DNA from: Actinomycetota bacterium
GTDB taxonomy: Bacteria > Actinomycetota > CADDZG01 > JAHWKV01
Reading direction: 5' to 3'
Length of the DNA stretch: 64,000 nt
Assembly (NCBI GenBank): GCA_030447305.1
Contig: JAUJPC010000001.1
Span: forward strand, 389,998-453,997
Shown here: positions 1 to 64,000 of the stretch, in pieces
How the letters are laid out: each line of letters opens with the position of its first letter
Numbering within the stretch: the first letter of the stretch is position 1
Notes under the pieces: generated by a model
The model's input: only the letters and a program-made list of their open reading frames with translations
The model's database searches: none
What the model was told of the DNA's origin: nothing
Position numbers and translations under genes: made by a program

Positions 1-1
1 G

Positions 2-439
2 AGGGCAACGGTCTTCGAGCTTCCGGTCACCGCCCGGATCGCCCGAAAGCGAATAGCGGGATCCGACCTGGCCTCACGTATCGACGTGGTTGAGGGTGAT
101 GCCATGAGCGGTCCACTTCCATCGGGCTACGACCTCATCCTGCTGGCCAATCTGGTCCACTACTGGTCCCCCGAGGAGAACCAGGCGTTGCTTCGACGGG
201 TGAACGCCGCCGCTGATACGGGATCACGCCTGCTAATCGCGGACTTCTGGACCAATGCCTTGCACACCGAGCCAGTTGCCGCGGCACTGATGGCCGGAGA
301 GTTCGCCGTCCACCTGCGCAACGGCGATGTCTACAGCGTTGCGGAGGTTAATGCATGGCTCTCGGAGACGGGGTGGCAGTTCTTTGAGCACATCCCCCTC
401 GCCGGTCCCATGAGCCTCGTCGTGGCCGAGGCGCTCTGA
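2..439 (+). CDS. O-methyltransferase, C-terminal part (5' end outside window)
   Basis: The reading frame is open from the first bases of the window, so only about the last 145 residues are present. They carry the second half of a SAM-dependent class I methyltransferase fold of the plant/bacterial O-methyltransferase type. A TVFELP strand-and-turn and an acidic VVEGDAM segment suit SAM binding, followed by YDLILLANLVHYW with the conserved strand and central His, and a LLIADFW strand. The C-terminal GWQFFEHIPLAG and MSLVVAEA strands close the sheet. The family methylates hydroxyls of small aromatic or polyketide-like molecules; the substrate here cannot be told. A GTG at 86 could be mistaken for the start, but homologous sequence continues upstream of it. 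Confidence 0.75.
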   Translation, partial: RATVFELPVTARIARKRIAGSDLASRIDVVEGDAMSGPLPSGYDLILLANLVHYWSPEENQALLRRVNAAADTGSRLLIADFWTNALHTEPVAAALMAGEFAVHLRNGDVYSVAEVNAWLSETGWQFFEHIPLAGPMSLVVAEAL

Positions 440-491
440 CGCGGTCCAAACGCCTGATGTCCGACTTCTGCGGGATGTTCAAGGAGGAGAG

Positions 492-1367
492 ATGAAACCG
501 ACACTCAAGATAATCTTCACAGTAGTGCTTGCCGCCTCACTTCTCGTTGGGTGTGACAGGCCAAACGATCGCAACACAACCGAGCGCCCAAGCAGCGACG
601 AGGAGCGACCGCCGGCCAAAGTTAATTTGGTGGCTGACGACTACAGCTTCGACTCACCGGCAACCATCTCGGGCGGCGTAGTGGAGTTCTCGTACACAAA
701 CAGGGGTAAGGAACCCCACTTTGCCGGTCTCGCCCGGGTGGCGCCGGGGAAGTCGTTTGAGGATGTCAAGGCGGTGATGACTGCTCCCACCTCTGCCGTA
801 CCCCCAGCCGGGCCTCCCCCCTTCGAGGACTTCGCAGGAATTCCCACTGCCGATCCGGGGGCAGGCGGCAAGATGACCCTGAACCTACCCGCCGGGAAGT
901 ACGCGTTCTTTTGCCTGATTCCCTCTCCCGACGGAGTCTCGCATGCCGCCAAGGGCATGATGAAGGAGCTGAGCGTGAGCGAGGGAACCGCCGGGTCCCT
1001 GCCGAAGTCCGATGTCACCGTTGTTGCCAAAGACTTCGTATTCGATCGGGTCCCGGTCGCCAAGGCCGGTGACAACATCGTCCGCCTACGGAATGAGGGC
1101 CAGCAGCTACACGAGATCAACCTGGTTGAGCTCATCCCGGGCAAGACCGTGGATGATGTCGTCGCCTGGAATTCTCGGCCGTCCGGCCCGCCGCCCATGC
1201 GCTCACTTGCTGGGGCTGCTATCGGGCCGGGGGACGAGGCAACGGCCACCATGAACCTTCGGGCCGGGAGGACCTACGCCTTCATCTGTGCGATTCTCGA
1301 TGTCCGGGGTGATTTTGCACCCCACCTCACCAAAGGCATGTTCACGCAACCATTCACGGTTTCCTGA
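492..1367 (+). CDS. lipoprotein with two tandem cupredoxin-like domains
   Basis: The 291-residue product starts with a lipoprotein signal peptide ending in the lipobox LVGC (Cys21), so it should be anchored outside the membrane. Two copies of a beta-sandwich segment follow (about 44-163 and 173-291). Each ends with the His...Cys...His...Met spacing of a type 1 copper site: His76, Cys141, His151, Met156 in the first and His207, Cys266, His278, Met283 in the second. Both start with a VxDYSF/VAKDFVF strand as in plastocyanin-like proteins. A strong Shine-Dalgarno (AAGGAGGAGA) lies just before the ATG. A periplasmic-face electron carrier or copper binder is the inference; no partner oxidase is nearby. 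Confidence 0.7.
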   Translation: MKPTLKIIFTVVLAASLLVGCDRPNDRNTTERPSSDEERPPAKVNLVADDYSFDSPATISGGVVEFSYTNRGKEPHFAGLARVAPGKSFEDVKAVMTAPTSAVPPAGPPPFEDFAGIPTADPGAGGKMTLNLPAGKYAFFCLIPSPDGVSHAAKGMMKELSVSEGTAGSLPKSDVTVVAKDFVFDRVPVAKAGDNIVRLRNEGQQLHEINLVELIPGKTVDDVVAWNSRPSGPPPMRSLAGAAIGPGDEATATMNLRAGRTYAFICAILDVRGDFAPHLTKGMFTQPFTVS

Positions 1368-1371
1368 TTGG

Positions 1372-1929
1372 CGGCGCCGGACCACTTGACGGCGATGTCG
1401 ACTGAACCGCTGGACACGACGCCCAGGACCACGGTGAGGATCAACAGGCCCTCCACATCATCGGCGACCGCAGCTCCCAGCACGGTTCTTGCCTCCGGAC
1501 TGGCAGCATCTTGAGGTCACCGAACACCCGAGCGGTGATCCCGACGCTGGTGGCGGTGATCCCGGCCGCCAGGAACAGCGCCACCGGTGGGGTCATCCCG
1601 GTCATCGTCATGAGCAGGTAGCCCGCCAGCATGGGACCCGCGATGCCGATTGCCGCCACCCGCAATGCGGTGCCACCGACCTTCGCGAGGTCACGCATGT
1701 TCATTTCCATACCGATCTGGAGCAGCAGCAGAATCGCTCCAATCTCGGCAAAGAAGATGAGCACCTCGTTGTGTCCCACGAGGTTCAAAACGGAGGGACC
1801 GATTCGCACGCCGGCAAGGATCTCGAAGACCACGGCGGGCTGGCCGGCACGCTCCGCCAGTTCCGCGGCCAGGCGCGCACCGACGACCACGATCAGTAAG
1901 TGGACCAGCAGGACACCGGGATCGGTCAA
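1372..1929 (-). pseudogene. cation:proton antiporter (CPA2/KefB type), truncated and frameshifted
   Basis: From the TTG at 1929 the minus strand encodes the N-terminal membrane half of a monovalent cation:proton antiporter, with segments such as ILAGVRIGPSVL, IGAILLLLQIGMEM and GITATSVGITARVFGDLKML. At about 1489 the frame breaks. The next frame continues with ASPEARTVLGAAVADDVEGL, the conserved Asp-Asp helix of the family, so one base (a G) appears lost. Similarity stops near 1372, where the sequence abuts the 3' end of the lipoprotein gene, so the C-terminal half of the transporter is missing whatever the cause of the frameshift. Confidence 0.7.
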
Positions 1930-2503
1930 CGTATCAACCGGTTAATCGCTTCGGCCATCCGGTCGCGCTTGGTCGGCTGAAGCGATGAGAGCCTTTTCTT
2001 GGTACCGGTATTGAACAAAAGTCCCCGCCTTGAACCGTGATGAAGTACTTGGCGTCGGCCGGAGAAGTCGGCTTCGCCCGCGTCATGGAGAGGATCGACG
2101 TTGTAAGCGCTAGGAAGCCAGCAACCATTCCTGCTGTCAGCCCGTCGGCTCCGAGACCAGGATGGTCAAGGGCACCACCTATCGAAAGTGACCCGAGAGC
2201 CACGTCTTTCCCGCAACTTACAACGGAAGAAAATAGGTTTCTGGTGATTACACGCTTGTTAACGCGGCCGTTAAGAACATCCAAATTGTTGGCGCCGCCG
2301 CCACCTCAACCTTAGAGCGGGAGCCATCTCCATCCACTTCTAGTGGCAGTCGACATCCGGGAAACCGACGTCGCGCAGCCAGGCGCATTGGGTCTCGCGT
2401 CAAGGCAACGGTTCGCACCAACGGATTGCTCTGGGTCTTGCCCAGGAACCAGCATTCATGCAGAAGGCTATTGACATCGAGCGTATGAGAGGACCTGCCA
2501 GCC
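1930..2503. other. intergenic stretch without a convincing gene
   Basis: About 570 bases between the antiporter remnant and a small membrane protein. Short open frames exist on both strands (for example 1934-2284 minus and 2037-2315 plus), but none shows a recognisable domain, codon bias or ribosome binding site. They overlap each other antisense. I see no RNA gene or clear repeat here. It may be eroded coding DNA. Confidence 0.4.
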
Positions 2504-2929
2504 TTATGCAACAGGTAGGCCGGGAGCGAAGTTAGCAACCATCTCAAACAACATGAAGCCGGCTATCAACAGGGCGGCGAGACCCCCGATGACCTCCACG
2601 GCAACCATGCGACGGGTAGACGCCCTCGAAATGATCATTGCCGCGATCCCAAACACCAGCGGGAGAGCGGTCCAGAAGACCGCGAACGTCAGAAGGGAAA
2701 AGACGCATGCAGCGATTGCCCCACGCCGGAATCTAGCGTCGTCGCCGCTGGTGGCCCACGCCACGACCCCAACGGAACCCGCGCCAAGTACCAGTAGGAC
2801 GATCGAATCCGTTATGACCCCCGCCCAAGTATTGGGCTGGGCGGCACGAGCCGTAAGGAAGAGCTCTGCCAGCACCAACAGGTAGGTTGCTCCAACCGTA
2901 AATGCCTGCATCCTTGCCCTGCGATTCAC
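2504..2929 (-). CDS. small four-helix membrane protein, unknown function
   Basis: The 141-residue product has four hydrophobic segments (about 10-30, 38-60, 72-98 and 110-132) joined by short loops, with a basic N terminus (MNRRARMQ). That is the layout of a small integral membrane protein with both ends inside. Codon use resembles the neighbours. I do not recognise the family, and the surrounding genes (toxin-antitoxin, antiporter remnant) give no functional clue. Confidence 0.55.
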   Translation of the reverse strand: MNRRARMQAFTVGATYLLVLAELFLTARAAQPNTWAGVITDSIVLLVLGAGSVGVVAWATSGDDARFRRGAIAACVFSLLTFAVFWTALPLVFGIAAMIISRASTRRMVAVEVIGGLAALLIAGFMLFEMVANFAPGLPVA

Positions 2930-3052
2930 GTGGTTCTCCCGGAAGAGGATCCCTATACGGTGGTGCAGGTGTCGATCAAGCTTGGCCTAAGTATCCGATC
3001 CGAAAAGGGGCCTGAGCAAGAAGGAAACCTAAAGTGAACGCGCAGTCACCCG

Positions 3053-3103
3053 ACCGAATTACAGTCATGTAATTGTGGAGGGGACCGGTCGGTATTCGAA
3101 CCC
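3053..3103 (-). repeat. tRNA-3'-end-like tail, copy 1
   Basis: Read on the minus strand this has a T-loop-like GGGTTCGAATA, a CCGGTCCCCTCC acceptor-like stretch, ACAA and then a short inverted repeat (ATTACA/TGTAAT arms around 3059-3074) ending in TAATTCGGT. A very similar tail lies at 4122-4168. The real tRNA-Ala tail at 6256-6303 has the same TTCGAAT, CTCCACAA and TAATTCGGT landmarks. No complete cloverleaf can be built here. It looks like a displaced or decayed tRNA end of the kind left by integration events. Confidence 0.45.
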
Positions 3104-3324
3104 AAACGCCTTGCTTAATTTTCTCCGCAATCGTGGTTGAGCCGACCGGCTTACCCGGCCGGTTGGTCTGACGGTAACAAGTTAAAGCTCTCTCCATAGC
3201 GAATCCATCCGCCAGCTTTTCCTCGAGAATATTCCGGACGGAACCGCCGGGTCTCTCCGAGATGCCGACGAGGGCGAACGTCCAGTCTTGCTTGGCTTGA
3301 GGATTGTAGGAATCGCACACCGAG

Positions 3325-3735
3325 CTAGGGGATTAGCGTAAATGTCTCAATATGGCTGGGCCTGACGGTTCCGAAATGACGGTGATCGAGAGTTGCGATC
3401 CGGTCCACATCAAGGCGCTCAGCCAGACAAACGACAGAAGCGTCGACAATGCCCAGGGGGAGATCGGCGTACTGGGCCACCAGATCGACAATACGCTGCC
3501 AATCCGAGGGGATCACGGCTTCGGCGATGAGCTCCCCCGAGGCGAGTGACCGCCCGAAGGCCAACTCCGCGTGGGGGCCAATCCGATCGCTCAATAGGTA
3601 GGCCACTTCGGTAATCACCAGCTCGGGAACCACAAGTGGACGGGAGGCCGACCTAAGCAGCTCGCCGCACTGGGCGTGGTTTTGGTCTTTGCTGGCAGCC
3701 ACGGCATAGAGGGGACCGGCGTCGACTATCAGCAT
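3325..3735 (-). CDS. PIN-domain toxin, VapC-like
   Basis: The 136-residue protein is a single PIN domain, the Mg-dependent RNase fold of VapC toxins. The acidic residues expected at the active site are present: Asp5 in LIVDAGPL, Glu43 in VITEVAYL, Asp98 in GIVDASVV and Asp117 in ATLDHRHF. Length is normal for the family. It starts 9 bases after the stop of the ribbon-helix-helix gene at 3745-3978 on the same strand, the usual antitoxin-toxin order. VapC toxins cleave tRNA or rRNA when the labile antitoxin is lost; the target here is unknown. Confidence 0.85.
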   Translation of the reverse strand: MLIVDAGPLYAVAASKDQNHAQCGELLRSASRPLVVPELVITEVAYLLSDRIGPHAELAFGRSLASGELIAEAVIPSDWQRIVDLVAQYADLPLGIVDASVVCLAERLDVDRIATLDHRHFGTVRPSHIETFTLIP

Positions 3736-3744
3736 GCAGATTTC

Positions 3745-3978
3745 CTACTGAGAGCGGCGCCGGACAGCGTTACTGACAAATTCGTCTACCCGCTCTGATG
3801 CATCGAGCGGAGATCCCTCGCCTATTGCCGAGAAGCTGAGTGCACCTTCAACCGGTGCAGGCAGATACTTTTCGATCGCTTCCCTAGCAACATCGGCTAT
3901 CGAGGAGCCCCGTCGTTTGGCTTCGAAGCGCAATCGGGCTTCAACGTCCTCGGGAAGCATGATCGTGGTTCGCTTCAT
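3745..3978 (-). CDS. ribbon-helix-helix antitoxin, VapB/CopG-like
   Basis: The 77-residue protein begins MKRTTIMLPEDVEARLR, a typical ribbon-helix-helix DNA-binding strand and helix. SSIADVAREAIEKYL follows as helix 2, then a C-terminal tail that would wrap the toxin. It precedes the PIN toxin by 9 bases and should be co-transcribed with it. The AT-rich sequence just upstream of the start (about 3976-3996) contains a short palindrome-like ATTC...GAAT spacing and could serve as the autoregulated promoter-operator; this is inferred from the system's usual behaviour. Confidence 0.8.
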   Translation of the reverse strand: MKRTTIMLPEDVEARLRFEAKRRGSSIADVAREAIEKYLPAPVEGALSFSAIGEGSPLDASERVDEFVSNAVRRRSQ

Positions 3979-4121
3979 TCATATAGAATAGCGCATAACA
4001 CCTCACGATCGTCCGATCACACACATATGGTAGTCCTCGCTTGCCACAACGACCTGCGGGGCGTCTGCGTTCCGCCAAGACAGCGGCGATCTAGGCTCGA
4101 AAAGAAGCAACCGAAACGGAA

Positions 4122-4168
4122 CTAATTACACCGGTGTATTGCGGAGGGGACCGGCCACTATTCGAACC
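4122..4168 (-). repeat. tRNA-3'-end-like tail, copy 2
   Basis: On the minus strand this reads GGTTCGAATA, then CCGGTCCCCTCC, CAATACACCGG and TGTAATT, closely matching copy 1 at 3053-3103. It holds a perfect 12-base palindrome TACACCGGTGTA (about 4127-4138). No tRNA body is attached. Together with copy 1 and the true tRNA-Ala tail it frames the toxin-antitoxin pair and malate synthase. Confidence 0.45.
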
Positions 4169-4268
4169 GCGGCTTTATATTGGATCCACGGTTCCTGCCA
4201 TGACGTCAACCTCTACGGGTTACGGCTGACGCGCTCAGGCATCCGACGTAGTTCATCATCGAGGACCA

Positions 4269-4418
4269 ATGGTCGCCGAAGACGGAACGGCGTACTACCT
4301 CGTAGACGACGACGGGAGGGCCATTCTCGAGCGTGGCGTCGGGCACGAGCTTTACGGCTTTGATCCGGAAGCCAGCCAATCTTCGGGAGGATCGGTCGGC
4401 GAGCCCCGTTTCTACTAG
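4269..4418 (+). CDS. possible 49-residue acidic protein
   Basis: An ATG at 4269, preceded by GAGG at a fair distance, opens a 49-codon frame. It encodes an acidic product (AEDGTAYYLVDDDGRAILE near the start, EPRFY at the end). The composition is protein-like rather than random for this GC content. There is no recognised domain. It lies between the second tRNA-like tail and malate synthase. It could also be the eroded end of a longer gene. Confidence 0.3.
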   Translation: MVAEDGTAYYLVDDDGRAILERGVGHELYGFDPEASQSSGGSVGEPRFY

Positions 4419-4541
4419 GAGAGCGACTGATCCTAGAGCGGAATGAGCGCCTGCTGACCAAAAGCGCATCTTGAGGCTCTCGGGCGTCCCACTTCGAGCT
4501 ATCATCGAGTCGAGCGCTGCACAGATCTCCCGGAGGTCGCC

Positions 4542-6125
<1,584 letters not shown>

Positions 6126-6255
6126 CCGGCCGACTGGCTCTCATGCTCGCGGGGCTCGGTCGGTCACGCATCGGCTTACGGCCGCGAGCGAGTGCTGCAA
6201 CCGTCGAATGAGCATAGGTACCGAAGCCGAAGTGAGACAAAGGTGCCGAACGCCC

Positions 6256-6303
6256 ACCGAATTACGATGGTGTTATTTGTGGAGCTAAGGGGATTCGAAC
6301 CCC
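6256..6303 (-). repeat. tail of tRNA-Ala shared with two upstream copies
   Basis: This is the T-arm, acceptor strand and first downstream bases of the tRNA-Ala gene on the minus strand. The landmarks TTCGAAT, CTCCACAA and TAATTCGGT recur in the same order at 3053-3103, and partly at 4122-4168. Confidence 0.45.
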
Positions 6304-6352
6304 TCGCCTCCGCCATGCCATGGCGGCGCTCTACCAAATGAGCTATAGCCCC
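6280..6352 (-). tRNA. tRNA-Ala (anticodon GGC)
   Basis: A complete cloverleaf can be drawn on the minus strand. The acceptor GGGGCTA pairs with TAGCTCC and is followed by discriminator A. The D-arm is AGCTCATTTGGTAGAGC. The anticodon stem CCGCC/GGCGG encloses the seven-base loop ATGGCAT with GGC as anticodon. The T-arm is AGGGG TTCGAAT CCCCT. CCA is not encoded. Confidence 0.95.
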
Positions 6353-6397
6353 GTGAGGCACGAGTTTATCAAGATCACGCACGGGCATTCCAAGCTC

Positions 6398-7795
6398 TCA
6401 GACTTCCTGGAAGGGCTCGAAATGCACCGTCACCCGTTCGATGTCGGGCCATCTGGCGTGGGTCGCAGCCTCAATGCGCGTCGAGGCATCGTGGACCGAA
6501 GTCACCGACAGGTGCGGCTCGGCCTCACAGTGCATGACGATGGCCAGGCCCCCGTCGGTCTCGGTGATCAGAACCTCGTGGCAGTCGCGGACCTCCGGCT
6601 GGCGCTCCGCCAGCGCCTTGGTCCACTGTGCCAGCAACATATGGCGCTGAGTGACGTCCTGGCCGACCGTTCCCTCCACCAAGGGCTCCAGGTGGGTGTC
6701 CACCCGGGTGACGCCGGGAATCTCTTGCATGATCTCCCGCTCCAGGTGTTCGGCGAGCGAGTGTGCCTTCTCCAGCTCCATGGTTCCGGGGAACTTGGCG
6801 TGAAGCGTGATGTGGTCGCCCTCCGGATGTGAGGTGACCCCTATGTTGTGGACCTCGGCCACCACCGGCTGGCGCAGGGCCACTGCCTCCACCTGCTGGG
6901 TCACCAGCTTCTCGTCGGCCAGCGGCTCGACGTGGACCACTACATCGGCCCCCGGTTCCTCCTCCGCAATCACCCGCTCCACCTGCTCGGTGACGTCGTG
7001 TGCTCTCTCCAGCGGAACCCGCCTGGAGATCGCGATCGTTACATCGGTCTGCGGCTCTCCGCCGACGTAGCGGACCCGAACCCGGCGAACCTCCTCGACT
7101 CCGTGCACCGAGGCGGCGATTTGCTCGATGCGGGCCGTCGATCCGGCGGGGGCCCGGTCCATGAGGGTGTCGATGCTGGCTCGGCCCAGCCGGATGCTCA
7201 TCCAGGCCACGTACGCGGCGATGAGAAGGCTGGCAATGGCATCGAACGACGGGTATCCGGCCCGCACTAGCAGGAGCCCAAGCAGCACGGTGGTGGAGGT
7301 CAGCAGATCGGCCCGGAAGTTTGCGGCGTCGGCTTCCAGGGCGGGGCTGCGCTCCTCTCGAGCGATCCGCCGAAGCATGGTGGAGCGGCTGCCATCCACC
7401 ACCATCGACATCAGCACCACGACAAAGGCGTACCATGCCGCATCCACGCTGGTTCTTCCCGTCTGCAGCCGGATTATGGCGTGGACTGCAATGTACATCG
7501 CCAATCCGACCAGCACCAGGGTCTGGCCCAGTGCCGACAGGTTCTCCGCCTTACCGTGGCCGTAGGGGTGATCCGCGTCCGGTGGCCTCGACGCTATTCG
7601 GACTGCGATGAAAGTGAGGACGGTGGTTCCCAGATCCAGAGCAGAGTTGGCCGCTTCCGAGAGCAGTGCCAGGCTTCCGGTGGCCAGTGCAGTTACAGCT
7701 TTGGCGGCCACCATAGCGATTGTGACCACCACCGAGGTGAAGGCGGCCTTTCGGACGCGGTCGGGATTTGAGGTGGTACCCCGCTCTGCCGCCAT
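6398..7795 (-). CDS. cation diffusion facilitator with three C-terminal domains
   Basis: The N-terminal ~200 residues are a CDF metal/proton antiporter with the family signature DHPYGHGKAE (about 75-84) and six hydrophobic segments. The intramembrane metal site differs from zinc CDFs: helix 2 carries Asn50-x3-Asp54, and helix 5 carries Asn159-x3-Asp163 where His or Asp is usual. This points to the manganese/iron branch or an altered specificity. The cytoplasmic part is unusually long (about 265 residues) and reads as three successive ferredoxin-like dimerisation domains, each ending in a VHVEPL, THLEPL or VHFEPF strand. It lies 34 bases downstream of the metal ABC importer and may be co-transcribed with it. 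Confidence 0.88.
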   Translation of the reverse strand: MAAERGTTSNPDRVRKAAFTSVVVTIAMVAAKAVTALATGSLALLSEAANSALDLGTTVLTFIAVRIASRPPDADHPYGHGKAENLSALGQTLVLVGLAMYIAVHAIIRLQTGRTSVDAAWYAFVVVLMSMVVDGSRSTMLRRIAREERSPALEADAANFRADLLTSTTVLLGLLLVRAGYPSFDAIASLLIAAYVAWMSIRLGRASIDTLMDRAPAGSTARIEQIAASVHGVEEVRRVRVRYVGGEPQTDVTIAISRRVPLERAHDVTEQVERVIAEEEPGADVVVHVEPLADEKLVTQQVEAVALRQPVVAEVHNIGVTSHPEGDHITLHAKFPGTMELEKAHSLAEHLEREIMQEIPGVTRVDTHLEPLVEGTVGQDVTQRHMLLAQWTKALAERQPEVRDCHEVLITETDGGLAIVMHCEAEPHLSVTSVHDASTRIEAATHARWPDIERVTVHFEPFQEV

Positions 7796-7829
7796 GAGGG
7801 GATGAAGTCTAAACCTGTCGCCCCAACGC

Positions 7830-9377
7830 TTACCTGGTTCGACCGGTCAAATTTCGAGAGCTGGCCTGGGCCGCGCGGATTCCTACAAAGACCCGTTTTG
7901 CCATGTCGGCGGCCAGCGGGACCTCCCGGTCTCCAACCAGCACCTGCCACGTGTTGTCGGATCGTCCCAGGACGGTCACCGTTGCCTGCGGCTTGAGCCC
8001 GACCCGAGACATCTCTCGCAAGAGGTCCTCCCGGTCGTCCAGCACCATGAGGATGCGGCCGGCCTGCCCCACCGCGGCTTCGGTGAGCGGGCGGCCGGAT
8101 ATCAGCTGGAGGTCTTCCAACCGGCGGGGGATCGGGTGGCCGTGGGGGTCGGTTGCAGGGCGACCGAGCTCACGGTCCAGCGCATCGACCTCTTCGCGTG
8201 ACATGGAGTGTTCCATCATCTCGGCTTCCCGGTGCAGGGCGTCCAGCGGGAGGCCCTCGACCTCGGAGAGGTACTGTTCGGCAAGGCGGTGGGCCCGGAC
8301 CAGCTCCAGAGCGTGCTCGGCGCCGGCGCCGGTGACCCGCAGGTCCTCCGAAGAACCGGTCAGCAGGTCGTCCTTCAGAAGCCGGCGCGTTCCCTGAGCC
8401 ACCTCCTGGTCCTCCCGGCCGATGCGCTCGGCAACGCCGCCGCTCGACGACGACCCTCCGGCCACCTCGGTCTTGTAGACCTCCTTGAGGATGTCCTCGT
8501 CCAGAGTCCGGGACATCATGCGCCTCCGGCGAAGGCTCCTCACGGCGAGCCCACGCTTGGGGGCGAAGAAGAACCCGAGGGTGAAAAGGACCGAGGCGAC
8601 GATCACCATCGAGGGACCCGACGCGACGTCCACGTAGTAGGAACCGTAGAGACCTCCGACCGCCGACACCAGTCCGATGACCGCGGCGATGAACATCATC
8701 CTTGAGAGCCGGTCGCTGAGCAGGTACGCGGTAGCGCCGGGAACGATCAGCATGGCTATTACGAGGATGAGGCCGACCGCCTGAAGGGCCGAGACGATAG
8801 TAGCCGACAGCAGCGCGGTGAATATGTACCCCAGACCCCGGGTAGGAAGCCCGATCGCCTGTGCCATGGTGGGATCGAAACTCCACAGGTGAAACTCCTT
8901 GAACAGCAGGATGACCACGATCAGGACCAGACCGCCGCTGACCGAGGTGAGCAGCAGGTCGCTGTTGCTCACACCGAGGACGTTTCCGAACAGGACGTGG
9001 AACAGGTCGATGCCCTTGGGATCCACGATGCTGATGATCGCCAGACCAAGGGCGAACGTGAACGTCAGCAGGATCCCCATTGCGGTGTCCTGCTTGATGC
9101 GGCTGTTGCGCTCGATGTAGGTGACGCCGAGGCCGGTGAGGATGCCGACGATCAGGGCCCCCCAGAAGATGCCGACGTGGCGCCCGGCTATCCAGCCCAA
9201 GGCCACGCCGAGCAGCACTGCGTGGGAGATGGCGTCGCCGAGCAGGGCCGAGCGCCGGACGACCAGCAGGCAGGAGAGAGTCGCCGAGGTGATGCCGACG
9301 ATGATCGCCACCATCAGGCCGGTGCGCATGAACCCGTAGCGGACGAGCGGCTCGATGAAGAAGTCGTACGGGTTCAT
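7830..9377 (-). CDS. metal ABC transporter permease fused to a DtxR/MntR-like module
   Basis: Residues 1 to about 280 are a ZnuB/MntB-type permease with eight or nine membrane segments and the SALLGDAISHAVLLG motif. After a short basic stretch (RSLRRRR) comes a second half with the full DtxR layout. It has a degenerate winged helix (about 290-350), then a metal-binding dimerisation region with RAHRLAEQYL, HREAEMMEHSMS and DPHGHPIP, then a FeoA/SH3-like domain (about 425-495). Chlamydial YtgC-YtgR is the best-known permease-DtxR fusion. The gene overlaps the ATPase stop by four bases. The fused module could sense metal at the transporter or be released as a regulator; both are inferences. Confidence 0.9.
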   Translation of the reverse strand: MNPYDFFIEPLVRYGFMRTGLMVAIIVGITSATLSCLLVVRRSALLGDAISHAVLLGVALGWIAGRHVGIFWGALIVGILTGLGVTYIERNSRIKQDTAMGILLTFTFALGLAIISIVDPKGIDLFHVLFGNVLGVSNSDLLLTSVSGGLVLIVVILLFKEFHLWSFDPTMAQAIGLPTRGLGYIFTALLSATIVSALQAVGLILVIAMLIVPGATAYLLSDRLSRMMFIAAVIGLVSAVGGLYGSYYVDVASGPSMVIVASVLFTLGFFFAPKRGLAVRSLRRRRMMSRTLDEDILKEVYKTEVAGGSSSSGGVAERIGREDQEVAQGTRRLLKDDLLTGSSEDLRVTGAGAEHALELVRAHRLAEQYLSEVEGLPLDALHREAEMMEHSMSREEVDALDRELGRPATDPHGHPIPRRLEDLQLISGRPLTEAAVGQAGRILMVLDDREDLLREMSRVGLKPQATVTVLGRSDNTWQVLVGDREVPLAADMAKRVFVGIRAAQASSRNLTGRTR

Positions 9378-10105
9378 CCTGCGATGCCCTTAAGCACGGC
9401 CGGCACCGCTCCGTAGGCGGCTGCTATGTTCTGCTCCGTGAAGACCTCGGTGGTGGGCCCATACGCAACCACCCGACGGGAGATGATCAGAAGCTTGTCG
9501 TAGGCTCCGCTCACCGAGGCGAGGTCGTGGTTGATCACCACGAGCGTGGCCCCCTCGTCCCGCAGGTTCCTCATCTCCTTCCACAGCAGCTGCTCCGTCA
9601 GCGCGTCGACGCCTGCGAACGGCTCGTCCAGCAGAAGAAGGCGGGCTTTCTGCACCAGGGCCCGAGCCAGGAACACCCTCTGCTGCTGCCCGCCGGACAG
9701 CTCACCGATCTGCCGGTTGGCCAGCTGGCTGAGGCCGACCCGCTCGATGGCGGCGCCGGCGAGCGCACGATCCGAAGCCGAGGGCCGCCGGAACCACCCC
9801 AGGTGGGGATAGCGGCCCATGGTGACGACCTCGTATACCAGGGCGGGGTAGTCCCAATCGATCTCGGATCGTTGGGGCAGGTAGGCGATGTTGCGCCGCA
9901 CCTTGTCTATTGGGCCTCCATTCACTCTCACTTCGCCGGTATCGCGCCGGATCAGCCCGATAACGGCTTTGATCAGTGTCGACTTGCCGGCTCCATTCGG
10001 TCCGATGACCCCGATGATCTCCCCGGGGCCGCACTCGAAGCTGGCCGCCCGCAGGACGGGCGTCCCGTCGTAGGAGACCGAGACGTCGCGTACCTGAAGC
10101 TTCAC
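9374..10105 (-). CDS. metal ABC transporter ATP-binding protein (Mn/Zn/Fe type)
   Basis: The 243-residue ATPase powers the importer formed with the neighbouring permease and binding protein. Walker A is GPNGAGKST (about 36-44), the signature is LSGGQQQRVFLARAL, Walker B is LLLLDEPFAGVD, and the switch His is in VVINHDL. It begins inside the end of the binding-protein gene and overlaps the permease start, so translation is probably coupled. Confidence 0.93.
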   Translation of the reverse strand: MKLQVRDVSVSYDGTPVLRAASFECGPGEIIGVIGPNGAGKSTLIKAVIGLIRRDTGEVRVNGGPIDKVRRNIAYLPQRSEIDWDYPALVYEVVTMGRYPHLGWFRRPSASDRALAGAAIERVGLSQLANRQIGELSGGQQQRVFLARALVQKARLLLLDEPFAGVDALTEQLLWKEMRNLRDEGATLVVINHDLASVSGAYDKLLIISRRVVAYGPTTEVFTEQNIAAAYGAVPAVLKGIAG

Positions 10106-11037
10106 GGCGCCCTTCCCCCCAACCCTGTGGCAATCGAGCGGGCATTCGCGAGCATCATGTTTATGTAGTCCTCCGCGCCGCTTCCCTCTGCCCCCACCGA
10201 GTCTCCGTAGAGCGGCGTGCCGATCCGGACCTGCGCATCCGTGGCGACCCTCTCCATCAGCTTGGGATTGATGGTGGTTTCCACAAAGACCGTTCGAACC
10301 CCCGACGACCGAACTGCATCGACGATGGTCCTCACCTCGTCGGCCGAGGGCTCCTTCTCCGTGGAGATGCCCCAGATGGTGGCGATAACCTCAAACCCGT
10401 ACCGGTTGCCGAAGTAGCGGAAGGCGTCATGCGTTGTCACGAGCTTGCGGTTGGGCTCCGGAATGGTGGCAACGAGCTCGCGAATCTGGCGGTCCAGCTC
10501 GAGGATCCGGTCTTTGTAGGCCTGGGCGTTGGTCTCGAACTCGCCGGCTCTCGCCGGCAACAGCTCCGACAGTCCCTCGGTGATGTTGTCGACGTAGGCT
10601 AAAGCCAGCTGTGGATCCATCCACATGTGCGGATCCGGGTCGCCGGCGTACTGGCCCTCGGTTTGGACCAGAGCATCGATGCCGTCGGTCACGGTTATCA
10701 CGGGCTGGTCCTCGATCCCGGTCTCGATCAGCTCGTCCAGCCAGCGCTCGAGGCCTGCGCCGTTGCGGAAGACGATGGCCGATTCGGAGACCAGGCGGGC
10801 GTCCGACGGCTTCGCCTCATAGACGTGCGGGTCGCCTCCTATGGGGACTATGCTCTCGACCTCCACCGCGTCCCCGGCGACCGCTTTCACCATGTCGGCG
10901 ATGATGCTTATGGTGACCGCGGCCTTGGGCTTGCCGTTCTCTCCGCCCCCCGCCGAAGCGGAGCAGCCAGCTAACAGGGCGGTTGCCAGAACCGCTGCCA
11001 GAAATGCGGGAAGCACGGTATGCGTTCGTTTGATCAT
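10102..11037 (-). CDS. metal ABC transporter substrate-binding lipoprotein (TroA/ZnuA family)
   Basis: The signal peptide ends in LLAGC (Cys25), so this is a lipid-anchored extracytoplasmic protein. The cluster A-I fold residues that hold the metal are visible: His71 (GGDPHVYE), His137 (DPHMWMDP), His203 (TTHDAF) and Asp279 (LYGDS). This is the His-His-His-Asp set of TroA-like proteins, which bind Mn or Zn. The ATG overlaps the stop of the DtxR regulator gene, giving the operon order regulator, binding protein, ATPase, fused permease. Regulation together with a DtxR protein favours manganese or iron as the physiological substrate. Confidence 0.92.
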   Translation of the reverse strand: MIKRTHTVLPAFLAAVLATALLAGCSASAGGGENGKPKAAVTISIIADMVKAVAGDAVEVESIVPIGGDPHVYEAKPSDARLVSESAIVFRNGAGLERWLDELIETGIEDQPVITVTDGIDALVQTEGQYAGDPDPHMWMDPQLALAYVDNITEGLSELLPARAGEFETNAQAYKDRILELDRQIRELVATIPEPNRKLVTTHDAFRYFGNRYGFEVIATIWGISTEKEPSADEVRTIVDAVRSSGVRTVFVETTINPKLMERVATDAQVRIGTPLYGDSVGAEGSGAEDYINMMLANARSIATGLGGRAP

Positions 11038-11693
11038 TTCGTTCCCTGTGACACGTAAACCTTGGTCGTGATCTCGCCGCCCAACGCGTGGCGGCGCCTG
11101 CCGACCTTGACCCAGACCGGACCACCGAACGGGTCCTTGCGCTCGATGAGAATCTCCGCACCCGGCTGGAGGCCGATGCTGGCTAGATGTCGCAGGACCT
11201 CAGGATCGCGATCGGACACCCTCTCCACCCGGGCCGGTCCGGTGGGGGCTTGGTCCAGGGAGTCGTGGAGCACCTCGGTGTAGCTGCCTTTCTTCGGCGG
11301 GATGGGGTCGCCGTGGGGGTCGTGGGTTGGATCCCCCAGCATGCGAGCTATTGCGTCCTCCAGATCTTCGGAGATCGCGTGCTCCAGGACCTCGGCCTCA
11401 TCGTGCACCCGGTCCCAGGGGATGCCCAACGAATGGTGCAGGTAGGCCTCGAGCAGCCGGTGGTGCCGGATGACCTCCAGGGCGAGCTTGGTGCCTGTGT
11501 CGGTCAGCTCCACGCCCTGGTACAGCTCATGGGTCAGGTAACCCATGGAGCTCAGTCGTTTCACCATGGACGTCACCGAAGCAGGGCTTACCTTCAGGCG
11601 ATCGGCGATGGCGGTGGTGGTCACGCCCTGTCCCGCGCCGGCGATCGAGTAGATGGCTTTAAGATAATTCTGAATCGTGTCTGTACCTTGCAT
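11034..11693 (-). CDS. DtxR/MntR-family metal-dependent repressor
   Basis: The 219-residue protein has an N-terminal winged helix (TTAIADRLKVSPASVTSMV), a dimerisation domain with metal ligands (RHHRLLEAYL, HDEAEVLEHAIS, THDPHGDPIP), and a C-terminal FeoA/SH3 domain (LQPGAEILIERKD). The start is taken at MQGTD (11693), because upstream in-frame codons run through the palindromic operator at 11697-11722. It heads the metal importer operon, which it most likely represses together with itself when metal is plentiful. Confidence 0.92.
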   Translation of the reverse strand: MQGTDTIQNYLKAIYSIAGAGQGVTTTAIADRLKVSPASVTSMVKRLSSMGYLTHELYQGVELTDTGTKLALEVIRHHRLLEAYLHHSLGIPWDRVHDEAEVLEHAISEDLEDAIARMLGDPTHDPHGDPIPPKKGSYTEVLHDSLDQAPTGPARVERVSDRDPEVLRHLASIGLQPGAEILIERKDPFGGPVWVKVGRRRHALGGEITTKVYVSQGTK

Positions 11694-11696
11694 AAA

Positions 11697-11722
11697 TGAA
11701 ATTTTAGACGATCTAAATTTCA
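11697..11722. promoter_or_regulatory. palindromic operator before the DtxR-type operon
   Basis: The arms TGAAATTTTAGA and TCTAAATTTCA flank CGA. The core TTTAGA-CGA-TCTAAA is a perfect inverted repeat, and one extra T is the only asymmetry in the outer arms. It ends three bases before the regulator's ATG and is strikingly AT-rich for this genome. Position and shape fit autoregulation by the DtxR-family protein. leuS diverges from the other side, starting 51 bases away. Confidence 0.7.
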
Positions 11723-11772
11723 TGCAAGTCAACGGGCAAGCCTTCCTGAGCGGGTGCTGTAACTTATGAGCT

Positions 11773-14229
11773 ATGGCAGAGACCTACGATCCGCAGGCGT
11801 TCGAACCCCGCTGGGCTCACAGGTGGGAGGCTGAGTCTGTATACGCAGTCCCTGACGACCCAGGTGACAAGCCGAAGCGGTTTGTGATGGAGATGTTCCC
11901 CTATCCCTCCGGGGACCTGCACATGGGGCACGTCGAGAACTACACCATCGCCGACGCGATGGCCCGGTACTGGCGGATGCGGGGCTACTGCGTGATGCAC
12001 CCCATGGGTTACGACGCCTTCGGCCTGCCCGCCGAGAACGCCGCTATAAAGAGGGGCATCCACCCCCAGGAATGGACTCTGTCCAACATCAACAAGATGC
12101 GGTCGTCCTTTCTCCGCCTGGGATACTCGTACGACTGGAACCGCGAGGTCATCTCCTGCCTTCCCGACTACTACAAGTGGAACCAGTGGATCTTCCTGGA
12201 GATGTACCGCAGGGGCCTGGCCTACCGCAAGACCTCGCCGGTGAACTGGTGTCCGGTTGACAAGACGGTCCTGGCCAAAGAGCAGATCTCCACCGGCGTC
12301 TGCTGGCGCTGCGGATCGGTTCCCGAGGTCCGCGACCTGACACAGTGGTTCTTGAAGATCACCGACTACTCAGACCGCCTGCTGGACGATATGGACCAGC
12401 TGGACTGGGCCGAGTCGCTGCTGACCATGCAGCGCAACTGGATCGGACGGAGCCAGGGCGCCGAGGTCGTCTTCAAGATGAAGACCGCCGGCAGCGACGA
12501 AACGGTCGACTTCTCCGTCTTCACCACCCGCCCCGACACGTTGTGGGGCGCCACCTTCTTCGTCCTGGCAGCCGAGCATCCCGCCGCCGCCGAGATGGTG
12601 GCCGGAACCGACCAGGAGGCGGAGTACAAGAACTTTGTCGACGAAGTCCGGCGGGAGAGTGAGATTGACCGGCTGGGGGCGAAGGGAGCCGGCCGAGGCG
12701 TGCGCATGCCTGCCGTGGCCATCAACCCGGTCAACGGGGAGGAGATCCCGGCGTGGGCCGCAGACTACGTGCTGATGGGCTACGGAACCGGCGCCATCAT
12801 GGCAGTTCCGGCCCACGACCAGCGCGACTTCACGTTCGCCCGCAGGCACGGCATCCCGATCCGGGTGGTCGTCCAGCCGGAAGAGCAGAAGCCGCTAGAT
12901 CCGGACACCATGACCGAGGCCGCACCCGGAACGGGTGTGCTGGTCAACTCGGGGCCGTTCACCGGCACCCGGGTGGACCCGCAGACGCAGGACGGGATCC
13001 TGGACGTCATAGCGTGGCTCGACGAACAGGGCAAAGGCACACGCCAGATCAACTACCGCCAGCGTGACTGGCTGGTGTCCCGCCAGCGTTACTGGGGAAC
13101 CCCCATTCCCATCATTCACTGCCCGCAGTGCGGTGAGGTGCCGGTTCCCGACGACGAGCTTCCGGTCCTCCTGCCGTCGCAGGCGGATTACACCCCCACC
13201 GACGACGCGGTCAGCCCACTGGCCAACAACTCCGACTTCGTAAACGTCACCTGCCCTCGGTGCGGGGGTGCGGCGAGGCGTGAGACGGACACCCTGGACA
13301 CCTTCTTCGACTCGTCCTGGTACTTCCTGCGCTACTGCGATCCGAAGAACCCCGATGCCGCCTTCGAGCCGGAGAAGGTGGCCAACTGGGGGCCGGTGGA
13401 CAACTACTTCGGCGGCGTTGAGCACGCGGTGATGCACCTCATATACGCCCGCTTTTTCACCAAGTTCTTCAAGGACATCGGCCTGGTGGAGTTCGACGAG
13501 CCGTTCCTGCGGCTGTTCAACCAGGGCCACGTCAGCTGGGACGGCAAGGAGATGTCCAAGTCGACCGGCCACGTGATCGAAGCCTCGGCCACGGTGGACG
13601 CCTACGGGGCGGACTCGGCCCGCACCTTCATCCTGTTCTCGAGCCCTCCGGCCGCGGACTACGACTTCCCAGCCGACGGCTACGGAGAGATTGGGCGAGT
13701 GGCGAACAGCTGGCTCTCCCGGGTGTGGCGCATCCTGCAGGAGCCCTCGCAGGCGCCGGTTCCCGACAGCCTCAACCGCCAGATTCACCGCAGCGTCAAG
13801 GCGATCACCCAGGACATGGAGGAGTTCGGGCTCAACACCGCCATTGCAAAGATGATGGAGCTGGTCAACGCCTTCTCCAGGCACGGATCGGTTCCGCGGG
13901 AGGCGGCGGAGAAGTTCTTGAGGCTGCTGGCCCCCATCGCCCCATTCCTCAGCGAGGAGCTATGGCACCGCTACGGCAACGAGGACTCGATCCACCAGCA
14001 GCCGTGGCCGGGCTACGACGAGGAGCTGGCTGCGGTGGACAAGGTGACCATGGTCGTTCAGGTCAACGGCAAGGTCCGGGACCGAATGGACGTACCCGCC
14101 GGGATCACCGAGGAGGAGATGCGCTCGTTGGCGATGGGCAGCGACCGGGTGAAGGAGTACCTGAACGGCAACGAGCCGCTCAAGGTGATCTCGGTGCCGC
14201 CGAAGCTGGTGAACCTGGTCGTCCGCTAG
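11773..14229 (+). CDS. leuS: leucine-tRNA ligase
   Basis: The 818-residue class I synthetase charges tRNA-Leu. It shows the HIGH-type motif as HMGH (residues 50-53), zinc-binding Cys clusters (CWRCGS and CPQCG, CPRCGG), an editing domain with the TTRPDT motif, and the KMSKS-type motif in KEMSKST (near residue 592). Length is normal for a bacterial enzyme. It reads away from the DtxR operon and is followed 78 bases later by the zinc uptake operon. Confidence 0.97.
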   Translation: MAETYDPQAFEPRWAHRWEAESVYAVPDDPGDKPKRFVMEMFPYPSGDLHMGHVENYTIADAMARYWRMRGYCVMHPMGYDAFGLPAENAAIKRGIHPQEWTLSNINKMRSSFLRLGYSYDWNREVISCLPDYYKWNQWIFLEMYRRGLAYRKTSPVNWCPVDKTVLAKEQISTGVCWRCGSVPEVRDLTQWFLKITDYSDRLLDDMDQLDWAESLLTMQRNWIGRSQGAEVVFKMKTAGSDETVDFSVFTTRPDTLWGATFFVLAAEHPAAAEMVAGTDQEAEYKNFVDEVRRESEIDRLGAKGAGRGVRMPAVAINPVNGEEIPAWAADYVLMGYGTGAIMAVPAHDQRDFTFARRHGIPIRVVVQPEEQKPLDPDTMTEAAPGTGVLVNSGPFTGTRVDPQTQDGILDVIAWLDEQGKGTRQINYRQRDWLVSRQRYWGTPIPIIHCPQCGEVPVPDDELPVLLPSQADYTPTDDAVSPLANNSDFVNVTCPRCGGAARRETDTLDTFFDSSWYFLRYCDPKNPDAAFEPEKVANWGPVDNYFGGVEHAVMHLIYARFFTKFFKDIGLVEFDEPFLRLFNQGHVSWDGKEMSKSTGHVIEASATVDAYGADSARTFILFSSPPAADYDFPADGYGEIGRVANSWLSRVWRILQEPSQAPVPDSLNRQIHRSVKAITQDMEEFGLNTAIAKMMELVNAFSRHGSVPREAAEKFLRLLAPIAPFLSEELWHRYGNEDSIHQQPWPGYDEELAAVDKVTMVVQVNGKVRDRMDVPAGITEEEMRSLAMGSDRVKEYLNGNEPLKVISVPPKLVNLVVR

Positions 14230-14270
14230 TCACGCCTACCCTTCCTCGCAGAACCGCCCCTTCCCATTAT

Positions 14271-14285
14271 TGCGAATCATTCTCA
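14271..14285. promoter_or_regulatory. Zur/Fur-type box before znuA
   Basis: TGCGAAT-C-ATTCTCA is a 7-1-7 inverted repeat with one mismatch, the spacing and AATCATT core of Zur and Fur boxes. It sits 22 bases upstream of the znuA start, where a bound repressor would block transcription. A Fur-family protein that could act here is encoded at 23157-23597. Confidence 0.65.
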
Positions 14286-14307
14286 TTCCGGTTATCGTGC
14301 CACCCGT

Positions 14308-15171
14308 ATGCGTCGCAAGCTCGTCTCATCGCTGATCGCCTTCGTTCTCGTTCCGCTGAGCGCCTGTGGCGCAGGCGGCGAGGAGGAGGACACCTCCCGC
14401 CGATCGGTGGTCACGGCGTTCTATCCGCTCACCTTTGTGGCAGCCAACGTGGCCGGTGACGAGGCCGACGTCTCCAGTATCACTCCCGCGGGGGTAGAGC
14501 CCCACGACATCGAGCTCACTGCCGCCCAGGTGCGCAGGATCAGCGAGGCAGACCTACTGGTGTACCTCGGCCAGGGTTTTCAGCCGGAGGTCGAGAGGCT
14601 GGTGCCGGAGGTGGCAAAGACGCTCGACTTGATGACGGTTAGGCTGCCGTCCTCGCCGGCGAACGATCCCCACATCTGGCTCGACCCGGTTCTGATGGCC
14701 GCCATCACCGACGCGGTTGCCGACGCCATGGCTCAGGTGGATCCGCGAAACGCCGAGACCTACCGCGCGAATGCTCAGGACCTGGTGGCGAGGATCCAGG
14801 ACCTCGATGACGACTTTCAAGCCGGCCTGTCGAGGTGCGATCGCCGGGAGATAGTCACCACCCACGAGGCCTTTGGATACCTAACCGAGCGGTACAACCT
14901 GGAGCAGGTCGCAATTGGAGGGATCACTCCGGAAGCTGAGGCCTCGGCCCGCAGGCTGGACGAGGTGGCCGGCATCGTCAGGCAGAGAAACGTGACAACC
15001 ATTTTCTTCGAGAGCCTGCTTCCCGAGGACCTGGCCGAGACCGTCGCCCGCGAGACCGGCGCCAACACCGCGGCGCTCGACCCGCTGGAGAGCCCTCCCC
15101 GCTCAGGGGACTACATCTCCGCGATGCGAGCCAACCTTCAGGCCCTCCGTACCGCTCTGGGCTGCCGGTGA
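14308..15171 (+). CDS. znuA: zinc ABC transporter substrate-binding lipoprotein
   Basis: The 287-residue lipoprotein (lipobox near LSAC, Cys20) belongs to the ZnuA/TroA cluster. Candidate zinc ligands are His66 (VEPHDIEL), His122 (DPHIWLDP) and His186 (TTHEAFGY), with an acidic residue in the C-terminal lobe (ALDPLES). There is no His-rich loop. The gene leads an operon with overlapping ATPase and permease genes behind a Zur-like box, so zinc uptake under limitation is the likely role. It is distinct from the DtxR-linked binding protein at 10102-11037. Confidence 0.9.
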   Translation: MRRKLVSSLIAFVLVPLSACGAGGEEEDTSRRSVVTAFYPLTFVAANVAGDEADVSSITPAGVEPHDIELTAAQVRRISEADLLVYLGQGFQPEVERLVPEVAKTLDLMTVRLPSSPANDPHIWLDPVLMAAITDAVADAMAQVDPRNAETYRANAQDLVARIQDLDDDFQAGLSRCDRREIVTTHEAFGYLTERYNLEQVAIGGITPEAEASARRLDEVAGIVRQRNVTTIFFESLLPEDLAETVARETGANTAALDPLESPPRSGDYISAMRANLQALRTALGCR

Positions 15172-15920
15172 GCGCGGCCGTGGTGGGTGAGCTGCAGGGC
15201 GTCGGCGTGATTCTCGGCCGGCAGGAGGTCTTGAAGGGCCTCGATCTAACTCTTTCCGCCGGGGAGTTCGTTGCGCTGCTCGGGTCCAACGGTTCCGGAA
15301 AGACCACGCTGGTGCGGGCTCTTCTCGGGCTGCTGCCGGTGGCGTCGGGCGAGGTCCGGCTTTTCGGCACCCCCTTGGAGCGCTTTCGGGACTGGAGAAG
15401 GATCGGCTACGTTCCCCAGCGCTTCGGCGCCACCTCGGGAGTCCCGGCGACGGTGGAGGAGGTCGTGCTGACCGGCAGGATCGCCGTAGCGCGCCGGATG
15501 CGAGGTTTCTCGGCAGGCGATCGTCAGGCGGCTCTGCAGGCCCTGGAGCTGATGGGGCTGGCCAGGGTGAGCCGTCGCCGTGTGTCGCAGCTGTCGGGAG
15601 GCCAGCAGCAGAGAGTTCTGATTGCCCGGGCTCTGGTAAACGAACCGGATTTCCTGCTGCTCGACGAGCCGGTGTCCAGCGTCGACCCGGAAAACCAGAA
15701 GATGTTCGCCCAAGCTCTCGAGCGCCTTTCCGAATTGAACGCCACGGTGCTCCTGGTAGCCCACGCCCTCGGGGCGATGGAGCCCCTCGTTCACCGGACT
15801 GTCGTCTTGGACCGGGGCACGGTGGTGTACGACGGCGTCCCCCGAGCCGAGCATGAGGACGAGCACGCGCATCACCACCCCCGGGTTATGCACGCCGGCG
15901 GTCTGCCGAAGGAACGCTGA
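15168..15920 (+). CDS. znuC: zinc ABC transporter ATP-binding protein
   Basis: The 250-residue ATPase shows Walker A GSNGSGKTT, the LSGGQQQRVLIARAL signature and Walker B FLLLDEPVSSVD. The C-terminal tail is rich in His (DEHAHHHPRVMH), which may help bind metal. The GTG start overlaps the znuA stop (GTGA), indicating translational coupling. Confidence 0.92.
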   Translation: MSAAVVGELQGVGVILGRQEVLKGLDLTLSAGEFVALLGSNGSGKTTLVRALLGLLPVASGEVRLFGTPLERFRDWRRIGYVPQRFGATSGVPATVEEVVLTGRIAVARRMRGFSAGDRQAALQALELMGLARVSRRRVSQLSGGQQQRVLIARALVNEPDFLLLDEPVSSVDPENQKMFAQALERLSELNATVLLVAHALGAMEPLVHRTVVLDRGTVVYDGVPRAEHEDEHAHHHPRVMHAGGLPKER

Positions 15921-15922
15921 CC

Positions 15923-16741
15923 GTGGAAGTCTTCGGGCTGGAGTTCATGCGCAGGGCCCTTGTCGCCGCCCTGATCGTCGGCGTCACAGCGCCGTCCATA
16001 GGTGTCTTCCTGGTGCAGCGCCGGTTGGCGTTGATGGGCGACGGCATCGGCCACGTCGCCTTCATGGGGGTTGCGGCCGGGCTCTTCTTTGGCACCTCCC
16101 CCGTGATTACCGGGATTGTCGCCGCATCCCTGGCGGGCGCCGGAATCGAGGTCCTGCGCGATAAAGGCCGTACCGCAAGCGACGTCGCTCTGGCTCTGAT
16201 CTTCTACGGAGGGATAGCAGGCGGAGCAATTCTGGCTTTTAGGTCCGGCCAGTCGAGCAAGGTTCTCGGTTACCTCTTCGGCTCGGTGCTGACCATCACC
16301 TCACAGGATCTGCTGGTCCTGGTAGCGGCCGGCGCCTTGGTCCTGGCGACCGTCATTCTGTGGAGAAAAGAGCTGTTTGCGGTCTGCTACGACGAGGAAG
16401 TTGCGCGGGTGTCGGGCCTGGCAGTGCGCAAGCTCAACTTCCTGATGGCGCTGGCGGCGGCCGTAATGGTTGGGGTCACGATGCGGGTGGTCGGGATACT
16501 GCTGGTATCTGCCATGCTGGTTATCCCGGTTGCGATAGTCCAGCAGCTTTCGAACAGCTTCCGCTCCACGCTGGTGGGTAGCATGATTCTCGGCGGGGGG
16601 CTCAGCGTAGGAGGCGTTCTATTGGCTTACCACCTGGACACCTCGCCCGGAGCGACCATCGTGCTGGTTGCCATCGGGGCTTTCTTCCTGGCGGCTCTCC
16701 TTGCCCAGGCGAGGGAGCGCCGCGCTTCGCCGGCGGCTTAA
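15923..16741 (+). CDS. znuB: zinc ABC transporter permease
   Basis: The 272-residue membrane protein has the ZnuB family pattern of about eight hydrophobic helices and the RRLALMGDGIGHVAF motif that contacts the ATPase. It starts with GTG two bases after the znuC stop. The IS481-like element begins 28 bases after its stop, so the operon ends here. Confidence 0.92.
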   Translation: MEVFGLEFMRRALVAALIVGVTAPSIGVFLVQRRLALMGDGIGHVAFMGVAAGLFFGTSPVITGIVAASLAGAGIEVLRDKGRTASDVALALIFYGGIAGGAILAFRSGQSSKVLGYLFGSVLTITSQDLLVLVAAGALVLATVILWRKELFAVCYDEEVARVSGLAVRKLNFLMALAAAVMVGVTMRVVGILLVSAMLVIPVAIVQQLSNSFRSTLVGSMILGGGLSVGGVLLAYHLDTSPGATIVLVAIGAFFLAALLAQARERRASPAA

Positions 16742-16768
16742 CGGCCAGACCGGCCCTGCGGCCTAGCT

Positions 16769-17901
16769 TGTCCTGTCTCTGAGTTGTGGCGACGCATCCT
16801 TGCTAGCGGGCCCACATCTTCACCTTACCGATAATGTCCTCGGGGATCCGTCCCTGGGTCAGTCTGCCGTGGTGTGGGCGGTCTGTGTTGTAAAGGTGCA
16901 GGTACCGGTCAAGGTCGTGGCGCAGGCCGGTGTACTTGGGAATCAGGTAGCGGCGAAGGTTGGCTTCCAGCACTCCTCGAGGATGGTTTGCTGAACCCGC
17001 TCGACACACCCGTTGGACTGGGGCCTTCCGGCGCGAATGAAGATGTGGCGGGCCTTGAGCCGGGCGATTTCCTTGTCGAACTCGGCCGAGCGGAACTCTG
17101 AACCGTTGTCGGTGCACACCGCCTCCAGCCTCCACCCCCGGTTGGACAGATCCTCGGCCACCCGGCTAGCCAAAGCGGAGGTGAACCGGCCCTGGGCGTT
17201 TTTCGGACTGAGATGGATCTCGGCCCAGCAGAAGCTGGAGGCGACGTCGATCGCGGTGTACTGCCATGCCGTGCCCTTGGCACCCGAGAGCCGACCGATG
17301 CAAAAGCAGTCCATCTGGACCAGCTCACCCGGGTGGTCGACCTCGATGTGGCGCTCAGGCGGGGGCTGGCGGCTCTCGATCGGCTCGTAGGGGGCGGCGT
17401 AGCCGGCCACCATCCCCAGCCGCTTCGCCTTGGTGTTTAGCCCATGGCGCCTTAAGACCTTGTGGACCCCGTTGGGCGAGATCTTGATCGATCCCCATTT
17501 GCGCCGGGCCAGCTCGTCGCTGATGCGTTGCGGACCCACGGTGGGAAACGCCAGGGCGAACGCGCGATCACCCGCTGCTCAATCATCGGTGAGGTGGCGT
17601 TGGGCATCCGGGGCCGCCGGCGCTCCCCGGGGGCCAAGATCTCGATGCCGAAACGCTCGACCTGGCCCTTCCAGCGGTAGTAGGTCGAGGGATGGATCCC
17701 CATTGCCCGGCAGGCGGCTCTTACATTGCCCATCTCGTGAGCTAGTCCAAAGACTCGTACTCTGAACCGGAACAGGGCATCATCTTGAGTCAAGGCGACG
17801 TCTCCTTTCTGCTCGACGTGGTGGTCAAACAGAAGGATGCGTCGCCTCCTAAGTTGAGTCGTGGATTTGAGACAGTGTCGCTAGGTCTCGGAGATAGGAC
17901 A
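16769..17901. mobile_element. IS481-like insertion sequence, inactivated
   Basis: The ends carry inverted repeats: TGTCCTGTCTCTGAG at 16769-16783 and its near-complement at 17887-17901 (13 of 15 match). An inner pair GGCGACGCATCCTT lies at about 16788 and 17833. A GCCTAG hexamer occurs at both borders (16761-16766 and 17902-17907), offset by two bases on the left, and may be the target duplication. The element sits exactly between the ends of znuB and the penicillin-binding protein gene. Its transposase has two frame breaks. Confidence 0.75.
16803..17793 (-). pseudogene. IS481-family transposase, two frameshifts
   Basis: Joining three frames on the minus strand gives a protein of about 330 residues. 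An N-terminal helix-turn-helix contains VRAACRAMGIHPSTYYRW. The integrase core has the DDE acids in VDHPGELVQMDC, CTDNGSEF and NGCVERVQ. The C-terminal segment contains LHLYNTDRPHHG. The frame changes near 17570 and near 16948; each is explained by one missing base (the second as CCC read as CC). All catalytic residues are intact, so the breaks may be recent or due to assembly error. Confidence 0.85.
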
Positions 17902-17903
17902 GC

Positions 17904-20177
17904 CTAGCCGCAGAAGGGGAACTTCGGATGCTGAGGCGGACAGTCGGCGGGCCCGGTCTGCGTTTGTTCACTGCGAGCCGGCGGCGGTGTCGTTACCTCA
18001 ACCTTTGCCGGCTCGCTCCCGGACTGGCTGTCCTGTCCGGGTTCACCGGCCTGGGGCTGGACTGCCCCTTGCGGTTCCGGAGAAGAGCTGGCGGCCGGTT
18101 GCGGCGACGCCTCGGTCCCCGCCAGTTTCGCACTGGAGGGGTTTTCACCGCTGTAGTTCACGGCCTGGCCGCCGAGTTGGGGCTTGCGGAAGCTGGCAGC
18201 GGGGAGTCCTTTGACCGCCCTCGTCATAAACCTGCGCCAGATCGTGGCCGGCAGCGACCCGCCTGTGACCTCGATCCCATGCACGTTGCTCATCTCCTTG
18301 ATGGTCCCGTCATCGCTGGGGGCGTAGCCCATCCAAACCACTGCGGTGAGGTTGGGGGTGTAGCCGGCGAACCATGCGTTTGCATGGTTCTGGGTGGTGC
18401 CGGTCTTTCCCGCTGCCGGCCGGCCGATCTTCGCAGAGGTTCCCGTGCCGGAGCGGATGTTGCGCTCCAGGACGTAGTTGACCGTGTCGGCGACGTTGCG
18501 ATCCAGCGTTGCCTGCACCTTCGGGGACGCTTCGGCCAAAAGCCTCCCGTCCGGCTGAGTGATCTTCAAAACCGATATCGGGTCGGGTCGGTTGCCGCGC
18601 TGGGCGAAGGTGGTGTAGGCGCGGGCCATCTCGAGCGGAGTGACATCGGTTGTACCCAACGCCAGTGCACAACCGGAATCGAACTTGGGGATCTCTATCC
18701 CGGCTTTCCCCGCCACCGCTATGAACTCACTCGGCGTGACCGCGGTATTCATCATCTGGGCGTACACCGTGTTGACGGAGCTGAGAGTCGCCGCAGCGAG
18801 GTCCAAACTACCGAAGGACGCATTCTCGAAGTTGGCGACCTTCCAGGCCGTCCCGTCCTGGTTGCGGCAGCGGCCGGATTGGATCTCGATCGGGGATGCG
18901 CCCGAGAAGGTTGATGCAAGCGATTTGCCCTCCGACAGAAAGGCAGCCAGGGCGAAAGGCTTGAATGCGGAACCGGCCTGACGCCCTCCGCCTTTGGCGC
19001 TCTGGTCGACGGCGAAGTTGAATCCGCGCGCTCTGGTGATGCTGTCCACGTCCCTTCCGCCGACCATTGCCTTGACCTCCCCCTGGGGCCCCATGGCCAC
19101 CAACGCGGCCTCCGGATCGTCGGGGCGGTTGAGCACCTCGCGGATGGAATCCTCCGCCGCATCCTGCATGTTGAGGTCCAGGGTGGTGTGTATCACGAGG
19201 CCTCCCCGAAGGATCTGGCTGTCGGTGAGACCGAACTGGGACTTCAGGTTTCGCCTGACGTACTCCACGAAGTAGCCGGCCCTCGGTGACTCCACCTCTA
19301 CCGAAGCGCCGGGTTTGAACTGGTCGGCCAGCTTCTCGGCCTTTGCGGCTTTCGCTTGCGCGGGGGTGATGGCCTTTCCCTCGAGGAGCGCATCTATCAC
19401 CTGGTTGCGAAGGTTGGTGGCGCTTCTGGGGTTCTCATCGATCTGGAAGAGCTCGGGGGCCCGAATGACACCGGCAAGATAAGCGGCCTGCCCGACCGTC
19501 AGCTCGGATGCCGGAATCTTGAAATAAGTTCGTGCAGCGGCCTCTGCCCCGTAGGCCCCACGGCCGAAGTACACCGTGTTGAGATAGCGCTGCATGATCT
19601 CGCCCTTGGAGAGATGTTGTTCGAGCTGCAGCGCCCAGAAGGCCTCCTTGAGCTTTCTGATGACCGTTCGCTCACGCCCGATGGACGGGAAAGCGTTTCG
19701 GGCGTACTGCTGGGTGATCGTCGACCCGCCCTGGCGAATTCCCCCTCCGGCGAAGTTGGTGAAGGCGGCACGGACTATGCCCTTGTAGCTCATCCCTCTG
19801 TGCTCGAAAAACTCCCGGTCCTCGGCCAGCAGCACCGCGGTTCTCAGGTGCTTTGAGATGGCACTCAGGTCGACCACGGTACGGTCTTCCTCGGCATGAA
19901 GGGTGGCGATCAGCCGGCCATCCGCCGCCAGCACGCGCGACGATTGGGCCTGAGGCGCCAGTTCCGGAATCTTGAACGTGGCAAGCCAGACCACTACACC
20001 GAGCGCTCCGATGACGCTTACCACCCCAGAGGCAACCATCCACGGCCACCGCTCCCTCGCCTGGATGAAGGCCTGTCTGGGATGCTTTAACAAGAGGCGC
20101 GGATCCACGGAAGGGTCGCCGACTTCAGAAGGGGCGACCCAATCCATGGCTCGGAGCACTGCGTTTCGGGGCTTCAT
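17904..20177 (-). CDS. class A penicillin-binding protein (glycosyltransferase-transpeptidase)
   Basis: This bifunctional peptidoglycan polymerase has a short cytoplasmic N terminus, one membrane anchor (VASGVVSVIGALGVVVWLA), a glycosyltransferase domain with the catalytic Glu in LLAEDREFFEHRG and GGSTITQQYARN, then a transpeptidase domain with SAFK (near 400), SVN in SSVNTVYAQM, and KTGTT (near 592). The C terminus is a Pro/Ser/Gln-rich tail of about 80 residues ending in cysteine-containing CPPQHPKFPFCG. The start is set at MKPRN (20177); an in-frame TTG at 20264 would add 29 residues. The IS481-like element abuts its stop codon. Confidence 0.92.
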   Translation of the reverse strand: MKPRNAVLRAMDWVAPSEVGDPSVDPRLLLKHPRQAFIQARERWPWMVASGVVSVIGALGVVVWLATFKIPELAPQAQSSRVLAADGRLIATLHAEEDRTVVDLSAISKHLRTAVLLAEDREFFEHRGMSYKGIVRAAFTNFAGGGIRQGGSTITQQYARNAFPSIGRERTVIRKLKEAFWALQLEQHLSKGEIMQRYLNTVYFGRGAYGAEAAARTYFKIPASELTVGQAAYLAGVIRAPELFQIDENPRSATNLRNQVIDALLEGKAITPAQAKAAKAEKLADQFKPGASVEVESPRAGYFVEYVRRNLKSQFGLTDSQILRGGLVIHTTLDLNMQDAAEDSIREVLNRPDDPEAALVAMGPQGEVKAMVGGRDVDSITRARGFNFAVDQSAKGGGRQAGSAFKPFALAAFLSEGKSLASTFSGASPIEIQSGRCRNQDGTAWKVANFENASFGSLDLAAATLSSVNTVYAQMMNTAVTPSEFIAVAGKAGIEIPKFDSGCALALGTTDVTPLEMARAYTTFAQRGNRPDPISVLKITQPDGRLLAEASPKVQATLDRNVADTVNYVLERNIRSGTGTSAKIGRPAAGKTGTTQNHANAWFAGYTPNLTAVVWMGYAPSDDGTIKEMSNVHGIEVTGGSLPATIWRRFMTRAVKGLPAASFRKPQLGGQAVNYSGENPSSAKLAGTEASPQPAASSSPEPQGAVQPQAGEPGQDSQSGSEPAKVEVTTPPPARSEQTQTGPADCPPQHPKFPFCG

Positions 20178-20418
20178 TCCTTGGTTCCGTGACCTACCCT
20201 GTGGGCCTGCCGGGAAAACGAACGCGTCGACCGATCCCGGCGGTGTGGATCCTCGTGGCTGCAATTACAAGAGTTCGGTGTGCGGTGCAGGCACCCGTTC
20301 GCACAGCCTACAACCAGTGGACCCAGTTCGAGGAGTCCCCAGGTTCAGGGAGACATTGAGCTGCAGCACCTGTCCAACGACACGCTGTGGCGAGTTGGCC
20401 CCGTTGGGGTCGCTTTTT

Positions 20419-21750
20419 CTATGCCGCCTTCTTGAGGGTTCTGCGGCGGTCCTCAAGCAGCAGGCCGATTCCCAGAAGAATCGACCCGGCTCCGGAAAGA
20501 CCCAGGGGCATGGTGTCCATTCCGGTCCGGACAAGTGCGTTGGTGGGGCCGCCCCTTGCCCTGCTCCCGCTGACGGTTCTTTGGATGAAACTCTTTGAGA
20601 TGCTTCCTCCGGCGCCGGGGCCGCCCTGATACACCGCGGTGATCTTGTGGTTGCCGGGTGTCAAGGAGGAGGTGGTAAAGGTTGCCCTTCCCTGACTGTC
20701 CAGAGGTGCACTGCCCAGAACGGTTGAGTCGCTGATGAAGGTCACGGTCCCTGCGGTGACTGGTGCATTAGAACCGGTTTGGGTTACGACGGTGGTGAAG
20801 GTGACGGGAGAGCCCGCTTCGGACGGGTTCTGGGACGACGTTGGAGTGCTGGTCGTAGTCGCTACGGCTCCCGGCTCATCGGAGAACATGATGTCTTCAG
20901 GGGATACGACGGTGCCGGCCGGGATCACGGTATCGGGCCCGACAACCGTTGGGCTGGTGGGTGCCGGACTGTCGGTTGGAGGGGTCACGACGGCTGTAGG
21001 CGATTCCGTGGGGGTTGGAGTGGGCTCAGTAGTGTCATCCGAAACAGGCGGGTTACAGGAGGGCCGGTTCACCGTATTGCTATCCAATGTGACCGCACCG
21101 GTGCTCGCCAGCAGCCTTCCCTGGACGGTAGCCCCCGTGTTGGCCGTTATCGATGCCGACGCAAGGATGTTTCCCACAAAGTCGGTGGTGGTCCCCAAGG
21201 TAGCGGAGCTGCCGATCTGCCAGTAAACGTGGCAGGAAACTCCGTTGATGAACTCCACGCTGCTGTTCGATGCGGTGGTGAGAGTACTGTCGACCTGGAA
21301 GATGAAGACGGCGTCGGGGTTCCCCAGGGTGTCGAGGGTCAGGGTTCCGGTCAGCTGGGCTGACGTGGCAAAGCAGTAGGTGCCGGGCAACAGGGTCTTT
21401 CCACCCAGATCCTCGTCGGTCAGATTCTGGTCACAGGGCTGAGCCCTGAGGCTGTTGTAGGCGTTGGCCGAGTCCAGCTGAGCCTGATCCGCAACTGCTC
21501 CGCCCGCTAGAATCCTGCCCGGCGGGGTGACGATTCCGGGCGGGAAGCCGGTAATCGCCGATCCCGGGCTCACCCCGACGTCTCCGCCGATCACCGTGGG
21601 CCCGGTGTTCGTCACCGTGGATCCGGCAAGGACCCCGAAGCTTTCAAGAGTTCCAAGTGTGGGAGCGGTTGCCGCATTCGCTGGGCCGGCCACCGTAAGG
21701 ATCAAGGATGCGATCAGAAGCAGGGCTGCCTGTGCCCGGAGCTTCTTCAT
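20419..21750 (-). CDS. DUF3494 ice-binding-like surface protein with sorting signal
   Basis: After a signal peptide ending near AGPANAA, residues about 30-230 match the DUF3494 ice-binding fold: LGTLESFGVLAGSTVTNTGP, IGGDVGVSPG, a GTYCF segment, DAVFIFQVDSTL and a repetitive beta-solenoid end (SITANTGATVQGRLLA, TGAVTLDSN). A Pro/Thr-rich linker (about 235-300) and an Ig-like Big_3-type domain (VTFISDSTVLGSAPLD) follow. The end has ALVRTG, a hydrophobic segment and a basic RRR tail, typical of actinobacterial sortase substrates. Family members bind ice or act as surface adhesins. Cell-wall attachment is inferred. The leader before the gene is long and rich in hairpins. Confidence 0.85.
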   Translation of the reverse strand: MKKLRAQAALLLIASLILTVAGPANAATAPTLGTLESFGVLAGSTVTNTGPTVIGGDVGVSPGSAITGFPPGIVTPPGRILAGGAVADQAQLDSANAYNSLRAQPCDQNLTDEDLGGKTLLPGTYCFATSAQLTGTLTLDTLGNPDAVFIFQVDSTLTTASNSSVEFINGVSCHVYWQIGSSATLGTTTDFVGNILASASITANTGATVQGRLLASTGAVTLDSNTVNRPSCNPPVSDDTTEPTPTPTESPTAVVTPPTDSPAPTSPTVVGPDTVIPAGTVVSPEDIMFSDEPGAVATTTSTPTSSQNPSEAGSPVTFTTVVTQTGSNAPVTAGTVTFISDSTVLGSAPLDSQGRATFTTSSLTPGNHKITAVYQGGPGAGGSISKSFIQRTVSGSRARGGPTNALVRTGMDTMPLGLSGAGSILLGIGLLLEDRRRTLKKAA

Positions 21751-21890
21751 TTGTTTTCCTGTCCCCGCGACTGCGGTAAAGGTGCCTCAGCCTGGAAGCG
21801 AGCCATAGTCTGGTCGTCTACTCGCTTGCGAGAGGAGGCAAGTTGTGGGTGCGCATTGCACCTTGTCCACCCAGAGTGAGTGTTCCTACT
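21751..21890 (-). promoter_or_regulatory. promoter and structured 5' leader of the DUF3494 gene
   Basis: On the minus strand a TATAGT -10-like element lies near 21885-21895, followed by about 130 bases before the ATG. The leader holds several hairpins: GGTGC/GCACC around 21855-21870, CTTGC/GCAAG around 21828-21845, and GCGAG/CTCGC around 21803-21832. I cannot match it to a known riboswitch. The divergent repair gene starts at 21954, and its promoter must overlap this region. Confidence 0.35.
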
Positions 21891-21953
21891 ATACCTATCG
21901 GCTAAAAGCAGCGCAGCTATAGCGTTTTCTCAGGTTTTCTCGGGGGAGCCGTC

Positions 21954-23156
21954 ATGAATGTTCTCAAAACCGATCTCGCAGGCTTAACCTTCTTCGAGAC
22001 TGCGATCGGTATGTGTGGGATCGCCTGGACCGGGCGGGGCGTGGCCGGTGTCCAGCTCCCCGAAGAGTCCGAGGCCTCGACCCGGGCGAGGATGCATCGG
22101 CGCTTTCCCGGCATGGCGGAGGCCTCTCCAACGGCGCAGGCGCAGGCTGGGCTCGACGCCATCGTGGGGCTGATGGCCGGCGACGAGATCCATCTCACTG
22201 CCGTACCGCTTGACTTCGACGGCGTGCCGGCCTTTCACCGGCAGGTGTACGAGGCCCTGCGCGCCAGCCCTCGCGGAACCACCCTTACCTACGGGGAGCT
22301 GGCAGCTCTGGCTGGTTCGCCCGGTGCCGCGAGGGCGGTTGGCACGGCGCTCCGGAAGAATCCGCTGGCCATCCTGGTGCCGTGCCACCGCGTGGTGGCC
22401 GCAAACGGCAAGCTCGGAGGCTTCTCGGCACCGGGAGGTTTGTCGACCAAGACCCGCATGCTGGGGATCGAGGGAGTCTGGTTTGGTGTCGCAGCCGCTA
22501 CGCCCCGCTCGCCCGAGGGTTTTAACTTCGACCCGGGAACGGCGCTCCTCCACCTTCTCGGCGCCGACCCCGAGCTGGGCCGTGTGATCGAATCGATTGG
22601 ACCTTTTGCCATGCGGCTGGGCACCACACCAAGCATCTTTGTGGCGCTGGCGCGGGCGATTACCTACCAGCAGCTCAGCGGAAAGGCGGCCGAGACTATC
22701 TACGGCCGCATGTGCAGCCTGTTCGCCAGTCCCGATGCCGGCCCCACCGCTGAGGAGCTTCTTCGGCTGTCCGACGAGCAGCTTCGCGGTGCAGGGGTGT
22801 CCCGACCTAAGACCCGGGCACTGCGTGACCTGGCGCAGCGCCAGCTCTCAGGCGAGATTCCGACGCTCGCGGAGGCAGACCGGCTCAGCGACGAGGAGCT
22901 GGTGGAACGGCTGACCGTCGTGCGAGGGATAGGCCGCTGGACCGTGGAGATGCTTCTCATGTTCCGGCTGGGCAGGCCGGATGTTCTTCCGGTGAGCGAC
23001 CTGGGCATCCGCAAAGGCTTCGCCCGTGCCTTCGGAGGAGAGCTTCCACTGCCGTTGGAGGTCATGGAGCGCGGGGAAAGATGGCGGCCCTATCGAACGG
23101 TGGCCTCTTGGTACCTCTGGCGGGCGGCGGAGATGAAGCCGGGGGTGGAGATCTAG
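21954..23156 (+). CDS. Ogt-AlkA fusion: O6-alkylguanine transferase plus 3-methyladenine glycosylase
   Basis: The 400-residue protein joins two alkylation-repair activities. Residues 1 to about 175 are an O6-methylguanine-DNA methyltransferase with TYGELAALAGSPGAARAVG and the acceptor motif VPCHRVV (Cys near 144). After a short linker, residues about 185-400 form an AlkA-type helix-hairpin-helix glycosylase: ITYQQLSGKAAETI, the hairpin VRGIGRWTVEMLLMF and the catalytic Asp349 in PVSDLGIRKG. No Ada regulatory domain is present. The start follows GGGGGAGCC. One protein would therefore handle both direct reversal and base excision of alkylated DNA. Confidence 0.9.
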   Translation: MNVLKTDLAGLTFFETAIGMCGIAWTGRGVAGVQLPEESEASTRARMHRRFPGMAEASPTAQAQAGLDAIVGLMAGDEIHLTAVPLDFDGVPAFHRQVYEALRASPRGTTLTYGELAALAGSPGAARAVGTALRKNPLAILVPCHRVVAANGKLGGFSAPGGLSTKTRMLGIEGVWFGVAAATPRSPEGFNFDPGTALLHLLGADPELGRVIESIGPFAMRLGTTPSIFVALARAITYQQLSGKAAETIYGRMCSLFASPDAGPTAEELLRLSDEQLRGAGVSRPKTRALRDLAQRQLSGEIPTLAEADRLSDEELVERLTVVRGIGRWTVEMLLMFRLGRPDVLPVSDLGIRKGFARAFGGELPLPLEVMERGERWRPYRTVASWYLWRAAEMKPGVEI

Positions 23157-23597
23157 TTAGCGACAGGCCTTACAGAGGCCGAACAGGCCCAGCGGGCGCT
23201 GGTGCAGCTCGAACCCGAAATCGTCCAGCAGATCTTTCTCAACCCTGGCCATCAGCGAGACGGGCAGCTCCTGAACCGACCCACATCTCTCACAGCATAG
23301 ATGGTGGTGCTGATGATCCCGCAGGTGATACACCGCGCTGCCATCCGCGAAGTACACGCGATCGACGATGTCTAGCTCCCGCAGTGTCTCGAGGGTGCGG
23401 TAGACGGTGGAGACGTCCATCGAAGGAAAGTCTTTTTGCACTCGGGTGGCGATGTCGTCGGCGCTGATGTGCCCGTGGCAGTCCACGATGACCTTGATCA
23501 CCGCCTGCCGGCTCATTGTCCGCCGTCGCCCCCCGGCAACGAGCTGACGCATGATTTCGTCGACTTGCGACTGATGAGACTGCTTGACGTTTGCCAT
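23157..23597 (-). CDS. Fur-family metalloregulator (Zur or Fur)
   Basis: The 146-residue protein has the Fur winged helix (DVSTVYRTLETLRELDIVDRV) and metal-site residues HQHHHLCCERCG. A structural zinc site is formed by CERC and the C-terminal GLCKACR. The start is set at MANVKQ (23597); the longer open frame upstream belongs to an amidase remnant. A TTGACT element followed by CATAGGGT could be its promoter. The Zur-like palindrome before znuA makes a zinc role attractive, but iron or peroxide sensing cannot be excluded from sequence. Confidence 0.88.
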   Translation of the reverse strand: MANVKQSHQSQVDEIMRQLVAGGRRRTMSRQAVIKVIVDCHGHISADDIATRVQKDFPSMDVSTVYRTLETLRELDIVDRVYFADGSAVYHLRDHQHHHLCCERCGSVQELPVSLMARVEKDLLDDFGFELHQRPLGLFGLCKACR

Positions 23598-23639
23598 CAC
23601 CAAGACCCTATGACTAGTCAACCCGGTTCGAGTATCTAA

Positions 23640-23904
23640 CCATGCAGCCCCTGGTGCACATGCTGCTGAGCAGCCGGCCGCCGGTCGAGCACTTGCGACG
23701 GCCGAGCCGCTGGATGAACCTCCAGGTACTCTGCGGTCGTCCAGCCGATTGGGTGGAGTGCCAAACCATTTTCTTATTCCCGTGATTCCGAAGGCGAGCG
23801 TGGAGGTTGGTCTTGCCGACGATGTGCAGGCCGCCCAAGACTTCCTCAGCGCGAATGGAGGCCAGGCAGAAGGCATTATTCGTGCGGGCGTGCCTGTTTG
23901 CCAC
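23640..23904 (-). pseudogene. amidase fragment (amidase signature family)
   Basis: Two frames on the minus strand together spell a piece of an amidase-signature enzyme. GGLHIVGKTNLHA occurs in one frame. The other has FGITGIRKWFGTPPN and RRVPGGSSSGSAVASA, which includes the GGSS(G/S)GS motif with the catalytic serine. The switch lies near 23800. Only about 80 residues survive, with no upstream or downstream part, so this is a true remnant rather than just a sequencing slip. It is fused in frame to the Fur-family gene, which would mislead automatic start calls. Confidence 0.65.
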
Positions 23905-23929
23905 ATAGCGTGTCTACAATGGGTTACTC

Positions 23930-24166
23930 ATGAACACCCCGGACTGGCGTTCCGAGATGGAGCAGGCAAAGAAGGAACTGGGCTCGCCCGGGCTCCTGGT
24001 TGCTTACTGGCTCGGCACGGCGGTGGTCCTGTTCCTGCTCTCAATCCTCATCGGTGGGATTCCGGGTGCCGCCAGCCTGATCATCAACATTGTGATCATC
24101 CTGCTCGCAGCGATTCCCATCGCTCTGGGCTTCGGCTGGCTCGCCGCCCGGAAGAAGAAGTCCTAG
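23930..24166 (+). CDS. small two-helix membrane protein
   Basis: The 78-residue product has a polar N terminus (MNTPDWRSEMEQAKKELG), two hydrophobic helices (about 24-43 and 47-70) and a basic end (AARKKKS). It ends two bases before the stop of glgB on the opposite strand. I do not recognise a family. Confidence 0.55.
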   Translation: MNTPDWRSEMEQAKKELGSPGLLVAYWLGTAVVLFLLSILIGGIPGAASLIINIVIILLAAIPIALGFGWLAARKKKS

Positions 24167-24168
24167 GC

Positions 24169-26382
24169 TTACTGACCCTCCGGCACCATCCACAGGACCC
24201 CGAGCGGGGGCAGGTCGACGTGAGCGGAGTGCGGCAGCCAGTGCCAGCCTTCGTCCGTCGCCCGTACGTTGCCGTCGTTGCCCGTGTTGGATCCGGCAAA
24301 CGCCTCGGAGTCGGTGTTCAGGATCTCCCTCCAGGGCCCCCCTCGGGGTAGACCCACCCGGTAGGCGGGGCGGGGGATCGGCGACAGGTTCGCGATGCAG
24401 GCAACGACCCGGGTTCGGTCGGCCGACCAGCGGAGAAACGCCGCCACGTTTGCATCGGCATCGCCACCCTGAATCCACTGGAACCCCTCCTGATTGAAGT
24501 CACTCTCCCACAGAGCCGGCTCGGCGAGGTACGCTCGGTTCAGCTCGCGGACCAGACTATGGACCCCCCGGTGCTCGGGGAACTCCAGCAGATGCCAGTC
24601 GACGCTGCGGTCGTGGGACCACTCGTCGGACTGCGCCACCTCTCCGCCCTGAAACAGCAGCTGCTTGCCTGGGTGTGCCCACATCCAGCCCAGCAGAGCT
24701 CGCAGGTTGGCAGCCTTCTGCCACCGGTCCCCGGGCATCTTATTGAGAAGCGATCCCTTTCCGTGGACCACCTCGTCGTGGGACAGGGGAAGGATGAAGT
24801 TTTCCGTGAAGGCGTAAAGCAGACTAAAGGTCAGGTCGTTGTGGTGGTACTTGCGGTGGATCGGATCCTCGGAGAAGTACTTGAGAGTGTCGTGCATCCA
24901 CCCCATGTTCCACTTGAATCCGAAACCCAGGCCGCCGGTGTAGGTGGGACGGGAGACGCCGGGCCATGCTGTGGACTCCTCGGCTGCCATGATCACACCG
25001 GGATGCTCGTTGTGGACCAGTTCGTTCAGCTCCTTCAGGAAGGACACCGCCTCCAGGTTCTCCCGGCCGCCGAACTCGTTGGGGACCCACTCTCCCGATT
25101 CCCGCGAGTAGTCCAGGTAGAGCATGGAAGCGACGCCATCGACCCGGATTCCGTCGACGTGAAACTCCTCGAGCCAGTAGAGGGCGTTGGAGAGAAGGAA
25201 GTTGCGAACCTCATTGCGCCCGTAGTTGAAGATCAGGGTTCCCCACTCCTCGTGGGAGCCCTTGCGGGGATCCTCGTGCTCGTAGAGCGCGGTACCATCG
25301 AAGCGGGCCAGCGCCCACTCGTCCCGCGGGAAGTGCCCGGGAACCCAGTCCAAGATCACCCCAATGTCCTTCTCGTGGAGGGCGTTGATCAGGGCGCGGA
25401 AGTCGTCGGGCGACCCGAACCTGGACGTAGGCGCGTAGTAGCCGGAGACCTGGTAGCCCCAGGATCCACTGAACGGGTGTTCCGCCACCGGCATGAACTC
25501 GACGTGGGAGAATCCCATGTCCGCGACGTAGCCGGGAAGTTCCCCGGCAAGCTCCTGATAGGTGAGGGGCCTGCCGCCGTCCTCGGGCTTGCGCTTCCAG
25601 GAGCCGAGGTGCATCTCGTAGATCGACATCGGCCTGTTCAGCGGGCTTCGGGAGTCCCGGCGGATCATCCACTCTCCGTCTGACCACTCGAAAAGCGAAT
25701 CGGTGACCACACTCGCCGTGCCGGGCGGCACCTCCGCGGCGAAGGCGAAGGGATCCGCTTTCAGCACGAGGTGTCCGCCCCCGGTTAGAAGCTCAAACTT
25801 GTACAGGTCTCCCGGCCGGACACCGGGGATGAACAGCTCCCAGATGCCGGAGGATCCGATGGATCGCATCGGATGAACCCGTCCATCCCACAGATTGAAG
25901 CTGCCCACCACTCGAACCGCCCGGGCGTTGGGGGCCCAAACGGCGAATCCGGTTCCCGGGATGCCCTGATGGGTGCGGGGATGGGCACCCATCCGCTTCC
26001 ACAGATCGTGGTGACGGCCCTCGCCGATCAAGAAAAGATCGAGCTCTCCCAGGGTCGGCATAAACCGGTAGGGGTCGTCGTAGGTGATCACCGTTCCGTC
26101 GGCATACTCGGCCTGGAGCTGGTAAGGAGCGGGGTTGTCGGCCGAGGGCCTGGCTTCGGCAACGAACAGACCCGTCTCGCCCACCTGCTCCATCTCAACC
26201 GGCTTGGCGGCGGGGACCAAGACCCGCATCGCACGCGCCGACGGACGAAAGGCACTGATCAGGGATCGACCGTCTACTTCGTGGTGACCCAGGAGGCGGT
26301 GAGGATCTCTGTGCTCCCCGCGCGTGAGCGCCTCCCGCTCATCGCTGAGCTTCCTACGTCCGATCGACTCGCGGACGCCCAT
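24169..26382 (-). CDS. glgB: 1,4-alpha-glucan branching enzyme
   Basis: GlgB makes alpha-1,6 branches in glycogen. The 737-residue protein has an N-terminal carbohydrate-binding region (HRLLGHHEVDG, FAVWAPNARAVRVVG) and a GH13 barrel with the nucleophile Asp in GIRVDGVASMLYLDY, the acid Glu in IMAAEESTAWPGV and the third Asp in LPLSHDEVVHGKGSL, then a C-terminal all-beta domain. Length is typical. The start at MGVRES (26382) has AAGGGAG upstream; two further in-frame starts lie 18 and 28 codons earlier. No other glycogen gene is adjacent. Confidence 0.94.
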   Translation of the reverse strand: MGVRESIGRRKLSDEREALTRGEHRDPHRLLGHHEVDGRSLISAFRPSARAMRVLVPAAKPVEMEQVGETGLFVAEARPSADNPAPYQLQAEYADGTVITYDDPYRFMPTLGELDLFLIGEGRHHDLWKRMGAHPRTHQGIPGTGFAVWAPNARAVRVVGSFNLWDGRVHPMRSIGSSGIWELFIPGVRPGDLYKFELLTGGGHLVLKADPFAFAAEVPPGTASVVTDSLFEWSDGEWMIRRDSRSPLNRPMSIYEMHLGSWKRKPEDGGRPLTYQELAGELPGYVADMGFSHVEFMPVAEHPFSGSWGYQVSGYYAPTSRFGSPDDFRALINALHEKDIGVILDWVPGHFPRDEWALARFDGTALYEHEDPRKGSHEEWGTLIFNYGRNEVRNFLLSNALYWLEEFHVDGIRVDGVASMLYLDYSRESGEWVPNEFGGRENLEAVSFLKELNELVHNEHPGVIMAAEESTAWPGVSRPTYTGGLGFGFKWNMGWMHDTLKYFSEDPIHRKYHHNDLTFSLLYAFTENFILPLSHDEVVHGKGSLLNKMPGDRWQKAANLRALLGWMWAHPGKQLLFQGGEVAQSDEWSHDRSVDWHLLEFPEHRGVHSLVRELNRAYLAEPALWESDFNQEGFQWIQGGDADANVAAFLRWSADRTRVVACIANLSPIPRPAYRVGLPRGGPWREILNTDSEAFAGSNTGNDGNVRATDEGWHWLPHSAHVDLPPLGVLWMVPEGQ

Positions 26383-26687
26383 GCTCGGCTCCCTTCCCTC
26401 GTGCCGCCCGGAGGGGTTCTGCGCTTTGGGTGTCATGCCCCGAGTCCGTCTTCCATGCGGGAACATTACCGCTGCCGGACGCCTGAAGAGAACCCAGCCC
26501 AGTCCTCTATATCGATTGGCTCCGGTGGTCAGGACTCCTCTACCCCCCGCTGAACGATCGGAACCGCCCCGGGTAACGCCTGCAGGTGCCCCGGCCCGAG
26601 ATGCTAATGGGACGGTCCGGGGGAAGGTTTAACCCGGCTCCCGCCTAGACTTCGGTCTACAGTGGCTATATAGTCTGTTACATAGCT
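26383..26687. other. divergent promoter region glgB/padR
   Basis: About 300 bases hold the two starts. Just before the padR-type gene the sequence turns AT-rich (CTATATAGTC near 26665-26675 is -10-like) and the start codon follows within about 20 bases, so the message has a very short leader. Nothing else was recognised. Confidence 0.35.
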
Positions 26688-27293
26688 ATGAGCTTACCGC
26701 ACATCCTCCTCGGCCTCCTTCGTCAACCCGCCAGCGGATACGACCTGAAGAACTCGGTCGATGAGTACGTCAGGCACTTTTGGCCTGCCGAGCTTTCGCA
26801 GATTTATCCCACTCTTAAGAGGCTCGAGTCTGCGGGGTGGCTTACGGTCAAATCCGAGGCGTCCCCCCGGGGGCCTGAACGCCGGGTCTACGAAACCACC
26901 GAGGCCGGCCACGAGGAGTTGCAGCGCTGGCTCCGCAGCGGTCCCCAGGTCGGCAACGAACGTTTCGAGTACCTGGCGCAGATCGCCTTCATGGACGAGC
27001 TCGGCAGTCTGGAGGAGGCGCGCCGTTTCATGGTGACCCTGCGGGCCCGGCTGATCGCCCGGCGTGCCGGCCTGGAGGCCCTGGAAACCGGGTGGTCCCA
27101 GGAGTGGCCGGACTTCCCCCACGACCTGCCCGATCACGAGTTCTATCCTCACATCAACCTGCGAATGGGCCTGCTGTCGCTGGCCGCAAAGATCCAGTGG
27201 TGCGACGAGTCGATTGAACGGATCGACCGCCGCCTCGAACTGCTACCCGAAGGTCATGCGAAGGAGCCGCTGTCCGCCAAGGAGGGATCATGA
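26688..27293 (+). CDS. PadR-family transcriptional regulator
   Basis: The 201-residue protein has the PadR winged helix (LLGLLRQPASGYDLKNSV, AELSQIYPTLKRLESAGWL, GPERRVYETTEAGHEEL) and a C-terminal helical dimerisation region, as in the Vir/PadR-C group. Its stop overlaps the start of the membrane protein gene at 27290 by four bases. It should control its own operon with that protein, the usual PadR arrangement. Confidence 0.88.
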   Translation: MSLPHILLGLLRQPASGYDLKNSVDEYVRHFWPAELSQIYPTLKRLESAGWLTVKSEASPRGPERRVYETTEAGHEELQRWLRSGPQVGNERFEYLAQIAFMDELGSLEEARRFMVTLRARLIARRAGLEALETGWSQEWPDFPHDLPDHEFYPHINLRMGLLSLAAKIQWCDESIERIDRRLELLPEGHAKEPLSAKEGS

Positions 27294-28066
27294 TGCTGAC
27301 CACCTACCAGTCGTTGCTGACCGTCCACGTCGTCTTTGGATTCCTGGGCTTGATCGCCTTCTGGTTTCCGATCTTCTCGAAAAAGGGCCGCACGCTTCAC
27401 AAGCGCGCCGGAAGAGTCTTCCTGTGGAGTGGCTACATCGTCGCCGGGTCGGCGATCGCCGTGGCCACCCTGACGGTGATCAGTCCCTTCGGCACGCATC
27501 CCGAAGAGCTGCCGGCCGATCCAGCTCATCTGGCGGATGCCGCCACGGACCTCAGGATGTTCTCGGTCTTCCTTGCCTACCTGGGGGTCATCACGCTGGC
27601 CAGCGTCCACCACGGGGTGCGGGCGATGCGGACCAGGAGGGACGTGTCGGCCCTTCGGACGCCGTTCCATACCGCGCTGAACGGAGTGGCAATCATGTCA
27701 TCCGCGGTGGTATTGCTGTTCGGCATCCTTACCGGAGAGATTCCGCTGATCGCTCTGTCACCGCTGGGCATTCTGGTGGGGCTGCCAAACCTCCGGTACG
27801 CCCGCCGGCCGAAGGCTTCGAAGATGGCTCACTGGTATGAGCACATGGGGGCCATGATCGGCGGTGGCATCGCCTTCCACACGGCATTTGCGGTGTTCGG
27901 GATCCAACGATTCATTCAGTACAGCTCCGAGGGCTTCGTCGGCGTGCTTCCATGGATCCTCCCTGGAGTTGTCGGATCGGTGGCAACCTCGGTGTGGCAG
28001 AAGCACTACAGACGCAAGTTCGGTGAGGCGCGCCCCAAGGGAGCTGCTGCCCCTGCCACGCCTTAG
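27290..28066 (+). CDS. multi-pass membrane protein, DUF2306-like
   Basis: The 258-residue protein has about seven hydrophobic segments. The motif KGRTLHKRAGRVFLW after the first helix resembles the HxxxG loop of DUF2306 proteins, whose function is not established. Later His residues (SVHHGVRA, HWYEHMGAM) could be heme or metal ligands. It is translationally coupled to the PadR regulator. Confidence 0.7.
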   Translation: MMLTTYQSLLTVHVVFGFLGLIAFWFPIFSKKGRTLHKRAGRVFLWSGYIVAGSAIAVATLTVISPFGTHPEELPADPAHLADAATDLRMFSVFLAYLGVITLASVHHGVRAMRTRRDVSALRTPFHTALNGVAIMSSAVVLLFGILTGEIPLIALSPLGILVGLPNLRYARRPKASKMAHWYEHMGAMIGGGIAFHTAFAVFGIQRFIQYSSEGFVGVLPWILPGVVGSVATSVWQKHYRRKFGEARPKGAAAPATP

Positions 28067-28099
28067 GGCCGGTCACTAGCGAAAGGGCTCAGCCCGGAT

Positions 28100-28324
28100 A
28101 GTTGCGGCTCTTAGATTAGGCCCCGTCTCGTCGTAGTTGCACGGCTGGACGATTAAGACAGCCCGTAACGAACTGGTCGGCGGCCTCGAACAGGAAGAAC
28201 AAGCCGTAACTCCATTACTCGGGCAAATGCTCGCGGACCTTGAGGCCGGGGATCAGGCCGGCGGAGCGACAGGATCACCGCCCAACGACTCAGCCGAAGC
28301 AACTCTTCGCTTCGGCCGGTTTTT
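28100..28324 (+). ncRNA. candidate structured small RNA ending in a terminator
   Basis: The stretch after the DUF2306-like gene lacks a convincing protein but shows long-range pairing: CGGCCTC near 28181 with GAGGCCG near 28240. It finishes in a clean intrinsic terminator (28293-28324). It does not match the signatures I can recall for tmRNA, RNase P, SRP or 6S RNA. It could equally be the 3' UTR of the preceding operon, or a leader for the 84-residue protein gene at 28391. Confidence 0.3.
28293..28324 (+). terminator. intrinsic terminator
   Basis: A perfect 8-base stem GCCGAAGC/GCTTCGGC with an eight-base loop is followed by CGGTTTTTCC, the form of a rho-independent terminator on the plus strand. 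Confidence 0.75.
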
Positions 28325-28390
28325 CCTCTGCGGAGCGGGGGTATACGTCACGACAGAACACTTACGCGTAAACGGAACAAGGAGGAATAA

Positions 28391-28645
28391 TTGGCCGATT
28401 CGACGACAGAGGACATCGAAATGCCTGAGATACCTGACCCCGAGGAACTACCCGACGAGCCGATCGACACCTCGACAGCGTTCAGTGGAACGGTCGCACC
28501 CATCAAGAAGGACCCCGAAGAGATGGTGAAGAAGCGAGCCGAAGGCAAGCTTCCGTATCAGGAGTCGGAGACTTCCATGGCCGCGGACAACGTAACGCTT
28601 AAGCCTGACGAGCCGCTTCCGTCGACTCCGCCTCCGGGAGAGTAA
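28391..28645 (+). CDS. small acidic proline-rich protein
   Basis: The 84-residue product starts at TTG behind an excellent Shine-Dalgarno (AAGGAGG, seven bases). It is strongly acidic and Pro-rich (PEIPDPEELPDEPIDT, PLPSTPPPGE), with one basic patch (VKKRAEGK), and looks intrinsically disordered. There is no known domain. The strong translation signal argues that it is real. Confidence 0.6.
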   Translation: MADSTTEDIEMPEIPDPEELPDEPIDTSTAFSGTVAPIKKDPEEMVKKRAEGKLPYQESETSMAADNVTLKPDEPLPSTPPPGE

Positions 28646-28854
28646 GGCTCTACCGACTCAGCTTTCAGCTGGCCCGTTGACTGGGCTGAGGTGTGGCGCG
28701 GCGTGGGAAAGTAATTGCGCTCACACTTCACCGAGAACGTGCCGATGCCACGTTACGGGCCGGAGACTGTCGCAGCAATAGCTGGCTGGAGATACATTGG
28801 CACCCTGACCGCGGCACCTGAGAGAAAGCCGGGCAGGCGTGGATGGTAGAAACA
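28646..28854. other. convergent intergenic region
   Basis: About 200 bases between two convergent genes. An imperfect hairpin (GCTGGCCC/GGGCTGA around 28670-28692) without a T run might end transcription. Nothing else was recognised. Confidence 0.3.
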
Positions 28855-29409
28855 TTAACGAGTGCCTGGGTCCCGGGCGCTTTGTGGTTTGATCGAGGGA
28901 TCGCCGGCAAGCCCCCGCAGCCACGCCAGCAAAGTCCTTTGATAGTCGATCCCAAACTGCAATACCTGGCGAATGAACGGATCACCGCCGAAGGACTGTT
29001 TCATGTCCTCGAACTGGCGCAACGCTTCGCTCCCGTCGCTGAACTCTTTCTGGATGATCTCTGCCAGGCGCTCCGGCGGGAGATGCCTCCCGAAGAAGAC
29101 CGTCAAGAGCAGTGGCATGCGCACGATCGGGGAGCCCGGGTCCCGGACGATCCAGGCGGAGAACGCCCGATGTCCGGAGTCGGTGATGGAGTAGGGCCGG
29201 CGGTCCCGGGGACCCGTGTTCCCGGCCTCGACGTAGCCTAGATCGGCCAGCGTCCTCAGCTCCCGATAAACCTGGCTGCGGGTTACGTTCCAGAAGTGGG
29301 CGATTGAGTTCTCAACCGCTGCGTCCAGCTCCCACCCGGTCATGGGTCCGGCGTGCAAGAAGCCTAGAAGCGACGCGGCCGTCGCGTTAATCGTCCTCTG
29401 AGTTGACAT
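28855..29409 (-). CDS. PadR-family transcriptional regulator, second copy
   Basis: The 184-residue protein has the PadR winged helix (LLGFLHAGPMTGWELDAAV, RSQVYRELRTLADLGYVEA, RDRRPYSITDSGHRAF) and a helical C-terminal part (PPERLAEIIQKEF). The start is set at MSTQRT. It is divergent from the maleylpyruvate-isomerase-family gene, from which it is separated by about 90 AT-richer bases that probably hold the shared operator. Confidence 0.85.
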   Translation of the reverse strand: MSTQRTINATAASLLGFLHAGPMTGWELDAAVENSIAHFWNVTRSQVYRELRTLADLGYVEAGNTGPRDRRPYSITDSGHRAFSAWIVRDPGSPIVRMPLLLTVFFGRHLPPERLAEIIQKEFSDGSEALRQFEDMKQSFGGDPFIRQVLQFGIDYQRTLLAWLRGLAGDPSIKPQSARDPGTR

Positions 29410-29502
29410 TCTACATTGGAAGGTTAAAGATTGTTTCTGGTTTCGTCCTGGATGGCGGATTTTACCGAGCCTTGAGAAGTGCGGCACGTCGAGGAGGTAC
29501 CC

Positions 29503-30345
29503 GTGACATTCCTAACGAGCAGTCAGTCAGGCGCCACGCGCAACCTCCCCGGGCTCGAACAGGTGGTCAGAAACATCGAGGCGACCCGGGAGGTGGTCAC
29601 GGAGGTCGCCGGCATGCTGGACGGCCTTCCCAGCACCGACATACCCGTGCCGCGCTCCGAGTGGACGGTGGGGGAGCATGGAGCGCATATCGCCTTTGCC
29701 AACATCGGCTTCGGCATGTTCGCGATGGGCCTGGACTACCCGTATGGCGATGGGACGAGGGCGGGACTGGCCGAGGCCAACGACACGGCGCTAACTGGGT
29801 TTCCCGAGCGCGACGGGACCGCTCTGGCACAGCACCTGAGGACCGGTGTCGAGACCTTCATAACGGCGGTGAAGGCCGGACCGCCAGATCAGGAGTGCCC
29901 GTCACCGCTGGGCCGGATGCCGATGACGACCCTCACCTCCTACTTTTTGATCCACAACCTCATGCACGGATGCGCGATATCGGCGGGACTCAACAAAGAC
30001 TTTCCTTTCAAGCCTGAGCACCTGTCGCTGGCGTGGCCCCTGGTCGTTCATGCGTTCCCAAGCTTCGTCAATCCTTCTGCAGCCAGCGGCGTTACCGGAT
30101 GCGTGGGGATAAACGTGCAGGGGGCTTTCGACGCAGCTTTCCAGATGGAAAGCTCCCAGCTCATGGTGCTTCCGGCACCAAACGGACCGGTAGATTGTTT
30201 CGTTGAAGCGGAGCCCACCCATTTTTTCCTGGTGATGATCAAGCTGCTCACCGTCCAGGAGGCCATCGACCTGGGGCACCTAACCGTCTCGGGTGCCAAC
30301 CCGGACCTGTTCTCCCGGATGATGCAAGCGATAGACGTCCCTTAG
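29503..30345 (+). CDS. mycothiol-dependent maleylpyruvate-isomerase-family protein
   Basis: The 280-residue protein starts at a GTG preceded by GAGGAGG. Its N-terminal half resembles the DinB-like four-helix domain of mycothiol-dependent enzymes, with PRSEWTVGEHGAHIAFAN and LIHNLMHG carrying the metal-binding His residues. The C-terminal part (AEPTHFFLVMIKLLT, GHLTVSGANPDLFSRMM) resembles an SCP2-like domain common in this family. Mycothiol is the actinobacterial thiol cofactor. The substrate is unknown; control by the adjacent PadR suggests an inducible detoxification role. Confidence 0.7.
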   Translation: MTFLTSSQSGATRNLPGLEQVVRNIEATREVVTEVAGMLDGLPSTDIPVPRSEWTVGEHGAHIAFANIGFGMFAMGLDYPYGDGTRAGLAEANDTALTGFPERDGTALAQHLRTGVETFITAVKAGPPDQECPSPLGRMPMTTLTSYFLIHNLMHGCAISAGLNKDFPFKPEHLSLAWPLVVHAFPSFVNPSAASGVTGCVGINVQGAFDAAFQMESSQLMVLPAPNGPVDCFVEAEPTHFFLVMIKLLTVQEAIDLGHLTVSGANPDLFSRMMQAIDVP

Positions 30346-30516
30346 AAGCTGCCGGCGCCGCCCGGCCTCCGTGCGATCGCCGGCGTTCGCGCCCGATTTG
30401 CGACTTCACAATTCCTTGACGCTTTCCCAGCGGTTCTAAGTCCTTCGCCCTCTAGCGTGGCGGTCTGCTCTGGAGTGATCTCCTTCAGGGGCCAGCCACC
30501 GAGGAAAGGACATGTC

Positions 30517-31872
30517 GTGGATGAGCCGTACAATCGCCGGGCAGCTTCGTCGATCCGCAGCTCAAGTACCCTTCGCCTGCTGTTGGTCGGATTTCTGGCC
30601 CTCCTCCTGCTTATCCCCGTCGCACGCATCGGGCATCTGGTAACCGAGCGTCAGGGGAGGGCCGCCGAAGCAGTTAAGGAGGTCTCGCGAAGTGGGGCAG
30701 CAGCCAGGCGGTGGCCGGTCCGGCGCTGGTCATCCCGTTCACCAATAGGCAGACGACCATATCACCCGATGGACAACAGATCACCACGGACCACCCGGGC
30801 AACGCGATCTTCCTCCCGCAGAGGATTCGAGCCGTGGGTCAGGTCAACTCACAGGTGCGGCGGCGGGGTATCTTCTCCGTTCCCGTTTATCGGTTGAACC
30901 TCAGTGTCGAAGGGGAGTTTGGCAAGCTCGATTTCTCCCAGCTCGGCGTCGACCCCGCCACGGTGAGCTGGGACCGGGCCCACCTGGTGGTGGCCATCTC
31001 GGATGTCCGAGCCATCCAGGAGCAGACGTCGGTCGAGTGGAACGGGCAGAGGACCACGTTCCTGCCGGGGACCGGAAACTTTGGCGAGTATAAGACCGGC
31101 ATCCAGGCGGCGGTGGGGGCACAAGCTGCAACCGAAGGCTACCGGTTCTCCTTTCCGCTGGCCCTCAACGGCAGCATGGGGCTCTCGATGGCCCCCTTTG
31201 CGGAGACTACGGTTGTGGAACTGGACTCCAACTCCACCAATCCAAGCTTTCAGGGGAACTGGCTGCCCACCGCCCGAACGGTCGACAGCGATGGGATCGA
31301 GGCCCGGTGGAGCATCCAGTTTCTGGGACGGAACTACCCTCAGGCATGGACCGACCGGAGCGCGCTGCGGCCGGCCATCGAGGCATCCCTGTTCGGCGTC
31401 GAGCTGGTGGAGCCGGTCGACACGTACTCCATGGCGGATCGAAGCCTCAAGTACGCCGGGCTGTTCCTGCTGCTGACCTTCGCACTGGTCTGGCTCATCG
31501 AAGTGCTGGGCGGGTGCGGGTCCACCCCATCCAGTACCTGTTGCTCGGCGCAGCGCTCCGCCTGTTTACCTGCTGGAGCTGTCGCTTTCGGAACACCTGG
31601 GGTTCTCTTCGGCGTACGCCATCGCCAGCCTCGCCGTGGTCGCCATGGTGGCGGGGTACAGCTGGGTGATATTCCGCCAACGGACCCGGGCGGCAACCGT
31701 GGCCGGAGCGGTCGGGGGTTTGTACGGTTATTTGTTCGTGCTGCTCAGGAACGAGGATTATGCGCTGCTGATGGGTTCCGTCGGTCTATTCGTCATCCTG
31801 GGGACCATCATGTACGCCACTCGGCGGGTGGACTGGTCGGCGCCGGCGACGTTTTCCGGAACACGGCTGTGA
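30517..31872 (+). pseudogene. creD: CreD-like inner membrane protein, three frame breaks
   Basis: Joined across three frames the sequence gives a CreD family protein: N-terminal helix RLLLVGFLALLLLIPVARIG, ALVIPFTNRQT after the first break, a long extracytoplasmic region with NGSMGLSMAPFAET, the helix YAGLFLLLTFALVWLIEVL, then VHPIQYLLLGAALRLF and LLELSLSEHLGFSSAYAIA, and final helices to the stop at 31872. Breaks fall near 30693, 31512 and 31568. Each is repaired by adding one base in a run (G/T, G, T). CreD is linked to envelope stress; no CreBC system is nearby. Given the pattern, the gene may be intact in the organism. Confidence 0.85.
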
Positions 31873-32024
31873 TCGCTGGAGCCTTTTGTCACCCCCTCCG
31901 GCTAGTATTCCTCCATAGAATTCCCAATCTTGTCAACGTCCGTTTGAGGGCGTAAAACTAAGTCTTCCCCGCACTTCCCCGGTTCGGTAACAGCCAAGGC
32001 GAGGTCTCCTCTACGGGAGGACGG

Positions 32025-32651
32025 GTGCAGGAAGCGGGAGTCTTTCAACGCATATCGGACGCTGCGCGCGCATCCCGATCCGAGCTGTTTCTGGTGGTTC
32101 TGCTGGGCGTCGCTATTGTGGGGGCCGGCATGCTGGTGATCCTGCGGAGCTCCGATCCCCCGGCGCCTCCCATCCAGCGCATGGCCGCCACTCCGCTGGC
32201 AAGCGCAACACCTTCGCCACCGATCAAGCAGGTGGTGGTGCACGTCTCGGGGCAGGTGACCACACCGGGGGTCTACGAGCTGCCCGAGGGTAGCCGGGTG
32301 CAGGACGCCATCGAAGCGGCCGGCGGTCCGGCCGCGGAGAGCGACGCCAACGCATTGAACCTCGCAGCGGTGCTGTCGGACGGGCAGAAGGTCACCATTC
32401 CGAAACCGGGGGAGGCGGTGCCCGTCGATGCCGGCGTGGGAAGCGAGGCAGAGGTCCCGGGTGCCAAGGTCAATATCAACACCGCCACACAGGAGCAGCT
32501 CGAGGAGCTGCCCGGAGTGGGCCCGGTGCTGGGAGAACGGATAGTCGCCCATCGGGCGAAAAGCCGGTTTACCTCCCCGCGGCAGCTGATGGAGGTGAGC
32601 GGATTCGGGCCGAAGAAGTACGAGTCCCTGAAGGACCAGATAACGGTTTAG
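32025..32651 (+). CDS. comEA: competence protein ComEA (DNA receptor)
   Basis: The 208-residue protein has an N-terminal membrane anchor (LFLVVLLGVAIVGAGMLVI), a SLBB-type domain (VVVHVSGQVTTPGVYELPEG) and a C-terminal helix-hairpin-helix pair (VNINTATQEQLEELPGVGP, LMEVSGFGPKKYE) that binds incoming double-stranded DNA. It is immediately followed by comEC, whose frame probably begins near its stop codon. Confidence 0.93.
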   Translation: MQEAGVFQRISDAARASRSELFLVVLLGVAIVGAGMLVILRSSDPPAPPIQRMAATPLASATPSPPIKQVVVHVSGQVTTPGVYELPEGSRVQDAIEAAGGPAAESDANALNLAAVLSDGQKVTIPKPGEAVPVDAGVGSEAEVPGAKVNINTATQEQLEELPGVGPVLGERIVAHRAKSRFTSPRQLMEVSGFGPKKYESLKDQITV

Positions 32652-32713
32652 CGCCTCCGCCCCGGATTCTGTGGTTAGCGGCGGCGTTTCTGGCGGGCCT
32701 GGTACTTGCCGAC

Positions 32714-35022
32714 TTGTGGCGCTCCACGAAGACGGTTGCCGCGGGCATCGGCCTCATAGGCATAGCCTGCATCGGCCGGGCCTGGTCGTTGCACCGACGA
32801 TTGCCCGACCCGGTGGAGGGCGATCTGCTGCCCCGAGTAGGCATGGCTACGGCATGCCTGCTGCTGACGGGCTCGGCGGCCGTGGGGTTCTCGGATCTTG
32901 CGGTCCGGAACGCAGTTCAGGCCGGCTCGCCCTTGCCGGAGCTGGACGGCAGCGTGGTCGGTATCGAGGGCCGGGTGGCGTCCGATCCCGCTCCACTCGG
33001 CCGGGGGTGGGGCTACACGCTTGGGTCACTGAGCCTGCTGCCGGAGCCCACCGGCGCCGGAGTCGCTGGAGAACCGCTTCGCAAGCTTGCCGGCCGCCTC
33101 TGGGTTAGGTCTTACGGCAAGCCGCCGCCGGTGATGCTAGGCGACCGGATCCGGATGGAGATAAAGGTTTCTCGCCTCGATCCGGCGGAGCCCTATGACG
33201 CCCGCCTCTACCGCAGGGGCGTCGTGGCCACGGCGGTTTCCGTGTCGCCGGTGGAGGTGATTGCCCACACCTCCAACCCCTTGCTGCGCGCCTCTAACTT
33301 TTTTCGGGAGCGGATGCTGACCACTGCTGAGGCATCGATCAAACCGAACCAGGCCGCGCTCCTCCTGGGGCTGGTGATCGGAGATGAACGCAAGATCGGC
33401 GACCGGGTTCAAGACGACTTCCGAGCCTCCGGACTGTCTCACCTGACGGCGGTTTCCGGGGCGAATGTCGCGATCGTGGTCGGAGGTTTGGCCTTTGTGC
33501 TCGCCGCATTGCGGGCTCCGCGGCGGGTCAGTGTCGTCGTCGGGTTGGTCGCCATAGTCGTGTTCACGGTCATCACCCGGTGGGAGCCATCGGTGCTACG
33601 GGCGGCGGTGATGGCGTCGGTCGGGCTGGCTGCATTTCTCTGCGGCCGCCTCTCCACGCCCTCGCATGCGTTCGTTCTGGCTTTTTTGGGTCTTCTTGCG
33701 TTTGATCCAATGGTCCTTTGGCATGTCGGCTTCCAACTCTCCTTCACTGCGACGGCGGGCATTCTATGGCTCAGGCCTCCGCTGGTCGGCCGGTTGAAAG
33801 CTCTGCCCAAGCCCGTAGCAGAAGCCGTGGCGATAGGCATCGCGGCCCAGGTCGCGGTCTTTCCGTTGATAGCCCTGCATTTCGGCCGGATATCCGTCGC
33901 CGCGGTGCCGGCCAACCTCGCGGCCTTCGCGCTGGTCGCTCCGATCACGATCCTGGGCTTCGCCGGAGGAGTGCTCTCGCTAGCGGCGCCGAGCCTTGCC
34001 TGGCCGTTTCTTAAAGCCGCCGGCATTCTGGTCTCGGCTCTGCAGTGGGTGGCGAAGATCTTCGGCCGCTCCGAGGTCTCCGAGATATCGGTACCAAGCT
34101 TCAAGCTTTACGAGGCGGTCGCCGTCTATCTCGTAATAGCGGCGGTCTGGCTGCTGCTCGGGCGGAGGGGCCGGTGGGCAAGGTGGCCTGCGGTGACCGG
34201 AGCCCTCCTACTTATGGGGGCCACGTTGGTGCCCGCCCTTGGCTCAACTTCCCCTTCAGGCCTGCGGGTGACCTTTTTCGACGTAGGCGAAGGTGATGCC
34301 GCGCTGGTGGAGAGCCCGGCAGGAGCACGGATACTGATCGACGGCGGTCGGGACCCGCAGCTCATCGCCGCCACGCTTAAGCGCCGGGGCTTCGAGCGTG
34401 TCGACCTGGTGGTCGCCTCCCATATGCACGCGGACCACGTTATCGGCCTTCAAGCGGTGTTGCGGCGCATGAAGATCGGCATGGCGGTCCATCCGGGTGT
34501 GAAGGCGCCACTCCTACCCACCCTGACCGCAGAGCGGCCGATGGAAGTGGTGACGGATGGAGATTCGGTCCGTATCGGCGACCTCAGCGTGGATTTTCTG
34601 GGACCGAGCTCCGACATGCGGGAGCTGGCCGTCATATCGGTGACCGAACAGGGCGGGGCGGAAGGTCCCGCGCTCAACGACGCCTCGGTGGTTCTGAGGG
34701 TCAACTGGGCTGGCAAATGCGTGCTGTTCACCGGAGACGTGGAAGAAGCAGGGCAGCAGGATCTGCTCGACCTCAACCCGCGCGAGATCGATTGCACGGT
34801 TATGAAGGCGCCCCACCATGGATCGGGAAGGCTCATTCCGAGTTTGTCGAAGCCGTTGACCCAGAGTGGGTTGCTGTGTCCGTTGGCAGCAACACCTATG
34901 GCCACCCAAGCACAAAGGCTTTGGCCATCTTCGAGGGAGTGGGAGCAGAGGTGCTTCGGACCGACCGGTTGAACGATGTCGTTGTCGAAATTGACCCACA
35001 CGGAAGGATCGCCAGCCGTTGA
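32714..35022 (+). CDS. comEC: ComEC/Rec2 DNA-uptake channel (frameshift near the end)
   Basis: ComEC passes single-stranded DNA through the membrane. The protein has an N-terminal region with a DUF4131-like fold, a multi-helix Competence domain with HLTAVSGANVAIVVGG, and a metallo-beta-lactamase-like domain with SHMHADH and APHHGS. The last part (SEFVEAVDPEWVAVSVGSN to GRIASR) lies in another frame from about 34830; one missing G in TCGGGAAG restores it, giving a stop at 35022. The TTG at 32714 is only the first start-like codon. In-frame sequence upstream (ILWLAAAFLAGLVLA) looks like the true first helix, so the start is uncertain and may overlap the comEA stop. Confidence 0.9.
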
Positions 35023-35498
35023 ACCATCATAATGAACCGATGAGCCACGAGATGTCACCCCAACCTGTGGCCAATCCGGACAGCGCCCTCGGCCGGCGGG
35101 TGGTCGCCGGGCTCATTGATTTTCTAGTCCTGCTGGCGGTAATGATTGTCATCGGCCTGCTGGTTGGCGAGACGGTCAGGGGACCTGAAACTTTCTCCGT
35201 TTATCTTGGTGGGCTGGGAACGTTGATCTTTGCCGTGGCCGCCCTCCTCTACTACTTCGTGACGGAGTCGCAGCTGGACCGCAGTCCCGGAAAGGCCGCC
35301 CTTGGCCTGTCGGTGACAGGCGCCGACGGAAGCAAGCCGACTCCCGAGGCAATCGCTATTCGGACGGTGCTCAGGTTCATCGACTGGCTGCCCTTCTTCT
35401 ATGTGGTCGGATTCATCAGCGTGCTGGCCACCAGTGGCAGGCGCCAGCGATGGGGGATCTGGCTGCCGGGACCCGGGTAGTGCGAACTCCAAAGGGAT
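35019..35498 (+). CDS. RDD-family membrane protein (frameshift near C terminus)
   Basis: The protein opens with a polar N terminus and the RDD signature (GRRVVAGLIDFLVLLAVM). Three hydrophobic helices follow, ending in the family's GRRQRWGDLAAGT-type loop. As written, the frame ends at 35480 in a nonsense tail. Adding one G to the five-G run near 35455 restores DLAAGTRVVRTPKG with a stop at 35498. RDD proteins are poorly understood; some act in ion or solute transport. Confidence 0.8.
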
Positions 35499-35502
35499 AG
35501 GT

Positions 35503-36018
35503 CTAGCTCACAGACTCTGGACCGGGAGATCGTGCCCTCAGATCGGCCACCATCTTGATTGCCTCCTCGTCTCTACCGACCTCCTTGAAGCCCAACCTCT
35601 CGTAAAGTCGTAGGGCACCTGGGTTTGCGGGGTGACATCCAAGACTGATTTGTTCATAGCCCTGCTTCCGGGCCAGGGTCATTAGGGCGTGCATTAGCTG
35701 CGTGCCTACCCCTTTGCCCCGTACCTCGTAAACCAGAGCTATCGCTAGCTCGGGGATCTGGGCATCCACAAACCCGTAGCCCGGCGCCTCCGGCGTAAAA
35801 AGCCGGTACCAGGTGGCGCCCTGGGGCCCTCCAGCCGGACTGGTGACGATCAGTCCGGCATCCCCCTTGCGGACCCAGCCGTCGAGGTAGACCGCCACCT
35901 TCGGGTCGCTGATCCCTTTCTCAAACGGCGGCCTTTTACCGGCGCTCTCCGGAAAGCGGGCCTCATAGAGCATCCATTTAAGGAAAGGGAGATCTTCTTG
36001 GGTGGCGAAACGGAGCAT
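35503..36018 (-). CDS. GNAT-family N-acetyltransferase
   Basis: The 171-residue protein is a GCN5-related acetyltransferase. The acetyl-CoA pyrophosphate loop is RGKGVGTQLMHALM, and the downstream ISLGCHPANPGALRLYERLGFKEVG segment is characteristic. The substrate is unknown. It lies nine bases downstream of a small zinc-ribbon gene on the same strand. Confidence 0.85.
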   Translation of the reverse strand: MLRFATQEDLPFLKWMLYEARFPESAGKRPPFEKGISDPKVAVYLDGWVRKGDAGLIVTSPAGGPQGATWYRLFTPEAPGYGFVDAQIPELAIALVYEVRGKGVGTQLMHALMTLARKQGYEQISLGCHPANPGALRLYERLGFKEVGRDEEAIKMVADLRARSPGPESVS

Positions 36019-36027
36019 CCGGCGGTC

Positions 36028-36228
36028 CTACTCCAGCTCGGTTTCGGAAGCCAGCACCCAGGCACCTCCGGCCGCTCGCCAGAGCCTGACTCCGCAGGAC
36101 GGGCAGTCCCGTTCCTCGTGCTCGTCCCTCGGCGGCCCTTTGCCGGTGTCGTTCACACCGATCCCGTGAGCAAGGGAGGGCTCCAGATCCGCTCCACAGC
36201 GTGGACAGACTTCACTCAGTTCGGTCAA
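36028..36228 (-). CDS. small zinc-ribbon protein
   Basis: The 66-residue protein has two CxxC knuckles (CPRCGAD and CPSCGVRLW) separated by an acidic, basic-patched linker, enough for one zinc ribbon. The short distance to the acetyltransferase gene suggests a shared transcript. No family was recognised. Confidence 0.6.
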   Translation of the reverse strand: MTELSEVCPRCGADLEPSLAHGIGVNDTGKGPPRDEHEERDCPSCGVRLWRAAGGAWVLASETELE

Positions 36229-36311
36229 GGCAGCCTCCGGGATCTATGCGGACATAGGTCTAAATTCTAGTCACCGGCAAACGTGTCATCCCCAGGGGCT
36301 AGGATTTTGGG

Positions 36312-37250
36312 ATGAGCTCGTCCTCCATCAAGCCGCGTCTCTCCTCATACGTGGTGGTGGGAGATGACCCCCACCTGGCCGAGGTGGCGGTGGCGAAGCT
36401 TCTGGACGGCCTGAGCGAGTCCTCCATCAACGAGTTCGGCCCCGCCGACGAGTTCGAGAACATCCTGCAGGCCATCTCTACGCCCTCGATGTTCGACGAC
36501 CGGCGCACCATCGTGGTGCGGGAGTTCGAACGGCTGCCTGCCGATTCGCAACGCAAGCTCATCGCCTGCCTGGAGAGCCCGCCGCCCGACTTCACCCTGG
36601 TGCTGGTGGGAGCGAAGATGCCGGTGCAGCTGATCTCCGTCGCCCGCAGGTCGGGGCATGTGATTGAGGTCGAGAAGGGCAGGCGCAAGGACCTGTTCCC
36701 GTGGCTGAAGCAACAAGCTTCGGCCAAGGGACTTCACATCGCCGGCGAAGCGATGAACCTCTTGATCGACGTGGTGGGGGAGCATCGGCTGGCGCTTTCC
36801 CAGGCTCTGGACGAGCTGAACCTGGCCAAACCGCCCGGCACAAGGCTTACTGCGGAGGATATCGCCGGCCAGTTCCGGGGCCGCGCTGACGTGAAGCTGT
36901 TCGGGTTCATCGATGCGGTGGCACAGAAGCAGGCGGGCGTGGCGCTCCAGACACTGCATTACCTGGTCAACCAGGGAGAGGCCCCCAGCATGTTGTTCTG
37001 GACCCTGGCAAGACACTTCCGCCAGATGCTGATCGCGGTCGAGAATTCGCCGAAGAGCGTCGCCAAGGTGCTCGGTCTTCCGGAGTGGCGGGCCGAGAAG
37101 CTGGTCCGTCAGGCTCGGGGCTTCGGCCGGGAGGCCCTGGTTGAGGCTTACGAGCTGCTGGCCGAGGCGGACCTGAAAATCAAGGCAAGCGAGGAACCCG
37201 AAAGGTTGACGCTGGAGAGGTGGGTGGTTGCGGTTACGCGGGGGCGGTGA
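36312..37250 (+). CDS. holA: DNA polymerase III delta subunit
   Basis: The 312-residue protein is the clamp-loader wrench subunit that opens the beta clamp. It shows the family pattern: YVVVGDDPHLAEVAVAKLL, a STPSMFDDRRTIVVREFE strand, a LILVGAKMP-like strand as LVLVGAKMP, and C-terminal helices with AVAQKQAGVALQTLHYL and FWTLARHFRQML. The position after comEC and before rpsT is a common bacterial arrangement. Confidence 0.93.
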   Translation: MSSSSIKPRLSSYVVVGDDPHLAEVAVAKLLDGLSESSINEFGPADEFENILQAISTPSMFDDRRTIVVREFERLPADSQRKLIACLESPPPDFTLVLVGAKMPVQLISVARRSGHVIEVEKGRRKDLFPWLKQQASAKGLHIAGEAMNLLIDVVGEHRLALSQALDELNLAKPPGTRLTAEDIAGQFRGRADVKLFGFIDAVAQKQAGVALQTLHYLVNQGEAPSMLFWTLARHFRQMLIAVENSPKSVAKVLGLPEWRAEKLVRQARGFGREALVEAYELLAEADLKIKASEEPERLTLERWVVAVTRGR

Positions 37251-37252
37251 GG

Positions 37253-37513
37253 TTAGGACATGTTGAGGCGCTTCGCCATCGAGGACTTCTTGTTCGCCGC
37301 GTTCTTGCGGTGAAGGATCCCCTTGGAGACCGCCTTGTCGAGCGCCCTGGCTGCGTTCCGAAACTCCGTCTGCGCGAGGTCGGCATCGTCGCTGGCCACT
37401 GCCGCGTTGAACCGCTTGATGTAGGTCTTCAAAGCGGTCCGGTACTCACGGTTGCGGATGCGCCGCTTCTCATTGGTCAGGATGCGCTTTTTTTGCGACT
37501 TGATGTTTGCCAT
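37253..37513 (-). CDS. rpsT: 30S ribosomal protein S20
   Basis: The 86-residue, highly basic, all-helical protein begins MANIKSQKKRILTNEKRR and contains NAARALDKAVSKGILH and NKKSSMAKRL, standard S20 landmarks. It is convergent with holA (two bases between stops) and diverges from lepA. Confidence 0.97.
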   Translation of the reverse strand: MANIKSQKKRILTNEKRRIRNREYRTALKTYIKRFNAAVASDDADLAQTEFRNAARALDKAVSKGILHRKNAANKKSSMAKRLNMS

Positions 37514-37696
37514 AGAGCCTTAGACTTCCCTTAGAACAGACTGGAAAAGAAGGTGAGTTACCAGGCAGTCTAGCATCCAGCTGCCGCCTGATTTCGGCTC
37601 GGCCAAGCCGAACGTTGACGCAAAGCTGCAGCAGCCGCTGAGGGCACCACCGTCGAACCGGTGTTTGGCCGGTGTTCCCTGCTACCCTCAGATTAG

Positions 37697-39502
37697 ATGA
37701 AAGACCGCTCTCTCACCCGGGCATTCAGCCTAATCGCTCACGTCGATCACGGAAAGTCCACCCTGGCGGATCGGATCCTGCAGGTGTGCAAAGCCGTGCC
37801 CGATCGTGACATGCGCGAGCAGTATCTGGACAAGATGGACCTTGAGCGGGAGCGCGGCATCACCATCAAGGCCCAGGCGATCCGCCTCCACTACCCGGCA
37901 TCGGACGGCAACGTCTACGAGCTGAACCTCATCGACACTCCGGGGCACGTCGACTTCTCCTACGAGGTCTCCCGGGCTCTGGCGGCGTGCGACGGCGTGA
38001 TCCTGCTGGTCGACGCCGCCCAGGGCATCCAGGCCCAGACGCTGGCCAACCTCTATCTGGCGCTAGAGGCCGGACTGGAGATCATCCCGGTCCTAAACAA
38101 GATCGACCTCCCGGCCGCCGACCCTGATCGGGTGGCGGAGGAGCTGGAGAACCTCATCGGCATGCCGGCCGACTCGTTTCTAAGGGTATCGGGCAAGACG
38201 GGCGCCGGGGTCCTCGGGCTGCTGGAGGAGATCGTGCTCCGCATCCCGCCCCCTAAAGGTGAGCCGGACCTGTCCGCCCGGGCGCTCATCTTCGACTCCA
38301 CCTACGACCCCTACCGGGGAGTCGTGTCGTTCGTCCGCGTGATGGATGGTTCTCTCAGGGCGCGGCAAAAGATCAAGATGATGGCCACAGGTACCGTCCA
38401 CGAGGCCGAGGAGGTTGGGGTGTTCGCCCCGGATATGATGCCGGTGAAGGTCCTCGAGGCCGGCGACGTCGGTTACCTGATACCGGGCGTCAAGAACGTC
38501 CGAGAGGCGCTGGTGGGTGACACAATCACCGACGCCCAACGCCCTGCCACTGACCCCCTCCCTGGATACCGGGAGCCCAAGCCCATGGTGTGGGCCGGTC
38601 TTTACACCACGAACTCGGATCAGTATCCGCAGCTGCGGGAGTCCCTTGAGAAGCTACAGCTCAACGACGCAGCCCTTGTCTTCGAGCCGGAGACGTCGCC
38701 GGCGCTGGGCTTCGGCTTCCGCTGCGGCTTCTTGGGCCTGCTGCACATGGACATCATCCGGGAGCGCCTGGAGCGGGAGTTCGACCTCGACATGCTGGTC
38801 ACCATGCCGAGCGTCGCCTACAAGGTCATCCTCAACAGCGGCGAGGAGGAGTGGGTCCACAGCCCGGCCGCAATGCCCGATCCGGGCGAGTTTTTGGAGA
38901 TCCACGAGCCCGTGGCCTCCGTGATGATCATCACGCCCGCGGAGTACGTCGGCACGATCATGGAGCTGTGCCAGGGCCGGCGGGGCCAGATGCGCAGTCT
39001 CAGCCACCTGTCGAGGGTGTCGGTGGAGCTCAAGTACGAGCTACCACTGGCAGAGATGATGGTCGACTTCTTCGACCAGTTGAAGAGCCGGACCAAGGGC
39101 TACGCCTCGCTCGACTACGAGCCCATCGGCTGCGCTCCCGGCAACCTGGTGAAGGTGGAGATCATGCTGGCCGGTTCTCCTGTGGACGCCTTCAGCGCCA
39201 TCATCCACAAGGACAACGCCTATTACTACGGACGCAAGATGGCGGAGAGGCTGCGGGAGCTGATCCCCCGCCAGCAGTTCGACATAGCCATCCAGGCGTC
39301 GATCGGATCAAGGATAATTGCCCGTGAGACAATCAAAGCGTTCCGCAAGGACGTTATCGCCAAGTGCTACGGAGGAGACATCACGCGCAAGCGCAAGCTC
39401 CTAGAAAAGCAGAAGGCGGGAAAGGCCCGGATGAAACACGTCGGGTCGGTCGAGGTGCCTCAGGAGGCCTTCATGGCCGCGCTGAAGCTCAACGACAAGT
39501 GA
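37697..39502 (+). CDS. lepA: elongation factor 4 (LepA)
   Basis: The 601-residue translational GTPase back-translocates or remodels stalled ribosomes. Its G domain shows [12 protein letters not shown] (about 14-25), [19 protein letters not shown] and NKIDLPAAD. The LepA-specific C-terminal domain ([36 protein letters not shown]) is complete. hrcA begins about 20 bases after its stop. Confidence 0.97.
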
Positions 39503-39521
39503 GGTTTTGAGGAGCCGTCGA

Positions 39522-40583
39522 ATGTCGCTGACGTACCCATCAATGCCGGGCGCCGCAGGACGGGCGCTCGACCGCCGCAAAGCGTCAATCCTGCGCGCTA
39601 TCGTCCGGGAGTACGTGAAGAGCGGGCAGCCGGTTGCCTCAAAGACGCTGGTCGAGCGGTACAAGCTCCAGGTCTCCGCCGCCACCATCCGCAACGACAT
39701 GGGCGTGCTGGAGGAGCTGGGCTACATCGTCCAGCCGCACACCTCCGCCGGCCGGATTCCGACCGACCTGGGATACCGTTGGTTTGTCGACAACTGGCCG
39801 GGAACCTCATGGCCGGAGATCCCCGACCAGGATCGCCGGGCAATCGACGTGGTGTTGGACGCCGAGTTTCGAGGGCTTGACTACACCCTGGACTCCACTT
39901 CTCACGTCCTGTCCACGCTCACCGAGGCCGCCGGCATTGCTATGGCGCCGCCGTCCCGCCGCAATCAGCTTCGGCGTCTGGACCTGATCATGCGAGATGC
40001 CCGCCGGGCCACCATGTTGCTGGTCGCCGACAACGGCGAGGTGGAGCAGGGCGTGGTGGAGTTCACCGAGGGCAAGGCGGAGGAGCAGCTGGACGACCTG
40101 GCCCGGAACCTCAATGCGAAGCTCAAGGGGTTGGACTTCAACGATCTGGCGGAGACCGTTCTGAACGGCGACAACGTCAGTGCGGATTGGAAGGCGGTTG
40201 CCGACGAGATCGGGAATGTCATAGAGGCCGGTGCCAGCCAGCGGATCTTCCGCGGCGGTACCGCCAACATCCTCTCCCGGCGCTACTTCTCCGACATGGA
40301 GACGGTTCAGGAGATCGTCGACGCCCTCGAGCACCCCCGGGTCCTGTCGGGCCTCATGACCGCCGTGACGGACTCCGCGACGGTCCTGGTGTTCATTGGC
40401 CAGGAGGTGCCGGTCGAGCAGATGCGGGCATGCACGGTGATCTTCGCTCCCTACGGGGCGGGGGACGACCGGCAGGGCAGCGTCGGTGTTATCGGACCCA
40501 CCCGGATGGACTATCCCCACACCATTGCCGCGGTCGAAGCAGTCGCCCGCCGTCTGGGCGCGCTGTTGGAAAACACCGGGTAA
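39522..40583 (+). CDS. hrcA: heat-inducible transcription repressor HrcA
   Basis: HrcA represses heat-shock operons at CIRCE elements. The 353-residue protein has the winged helix (ASILRAIVREYVKSGQPV, VSAATIRNDMGVLEELGYI, HTSAGRIPTDLGYR) followed by the GAF-like and dimerisation regions (TVLVFIGQEVP, VGVIGPTRMDY). The ATG at 39522 has GGAG upstream; a TTG five codons earlier is an alternative. No CIRCE repeat was seen in this window, so its targets lie elsewhere. dnaJ starts three bases after its stop. Confidence 0.95.
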   Translation: MSLTYPSMPGAAGRALDRRKASILRAIVREYVKSGQPVASKTLVERYKLQVSAATIRNDMGVLEELGYIVQPHTSAGRIPTDLGYRWFVDNWPGTSWPEIPDQDRRAIDVVLDAEFRGLDYTLDSTSHVLSTLTEAAGIAMAPPSRRNQLRRLDLIMRDARRATMLLVADNGEVEQGVVEFTEGKAEEQLDDLARNLNAKLKGLDFNDLAETVLNGDNVSADWKAVADEIGNVIEAGASQRIFRGGTANILSRRYFSDMETVQEIVDALEHPRVLSGLMTAVTDSATVLVFIGQEVPVEQMRACTVIFAPYGAGDDRQGSVGVIGPTRMDYPHTIAAVEAVARRLGALLENTG

Positions 40584-40586
40584 ACG

Positions 40587-41675
40587 ATGCCGAGGGATTA
40601 TTACGAGGTTCTGGGCGTCTCCCACGAGGCCTCGGACGAGGAACTAAAGAAGTCGTACCGTAAGCTGGCACGCCAGTGCCACCCTGACGCCAACCCCGAC
40701 GACCCGGAGGCGGAGGCAAAGTTCAAGGAGCTCGGCGAGGCCTACGCCGTGCTTTCCGACCCCGGTCGCCGCAGCACCTACGATCGCTTCGGCTCCGCAA
40801 GCAGCGTTGGCGGCGGCTTCGACCCGTTCGACATCTTCGCCTCGTTCTTCGGCGGCGACCCGTTCGGATTCAACCGGCGGACCGGGCCCCAGCGGGGTCG
40901 CGACCTGGTGGCGGCGCTGGAGATCACGCTGGAAGAGGTGGTGACCGGAGTCACCAAGAGCTTCCCCGTGCGCAGTCTGCGCAACTGCAGCCGCTGCGAC
41001 GGCTCCGGGGCGGAACCCGGAACCAGCTCCTCGACGTGCGACCGGTGCAACGGGTCCGGCACCGTCCGGGTGATGCAGCGAGGGTTCTTCGGCAACGTGG
41101 TCACCGCATCGACCTGTCCCCAGTGCGGAGGTGTGGGGCAGAAGATCCTCAGCCCGTGCATCGAGTGCCGGGGGGAAGGGCGCGTGGAGCGAGAGGAAGA
41201 GGTCAAGGTCGAGGTTCCCGCCGGTGTCGAGGACGGCATGCAGCTGCGGGTCACCGGGAGGGGGGAGGCCGGCCCCCGCGGTGGCGTATCCGGCGACCTT
41301 TACGTGCAGCTGCGGGTCAAACGGATGCGCGGGTTCGAGCGGGAAGGCGACGACGTCGTCGTGTCGGTCGAGGTTCCGTTCACCCAGGCGACGCTGGGCA
41401 CGACGCTGAAGATCGACTCGTTCGACGGCAAGGTGGAGGTCGAGGTTCCCCCTGGCACCCAGCCCGGCGAGACGCTGATCGTCAAGGGTGCCGGGGTGAC
41501 GCATCTGGGCCGAGGCGGCAGAGGCGAGCTGCTGGTCAAGATCGACGTTCGGATTCCCACCGGGCTGTCCAACGAGGAGGACGAGCTCATTCGCAAGGTC
41601 GCGGCACTGCGGGGCGAGGACGTGGCCGAGCAGCAGGGGTTCATGGACAAGATCCGCAACGCCTTTCGGGGTTGA
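40587..41675 (+). CDS. dnaJ: chaperone protein DnaJ
   Basis: The 362-residue co-chaperone has a J domain with the HPD motif (RQCHPDAN), a Gly/Phe-rich region ([20 protein letters not shown]), four CxxCxGxG-type zinc repeats ([32 protein letters not shown]) and the C-terminal substrate-binding domains. It stimulates DnaK ATPase. Pairing with hrcA, away from dnaK-grpE, is typical of the second actinobacterial DnaJ. Confidence 0.97.
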
Positions 41676-42421
41676 CCCGCACCGAGCACCACGGCCACTT
41701 CTTCACCGATCCCTCCTCAATCTCCGAAGCCTCGGTAAAGCTCAAGGGAGCCGACGCTCACCACCTCTGTGTCCGCCGGGCGAAGCCGGGCGACCTGGTT
41801 CACGTTGGTGACGGTGCCGGCCGGCTGATCGACGCCGTCATCGAAACGGTGGAGGGCGTAAGAGCGACGGCTTCCATCGTCAAGGCCGATTATGTGGACC
41901 GGCCGTCTCCCGAGCTCACCGTCTTTCAGGGCCTGGCGAAGTCGGGCAAGGTCGACTGGGTGGTGGAGAAGCTGGTGGAGCTGGGAGTCGACGAGGTGGC
42001 GGTCTTTGCTGCCGGGCGGAGCGTCCCGGCGTGGGATGCGGCCAAGGGCCAGGCAATGCGGGCGCGGTGGGAGCGGGTCGCTTACGCCGCCTCGAAGCAG
42101 TCCCGAAGAGCGTGGCTGCCCACTGTGACGGGCCCTCTGAACCCCGCCGCGCTGCTGCTGCGGATCGAATCATCGCCTGCCACGCTGGTCGCCGACCCCG
42201 ACGCCGACTCCTCGCTGCGCGCCGTGCTGATGGATTTGGGGCCGGTTTCAGGGGTCGCAATAGTCGTCGGACCTGAAGGAGGCCTGTCCCGGGAGGAGGT
42301 CGGCCGGATGGTCGACGCGGGCGCGCGACCGGTCAGTCTAGGAAGGCAAATTCTGCGGACCGAAACAGCCGGATTGGCGCTTGCCGCCGTCGTGATGCAC
42401 CACCTGGGACGCTTCGCTTAA
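41672..42421 (+). CDS. rsmE: 16S rRNA m3U1498 methyltransferase
   Basis: RsmE methylates U1498 of 16S rRNA. The 249-residue SPOUT enzyme shows [19 protein letters not shown] in the N-terminal PUA-like part and the knotted SAM site ([31 protein letters not shown]). Translation is taken from TTG at 41672, which overlaps the dnaJ stop (TTGA), giving the right length; the open frame extends much further upstream only as an antiphase shadow of dnaJ. Confidence 0.95.
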
Positions 42422-42457
42422 CTCCCCTCTCCGTGGGGACTAGGCAGATGCGCAAAA

Positions 42458-42472
42458 GTGACGTAGAGTCAC
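42458..42472. promoter_or_regulatory. BldD-like box 1
   Basis: The perfect inverted repeat GTGAC-GTAGA-GTCAC fits the published BldD operator idea AGTGA-n-TCAC and lies 75-90 bases before the bldD-like start. BldD autoregulation is known in Streptomyces; binding here is inferred. Confidence 0.55.
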
Positions 42473-42499
42473 ATAGGGTGGTAGTGTCGGGGCAATGCG

Positions 42500-42514
42500 G
42501 TCACGCTTTGTGAC
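42500..42514. promoter_or_regulatory. BldD-like box 2
   Basis: GTCAC-GCTTT-GTGAC is a second perfect inverted repeat built from the same half sites in the opposite order, about 33 bases before the ATG. Two such repeats 40 bases apart would suit cooperative binding by a dimeric regulator. Confidence 0.5.
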
Positions 42515-42546
42515 ATGGGTATTGCGGGGATCGGGGGTTTGCCTAC

Positions 42547-43017
42547 ATGAGTTATGCGTCAACGGTCGGGGACCGGCTCCGGAACATCAGGCTTCAAAAA
42601 GGCCTGTCTCTGCACGACGTTCAAAGCGCATCAAAGATGGAGTTCAAGGCTTCTGTGCTGGGCGCCTACGAGCGTGGGGAGCGCAGCATCTCCGTCCCTC
42701 GCCTCGAGCGGCTGGCCCGGCTTTACCAGGTGCCGGTCGACCACCTGCTGCCTCGCAGCGGGGACCAGCCTGAGGTCCCCCTGGAGATGACTCTGGAGAA
42801 GCTACGGATCGACCTGCGGCAGCTGGAGCAGACTGAGGAGCCCGACGGGCAGGTCCTGCAGCGCTACCTTAACCTGGTCCAGATCCGGCGGAACGACTTC
42901 AACGGCAAGGTTCTGACAATTCGCAGCGAAGATCTCCGGGTCCTCGCCAGCGTCCTGGACCTGTCGCTGGACGAGTTGGCGCAGCGGATAGAGGAGCTGG
43001 GCGTCAAAGCAAGCTAG
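42547..43017 (+). CDS. BldD-type transcriptional regulator with c-di-GMP signature
   Basis: The 156-residue protein aligns along its length with Streptomyces BldD. The N-terminal helix-turn-helix has GLSLHDVQSAS and VLGAYERGERSISVPRLERLA. The C-terminal domain has LQRYLNLVQIRRNDFNGKVL and IRSEDLRVLASVLD. BldD binds c-di-GMP through an RxD-x8-RxxD signature; here Arg115-Asn-Asp117, eight residues, Arg126-Ser-Glu-Asp129 keep the charged positions. It should repress or activate genes at palindromic sites in response to the second messenger. Two boxes precede its own start. Confidence 0.85.
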   Translation: MSYASTVGDRLRNIRLQKGLSLHDVQSASKMEFKASVLGAYERGERSISVPRLERLARLYQVPVDHLLPRSGDQPEVPLEMTLEKLRIDLRQLEQTEEPDGQVLQRYLNLVQIRRNDFNGKVLTIRSEDLRVLASVLDLSLDELAQRIEELGVKAS

Positions 43018-43033
43018 CCGCGTGGGCGGGAAT

Positions 43034-43049
43034 CACCTGAACTCAGGTG
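43034..43049. promoter_or_regulatory. perfect palindrome between bldD-like gene and phoH
   Basis: CACCTGA-AC-TCAGGTG is a seven-base perfect inverted repeat with a two-base centre. It lacks a T run, so an operator is more likely than a terminator. A TATGGAT -10-like sequence follows about 20 bases later, before phoH. Confidence 0.4.
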
Positions 43050-43102
43050 GCTCGTTATCCTGGTATGGATACACCCGCTCAAAGGAGGGTAGCTTTTAAG
43101 TA

Positions 43103-44104
43103 GTGCAGGAAATGACGCAGGTAAAAATTCTCGTCCCAGGGGACCGCGAGATGGTGTCTCTGTTCGGGACCAGAGATGAACTTTTAAAGGTCATCGAGAA
43201 GGGCTTCGAGTCCACCACCATCGTGGTTCGAGGCAATGAGATCACAATCACGGGGGAAGCCAACGAGGCGGACCTCGTCGCCCGCCTGTTCGAGGAGCTC
43301 ATAGAGCTGCTGAGCCATGGTCACGTGCTGACGACCGACTCCGTCGGCCGCTCGATCGACATGGTGAGGCTCGGAGAGCACCGGCCGTCCCAGGTGTTGA
43401 CCGATGCCATCCTGACCACGCGCACCCGCTCGATCCGCCCCAAGACCGTGGGTCAAAAGCGGTACATCGACGCGATTCGGCACAACACCATCACGTTCGG
43501 CATAGGCCCGGCCGGCACCGGCAAGACATATCTAGCGGTTGCGGCCGCCGTCCAGTCGCTCCAGTCCAAGGAGGTCCAACGGATCATCCTGACCCGCCCT
43601 GCGGTGGAGGCGGGGGAACGCCTGGGATACCTTCCCGGCGATATCGCCGCCAAGGTCGACCCGTACCTCAAGCCTCTCTATGATGCGCTGTACGAGATGC
43701 TTGAGCCGGAAGCCTACGCCAAGGCGATGGAGCGGGGAATGATCGAAGTGGCGCCGCTTGCCTTCATGCGGGGCCGCACATTGAATGACTCGTTCATCAT
43801 TCTGGACGAGGCCCAGAACACCACGGCTGAGCAGATGAAGATGTTCCTCACTCGCCTCGGATTTGGCTCCCGGGCGGTGGTCACGGGAGACGTTACGCAG
43901 ATCGACCTGCCAAGGATGCAAACCTCGGGGCTCACGCTGGTGCAGAAGATCCTGCCCGGGATCAACAACGTCAAGTTCTGCTACCTGGACGCCAACGACG
44001 TGGTCCGCCACAAGCTGGTGCAGGAGATCGTTGAGGCCTACCGGCTCTTCAACGAAGCCAAGGACCTCGAACGAGAGCTGGAATCAGACCAGCGTCCTGC
44101 GTGA
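43103..44104 (+). CDS. phoH: PhoH-like ATPase
   Basis: The 333-residue protein is a cytoplasmic P-loop ATPase with a short KH-like N-terminal region (EITITGEANEADLVARLFEEL), Walker A GPAGTGKTYLA (about 135-145) and Walker B SFIILDEAQN, then sensor motifs VVTGDVTQIDLP. It is found with ybeY in many bacteria and is linked to RNA metabolism. The start is the GTG at 43103; an ATG three codons on is an alternative. Confidence 0.93.
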   Translation: MQEMTQVKILVPGDREMVSLFGTRDELLKVIEKGFESTTIVVRGNEITITGEANEADLVARLFEELIELLSHGHVLTTDSVGRSIDMVRLGEHRPSQVLTDAILTTRTRSIRPKTVGQKRYIDAIRHNTITFGIGPAGTGKTYLAVAAAVQSLQSKEVQRIILTRPAVEAGERLGYLPGDIAAKVDPYLKPLYDALYEMLEPEAYAKAMERGMIEVAPLAFMRGRTLNDSFIILDEAQNTTAEQMKMFLTRLGFGSRAVVTGDVTQIDLPRMQTSGLTLVQKILPGINNVKFCYLDANDVVRHKLVQEIVEAYRLFNEAKDLERELESDQRPA

Positions 44105-44565
44105 CGGCGGAACCTCCTGATAGCAGCCCCATCTCCGTAGCGTTCTTGAACGAGCAGACGATGAGCGTGGACATGAGCCGGATTCTCGCAGTAGCAACGC
44201 GGACCGCGGAATCCGAGGGTGCCTCCGGCGCTATCTCCATCACTTTCGTGACGCCGGAGCGAATGGCGGAGCTGAACGCTCAGCATATGGGGAAATCCGG
44301 GCCCACCGACGTGCTGTCCTTTCCCATCGACGGCTTGCGTCCCCCCGGCGACTCGGACGGCCCTCCCTGGCTCATCGGCGATGTGGTGCTCTGCCCCGAA
44401 GTGGCGGCAGACCAGGCGAGCGCCGGCGTGGAGTCAGAGCTTGACCTGCTGGTGGCGCATGGGGTCTTGCATCTGCTGGGCTACGATCACGAAACGGAAT
44501 CTGGAGCTGAGCAGATGCGGGTCCGGGAACACCACCTGACCGGCCGGTTCGGGGCCCGGGCATGA
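44101..44565 (+). CDS. ybeY: endoribonuclease YbeY (rRNA maturation factor)
   Basis: The 154-residue metalloenzyme acts in 16S rRNA 3'-end maturation and ribosome quality control. The zinc motif H-x3-H-x5-H is visible in VAHGVLHLLGYDHE, and the conserved GKSGPTDVLSFP segment is present. The GTG start overlaps the phoH stop and its own stop overlaps the next gene, so the three are coupled. Confidence 0.95.
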   Translation: MTAEPPDSSPISVAFLNEQTMSVDMSRILAVATRTAESEGASGAISITFVTPERMAELNAQHMGKSGPTDVLSFPIDGLRPPGDSDGPPWLIGDVVLCPEVAADQASAGVESELDLLVAHGVLHLLGYDHETESGAEQMRVREHHLTGRFGARA

Positions 44566-45854
44566 CCCTTACTCAAGCGCAGCTCACCTTTGCCGCAGTG
44601 GCCATCATGCTCGCCTTTGTAACGTCGGCGTGGGTCAACGCGATCACCCGGCTCAGCGTGGCCCGCGCAGAGCTGCTTTCCCACAGTGATCCGAAAAGGG
44701 GAGCGTTGCTCGTCAAGATGGCACACGACACCTCGACTTTTTTGACCAGCGTCCTTCTAGTGATGCTGCTGCTTAGGGTGACTGCCACGGTGTTCGTGAC
44801 TTCCACCATTCTGAGGACCGGCTGGCCCCTGCCCGAGCTGGCCGCGGCGGCAATCATGAGCATCGTCCTGTTCGAGCTCGCGGAGTTGGCTCCCCGGACC
44901 TGGGTCCTGGAGCGCCTGGACAAGGTGCTGCTCTTTGCTGCCCGTCCGGTCTACCTGATCGGAAGGGCCCTGGGATCCCTTTCGACGATGCTGGTTAAGC
45001 TCAACCGTGTCTTCCTCCTGATCCTTCCGGGTCGTGGCCTGCCGAAGGGGCCGCTGGTTTCCGAGGAGGAGATCAAGTCGATTCTGGACGTCGCCCAGTT
45101 CGAAGAGGTGATTGAGGCCGACGAGCGGCAGATGATCCACTCGATCTTCGAGTTCACCGACACAGTCGTCCGCGAGGTGATGGTTCCCCGGCCCGACATG
45201 ATTTGTGTCGAGGCGTCGGCCACCCTGGAGGATGTCCTGGAGATCACACTCCGCAGCGGGCACTCCCGGATCCCGGTGATCTCCGAGAGCATCGACAACG
45301 TAGTCGGCATCGTCTATCAGAAGGACGTTATCAAGCGAATGCACAATGGCGGCCGGTCAAAGACGAGTAAGAAGGCTTCCGACATCAAGCGAGAAGCGGT
45401 CTTCGTCCCCGAGTCCAAGAAGGTGGCCGAGCTGTTGCGGGACATGCAGCAGGCCAAGACGCACATCGTCATCGTGGTCGACGAGTACGGCGGGGTGGCC
45501 GGCCTGGCGACGCTGGAGGACCTGCTGGAGGAGATCGTCGGAGAGATCTCCGATGAGTACGACCGTGACGAGCCCAACGTGTCGGTGGTCGGAGAGGACG
45601 CCATCAGCGTCACCGCCCGCCTGAGCATTGAGGAGCTGAGCGAGCTGCTGGACGTCGAGCTGCCGCATTCGGAGTGGGACTCGGTGGGTGGCCTGGTGGG
45701 AGGGCTGCTGGGCAGGCTGGCTTCGGCGGGCGATATCGTGCGGCATGACGGCATTGAGTTCGAGGTCCATAAAATGAAGGGCCGGCGGATCTCGAACGTG
45801 CTGGTGAGAGGGGCCCCCGTGGCCGCCAGTCCGGCAGTCCAGGAGTCGAAATAG
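44562..45854 (+). CDS. CNNM/CorC-type membrane protein with CBS domains
   Basis: The 430-residue protein has a DUF21 membrane part (about 1-175), a pair of CBS domains (REVMVPRPDMICVEAS, GHSRIPVISESIDNVVGIVYQKD, THIVIVVDEYGGVAGLATLEDLLEEIVGEI) and a C-terminal CorC/HlyC domain. Homologues act in Mg or Co export or general divalent-cation handling. Its place after ybeY is conserved in Actinobacteria. A related but distinct protein is encoded at 47355-48692. Confidence 0.88.
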   Translation: MTLTQAQLTFAAVAIMLAFVTSAWVNAITRLSVARAELLSHSDPKRGALLVKMAHDTSTFLTSVLLVMLLLRVTATVFVTSTILRTGWPLPELAAAAIMSIVLFELAELAPRTWVLERLDKVLLFAARPVYLIGRALGSLSTMLVKLNRVFLLILPGRGLPKGPLVSEEEIKSILDVAQFEEVIEADERQMIHSIFEFTDTVVREVMVPRPDMICVEASATLEDVLEITLRSGHSRIPVISESIDNVVGIVYQKDVIKRMHNGGRSKTSKKASDIKREAVFVPESKKVAELLRDMQQAKTHIVIVVDEYGGVAGLATLEDLLEEIVGEISDEYDRDEPNVSVVGEDAISVTARLSIEELSELLDVELPHSEWDSVGGLVGGLLGRLASAGDIVRHDGIEFEVHKMKGRRISNVLVRGAPVAASPAVQESK

Positions 45855-45889
45855 ACTTCACCCTAGATTTACGCGTTCAAGGAGGTCTC

Positions 45890-46099
45890 ATGCCGCAGGG
45901 GTCAGTAAAGGAGTATCACGTCAACGAGAAGGTGGGCATCATCGCAAGCGATGACGGCCTGACCGAGTGGGAGATCGACCCGATCGCAATCGACACTGGT
46001 ATGTTTCGGTTTTTCCGGGTGGGTCAGCGGGTGACCTTTGATCTGGTTCGTGAGGGCGGCGTCGAGCGCCCGAGGAACCTGAGGATCGGCATCGCCTAG
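45890..46099 (+). CDS. cold-shock-domain-like small protein
   Basis: The 69-residue protein reads as a single OB-fold similar to cold-shock proteins (MPQGSVKEYHVNEKVGIIASDDG, then VGQRVTFDLVREGG and RNLRI). The RNP1 motif, normally KGFGFI with aromatic residues that stack on RNA, is replaced by KVGIIAS, so nucleic-acid binding may be altered or lost. A strong AAGGAGG precedes the ATG. Confidence 0.7.
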   Translation: MPQGSVKEYHVNEKVGIIASDDGLTEWEIDPIAIDTGMFRFFRVGQRVTFDLVREGGVERPRNLRIGIA

Positions 46100-46141
46100 A
46101 TCTGAGATCGCGGTTCTTAGACGAGACAGAGAGGTAGGCGA

Positions 46142-46528
46142 TTGGCTGACCGGGTCTACCAGGGAATCCGAGACCGCAGGGGGCTGGCTGAGGTCTACGT
46201 CATCGAGAACAACCGGCGCCGGACCCTGAAGGAACAAATCCTCCTTTTCTATGAGCCGTTTGATCTTGATTGGGGCTATCCCGGCAAGGAGTCGAAGAAC
46301 CTTGCTCTCACCCTGCTGGCCGATGCGCTGGAGGGGGGTGACCACCCGCTGGTCGATGGTCTTCTCGGCCGTCTGCACGACGAGCTGATAAGCCTGCTTC
46401 CCCAGGAGGGATGGCAGATCCACCAGTGGCAGATCCTCGACTGGGTCTACGGAAGGATCCTAAAGATTCCGGTGTACAAACTGCCGCTGGATGCCCTGGG
46501 CGGGGGGGTGGAACCGGGCCTCAACTAG
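46142..46528 (+). CDS. DUF6166-like protein
   Basis: The 128-residue protein starts at TTG behind AGAGAGG. The central FDLDWGYPGKESKNLALTLL resembles the F-x-WGY-x-G-x-x-x-LA-x-A-L-L core of DUF6166 proteins. The function is unknown. It lies between the cold-shock-like gene and recO on the same strand. Confidence 0.55.
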   Translation: MADRVYQGIRDRRGLAEVYVIENNRRRTLKEQILLFYEPFDLDWGYPGKESKNLALTLLADALEGGDHPLVDGLLGRLHDELISLLPQEGWQIHQWQILDWVYGRILKIPVYKLPLDALGGGVEPGLN

Positions 46529-46623
46529 TGCCTCCCATCCGCCAAACTCACAAACGTTGGCTGAGGAGGCACTGCCCGGGAAGATCCACGGTGTGGAGGG
46601 CCTCGACACCTATAGTTGATCGG

Positions 46624-47358
46624 ATGCTCTACAAAGACGAAGCGGTGGTTCTACGTACCATGCGGCTGGGCGAGGCGGACCGAATTGTCACCCTGGTGGG
46701 CCGTAACAACGGCAAGGTCCGAGCGGTAGTCAAGGGGGTCCGGCGCACCAAGAGCCGCTTCGGCGGGCGCCTGGAACCCTTCTCCTACGTGTCGCTTGTC
46801 CTGTGGAGGGGAAAGTCAGATCTTCACACGGTTACCCAGGCCGAGGTGCTTGAGCCGTTCCGGATGGTGAAGGAGGATCTGGACCTTCTATCCCTGGGTT
46901 CGGTGATGCTAGAGGCCTGCGACCGGGTGGCTCAGGAGTCCGAAGCGTCGTCCCGGGTGCTCAACCTGCTGATCGAGTCTTTGCACCGGTTGTCTTACGA
47001 TGGATCCCCCCTGGTGCTCGCCGGATTCCTCCTTCAGCTGTCATCGATAGCCGGATTTGCCCCGTCGATGAATCGCTGCGCCGAGTGCGGCCGCCCGGCG
47101 TCCTGGTTCTCCCCCGGACAGGGAGGCGCCGTATGTCCGGGGTGCCGCAGCTCCGACGCCGAGGAGGTGGGAACTGCGGTCCTGGAGCTGATGAGCGATC
47201 TGGCGGTACCGCCGACCGCAACACCGAGGCCGACCAGCAGGCTCCCTTCCGCTGATGAGGAGGCCATGGCGGGCCGCCTGGCCCGCTTCTACACCGAGTA
47301 CCACCTGGAGCGCCGCCTGAAGTCCGCTGCTGCGGCAGAGGCGCTGGCCCGCTTCTAG
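46624..47358 (+). CDS. recO: DNA repair protein RecO
   Basis: The 244-residue RecF-pathway mediator loads RecA on SSB-coated DNA. It shows the N-terminal OB fold (LYKDEAVVLRTMRLGEADRIV, VVKGVRRTKSRFGGRLEPF) and a zinc finger (CAECGRPA, CPGCR). The start at 46624 (MLYKDE) matches the family; the longer open frame upstream has no RecO similarity. Its stop overlaps that of the convergent CBS gene by four bases. Confidence 0.95.
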   Translation: MLYKDEAVVLRTMRLGEADRIVTLVGRNNGKVRAVVKGVRRTKSRFGGRLEPFSYVSLVLWRGKSDLHTVTQAEVLEPFRMVKEDLDLLSLGSVMLEACDRVAQESEASSRVLNLLIESLHRLSYDGSPLVLAGFLLQLSSIAGFAPSMNRCAECGRPASWFSPGQGGAVCPGCRSSDAEEVGTAVLELMSDLAVPPTATPRPTSRLPSADEEAMAGRLARFYTEYHLERRLKSAAAAEALARF

Positions 47359-48692
47359 TCTGCAGCCTCGGCGACCGGCTGAGGCACGGGCTCGGCCGGT
47401 GCTTCGCCGGGCGGCATGATGTCCACCGACATGATCCGCCTACGGCTTACATTGGCCACCCGGATCCTCCAGCCGTTGTACAGGATCTCATCCCCCCGTT
47501 TGGCCAGCCGGCCAAGCCGCTCGAGGATGTATCCGGCCACGGTCTCGTACTCGCCCTCCGGAAGTTCCAGTTGCGTCGCATCGTGGAGCTCGTCGGGGCG
47601 CAGCCGGCCGGGTATCCGGTAGCCTCCGGGGATCCTCCGGATGTCCTTCTCCCGGACGTCGTACTCGTCCCGAATCTCTCCGAGAAGCTCCTCGATGATG
47701 TCCTCCAGGGTCAGAATTCCGGCGGTGGAACCGAACTCGTCGAGAACGATCACCATGTGGGTCCGTTCGCGCCGCATCTGGACCAGCACATTCTCAAGAG
47801 GTAGCGACTCCGGAACAACCAGGGCGCCGCGCATGGCGGCCTTGACGTTGGCATCGGGGTCTTTGCGGACCTCCCTCAGCATGTCCTTGATGTGAACGAC
47901 GCCCACGAACTCGTCCGGCCTCTCCTGCCAGACGGGAAAGCGCGAGTAGCCGGTCTGTTCCACCTGGTCCAGCAGCTCCTCCATGGTCGCCTCCGCCGAG
48001 ATCGCCACCGAAGCGACCCGCGGCACCATTGCCTCCACCGCCCGCTTCTCGGGAAACTCCAGGGTCCGGGCAAGGATGCGGCTCTGTCCCGACAGAATGG
48101 TGCCGCCCCTGTAGGCTTCCTCGACGATGATCGCAATCTCATCGGGCGTGTGGATCTCCGCAAGCTCATTCCTCACCTCGATTCCGCAGGCCCGCAGCAC
48201 CAGGTTGGCCGACTCGTTGAACAGCCAGATCAGTGGTTTGAAGACGTAGGTGAACCACCGCATCGGGGCCGCGACCCAAAGTGCAACCCCCTCAGCTCGG
48301 GCCAGCGCCAGAGCTTTCGGGACCAACTCTCCCAGGACCACATGCAGAAAAGTGATTGTCGAGAACGCCAGGGTGGTGGCGACGGCGTGGGTTGCGATTA
48401 CGTCGAACGGCTCTTCCAGGTGTTCGAATGAAGATTCGAAGAGTCCGGCGATCACCGGCTCACCGACTGCCCCCAACCCAAGACTGGCGAAGGTGATTCC
48501 CAGCTGACAGCCGGACAGCATCAGGTTCAACTCTTTGAGAACCTTGAGGGCCGTCGCTGCGCGCCGGCTACCCTGTGCGACCAGCTCCTCTATCCGGGTT
48601 CGCCGAACCGCGACCAGCCCGAACTCCGCGGCAACGAAGAAAGCGTTGGCGGCGACCAGCACCAATATGGAGGCCAGCCTCCACCCGATCAA
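47355..48692 (-). CDS. CNNM/hemolysin C-type membrane protein with CBS domains
   Basis: The 445-residue protein has an N-terminal DUF21 region with four hydrophobic segments (VVLGELVPKALALARAEGV within), two CBS domains (EAMVPRVASVAISAEA, YSRFPVWQERPDEFVGVVHIKD, THMVIVLDEFGSTAGILTLEDIIEELLGEI) and a C-terminal CorC domain. It is longer than the paralogue at 44562-45854. Metal-ion transport or sensing is the family role. Confidence 0.9.
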   Translation of the reverse strand: MIGWRLASILVLVAANAFFVAAEFGLVAVRRTRIEELVAQGSRRAATALKVLKELNLMLSGCQLGITFASLGLGAVGEPVIAGLFESSFEHLEEPFDVIATHAVATTLAFSTITFLHVVLGELVPKALALARAEGVALWVAAPMRWFTYVFKPLIWLFNESANLVLRACGIEVRNELAEIHTPDEIAIIVEEAYRGGTILSGQSRILARTLEFPEKRAVEAMVPRVASVAISAEATMEELLDQVEQTGYSRFPVWQERPDEFVGVVHIKDMLREVRKDPDANVKAAMRGALVVPESLPLENVLVQMRRERTHMVIVLDEFGSTAGILTLEDIIEELLGEIRDEYDVREKDIRRIPGGYRIPGRLRPDELHDATQLELPEGEYETVAGYILERLGRLAKRGDEILYNGWRIRVANVSRRRIMSVDIMPPGEAPAEPVPQPVAEAAD

Positions 48693-48801
48693 AGGGCCCT
48701 CGAGGGGACGGGTTCGTACATCCGACTCAAGCCTACCCGCTCATGCCGGACCACCGTGCATGCACTGCGAGCCGCGGACGAAGGCCCGCTAGGCTAAAAC
48801 C

Positions 48802-49488
48802 ATGAGGACGGAGCTGGTTGTCGGCGACAAGACACTGTCGCTGGTCCAGGGCGACATCACCCGGATTCCGGCCGACGCCATTGTGAACGCCGCGAATGAG
48901 TCTTTGGTGGGCGGCGGAGGTCTGGACGGAGCGATCCACCGGGCCGCAGGACCGGAGATCATGGCCGACCTGGATGGTCGTTACGGCAAGCGGCGCCGGT
49001 GCGAGACCGGCAGCGCCGTGGTCACCGTTGCCGGCAATCTGCCGGCGAAGTGGGTCATCCACGCAGTTGGTCCCCGCTGGAGGGGCGGACAGTTTGGCGA
49101 AAGCGACCTTTTGTGGTCGGCCTACCGGACCTCATTGCATATCGCCGACCAACTGGAGGCCAGGACCGTCACGTTTCCCGCAATCTCCACCGGGATCTAC
49201 GGCTATCCCGTGGAGGCGGCAGCTCCGGTGGCTCTTGATGCGCTGCGTGGCGGCCTTGTAGATGCAACGTCGGTCGAGCGGGTGACGCTGGTTCTGTTCT
49301 CCGAGCCTATGTTGGCGGCGTTCAAGCCGGCCCTCGGACAAATGCCGGCCCTACCGGGAGGCGGATCGGATCAGTCCCACCCCGGTCAGGACCACAGCGA
49401 CTCCGACCACGACATTGAGCCGGATTCGCTCGGAGAGGGTGAGCGCTCCGATGAGAACGGCAACCACCGGAATCAGGTAGGTAACTAG
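48802..49488 (+). CDS. macro-domain ADP-ribose-binding protein
   Basis: Residues 1 to about 180 are a macro domain with DAIVNAANESLVGGGGLDGAIHRAAG and FPAISTGIYGYPVEAA, the loops that hold ADP-ribose. Enzymes of this type remove ADP-ribose or O-acetyl-ADP-ribose. The last 45 residues (after LGQMPALPGGG) are low-complexity, and the DNA there is antisense to the EamA remnant. The natural stop may therefore have been lost, or displaced by a one-base indel near 49350. Confidence 0.85.
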   Translation: MRTELVVGDKTLSLVQGDITRIPADAIVNAANESLVGGGGLDGAIHRAAGPEIMADLDGRYGKRRRCETGSAVVTVAGNLPAKWVIHAVGPRWRGGQFGESDLLWSAYRTSLHIADQLEARTVTFPAISTGIYGYPVEAAAPVALDALRGGLVDATSVERVTLVLFSEPMLAAFKPALGQMPALPGGGSDQSHPGQDHSDSDHDIEPDSLGEGERSDENGNHRNQVGN

Positions 49489-49855
49489 CGCTGCGCCCGA
49501 GGCCCCGCGGTTTGCCAGCAGCCGGTAGTTGATAAACGTAAGCGATGCCGGTTCCAAAGACCCCCAGGATCAAAGTCCCCACCAGTGCGTCCGGCACCGC
49601 CAAACCCCAGCAGCAGTCCGGCAACCCTACGGGTCTTGAAGGTCTCCATCCCGATTCGAGGCGGCGATTCCTGCGGTCCAAAAGGGTGCCGTCATCCACG
49701 GGCGAGGCTGTAGATCCGCAGGGCCGTCGCGCCGAGACAGAGCCGCAAGATGGTGTTTTGAGCCGGAGAGAAGCCTCGCAACGAGAGCTTGATCCACAAA
49801 AAGCTCGATCCCCAGATGAGCGCGAGGAGGAGCAGGTAGGCAAAGTCCACCCCAT
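49351..49855 (-). pseudogene. EamA-family (DMT) transporter remnant
   Basis: Pieces of a drug/metabolite transporter appear in different frames on the minus strand: FAYLLLLALIWGSSFLWIK and GFSPAQNTILRLCLGA at the N terminus, VGTLILGVFGTGIAYV, then INYRLLANRGASGAALVTYL and IPVVAVLIGALTLSERI at the C terminus. A large central part (about 100-120 residues) is missing, so this is a genuine deletion derivative, unlike the single-base breaks elsewhere. Confidence 0.75.
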
Positions 49856-50026
49856 CAGACCCCGGTGCGCCGGCGGGGGCGGTGCCTGTCCCGGCGGGAC
49901 CCGTCCACGATGGGCTGTCCTGGAATGTCCAGCGCGTCCAAAGTACTACCAGGGGGACGTCATCCCAAAGACCCGAACGATGTCCAAACGGCCGTCAACT
50001 GATGGTGATGTGTAGCATGGAGATCA

Positions 50027-51343
50027 ATGAGCACCCCTTCCCTCGAAACAATCGTCGACCTCTCCAAGCGGCGGGGCATCGTTTTTCAGTCGGCCGAGAT
50101 CTACGGCGGCCTGCGTTCGGGCTGGGACTACGGACCGCTCGGAGTGGAGCTGAAAGAGAACATTAAGCGAGCCTGGTGGCGCTCGATGGTGCAGCTGCGC
50201 GAAGACGTCGTGGGCCTGGACTCCTCCGTGATTCTGAACCCCACGACCTGGGAAGCGTCCGGCCACCTGGAGGTCTTCACCGACCCGTTGGTGGAGTGCT
50301 TGGACTGCAATACCCGTCACCGCGCGGACCAGATCGGTAACAAGTGCCCCAACTGCGGCAGCGACAAGCTGACCGACCCCCGCAACTTCAACCTCATGTT
50401 CAAGACCCACATCGGACCGATTGAGGATGAGAAGAACACCGTCTGGCTGCGCCCCGAAACCGCTCAGGGCATCTTCGTCAACTTCGTCCAGGTGCAGCAG
50501 TCGACCCGTCGCAAGCTGCCCTTCGGCATCGCCCAGACCGGCAAGTCGTTCCGCAACGAGATCACGCCCGGCAACTTCATCTTCCGGACCCGCGAGTTCG
50601 AGCAGATGGAGATGGAGTACTTCGTCAAGCCGGGGACCGACGAGGAGCACCATCAGAAGTGGATCGACGAGAGGTACCAGTGGTACCTGGACCTGGGTAT
50701 GCGCCAGGAGAATCTCCGCCTGCGTGAGCACACCAAGGACGAGCTGTCGCACTACTCCAAGCGGACCGTCGACATCGAGTACAAGTACCCGTGGGGATGG
50801 GGCGAGCTGGAGGGCATCGCCAACCGGGGCGACTTCGACCTCACCCAGCACGCCAAGTTCTCCGGTGAGGACCTCTCCTACTTCGATACCGAGACCAACG
50901 AGCGCTACGTGCCGTACGTGATCGAGCCGGCCGCCGGCGCCACCCGGGCGCTGCTGGCGTTTCTAGTCGATGCCTACCGGGAGGAGGAGGCACCCAACGC
51001 GAAGGGGGGAGTCGACAAGCGCACCGTCCTGCGGCTGCACAAGCAGCTGGCCCCCATAAAGGTGGCCGTGCTGCCTCTCTCCAGGCACGAGAAGCTGGTG
51101 CCTGCGGCCAAGCAGGTGGCGCAGACTCTTCGCGCCGAGTACCTAATCGATTACGATGATGCCGGTTCGATCGGAAAACGCTATCGACGTCACGATGAGA
51201 TCGGAACCCCCTACGCCGTAACCGTCGACTTTGACTCTTTGGAGGATAACGCCGTGACTATCAGGGATCGTGACTCGATGAAGCAGGAGCGTGTCTCCAT
51301 TGAGGAGTTGACCAGTTGGCTGCGGCCGAGGTTGAGCTGGTGA
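50027..51343 (+). CDS. glyS: glycine-tRNA ligase
   Basis: The 438-residue class II synthetase is of the alpha2 type. Motifs are [20 protein letters not shown] near the N terminus, a CxxC pair (CLDCNT, CPNCGS), [28 protein letters not shown] (motif 2), and [14 protein letters not shown]. The C-terminal anticodon-binding domain ([16 protein letters not shown]) is present. It couples to a DUF1416 gene by a GTGA overlap. Confidence 0.96.
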
Positions 51344-51591
51344 CCGTTCGGCTGACCGGCGCGGTGACGGTTGACGGATCTCCCACCGAGGGCGCGTACG
51401 TCCGCATTAACGGCCCATCCGGCGACTTTGTCTGGGAAGCGAGGACCGACGGCGACGGCCAGTTCGGTTTCAACCTGCCCGAGGGCGAGTGGACCGTGGT
51501 TGCGTTTGCCCCGGGCACGGAGAAGGTGACCCAGCAGTACGGCCTTACACCCGATGCTCCGCCTCTCACTATCGACCTGAGGTCGTCGTGA
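51340..51591 (+). CDS. DUF1416 protein
   Basis: The 83-residue protein is a small beta sandwich like a carboxypeptidase regulatory domain ([41 protein letters not shown]). DUF1416 is nearly confined to Actinobacteria and its function is unknown. The GTG at 51340 overlaps the glyS stop; a TTG eight codons upstream would give a longer form. Its stop overlaps the start of ppdK. Confidence 0.8.
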
Positions 51592-54344
51592 CGCCGGAAA
51601 CCGCGACCGCAACGCGGTACGTCTACGACTTCGAGGAGGGCAACCGCGGCAAAAAGGACCTGCTGGGGGGAAAGGGCGCCAACCTGTCCGAGATGACCAA
51701 CCTGGGTCTCCCCGTCCCGCCCGGGTTCACCATCACCACCGAGGCCTGCAGGATCTACATGGAGACCGGCGGATTCCCCGACGGGCTGATGGACGAGGTG
51801 GCTACCCACGTCGCCTCCCTCGAAGACAAGATGGGCAAGAGGCTGGGTGATCCCTCCAACCCGCTTCTGGTCTCAGTCCGGTCCGGGGCCAAGTTCTCCA
51901 TGCCGGGCATGATGGACACCGTCCTCAATCTCGGCATGAACGACCAGAGCCTGAAGGGCCTGATCGAGCAGTCCGGCAATGAGCGTTTTGCCTACGACGC
52001 CTACCGCCGGTTCATCCAGATGTTCGGCAAGATCGTCATGGGAGTGCCCGGCGAGGACTTCGAGAGACTCATCGAGGACCGCAAGCACCGGGCGGGGGTC
52101 ACCGAGGACACAGATCTGGGCGTCGAAGACCTGAAAGAGCTGGTCACCAGCTTCAAGGCCCTGGTTCAGGAGAAGACCGGCACCACCTTCCCCGACGACC
52201 CGACCGAGCAGCTACGGCTTGCCATAGAGGCGGTCTTCAAGTCGTGGGGCGGGGAGCGGGCCAAGATTTACCGCCGCCAGAACCGGATCCCCGACTCTTT
52301 GGGGACCGGGGTGAACGTCCAGGCGATCGTCTTCGGCAACCTGGGCGATGACTCGGGAACCGGAGTGGCCTTCACCCGGGATGCCTCAACCGGCGTCAAG
52401 GCGTATCTGGCCGAGTATCTGCCGAACGCCCAGGGCGAGGACGTGGTGTCAGGGGCACGGACGCCGTTGCAGCTCGACTCACTCAAAGAGTCTGATCCCG
52501 CCTCCTACAGCAAGCTCACCGGCATCATGGCCCAGCTCGAAGACCACTACCGCGACATGTGCGACATCGAGTTCACGGTGGAGAAGGGCAAGCTGTGGAT
52601 GCTCCAGACCCGCATCGGCAAGCGGACGGCCGCGGCCGCGGTGAAGATTGCCGTCGATCTGCAGGGCGAGGGCGCGATCTCCAAGGAGGAGGCGGTCCTT
52701 CGGGTCGACCCGGCTTCGCTCGACCAGCTCCTGCACCCGCAGTTCGATCCTTCTGCCGGCATCGAGGTGGTGGCCAGGGGCCTCAACGCCTCTCCCGGAG
52801 CGGCGGTCGGAGCGGCGGTCTTCGACGCCAAGACCGCCGAGAAGCGAGCCGCCGAGGGTGAGAAGGTCATCCTGGTGCGCCCTATGACCGAGCCGGAGGA
52901 TGTCGGCGGCATGTACGCCGCTCAGGGGATCCTGACCTCACGAGGCGGTAAGACGTCGCACGCGGCGGTGGTCGCCCGGGGTGCCGGCAAGCCGTGCGTC
53001 TGCGGAGCCGAGGCGCTGAAGATCGATCTGGACAGGCGCGAGTTCACCGTAGGGCCGCACCGGGTCGTGGAGGGCGACATCGTCGCCATCAACGGAAACA
53101 CCGGAGAGATCGCCCTGGGAGAGGTTCCGCTGGTGGAGCCGGAGCTTTCGGAAGATCTACTCAAGATCCTTGGGTGGGCGGACGACATCCGCCGTCTCAA
53201 GGTGCGGGCCAACGCCGACACCCCCGAAGACGCGGCCAAGGGCCGCGAGTTCGGGGCGGAGGGAATCGGACTTGCTCGGACCGAGCACATGTTCCTGGGC
53301 GACCGGCTGCCCATCGTTCGCCGGATGATCCTGGCCAGCACTCCGGACGAGGAGCAGTCGGCTCTGGACGAGCTCCTGGAGGTCCAGCGGGACGACTTCG
53401 CCGGCATCTTCACCGCGATGAGCGGCCTGCCCGTGACAATCAGGCTGCTGGACCCCCCGCTGCACGAGTTCCTGCCCTCCTCCAAGGAGCTGGAGCTACA
53501 GATTCAAAGCCTGGAGATCTACCGGTCGGTGGCCACCAGCGCCTCGAAGCACTTCCACTGGGAACACACCGACATCCCGTTGGACTCACCCTCGGCAACG
53601 AACTCCATAGCCGATGAGATCGCCCTCAAGAAAGGTCTGCTCGAAAGCGTTACCCGCCTGGAGGAGTCCAATCCCATGCTGGGAATGCGGGGCGTCCGGC
53701 TGGGAATCGTCAAGCCGGGCCTGTACGGCATGCAGGTCAGGGCCATCATTGAAGCCGCCGTGCAGGTCAAAACGGCCGGCAAAGAGCCGGTCATCGAGAT
53801 CATGATCCCTTTGGTTGCGGTCAGGGAGGAGTTCGACATGATGAAGCGTGAGGCGCTTGCCATCATCGACGAAGTCTTTGCCAGGAGCGGTCAGAAGATC
53901 GATTACCTCATCGGGACAATGATCGAGCTGCCCCGGGCGGCGTTGACTGCAGGGGATTTGGCCGAGACCGCGGAGTTCTTCTCCTTCGGCACCAACGACC
54001 TGACGCAGACCGCCTTCGGCTTCTCCCGGGACGACATCGAGGGCAAGTTTCTTCCCAGATATCTGGAGAGGGGAATCCTCAAGGTGAACCCGTTCGAGTC
54101 GATCGACCAGGCGGGAGTGGGACGCTTGCTCGAGATCGCTTCGAAGGATGGTCGCGGGACACGAGCGGACCTGAAGCTCGGCATCTGCGGTGAGCACGGT
54201 GGGGATCCCTCGTCTGTGGAGTTTTGCCATAGCGTCGGCCTGGACTACGTCTCCTGCTCGCCCTTCCGGGTGCCGGTGGCACGTCTGGCAGCGGCTCAAG
54301 CGGTGCTAAAGGAGCGCGATACAGCTGGTTCGGACACCCGCTAA
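51588..54344 (+). CDS. ppdK: pyruvate, phosphate dikinase
   Basis: The 918-residue enzyme interconverts pyruvate, ATP and phosphate with PEP, AMP and pyrophosphate. The N-terminal nucleotide domain begins VYDFEEGN and KDLLGGKGANLSEM. The swivelling domain has the phosphorylated His in GGKTSHAAVVARG (near 457). The C-terminal PEP/pyruvate barrel ends with GICGEHGGDP and FCHSVGLDYVSCSPFRV. Length is typical for bacterial PpdK. It starts with a GTG overlapping the DUF1416 stop. Confidence 0.96.
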   Translation: MTPETATATRYVYDFEEGNRGKKDLLGGKGANLSEMTNLGLPVPPGFTITTEACRIYMETGGFPDGLMDEVATHVASLEDKMGKRLGDPSNPLLVSVRSGAKFSMPGMMDTVLNLGMNDQSLKGLIEQSGNERFAYDAYRRFIQMFGKIVMGVPGEDFERLIEDRKHRAGVTEDTDLGVEDLKELVTSFKALVQEKTGTTFPDDPTEQLRLAIEAVFKSWGGERAKIYRRQNRIPDSLGTGVNVQAIVFGNLGDDSGTGVAFTRDASTGVKAYLAEYLPNAQGEDVVSGARTPLQLDSLKESDPASYSKLTGIMAQLEDHYRDMCDIEFTVEKGKLWMLQTRIGKRTAAAAVKIAVDLQGEGAISKEEAVLRVDPASLDQLLHPQFDPSAGIEVVARGLNASPGAAVGAAVFDAKTAEKRAAEGEKVILVRPMTEPEDVGGMYAAQGILTSRGGKTSHAAVVARGAGKPCVCGAEALKIDLDRREFTVGPHRVVEGDIVAINGNTGEIALGEVPLVEPELSEDLLKILGWADDIRRLKVRANADTPEDAAKGREFGAEGIGLARTEHMFLGDRLPIVRRMILASTPDEEQSALDELLEVQRDDFAGIFTAMSGLPVTIRLLDPPLHEFLPSSKELELQIQSLEIYRSVATSASKHFHWEHTDIPLDSPSATNSIADEIALKKGLLESVTRLEESNPMLGMRGVRLGIVKPGLYGMQVRAIIEAAVQVKTAGKEPVIEIMIPLVAVREEFDMMKREALAIIDEVFARSGQKIDYLIGTMIELPRAALTAGDLAETAEFFSFGTNDLTQTAFGFSRDDIEGKFLPRYLERGILKVNPFESIDQAGVGRLLEIASKDGRGTRADLKLGICGEHGGDPSSVEFCHSVGLDYVSCSPFRVPVARLAAAQAVLKERDTAGSDTR

Positions 54345-54583
54345 AGGAATTTGCTACAGAATCTAGGGTGCGTGGCCCCCGGCAAGGGCGGAAGGGTACT
54401 TGTCCGGGAGCCACCGTCCCTAGTACGATGCCGGTCGGAGGTAGTAGACCGACAACGATTAGGTTTCAATGATACCACCCCTCGAAGGGGCAAAGTTTCG
54501 CGTCCACAGCCATTTCGGCTCCTCCTCAAACATTCTCCAAAACCGATATTCGGCGTGTCTGCACCGGCGGCTAATATCTGGTC
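54345..54583. other. intergenic region before dgt
   Basis: About 240 bases. A short hairpin CCCCT/AGGGG near 54477-54489 and an AT-rich CTAATATC close to the dgt start (possible -10) are the only signals. Nothing else was recognised. Confidence 0.3.
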
Positions 54584-55588
54584 GTGACAAGCATCAGGCA
54601 GACAATCGAGGCAAACGAGTTTCAGTTCCTCGCTCCCGAGGCCAGCAGATCGGCCGAGTCCAGGGGGCGTAGATTCCCCGAGGAGCCGCATTCCCTACGC
54701 ACGGCCTACCAGCGTGACCGGGACCGGATTCTGCACAGCAAGGCGTTCCGCAGGCTGGCCCACAAGACCCAGGTCTTTCCCGCTCCGCAGGGTGATCACT
54801 ACCGGGTTCGCCTTACTCATACGCTCGAGGTGACCCAGGTGGCCCGTACCGCAGCACGGGCCCTCGGGTTGAACGAGGATCTGGTGGAGGCCATCTGTCT
54901 GGGTCACGATCTGGGTCATACACCCTTCGGCCACCTCGGCGAGCAGGTGCTCTCCGCCTTCCTGGGCCGGCCGTTCCGGCACAACGAGCAGTCCTGCCGC
55001 CTGGTCGACCATCTGCAGTGGAGGGGGGAAGCGGCCGAAAGGCGGCCAGGAGGGCTTAACCTGACCTGGGAGGTGAGAGACGGCATCCTCAACCACACGT
55101 GGTCGATGCCCCTGCCCTCCACGCTCGAGGCCCAGGTGGCCCGTTACGCCGACCGGATCGCCTATCTGAGCCACGACATCGAGGACGCCATTCGAGCCGG
55201 GGTTCTGGCTGTTGAGGATCTCCCGGAGGTCAGCAGGCGGGTGCTCGGCAAGACCACCTCAGCGCGAATCGACGCCATGGTGGGGTCGCTGGTTGATGCC
55301 AGTGCCACGCTCGACCGGATCGCCGTGACTCCGGAGGTCTTCGATGCCATGGCGGTCACCCGCAAATTCATGTTCGAAAGGGTCTACAACCGGCCGGAGT
55401 CCAGGCGGGAGCACGCCCGAATAGTGGCTCTTCTGCGTGAGCTGGTGGAGCATTACCGGGACCACCCGGAGGATCTGCCCGCCGACGAGTCCGGTACCGG
55501 CGACTTCGAGACCCGCCTCATTGACTACGTCTCGGGCATGACGGACCGGTTTGCCCTCCGGGAACACGAAAGATTGTGCCGTGGCTAA
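54584..55588 (+). CDS. dgt: dGTP triphosphohydrolase-like protein
   Basis: The 334-residue HD-domain enzyme hydrolyses dNTPs to nucleosides and tripolyphosphate. The metal site is in LGHDLGHTPFGHLGE (about 106-120), with HTLEVTQVARTAARALG upstream and a further His/Asp pair (YLSHDIEDAI). The GTG start is 11-20 bases past a poor Shine-Dalgarno. The 3' end overlaps dnaG by eight bases, a common actinobacterial pairing. Confidence 0.92.
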   Translation: MTSIRQTIEANEFQFLAPEASRSAESRGRRFPEEPHSLRTAYQRDRDRILHSKAFRRLAHKTQVFPAPQGDHYRVRLTHTLEVTQVARTAARALGLNEDLVEAICLGHDLGHTPFGHLGEQVLSAFLGRPFRHNEQSCRLVDHLQWRGEAAERRPGGLNLTWEVRDGILNHTWSMPLPSTLEAQVARYADRIAYLSHDIEDAIRAGVLAVEDLPEVSRRVLGKTTSARIDAMVGSLVDASATLDRIAVTPEVFDAMAVTRKFMFERVYNRPESRREHARIVALLRELVEHYRDHPEDLPADESGTGDFETRLIDYVSGMTDRFALREHERLCRG

Positions 55589-57341
55589 GGGACGCATCGT
55601 CCCCGAGGACCTGCAGGAGCTAAGGGACCGGGCGGACATCGTCGAGGTCGTCTCCGGCTACATGAAGCTCCGCAAGGCCGGCCGGGTCTTCAAGGGTCTT
55701 TGCTGCTTTCATCAGGAGAAGACACCGTCGTTTACCGTCGACCCGGCCAAGGGCCTGTACTACTGCCACGGCTGCGGCAAGGGAGGCGACGTCTTCCGGT
55801 TCATCCAGGAGACCGACGGCCTCACCTTCTCCGAAGCCGCCCAGCGGGCGGCGGACCGCTTTGGCTTGAACCTTAGATTCGAGGGTCCGGCAGAGCCGGC
55901 CGGACTGAGAGCCTCCCTTCTGCTGGCGAACAAGAAGGCGGCGGAGTACTTTGCCGGACTGCTCAAAATGGCGCCCGAAGCCGAGGGGGCCCGCAGGTAC
56001 ATCGGAAGCCGGGGCTTCAGCCCGAAGGACGCCGCCCACTGGAACCTCGGTTTTGCTCCTCGCGGCCGGGACAACCTTTTTCGGCATCTGCTGGCGCAGG
56101 GATTGAACGCCGACGCGATCGTCGAGGCGGGGCTCGCCCTGGTGACCGAGGAGGGCTCTCACCTGGACCGGTTCCGCGGGCGGGTGGTCTTCCCGGTATC
56201 CAGCCTCACCGGCGAGGTGGTGGGCTTCGGGGCACGGGCCATGGGTGATGACCACCCCAAATATCTGAACTCGCCGGAGACCGCTCTGTACCAGAAGAGC
56301 CGGATCCTTTTTGGACTGGACAAGGCGAAGGCGGAGATAGTGCGGTCCGGCGTTGCGCTGGTCACCGAGGGCTACACCGACGTGATCGCTCTACACAAGG
56401 TTGGCTTTACGAACGCAGTCGCCACCTGCGGCACGGCGCTCGGCGAGGAGCACTTCTCCCTGCTAAAGCGGTTCTGTGAGAAGGTGGTGCTGGCGTTCGA
56501 CGCTGACGCCGCCGGATCGGTCGCTTCAGAAAGAGGATTCGGCATTCACTCCAAAGTCGGGCTGGAAGTGCTGGTGGCCCCTCTTCCGGCGGGCAAGGAC
56601 CCCGCCGACGTTGCACTGGAAGGCGGCCGGGAAGCGGTGCTGCCGTTACTGGAGGACGCCACCCCGCTTATGCGCTTTGTCCTTGAGAAGGAGATCTCCC
56701 GCCACACCCTTGACTCCGCCGACGGAAAGTCCAGAGCAGTCCGGGCGGCCGTGGACCGGCTGACCTGGGAGCCCAACCCGGTTGCTCGCGGACAGCATGC
56801 CCAGTGGGTCGCAGAGCGGATTGGCGTAGGCCATTATCAGGTCGACACCGTGTTACGCGAGGTTGCTCAATCGGGCAACTCCGAGACCTTCGGGCCAAGC
56901 CGCAGGGCTGGCCTCAAGCGGTCTCCGGGCCATGTGAAGGTGGAGCGGGAGGCACTGGGAATTCTCCTGGATTCCGTTGAGCGGCTCCCCAAAGCAATGG
57001 AGGTCCTCAGTATCGACCACTTCACTCAACCCGAGCACCGGGTGTTATTTGCCGCGCTCGCCGAGCTGGCAGTCCATCCCGGCACGGGAACGGTCATGGA
57101 CGGCCTGCCGGACGACGATGCCCGGCGCTTCGCCGCCGAGCTGGCAATGGCCCCCCCCATCACCCGTGACCCCGAAGAAGTTTTCCTTCGCCTCGAGGAG
57201 TTCCGAATCGTGAGGCAGATTGAAGAACTAAAGGCTAAACTCGACGGGTTTGACCCCGAGGGTGACGCAGATTCCTACGATCAGACGTTCAGGGAATTGA
57301 TGCGTTTGGATGTCGAACGTCGAAGGTTCGACGACAAATGA
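55581..57341 (+). CDS. dnaG: DNA primase
   Basis: The 586-residue primase makes RNA primers for replication. It has the CHC2 zinc domain (CCFHQEKTPSFTV, YYCHGCGKGGDVFRFIQ), a TOPRIM core (LVTEGYTDVIALHKVGF, VVLAFDADAAG, GKDPADVALEGG) and a C-terminal DnaB-binding region. The start is GTG at 55581 (VAKGRIVPEDL), inside the last codons of dgt. rpoD follows nine bases after its stop, giving the classic primase-sigma operon. Confidence 0.96.
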   Translation: MAKGRIVPEDLQELRDRADIVEVVSGYMKLRKAGRVFKGLCCFHQEKTPSFTVDPAKGLYYCHGCGKGGDVFRFIQETDGLTFSEAAQRAADRFGLNLRFEGPAEPAGLRASLLLANKKAAEYFAGLLKMAPEAEGARRYIGSRGFSPKDAAHWNLGFAPRGRDNLFRHLLAQGLNADAIVEAGLALVTEEGSHLDRFRGRVVFPVSSLTGEVVGFGARAMGDDHPKYLNSPETALYQKSRILFGLDKAKAEIVRSGVALVTEGYTDVIALHKVGFTNAVATCGTALGEEHFSLLKRFCEKVVLAFDADAAGSVASERGFGIHSKVGLEVLVAPLPAGKDPADVALEGGREAVLPLLEDATPLMRFVLEKEISRHTLDSADGKSRAVRAAVDRLTWEPNPVARGQHAQWVAERIGVGHYQVDTVLREVAQSGNSETFGPSRRAGLKRSPGHVKVEREALGILLDSVERLPKAMEVLSIDHFTQPEHRVLFAALAELAVHPGTGTVMDGLPDDDARRFAAELAMAPPITRDPEEVFLRLEEFRIVRQIEELKAKLDGFDPEGDADSYDQTFRELMRLDVERRRFDDK

Positions 57342-57350
57342 GAGGACCCT

Positions 57351-58565
57351 ATGGCGAAAGACGCTGAGATCGACGACGTGAAGGAGCTTGTCTCCCGAGG
57401 TAAGGAAAAGGGCTGGCTCACCGCCGACGAGATCGCAGATGCTCTCGGCACCCTGGCGCTCACTGCAGAGCAAGTGGACGGCGTTTACGCCTTGATAGTC
57501 GAAGAGGGCGTCGAGGTCGTGGAGCACGAGCCGGGAGCCGGCGACGACCAGGTCGAAGACTTTCGTCGTGACTCGGAGTTGCTAAAGGCTCCGACCAACG
57601 ACCCGGTACGCATGTACCTCAAGGAGATAGGCAAGGTCTCGCTGCTTACGGCGGATCAAGAGGTGGACCTTGCCGAGCGAATTGAGGCGGGCTTGTGGGC
57701 GGAGGAGATGCTCTGTGATCCCTCGAAGTTCGATCTGAACCGGATCGAGGCGCTGGCTCGCCGATCGTCGCTGGACGTCGGAGCCGCCACGCTGACGCTT
57801 GACAAGGCCAGGGAGATCTGCCGCCGCATCGAGCGAGACGGGGTGCTGGCGAAGCGAAAGCTGGTTGAGGCCAACCTGAGACTGGTTGTCTCGATCGCCA
57901 AGCGGTACGTGGGCCGAGGAATGCTGTTCCTGGATCTGATCCAGGAAGGAAACCTCGGCCTTATTCGCGCAGTGGAGAAGTTTGACTACAACAAAGGCTT
58001 CAAGTTCTCCACGTACGCCACCTGGTGGATTCGGCAGGCAATCACCCGGGCTATTGCCGACCAGGCGCGCACCATCCGCATCCCAGTCCATATGGTGGAG
58101 ACCATCAACAAGCTGCTCCGCATCCAACGGCAGCTGATGCAAGACCTGAACCGGGAGCCGCTTGCTGAGGAGATCGCCGAGCAGATGGAACTGAGCGCCG
58201 ACAAGGTGCGGGAGATCATGAAGGTCTCCCAGGAGCCCGTCTCACTGGAAACTCCGATTGGCGAGGAGGAGGACACCCATCTGGGCGACTTCATCGAAGA
58301 CTCGGATGCGGTCGTTCCCCTGGATGCAGCGTCCTTCATTCTCCTTCAAGAGCAGCTCGAGAGCGTGCTTCACACGCTGTCCCAACGAGAGAAGAAGGTG
58401 ATCCAGCTTCGGTTCGGGCTTCACGACGGCACGCCCAGGACGCTGGAGGAGGTAGGAAGGGAATTCGGCGTGACGCGAGAGCGGATACGGCAGATCGAGT
58501 CGAAGACTCTGTCTAAGCTGCGGCACCCTTCGCGCTCACAAAAGCTGCGGGACTACCTGGAATAG
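57351..58565 (+). CDS. rpoD: RNA polymerase primary sigma factor
   Basis: The 404-residue sigma-70 protein has a short region 1.1, region 1.2 ([17 protein letters not shown]), region 2 ([39 protein letters not shown] for -10 recognition), region 3 and region 4.2 ([19 protein letters not shown] for -35 recognition). It is the housekeeping sigma factor in actinobacterial style. It ends 4 bases before a strong GC-rich hairpin. Confidence 0.96.
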
Positions 58566-58569
58566 ACAG

Positions 58570-58593
58570 GTTGCGGGGGCGCACCCCCGCAAC
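58570..58593. terminator. GC-rich hairpin after rpoD (bidirectional terminator candidate)
   Basis: GTTGCGGGGG and CCCCCGCAAC form a perfect ten-base stem around a four-base loop, between two convergent genes. The T run is weak on both strands, which is normal in high-GC genomes. Confidence 0.65.
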
Positions 58594-58601
58594 ACTTGTC
58601 G

Positions 58602-58937
58602 TTAAGCCGTAGGAATTGAGCCGCTGGGACTGGCTGCACCACCGCTGGGGCTGCTCCCGCCGGATCGGGTGCCGCCGCCGCTGTTCCCGCCGCTGCCGCC
58701 GCTTCCGGACTTGGCGCCCCCGGCCTTGCTCATTACCGAGCCCATGAGTTCCTTGCCGGATTCGAGCTTGGCGTTCACGATCGGCTTGACCGGCTCAATG
58801 GCCTTCTTGACAGTAGGTGACTCACTGACCTTCTTGATCTTTTGCTGAATCTGCTCGTACCGCTGGCGTCCCGCCTTGGCGCCTTGCATGTAGCCAATAC
58901 CAAAACCAACCATCGCGCCTGTCTTAAAAGCTCCCAT
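58602..58937 (-). CDS. YtxH-like small membrane-associated protein
   Basis: The 111-residue protein begins with a Gly-rich hydrophobic stretch (GAMVGFGIGYMQGAKAG), then a charged helix (RQRYEQIQQKIKKVSES), as in YtxH-like proteins. It ends in a low-complexity Gly/Ser tail (GSGGSGGNSGGG). The ATG has AAGGAGG at good distance. It is convergent with rpoD. Confidence 0.65.
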   Translation of the reverse strand: MGAFKTGAMVGFGIGYMQGAKAGRQRYEQIQQKIKKVSESPTVKKAIEPVKPIVNAKLESGKELMGSVMSKAGGAKSGSGGSGGNSGGGTRSGGSSPSGGAASPSGSIPTA

Positions 58938-59134
58938 GCAACCTCCTTGTGGTTGTCCTGACTCTTTATTCCTCCCAAGTCCCGCTCATAAACGGGCGAA
59001 TGGGCTGAAGGGGCGAGGGTGTCTGGTCCGTTCGGCTGAAGTGGGGCCGATTCGGATTGATCCCAGAACCCGTGAGGGCCCGGGCTCTCTTAGCTCCCGC
59101 CGTGCGATGCTAAAGTCTAAGTCGTTCGCCTCAT

Positions 59135-59207
59135 TCGGGGGTGGCGCAATTGGCAGCGCGGTTGACTGTTAATCAATAGGTTGCGGGTTCGAGTCCCGCC
59201 CCCCGAG
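59135..59207 (+). tRNA. tRNA-Asn (anticodon GTT)
   Basis: The acceptor TCGGGGG pairs with CCCCCGA, with discriminator G. The D-arm is GGCGCAATTGGCAGCGC. The anticodon stem TTGAC with loop CTGTTAA exposes GTT. The T-arm is GCGGG TTCGAGT CCCGC. CCA is not encoded. The accessory segment 59208-64000 begins directly after it. Confidence 0.95.
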
Positions 59208-59240
59208 CAAGCAAAATGTGCGTAAATCGGGCACTTTGGG

Positions 59241-59276
59241 GCCCTTTTTGCTGCTTTGAGGAGGCCCAAAAAGGGC
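59241..59276. terminator. inverted repeat after tRNA-Asn
   Basis: GCCCTTTTTG and CAAAAAGGGC are perfect ten-base arms 16 bases apart. The T-rich arm could end tRNA transcription. The position, just inside the tRNA-adjacent segment, also fits part of an attachment region. Confidence 0.45.
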
Positions 59277-59278
59277 TT

Positions 59279-59298
59279 TGTGCTCACAATGTGCTCAC
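59279..59298. repeat. tandem TGTGCTCAC repeat downstream of tRNA-Asn
   Basis: TGTGCTCAC occurs at 59279-59287 and again at 59290-59298, an 11-base period or about one helical turn. Such arm-type direct repeats next to a tRNA 3' end are typical of integrase binding regions. No intact integrase is seen. Confidence 0.4.
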
Positions 59299-59699
59299 GG
59301 GAGGTTTTAAGACAATCAGATTAAGAGTGGGCGGCCTGGTTCAGCAGTGAATCGACTCTGCTCGAACCGCAGTTCAATAAGCGCTCTGCGTAGATTCACA
59401 TACAGAAGGACATACGTCCCAGACTCGAGACGCGATGCAACCAAGCGGCGAAGTTGTACGACCGCATTGCCCCAAGTCTCGGCGGCAGAGATTGGAACGG
59501 GTTTGGCTTGATACGCATGCAATCGCTACGGAACACCAAGTGTTAGAGCGGCCGTGGACTCAGGTGGTGGGACGTCGCGAGACTCGTCAGAACCGCCTAA
59601 ATATGTTCGTCGGCCGCTCTAGAGGCGGCGGCAAAGACGCGTTCAATTGTAAATCCGTGCCCGGGGTCATCACCTAACGTCTATGCCTGGTCGGCGAAA
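59299..59699. other. non-coding accessory DNA
   Basis: Roughly 400 bases between the repeats and the recombinase remnant. Short antisense frames exist on both strands, but none looks like a protein. Base composition is visibly closer to balanced than in the core genes. Nothing was recognised. Confidence 0.35.
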
Positions 59700-61078
59700 C
59701 TACTGCCATGTCCACTGTTAGAGGCTTATTCGAACTGGGCTATAAAAAGGGAGCCTTTGAATGGGTCCTTGAACCAGCCCAAATTACCTCGCGGTTTTCG
59801 ACGAAGGCACTTGCAGATGGCCTCGTTGAATCTGCGCCGGACCTTCGGATTGGCGTTCAGGTCTGCCTTGTGGCAGTTGATGGCCAAGCTGATCACCTCC
59901 TGAGTCGCTTAGATCCTGTTCTGTACGAGCCATCTCCGCCATTGCGACGGATGCTTGAGCGGTGATGCGGTCCTGATTGGCCTTGAGCAGCTCCAAAGGG
60001 ATGGTATTGGCGTAGTAGGGGCCAGCAGCCTCTGCTGCTCGTCGGCTAGGGTGCCGCGCTACTTGGTCAGCACCACCTACAGCTCCACCGCCTCCGATTC
60101 GCGCTCCACCACCTCTTGGCGCATCTGGTGCCTGAGCGTGTCGGCCCACAGGGGCGGAAGCGAGATGCTTCGAAACAGGTCCTCGACACCCTTCTCAGCG
60201 TCGCATGCCATCACCTAGGGCCGCTGGCCCCCGTCTGCGCATGAGCCCTTCTTCTGGCCCAGGCACTACTGGTAGTAAAGGTAGGCTCCATTGGCCAAAC
60301 TTAAGCGAGAGGGGGTTTACGCACTTAGCGCAGAGGAGCAGGCTCTTCGGGTAGTGATCTTGACGGCGCTGCCGGGTTCCCCCCCTTGTTGTGAGCTCTT
60401 GGAACCTGCTGGACCTGACGAACAGCTCTCGGGAAACCAGAGCTTTGTGCTGACCGGGGCAGGGACCGTTCCACAGCACCTCTCCGGGGTATAGGGCGTC
60501 GCGGCCAGCGTCTCGACGATCCGGTTGACCGCCACCTCCTTCCCGCCGTGCGGGCCATCGGGGAGGTGAGGCCCTTTTGGGTCATGACTTGCGGAAGTTC
60601 CGAAACTGAGTAATCGCCCGAGACGTACAGGCGGAACAACTCCCGTACCAACGAGCCGGCTCCAGGTCGAGGACCACCTTGGTCCGTCCTGGCCAAAGAC
60701 CCGCTCCCGCTTCTTCAGGTTCCCGATAGGCCCCCACTGAAGCCAGCCGCCCATTTTGGCTTTCTGGGTAAGGCCTTTTGATCTAGAGGCCAGATTGGCG
60801 GAGGATAAACTCAGCCATCGGCATGGATCACCTCGACCAGCTTGCGCCAGGTGGTTTCCTCGATGTTCTTGGTCACGGACACCAGCTGGCAGCCGTACTT
60901 GCGAAGCTCGGCCCGGATCGTGCATGGTCCTCGATGTTTCTGGCAGTCGATCGATCTTGTGGACCATCACCGCCCCACATCTCCTTCGGCCACTCGGCGA
61001 AGCATCCATGAACTTGAGATTCCCGAGAACCGTCGACGAGCAGCTGATCTCAGTCTTGGCCCGATCCACGAACAACAA
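59700..61078 (-). pseudogene. large serine recombinase, heavily decayed
   Basis: Fragments spread over all three minus frames follow the order of a large serine recombinase. They are VMVHKIDRL from the end of the catalytic domain, NIEETTWRKLVEVI, LTQKAKMGGWLQWGPIGNL, FRLYVSGDYSVSEL and MTQKGLTS in the recombinase domain, VNRIVETLA, YPGQHKALVSRELF, a zinc-ribbon region, then YYANTIPLELLKANQDRI in the coiled coil, and a C-terminal LGWFKDPFKGSLF near 59750. Numerous indels and stops make it non-functional, well beyond what assembly slips would explain. The catalytic serine segment was not found. Confidence 0.8.
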
Positions 61079-61159
61079 GGGATCGATCTCGGTCGCTCCG
61101 GTTACTTCTCGGGTCGCTTGGCGTCTTTTCTGTCCGGATCCAACCCTGCGACCGCAGCC

Positions 61160-64000
61160 TCACCGGCTGTGGAAAGCACGGCCCGGACGGTAGGACGCAT
61201 CAAGAAGGTACACTTCTATCCGAGCACCCTCATCAGCCAATTTCTTGGCAGCCCCGACGAGTTGATCTCTTAGTTCGTCCGGATCAAGCCGTGCGACTTT
61301 GTTTCCCCTCTCGTCTCCATCGACTTTCCAGTCCTCCACGCCAAACCAACCAACTACATAGAGACCCTCCGCCGTCAGCCCTTTCATATACCGCTGCCAG
61401 AGTTGGTCCTCAATGTCCCTAGTGACTTTACCGTTCCAACACCCCTTGACCTCAAGAATGACGGTCGCGATTTCTACAGCGTCTGATTCAGTCTTGGTTA
61501 CGGCATCTATACGGATGTCGATAGATTCACCGATGCCCTGAGGACTGACACGGCGAATCTGCACTTCCCTATTGAGGATGATCCCTCGTTCCCGGAGGAG
61601 TTGATCTAGAGAATTCCGCAGGTAATCCGACAATGCGGCTTCTGGCTTTGGTCGCATAACTACCTCGTCCCAAAGGTAGTGCGACTCTGGGGTTTCACCC
61701 TGCAAACGATCCTGAATGTGGTCAAGTGCCTCTAGCACAACGTCCTTTAGTTGTGCGGCATCCCTAATGGCTCGGGCATTGTGCTCTGCGACTAATCGTC
61801 TCAACACTGGCGGCGCAAGAGGTTCCCAAAAACGGTCCAGAGTTGCCTCTTCGGCGATCCTCCTTAAATAGTCAAAATTCATCTTAGGAAAGCGCTTATC
61901 GATCTTACGGAGGGCATCCAGCGCTTGAGGCGTGCCGTCATCCCGAATGGTATTGAGTAGCGAATTGCGCCAGTCCGCGAGTTGTTCCCTTGGCCCCACC
62001 CAATGAGCGTCGTCAAAGTGTGGATCCTCACTGGCGGGGAAATTCTCTAGTAACCAGATGAGCAATTCCGCCCTTTCTTCTATCCCCAAAGCTAGGGCGC
62101 TCTTGGTCATCCGACTCCGACGCGCAACGGAGAGCATTAATTGCTTGCCGAACGTTGGGTCGGCCCTCATCACCTCCCACAAGGATGGCCACGTCTCCGG
62201 AGGTCCGTATTCGAAAATAAGTGAACCGGCGGAGAAGGCGCGCCGCGAGTTCGCCGACCGACCTTCGGGTGACAATGACTCTGATAGTAGCTGGAGTGCC
62301 GGTTCATACCGGTGACGTGCCAAAATCTCCGCGATCTCGTGCCAAAACCCATCCGATACGTCTGCTCTCCGGAGGTAGGAGATCAGTTCTAAGGCGACAT
62401 CTCTACCCCACATGACGTCGAGCTCATCATCAATGGAGAGAAGCGGTTCGTCCTCTCGCGTGGCTGCCTCCAAAATGGCTCCAGCAGCTCCAAGGAGCTG
62501 CCGCCTTGCATGCACTGCAGCGTGCCGGATGAGCTCAGCCTTTGTTTCGCCATCGCTGCCTGCTGGATAAGCGAGAATGATTGGTGCCCATTCGCCCCAA
62601 ACATGGTCGGGCACTTGGAGGCATTGATCGGGTGCTGCCCGCCACAACAGCGCGAGTGCACGGAAGCCAGCGAGCACCTTGTAAGGAAAGCGGTCAGTTC
62701 CTAACCAGGCATGCGGGTCGCATCGCGCTCTCGTCAGGTACTTGAATGACGCCTCCACAAAACGCCTTTGAATGTCAACTGGAAGAAGTGACCACCGGGG
62801 TAGTGCAGTGAGATCCGGTTCCCACTTTCGTACCAGCCGTTGGCCAGGATCGACAGCGACGTAACGCTGCGCCCGCCAAAAGCCATCATTGTCACCGGCT
62901 TCAAATGCATCAAGCTGGGACGTAATTTCAGTCTCTATTTCAGTCTGGGAAGGGGCGGGTGGACCAGATTCCAACCGTACTGCTTGGTGGCGGAGCCAAG
63001 CTTTCCGCATGACGGCCGCCCGTTCGGAGCCTAGCTCGACAGCTTCAAACCAGTAGGCGAGGGCGTTTCGAACCGGGTGGATCTCAGGGAGCGCTAGCAC
63101 GACAGCAGCGTGAGGCGCGTGGTCGGGTCGAAAAATGAAATTGACTATCTGGGCCAAAAGCGCAGGACGAGGCGGCTCATTCTCATCGTCATGTCTGGCG
63201 ATCAGCCACGACAAATCGTCCACGGCGACCAGTTTTTGCCCCCGATGAGATTCCAGCCCCACATCAAGGACAACATGTGCAATTTCCGGGTCATCATCTA
63301 CCTCAGCAAAGATGGCGTTTAGGAGCCGGCGTCTTCGCCACGCCGACGGATCCAGCGTTATGCCATCGGCGTTGTACCGACGCTCAACTAACAGATCTTC
63401 GTTCTTCTTGGCGCGGCACACAGTAAGTCTTGCCAAAGCTCGGGCAACTTCCGGTTGATTGATCTGATCCCAAGCTAATTCGACGATGCGGTCAGCGAGA
63501 GGCTCAAAAGCGTCCGGTCGGCCGGTTTGCTCAATCCTTGTTAACCAGTCCAGGAGTTTGTAGACCTGCGTCGGTTGCAGCGACGGAGGAAGCTCGATAG
63601 TGAGGAAGTTCTTGTAGGCACCAAAGAAGTTGAGCCGCCTTGGTGGAGTGAGTGCATCAAGTAGCTCATTCAATGAGATGTGAGAAGGCCACAGGAGGCG
63701 AAGCGCAAGCCCCTTTAGCTCATCGCTCTGATCGTCAGTCACATAATTCAGCGCCAACTCACGCAGCTTATGTACGTCACCAGCCGTAGGGTGGAGCCTC
63801 GCGATTGTCCAACCCGCATGTATTCGTACGCGCAGTTCCTCGTCAGGATCGGTGAGCATCGTGAGAAGCAAATCCGAGAGCGATCCCTCGCCGAGATCGG
63901 CAGCAATGTCGATTGCGAGGATTCGGTCTTCCACTTCTGGGCTACTGAGCCGTCGTCGGAGCTGATCGACCAGACCGGGATGGGCCAGGTGACGGTAGCG
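61160..64000 (-). CDS. large HEAT-like repeat protein with C-terminal PD-(D/E)xK nuclease motif (5' end outside window)
   Basis: The frame is open to the window edge. The GTG at 63934 is probably internal, since the 22 codons before it (including HLAHPGLVDQL) continue the same repeat pattern, so at least 946 residues are the C-terminal part of a larger protein. Most of it is all-helical with HEAT-like units (for example RILAIDIAADLGEGSLSDLL). From about residue 790 the fold changes: GIILNREVQIRRV, then IDIRIDAV (Asp near 806) and VILEVKGCWN (Glu-x-Lys near 828), the layout of a PD-(D/E)xK nuclease, followed by VVGWFGVEDW. NTPase-repeat-nuclease proteins of this kind occur as phage-defence effectors; the role and any N-terminal NTPase are inference. 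Codon use is less GC-biased than in the core genes. Confidence 0.7.
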   Translation of the reverse strand, partial: RYRHLAHPGLVDQLRRRLSSPEVEDRILAIDIAADLGEGSLSDLLLTMLTDPDEELRVRIHAGWTIARLHPTAGDVHKLRELALNYVTDDQSDELKGLALRLLWPSHISLNELLDALTPPRRLNFFGAYKNFLTIELPPSLQPTQVYKLLDWLTRIEQTGRPDAFEPLADRIVELAWDQINQPEVARALARLTVCRAKKNEDLLVERRYNADGITLDPSAWRRRRLLNAIFAEVDDDPEIAHVVLDVGLESHRGQKLVAVDDLSWLIARHDDENEPPRPALLAQIVNFIFRPDHAPHAAVVLALPEIHPVRNALAYWFEAVELGSERAAVMRKAWLRHQAVRLESGPPAPSQTEIETEITSQLDAFEAGDNDGFWRAQRYVAVDPGQRLVRKWEPDLTALPRWSLLPVDIQRRFVEASFKYLTRARCDPHAWLGTDRFPYKVLAGFRALALLWRAAPDQCLQVPDHVWGEWAPIILAYPAGSDGETKAELIRHAAVHARRQLLGAAGAILEAATREDEPLLSIDDELDVMWGRDVALELISYLRRADVSDGFWHEIAEILARHRYEPALQLLSESLSPEGRSANSRRAFSAGSLIFEYGPPETWPSLWEVMRADPTFGKQLMLSVARRSRMTKSALALGIEERAELLIWLLENFPASEDPHFDDAHWVGPREQLADWRNSLLNTIRDDGTPQALDALRKIDKRFPKMNFDYLRRIAEEATLDRFWEPLAPPVLRRLVAEHNARAIRDAAQLKDVVLEALDHIQDRLQGETPESHYLWDEVVMRPKPEAALSDYLRNSLDQLLRERGIILNREVQIRRVSPQGIGESIDIRIDAVTKTESDAVEIATVILEVKGCWNGKVTRDIEDQLWQRYMKGLTAEGLYVVGWFGVEDWKVDGDERGNKVARLDPDELRDQLVGAAKKLADEGARIEVYLLDASYRPGRAFHSR

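Follow-up and report, generated by a model that had tools for sequence, protein, structure and literature searches.

An actinobacterial reading frame that joins an Ogt-type alkyltransferase to a short AlkA/Mag1-type glycosylase

RESULTS

One open reading frame encodes two alkylation-repair domains

The gene described here encodes a 400-aa protein in which about 20 residues connect an Ogt-type alkyltransferase to a short AlkA/Mag1-type glycosylase (Table 1). Its reading frame occupies positions 21954 to 23156 (+ strand) of the window, by which we mean the whole 64-kb stretch of DNA that was analyzed; it opens with ATG and runs for 400 codons to a stop codon with zero internal stops. Pfam recognized DNA_binding_1 (PF01035) at residues 93 to 175 (E value of 6e-30; 103.3 bits, cut-off 27) and HhH-GPD (PF00730) at residues 234 to 378 (E value of 3e-14; 53.7 bits, cut-off 26.2), and the scan of the reading frame returned nothing beyond these two families. 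Among the domains absent from the frame by Pfam were the Ada metal-binding domain (PF02805), an AraC-type helix-turn-helix, and endonuclease V; lack of the first two led us to reject an Ada-like regulator, and lack of the third sets the protein apart from the AGT-EndoV class. In NCBIfam, the first half scored 92.3 bits against TIGR00589 (cut-off 46.4), whereas the E. coli-type AlkA model (PRK10308) gave 40.6 bits, far below its cut-off of 229, and aligned at profile positions 133 to 280 only. An earlier note, made from the sequence alone, had described a single polypeptide with Ogt and AlkA domains and without the Ada regulatory part; the Pfam, NCBIfam, and PDB matches bear out both points. 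Its AlkA label holds as far as an AlkA-type glycosylase is concerned but needs refinement, as the enzyme is of the short Mag1/Deinococcus type and lacks the N-terminal domain that E. coli AlkA has.

Table 1 Features of the fusion gene and of the ATL-AlkA fusions (positions in the window unless a locus is named)
Feature	Position	Strand	Basis
Ogt-AlkA fusion gene	21954..23156	+	Open frame and two Pfam domains; fused frame in 4/4 genomes of the genus
GGGGGAG, purine-rich, ribosome-binding-site-like	21942..21948	+	5 nt before ATG, by sequence reading
O6-alkylguanine alkyltransferase half, residues 14-175	21993..22478	+	PF01035, TIGR00589; alignment with 1sfe
Arg127, base-flipping arginine finger (by motif)	22332..22334	+	Position in RAVG motif
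Cys144, predicted methyl acceptor in PCHR	22383..22385	+	Alignments including 1sfe
Linker, residues 176-196 (21 residues)	22479..22541	+	Least conserved; pLDDT <50 at 171-191
Short AlkA/Mag1-type HhH-GPD glycosylase half, residues 197-396	22542..23141	+	PF00730; Mag1 matches
Helix-hairpin-helix core GIGRWT, residues 325-330	22926..22943	+	Alignment/motif
Asp349 in SDLG, predicted catalytic aspartate	22998..23000	+	Alignment with Mag1 and the B. halodurans and D. radiodurans AlkA proteins
ATL-AlkA fusion, G095	L031 1081-2682	+	Translation, Pfam
ATL-AlkA fusion, G410	L045 1498-2814	-	77% identity to G095 fusion, PWHR

Among PDB entries, the first half comes closest to E. coli Ada, at its C-terminal domain (1sfe; E value of 4e-22; aligned residues 15 to 171). 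Unlike alkyltransferase-like (ATL) proteins, this half retains the N-terminal alkyltransferase subdomain: it aligns with 1sfe from residue 15 onward, and strands and helices are predicted at residues 10 to 74. The RAVG motif, whose arginine finger has a role described for E. coli Ada (excerpt of PMC4437013), was found in three of the four rows of the genus alignment, which are all the rows reaching that position. In the second half, the search of the PDB placed Schizosaccharomyces pombe Mag1 nearest (3s6i; E value of 2.5e-41), and the short AlkA proteins of B. halodurans and D. radiodurans were also matched. The residues on which catalysis is expected to depend are intact, as the earlier note had claimed from the PCHR motif and the aspartate: Cys144 is invariant in 4/4 genus rows, together with His145 and Arg146, and Asp349 is invariant in 14/14 rows of alignment A2.

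An AlphaFold2 model of the fusion, built from 8 rows (mean pLDDT of 73), consists of two folded halves with a loose linker of low confidence between them; pLDDT also falls below 50 at residues 139 to 165, a segment that includes the active-site Cys. When the model was used as a Foldseek query, Mag1 was matched (3s6i; E value of 2.5e-15; TM score of 0.85 by target), and the Ada C-terminal domain was matched as well, lower in the ranking.

The fused frame is conserved in the genus

In a survey of 61 genomes, the fused frame was present in all four genomes of the window's genus, its own included, and in none of the remaining survey genomes. Two relatives (G001 and G002; the window's genome is G000) carry the whole frame at 72% identity over residues 10 to 395. 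In the third, G003, the gene is split over two contig ends, which encode residues 7 to 184 and 139 to 396 and share an exact 141-nt overlap. The fused gene is also carried by a GenBank MAG contig (JAJCYF010000069.1, Actinomycetes bacterium OFTM18), where it is probably the same gene as that of G001. The four proteins can be aligned without any frameshift, the linker included, and the catalytic residues are kept. Among the three whole genes, dN was 0.19 to 0.22 and dS 1.0 to 1.6 for the Ogt half, compared to 0.08 to 0.19 and 0.9 to 1.4, respectively, for the AlkA half; the dN/dS values are rough because dS is near saturation. With dN well below dS, both halves are under purifying selection, and the linker evolves faster than either of them.

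A single indel in the assembly or reads could in principle have erased the stop between neighboring ogt and alkA genes, since a Roseateles plasmid carries ada followed by a short alkA in the order seen in the fusion, with a 4-nt overlap, but this source of error, which the earlier note had named as the one that would undo its reading, was examined and is excluded for practical purposes by a stop-free fused frame in 4/4 genus genomes at about 72% identity and by a linker that aligns across them without a frameshift.

Distribution of related arrangements

Outside the genus, the two domains were found as separate matches and no fusion was seen in the survey, be it in the other two genera of the family (G004 and G005), the other two genera of the order (G006 and G007), or the remaining 16 genomes of the class (G008 to G023). 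In a 396-genome sample of the phylum, no further Cys-bearing chain ran across both halves among the matches listed, a search in which weaker fusions may be missed. Beyond the phylum, the search covered plasmids, phages, viral contigs, and one low-sensitivity, pattern-based scan of genome contigs. Six plasmid places that covered much of the query (H1 to H5 and H9) were rejected as fusions, as the halves lay in separate frames in all six. The order at plasmid loci L038 and L039 is ada and then alkA; L040 to L043 have other arrangements. The Roseateles layout is a possible precursor arrangement. Scans of viral contigs returned AlkA relatives and no fusion, with one locus (L052) encoding both domains in separate frames, and the 24 matches in phage records were all partial, each spanning less than 80% of the query.

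A second, independent fusion joins an ATL domain to AlkA

One genome of the phylum sample, G095, gave among the matches listed a match running over query residues 96 to 394 in one frame. Pfam found both domains in this protein, and PWHR reads where the acceptor Cys should be; therefore, we assign the first domain to the ATL class. A search of 42 genomes of that family found the ATL-AlkA chain in two of the four listed genomes of genus g76 (G095 and G410). A candidate third case (G405, locus L046) was rejected, because its translation has no PWHR or PCHR stretch ahead of AlkA. In both ATL-AlkA genomes the preceding gene resembles what we take to be a LigD polymerase-type protein. When the ATL-AlkA protein was the query, 55 genomes of the 396-genome sample matched at an E value of 1e-35 or better in the ranked list, and among the matches listed only the Ogt-AlkA of the window's genus, besides G095, ran stop-free from within the ATL domain into AlkA. 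Both kinds of fusion place an alkyltransferase-fold domain N-terminal to a short AlkA. They differ in that ATL-AlkA has Trp for the acceptor Cys, has no recognized N-terminal alkyltransferase subdomain, and has its AlkA half in another clade.

The phylogenies agree with separate origins. The AlkA tree (43 rows) unites the AlkA halves from the four genomes of the window's genus in one clade (support of 100/99) and places those of G095 and G410 elsewhere, inside a clade of actinobacterial enzymes that stand alone. Grouping both fusion kinds together was rejected by the AU test (p of 0.021, for a group chosen after the tree was seen). ATL-AlkA is thus a second, independent fusion, in another actinobacterial family. 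The Ogt tree (30 rows) likewise unites the Ogt halves of the four genomes in a clade (99/98), away from the Ada domain of the window's own genome; by path, the closest row from another genus is a Hydrogenophaga Ogt. The branching order within the genus is equal in both trees, with weak support there in the AlkA tree. Given this agreement and the two genus clades, the simplest explanation is that the fusion arose once, in the ancestor of the genus.

Other alkylation-repair genes and the surroundings of the fusion

PF01035 matches two genes in the whole genome. One is the fusion; the other, about 112 kb from it, encodes a complete Ada that includes the metal-binding and AraC domains, which leaves no separate Ogt among the matches. 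Because a complete Ada is present elsewhere, the fusion supplements the adaptive response and does not replace it. An Aag-type glycosylase is present. Tag and AlkB were not found by Pfam in this genome, which is 98% complete; these families match in 5 and 3 of 14 control genomes, respectively. According to an excerpt of PMC4437013, D. radiodurans AlkA, which is related to the glycosylase half, can repair 1-methyladenine and 3-methylcytosine, and by analogy it is our guess that the fusion might fill part of the missing AlkB role. PF00730 has three matches in the genome: a strong one on another contig, the fusion, and one below the cut-off about 27 kb upstream. The last is a divergent HhH-GPD reading frame of 245 aa (G000:C4:383821-384267; L019, L037 3591-4325), with about 31% identity to the AlkA half of the fusion over part of its length.

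Upstream of the fusion, at 21840 to 21900, the stretch GCACCTTGTCCAC is common to the window, G001, and G002; the DNA just upstream of the fusion in G003 looks different. This stretch may belong to either of two promoters, since it lies between the fusion and a divergent gene (20419 to 21750, - strand) for an ice-binding-like protein with a bacterial Ig-like domain, which is transcribed away from the fusion. In G001 and G002, reading frames that by eye resemble the ice-binding-like gene sit at the corresponding location. Inspection by eye of the DNA upstream of the fusion in the four genomes recognized no conserved Ada box. On the other side, a Fur-family reading frame (23157 to 23906, - strand) has an N-terminal extension that matches 40 residues of an amidase, below the cut-off. 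Long reading frames that look amidase-like by eye lie near or adjoin fur in G001 and G002, and the window may hold an amidase remnant at the Fur-family frame. Farther away, at 16943 to 17793 (- strand), two overlapping reading frames in two frames read by eye like an IS3/IS481-type transposase and its helper. An Rfam scan of the window found two tRNAs only.

DISCUSSION

The protein is very probably a single bifunctional alkylation-repair enzyme that serves as a standing defense with both halves active, judging by what its sequence encodes. The N-terminal half would flip out O6-methylguanine, and probably O4-methylthymine too, and would take up the alkyl group on Cys144 in an irreversible reaction that each molecule can perform once. 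The C-terminal half would flip out N3-methyladenine and related N-alkyl purines, a substrate range that we infer from homologues at best about 40% identical. It would use Asp349 in the hydrolysis of the glycosidic bond for many rounds and pass the abasic site to base excision repair. Tethering would keep the two halves in equal amounts and bring both to one patch of damaged DNA, a presumed benefit. We read the defense as a basal one because the chain has no sensor or activator domains and a separate Ada is present; the fusion is probably expressed constitutively.

Suicide methylation of the acceptor Cys destabilizes other alkyltransferases. The two halves could likewise be coupled, such that methylation of Cys144 would switch, release, or destroy the glycosylase; the protein would then count damage, with base excision under the control of direct repair. 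We regard such coupling as unlikely. Unlikely as well is the view that one half alone does the work, for instance, with the alkyltransferase half serving the glycosylase chiefly as a DNA-binding module that finds lesions, or with the roles exchanged. The ATL-AlkA chain of genus g76 speaks for it, since there a lesion-binding module that does not transfer methyl groups is evidently a tolerated partner of AlkA, but in the window's genus Cys144, His145, Arg146, and Asp349 are all invariant, and dN/dS is low in both halves. It is very improbable that the chain is cleaved after translation and its halves act separately as two products of one gene: in its favor, residues 176 to 196 are the least conserved and have low model confidence, but this linker is short and of equal length in the aligned genus proteins, and nothing positive points to cleavage. 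A bifunctional protein with both halves active thus remains the preferred reading.

Each half is a well-known enzyme, usually made as a separate protein; therefore, what is surprising is the joining and not the chemistry. In the open-licence literature we found no report of Ogt or ATL joined to AlkA; subscription papers fall mostly outside that scope, and sequence databases may list such chains. Several known proteins are comparable. First, Ada-AlkA fusions, e.g., of Mycobacterium, also combine alkylation-repair functions in one chain with the AlkA-type glycosylase at the C terminus (excerpts of PMC1839093 and PMC5751216), but there the partner is the Ada regulatory domain, whereas here it is an O6-alkylguanine methyltransferase. 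Second, AGT-EndoV of Ferroplasma acidarmanus and archaeal ATL-EndoV likewise link an alkyltransferase or ATL domain to a base-repair enzyme (excerpt of PMC10779285); these are archaeal and have endonuclease V as the partner, in contrast to the HhH glycosylase seen here. AGT-histone-like fusions are described beside Ada-AlkA, AGT-EndoV, and ATL-EndoV (excerpts of PMC10779285, PMC1839093, and PMC5751216). Third, of the solved alkyltransferases, E. coli Ada comes closest in sequence, through its C-terminal domain (1sfe), but the fusion is without the sensor/activator half and has an added glycosylase. Finally, Mag1 and the AlkA proteins of D. radiodurans and B. halodurans resemble the C-terminal half in fold and in the catalytic Asp, but they stand alone, without an alkyltransferase half.

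The closest functional analogy is found in Mycobacterium smegmatis, where an Ogt bait retained Ada-AlkA and the purified pair co-eluted on gel filtration as a stable complex (excerpt of PMC7432924). There too, an O6-alkylguanine transferase and an AlkA share one assembly, but it consists of two non-covalently bound chains and its AlkA chain carries the Ada A domain (same excerpt). Because that AlkA chain is of another kind, the complex serves as an analogy only, and the fusion is consistent with being a covalent form of the same Ogt/AlkA partnership. Since the chain combines a single-use alkyltransferase with a reusable glycosylase, the fate of the glycosylase after methylation of the Cys becomes a clear question. 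The gene fusion lends support to the reported mycobacterial Ogt/Ada-AlkA complex, and ATL-AlkA suggests that O6-alkylguanine recognition has been tied to AlkA more than once. If the coupling of the two halves were true, then, with the independent ATL-AlkA, actinobacteria would have built such a coupling twice.
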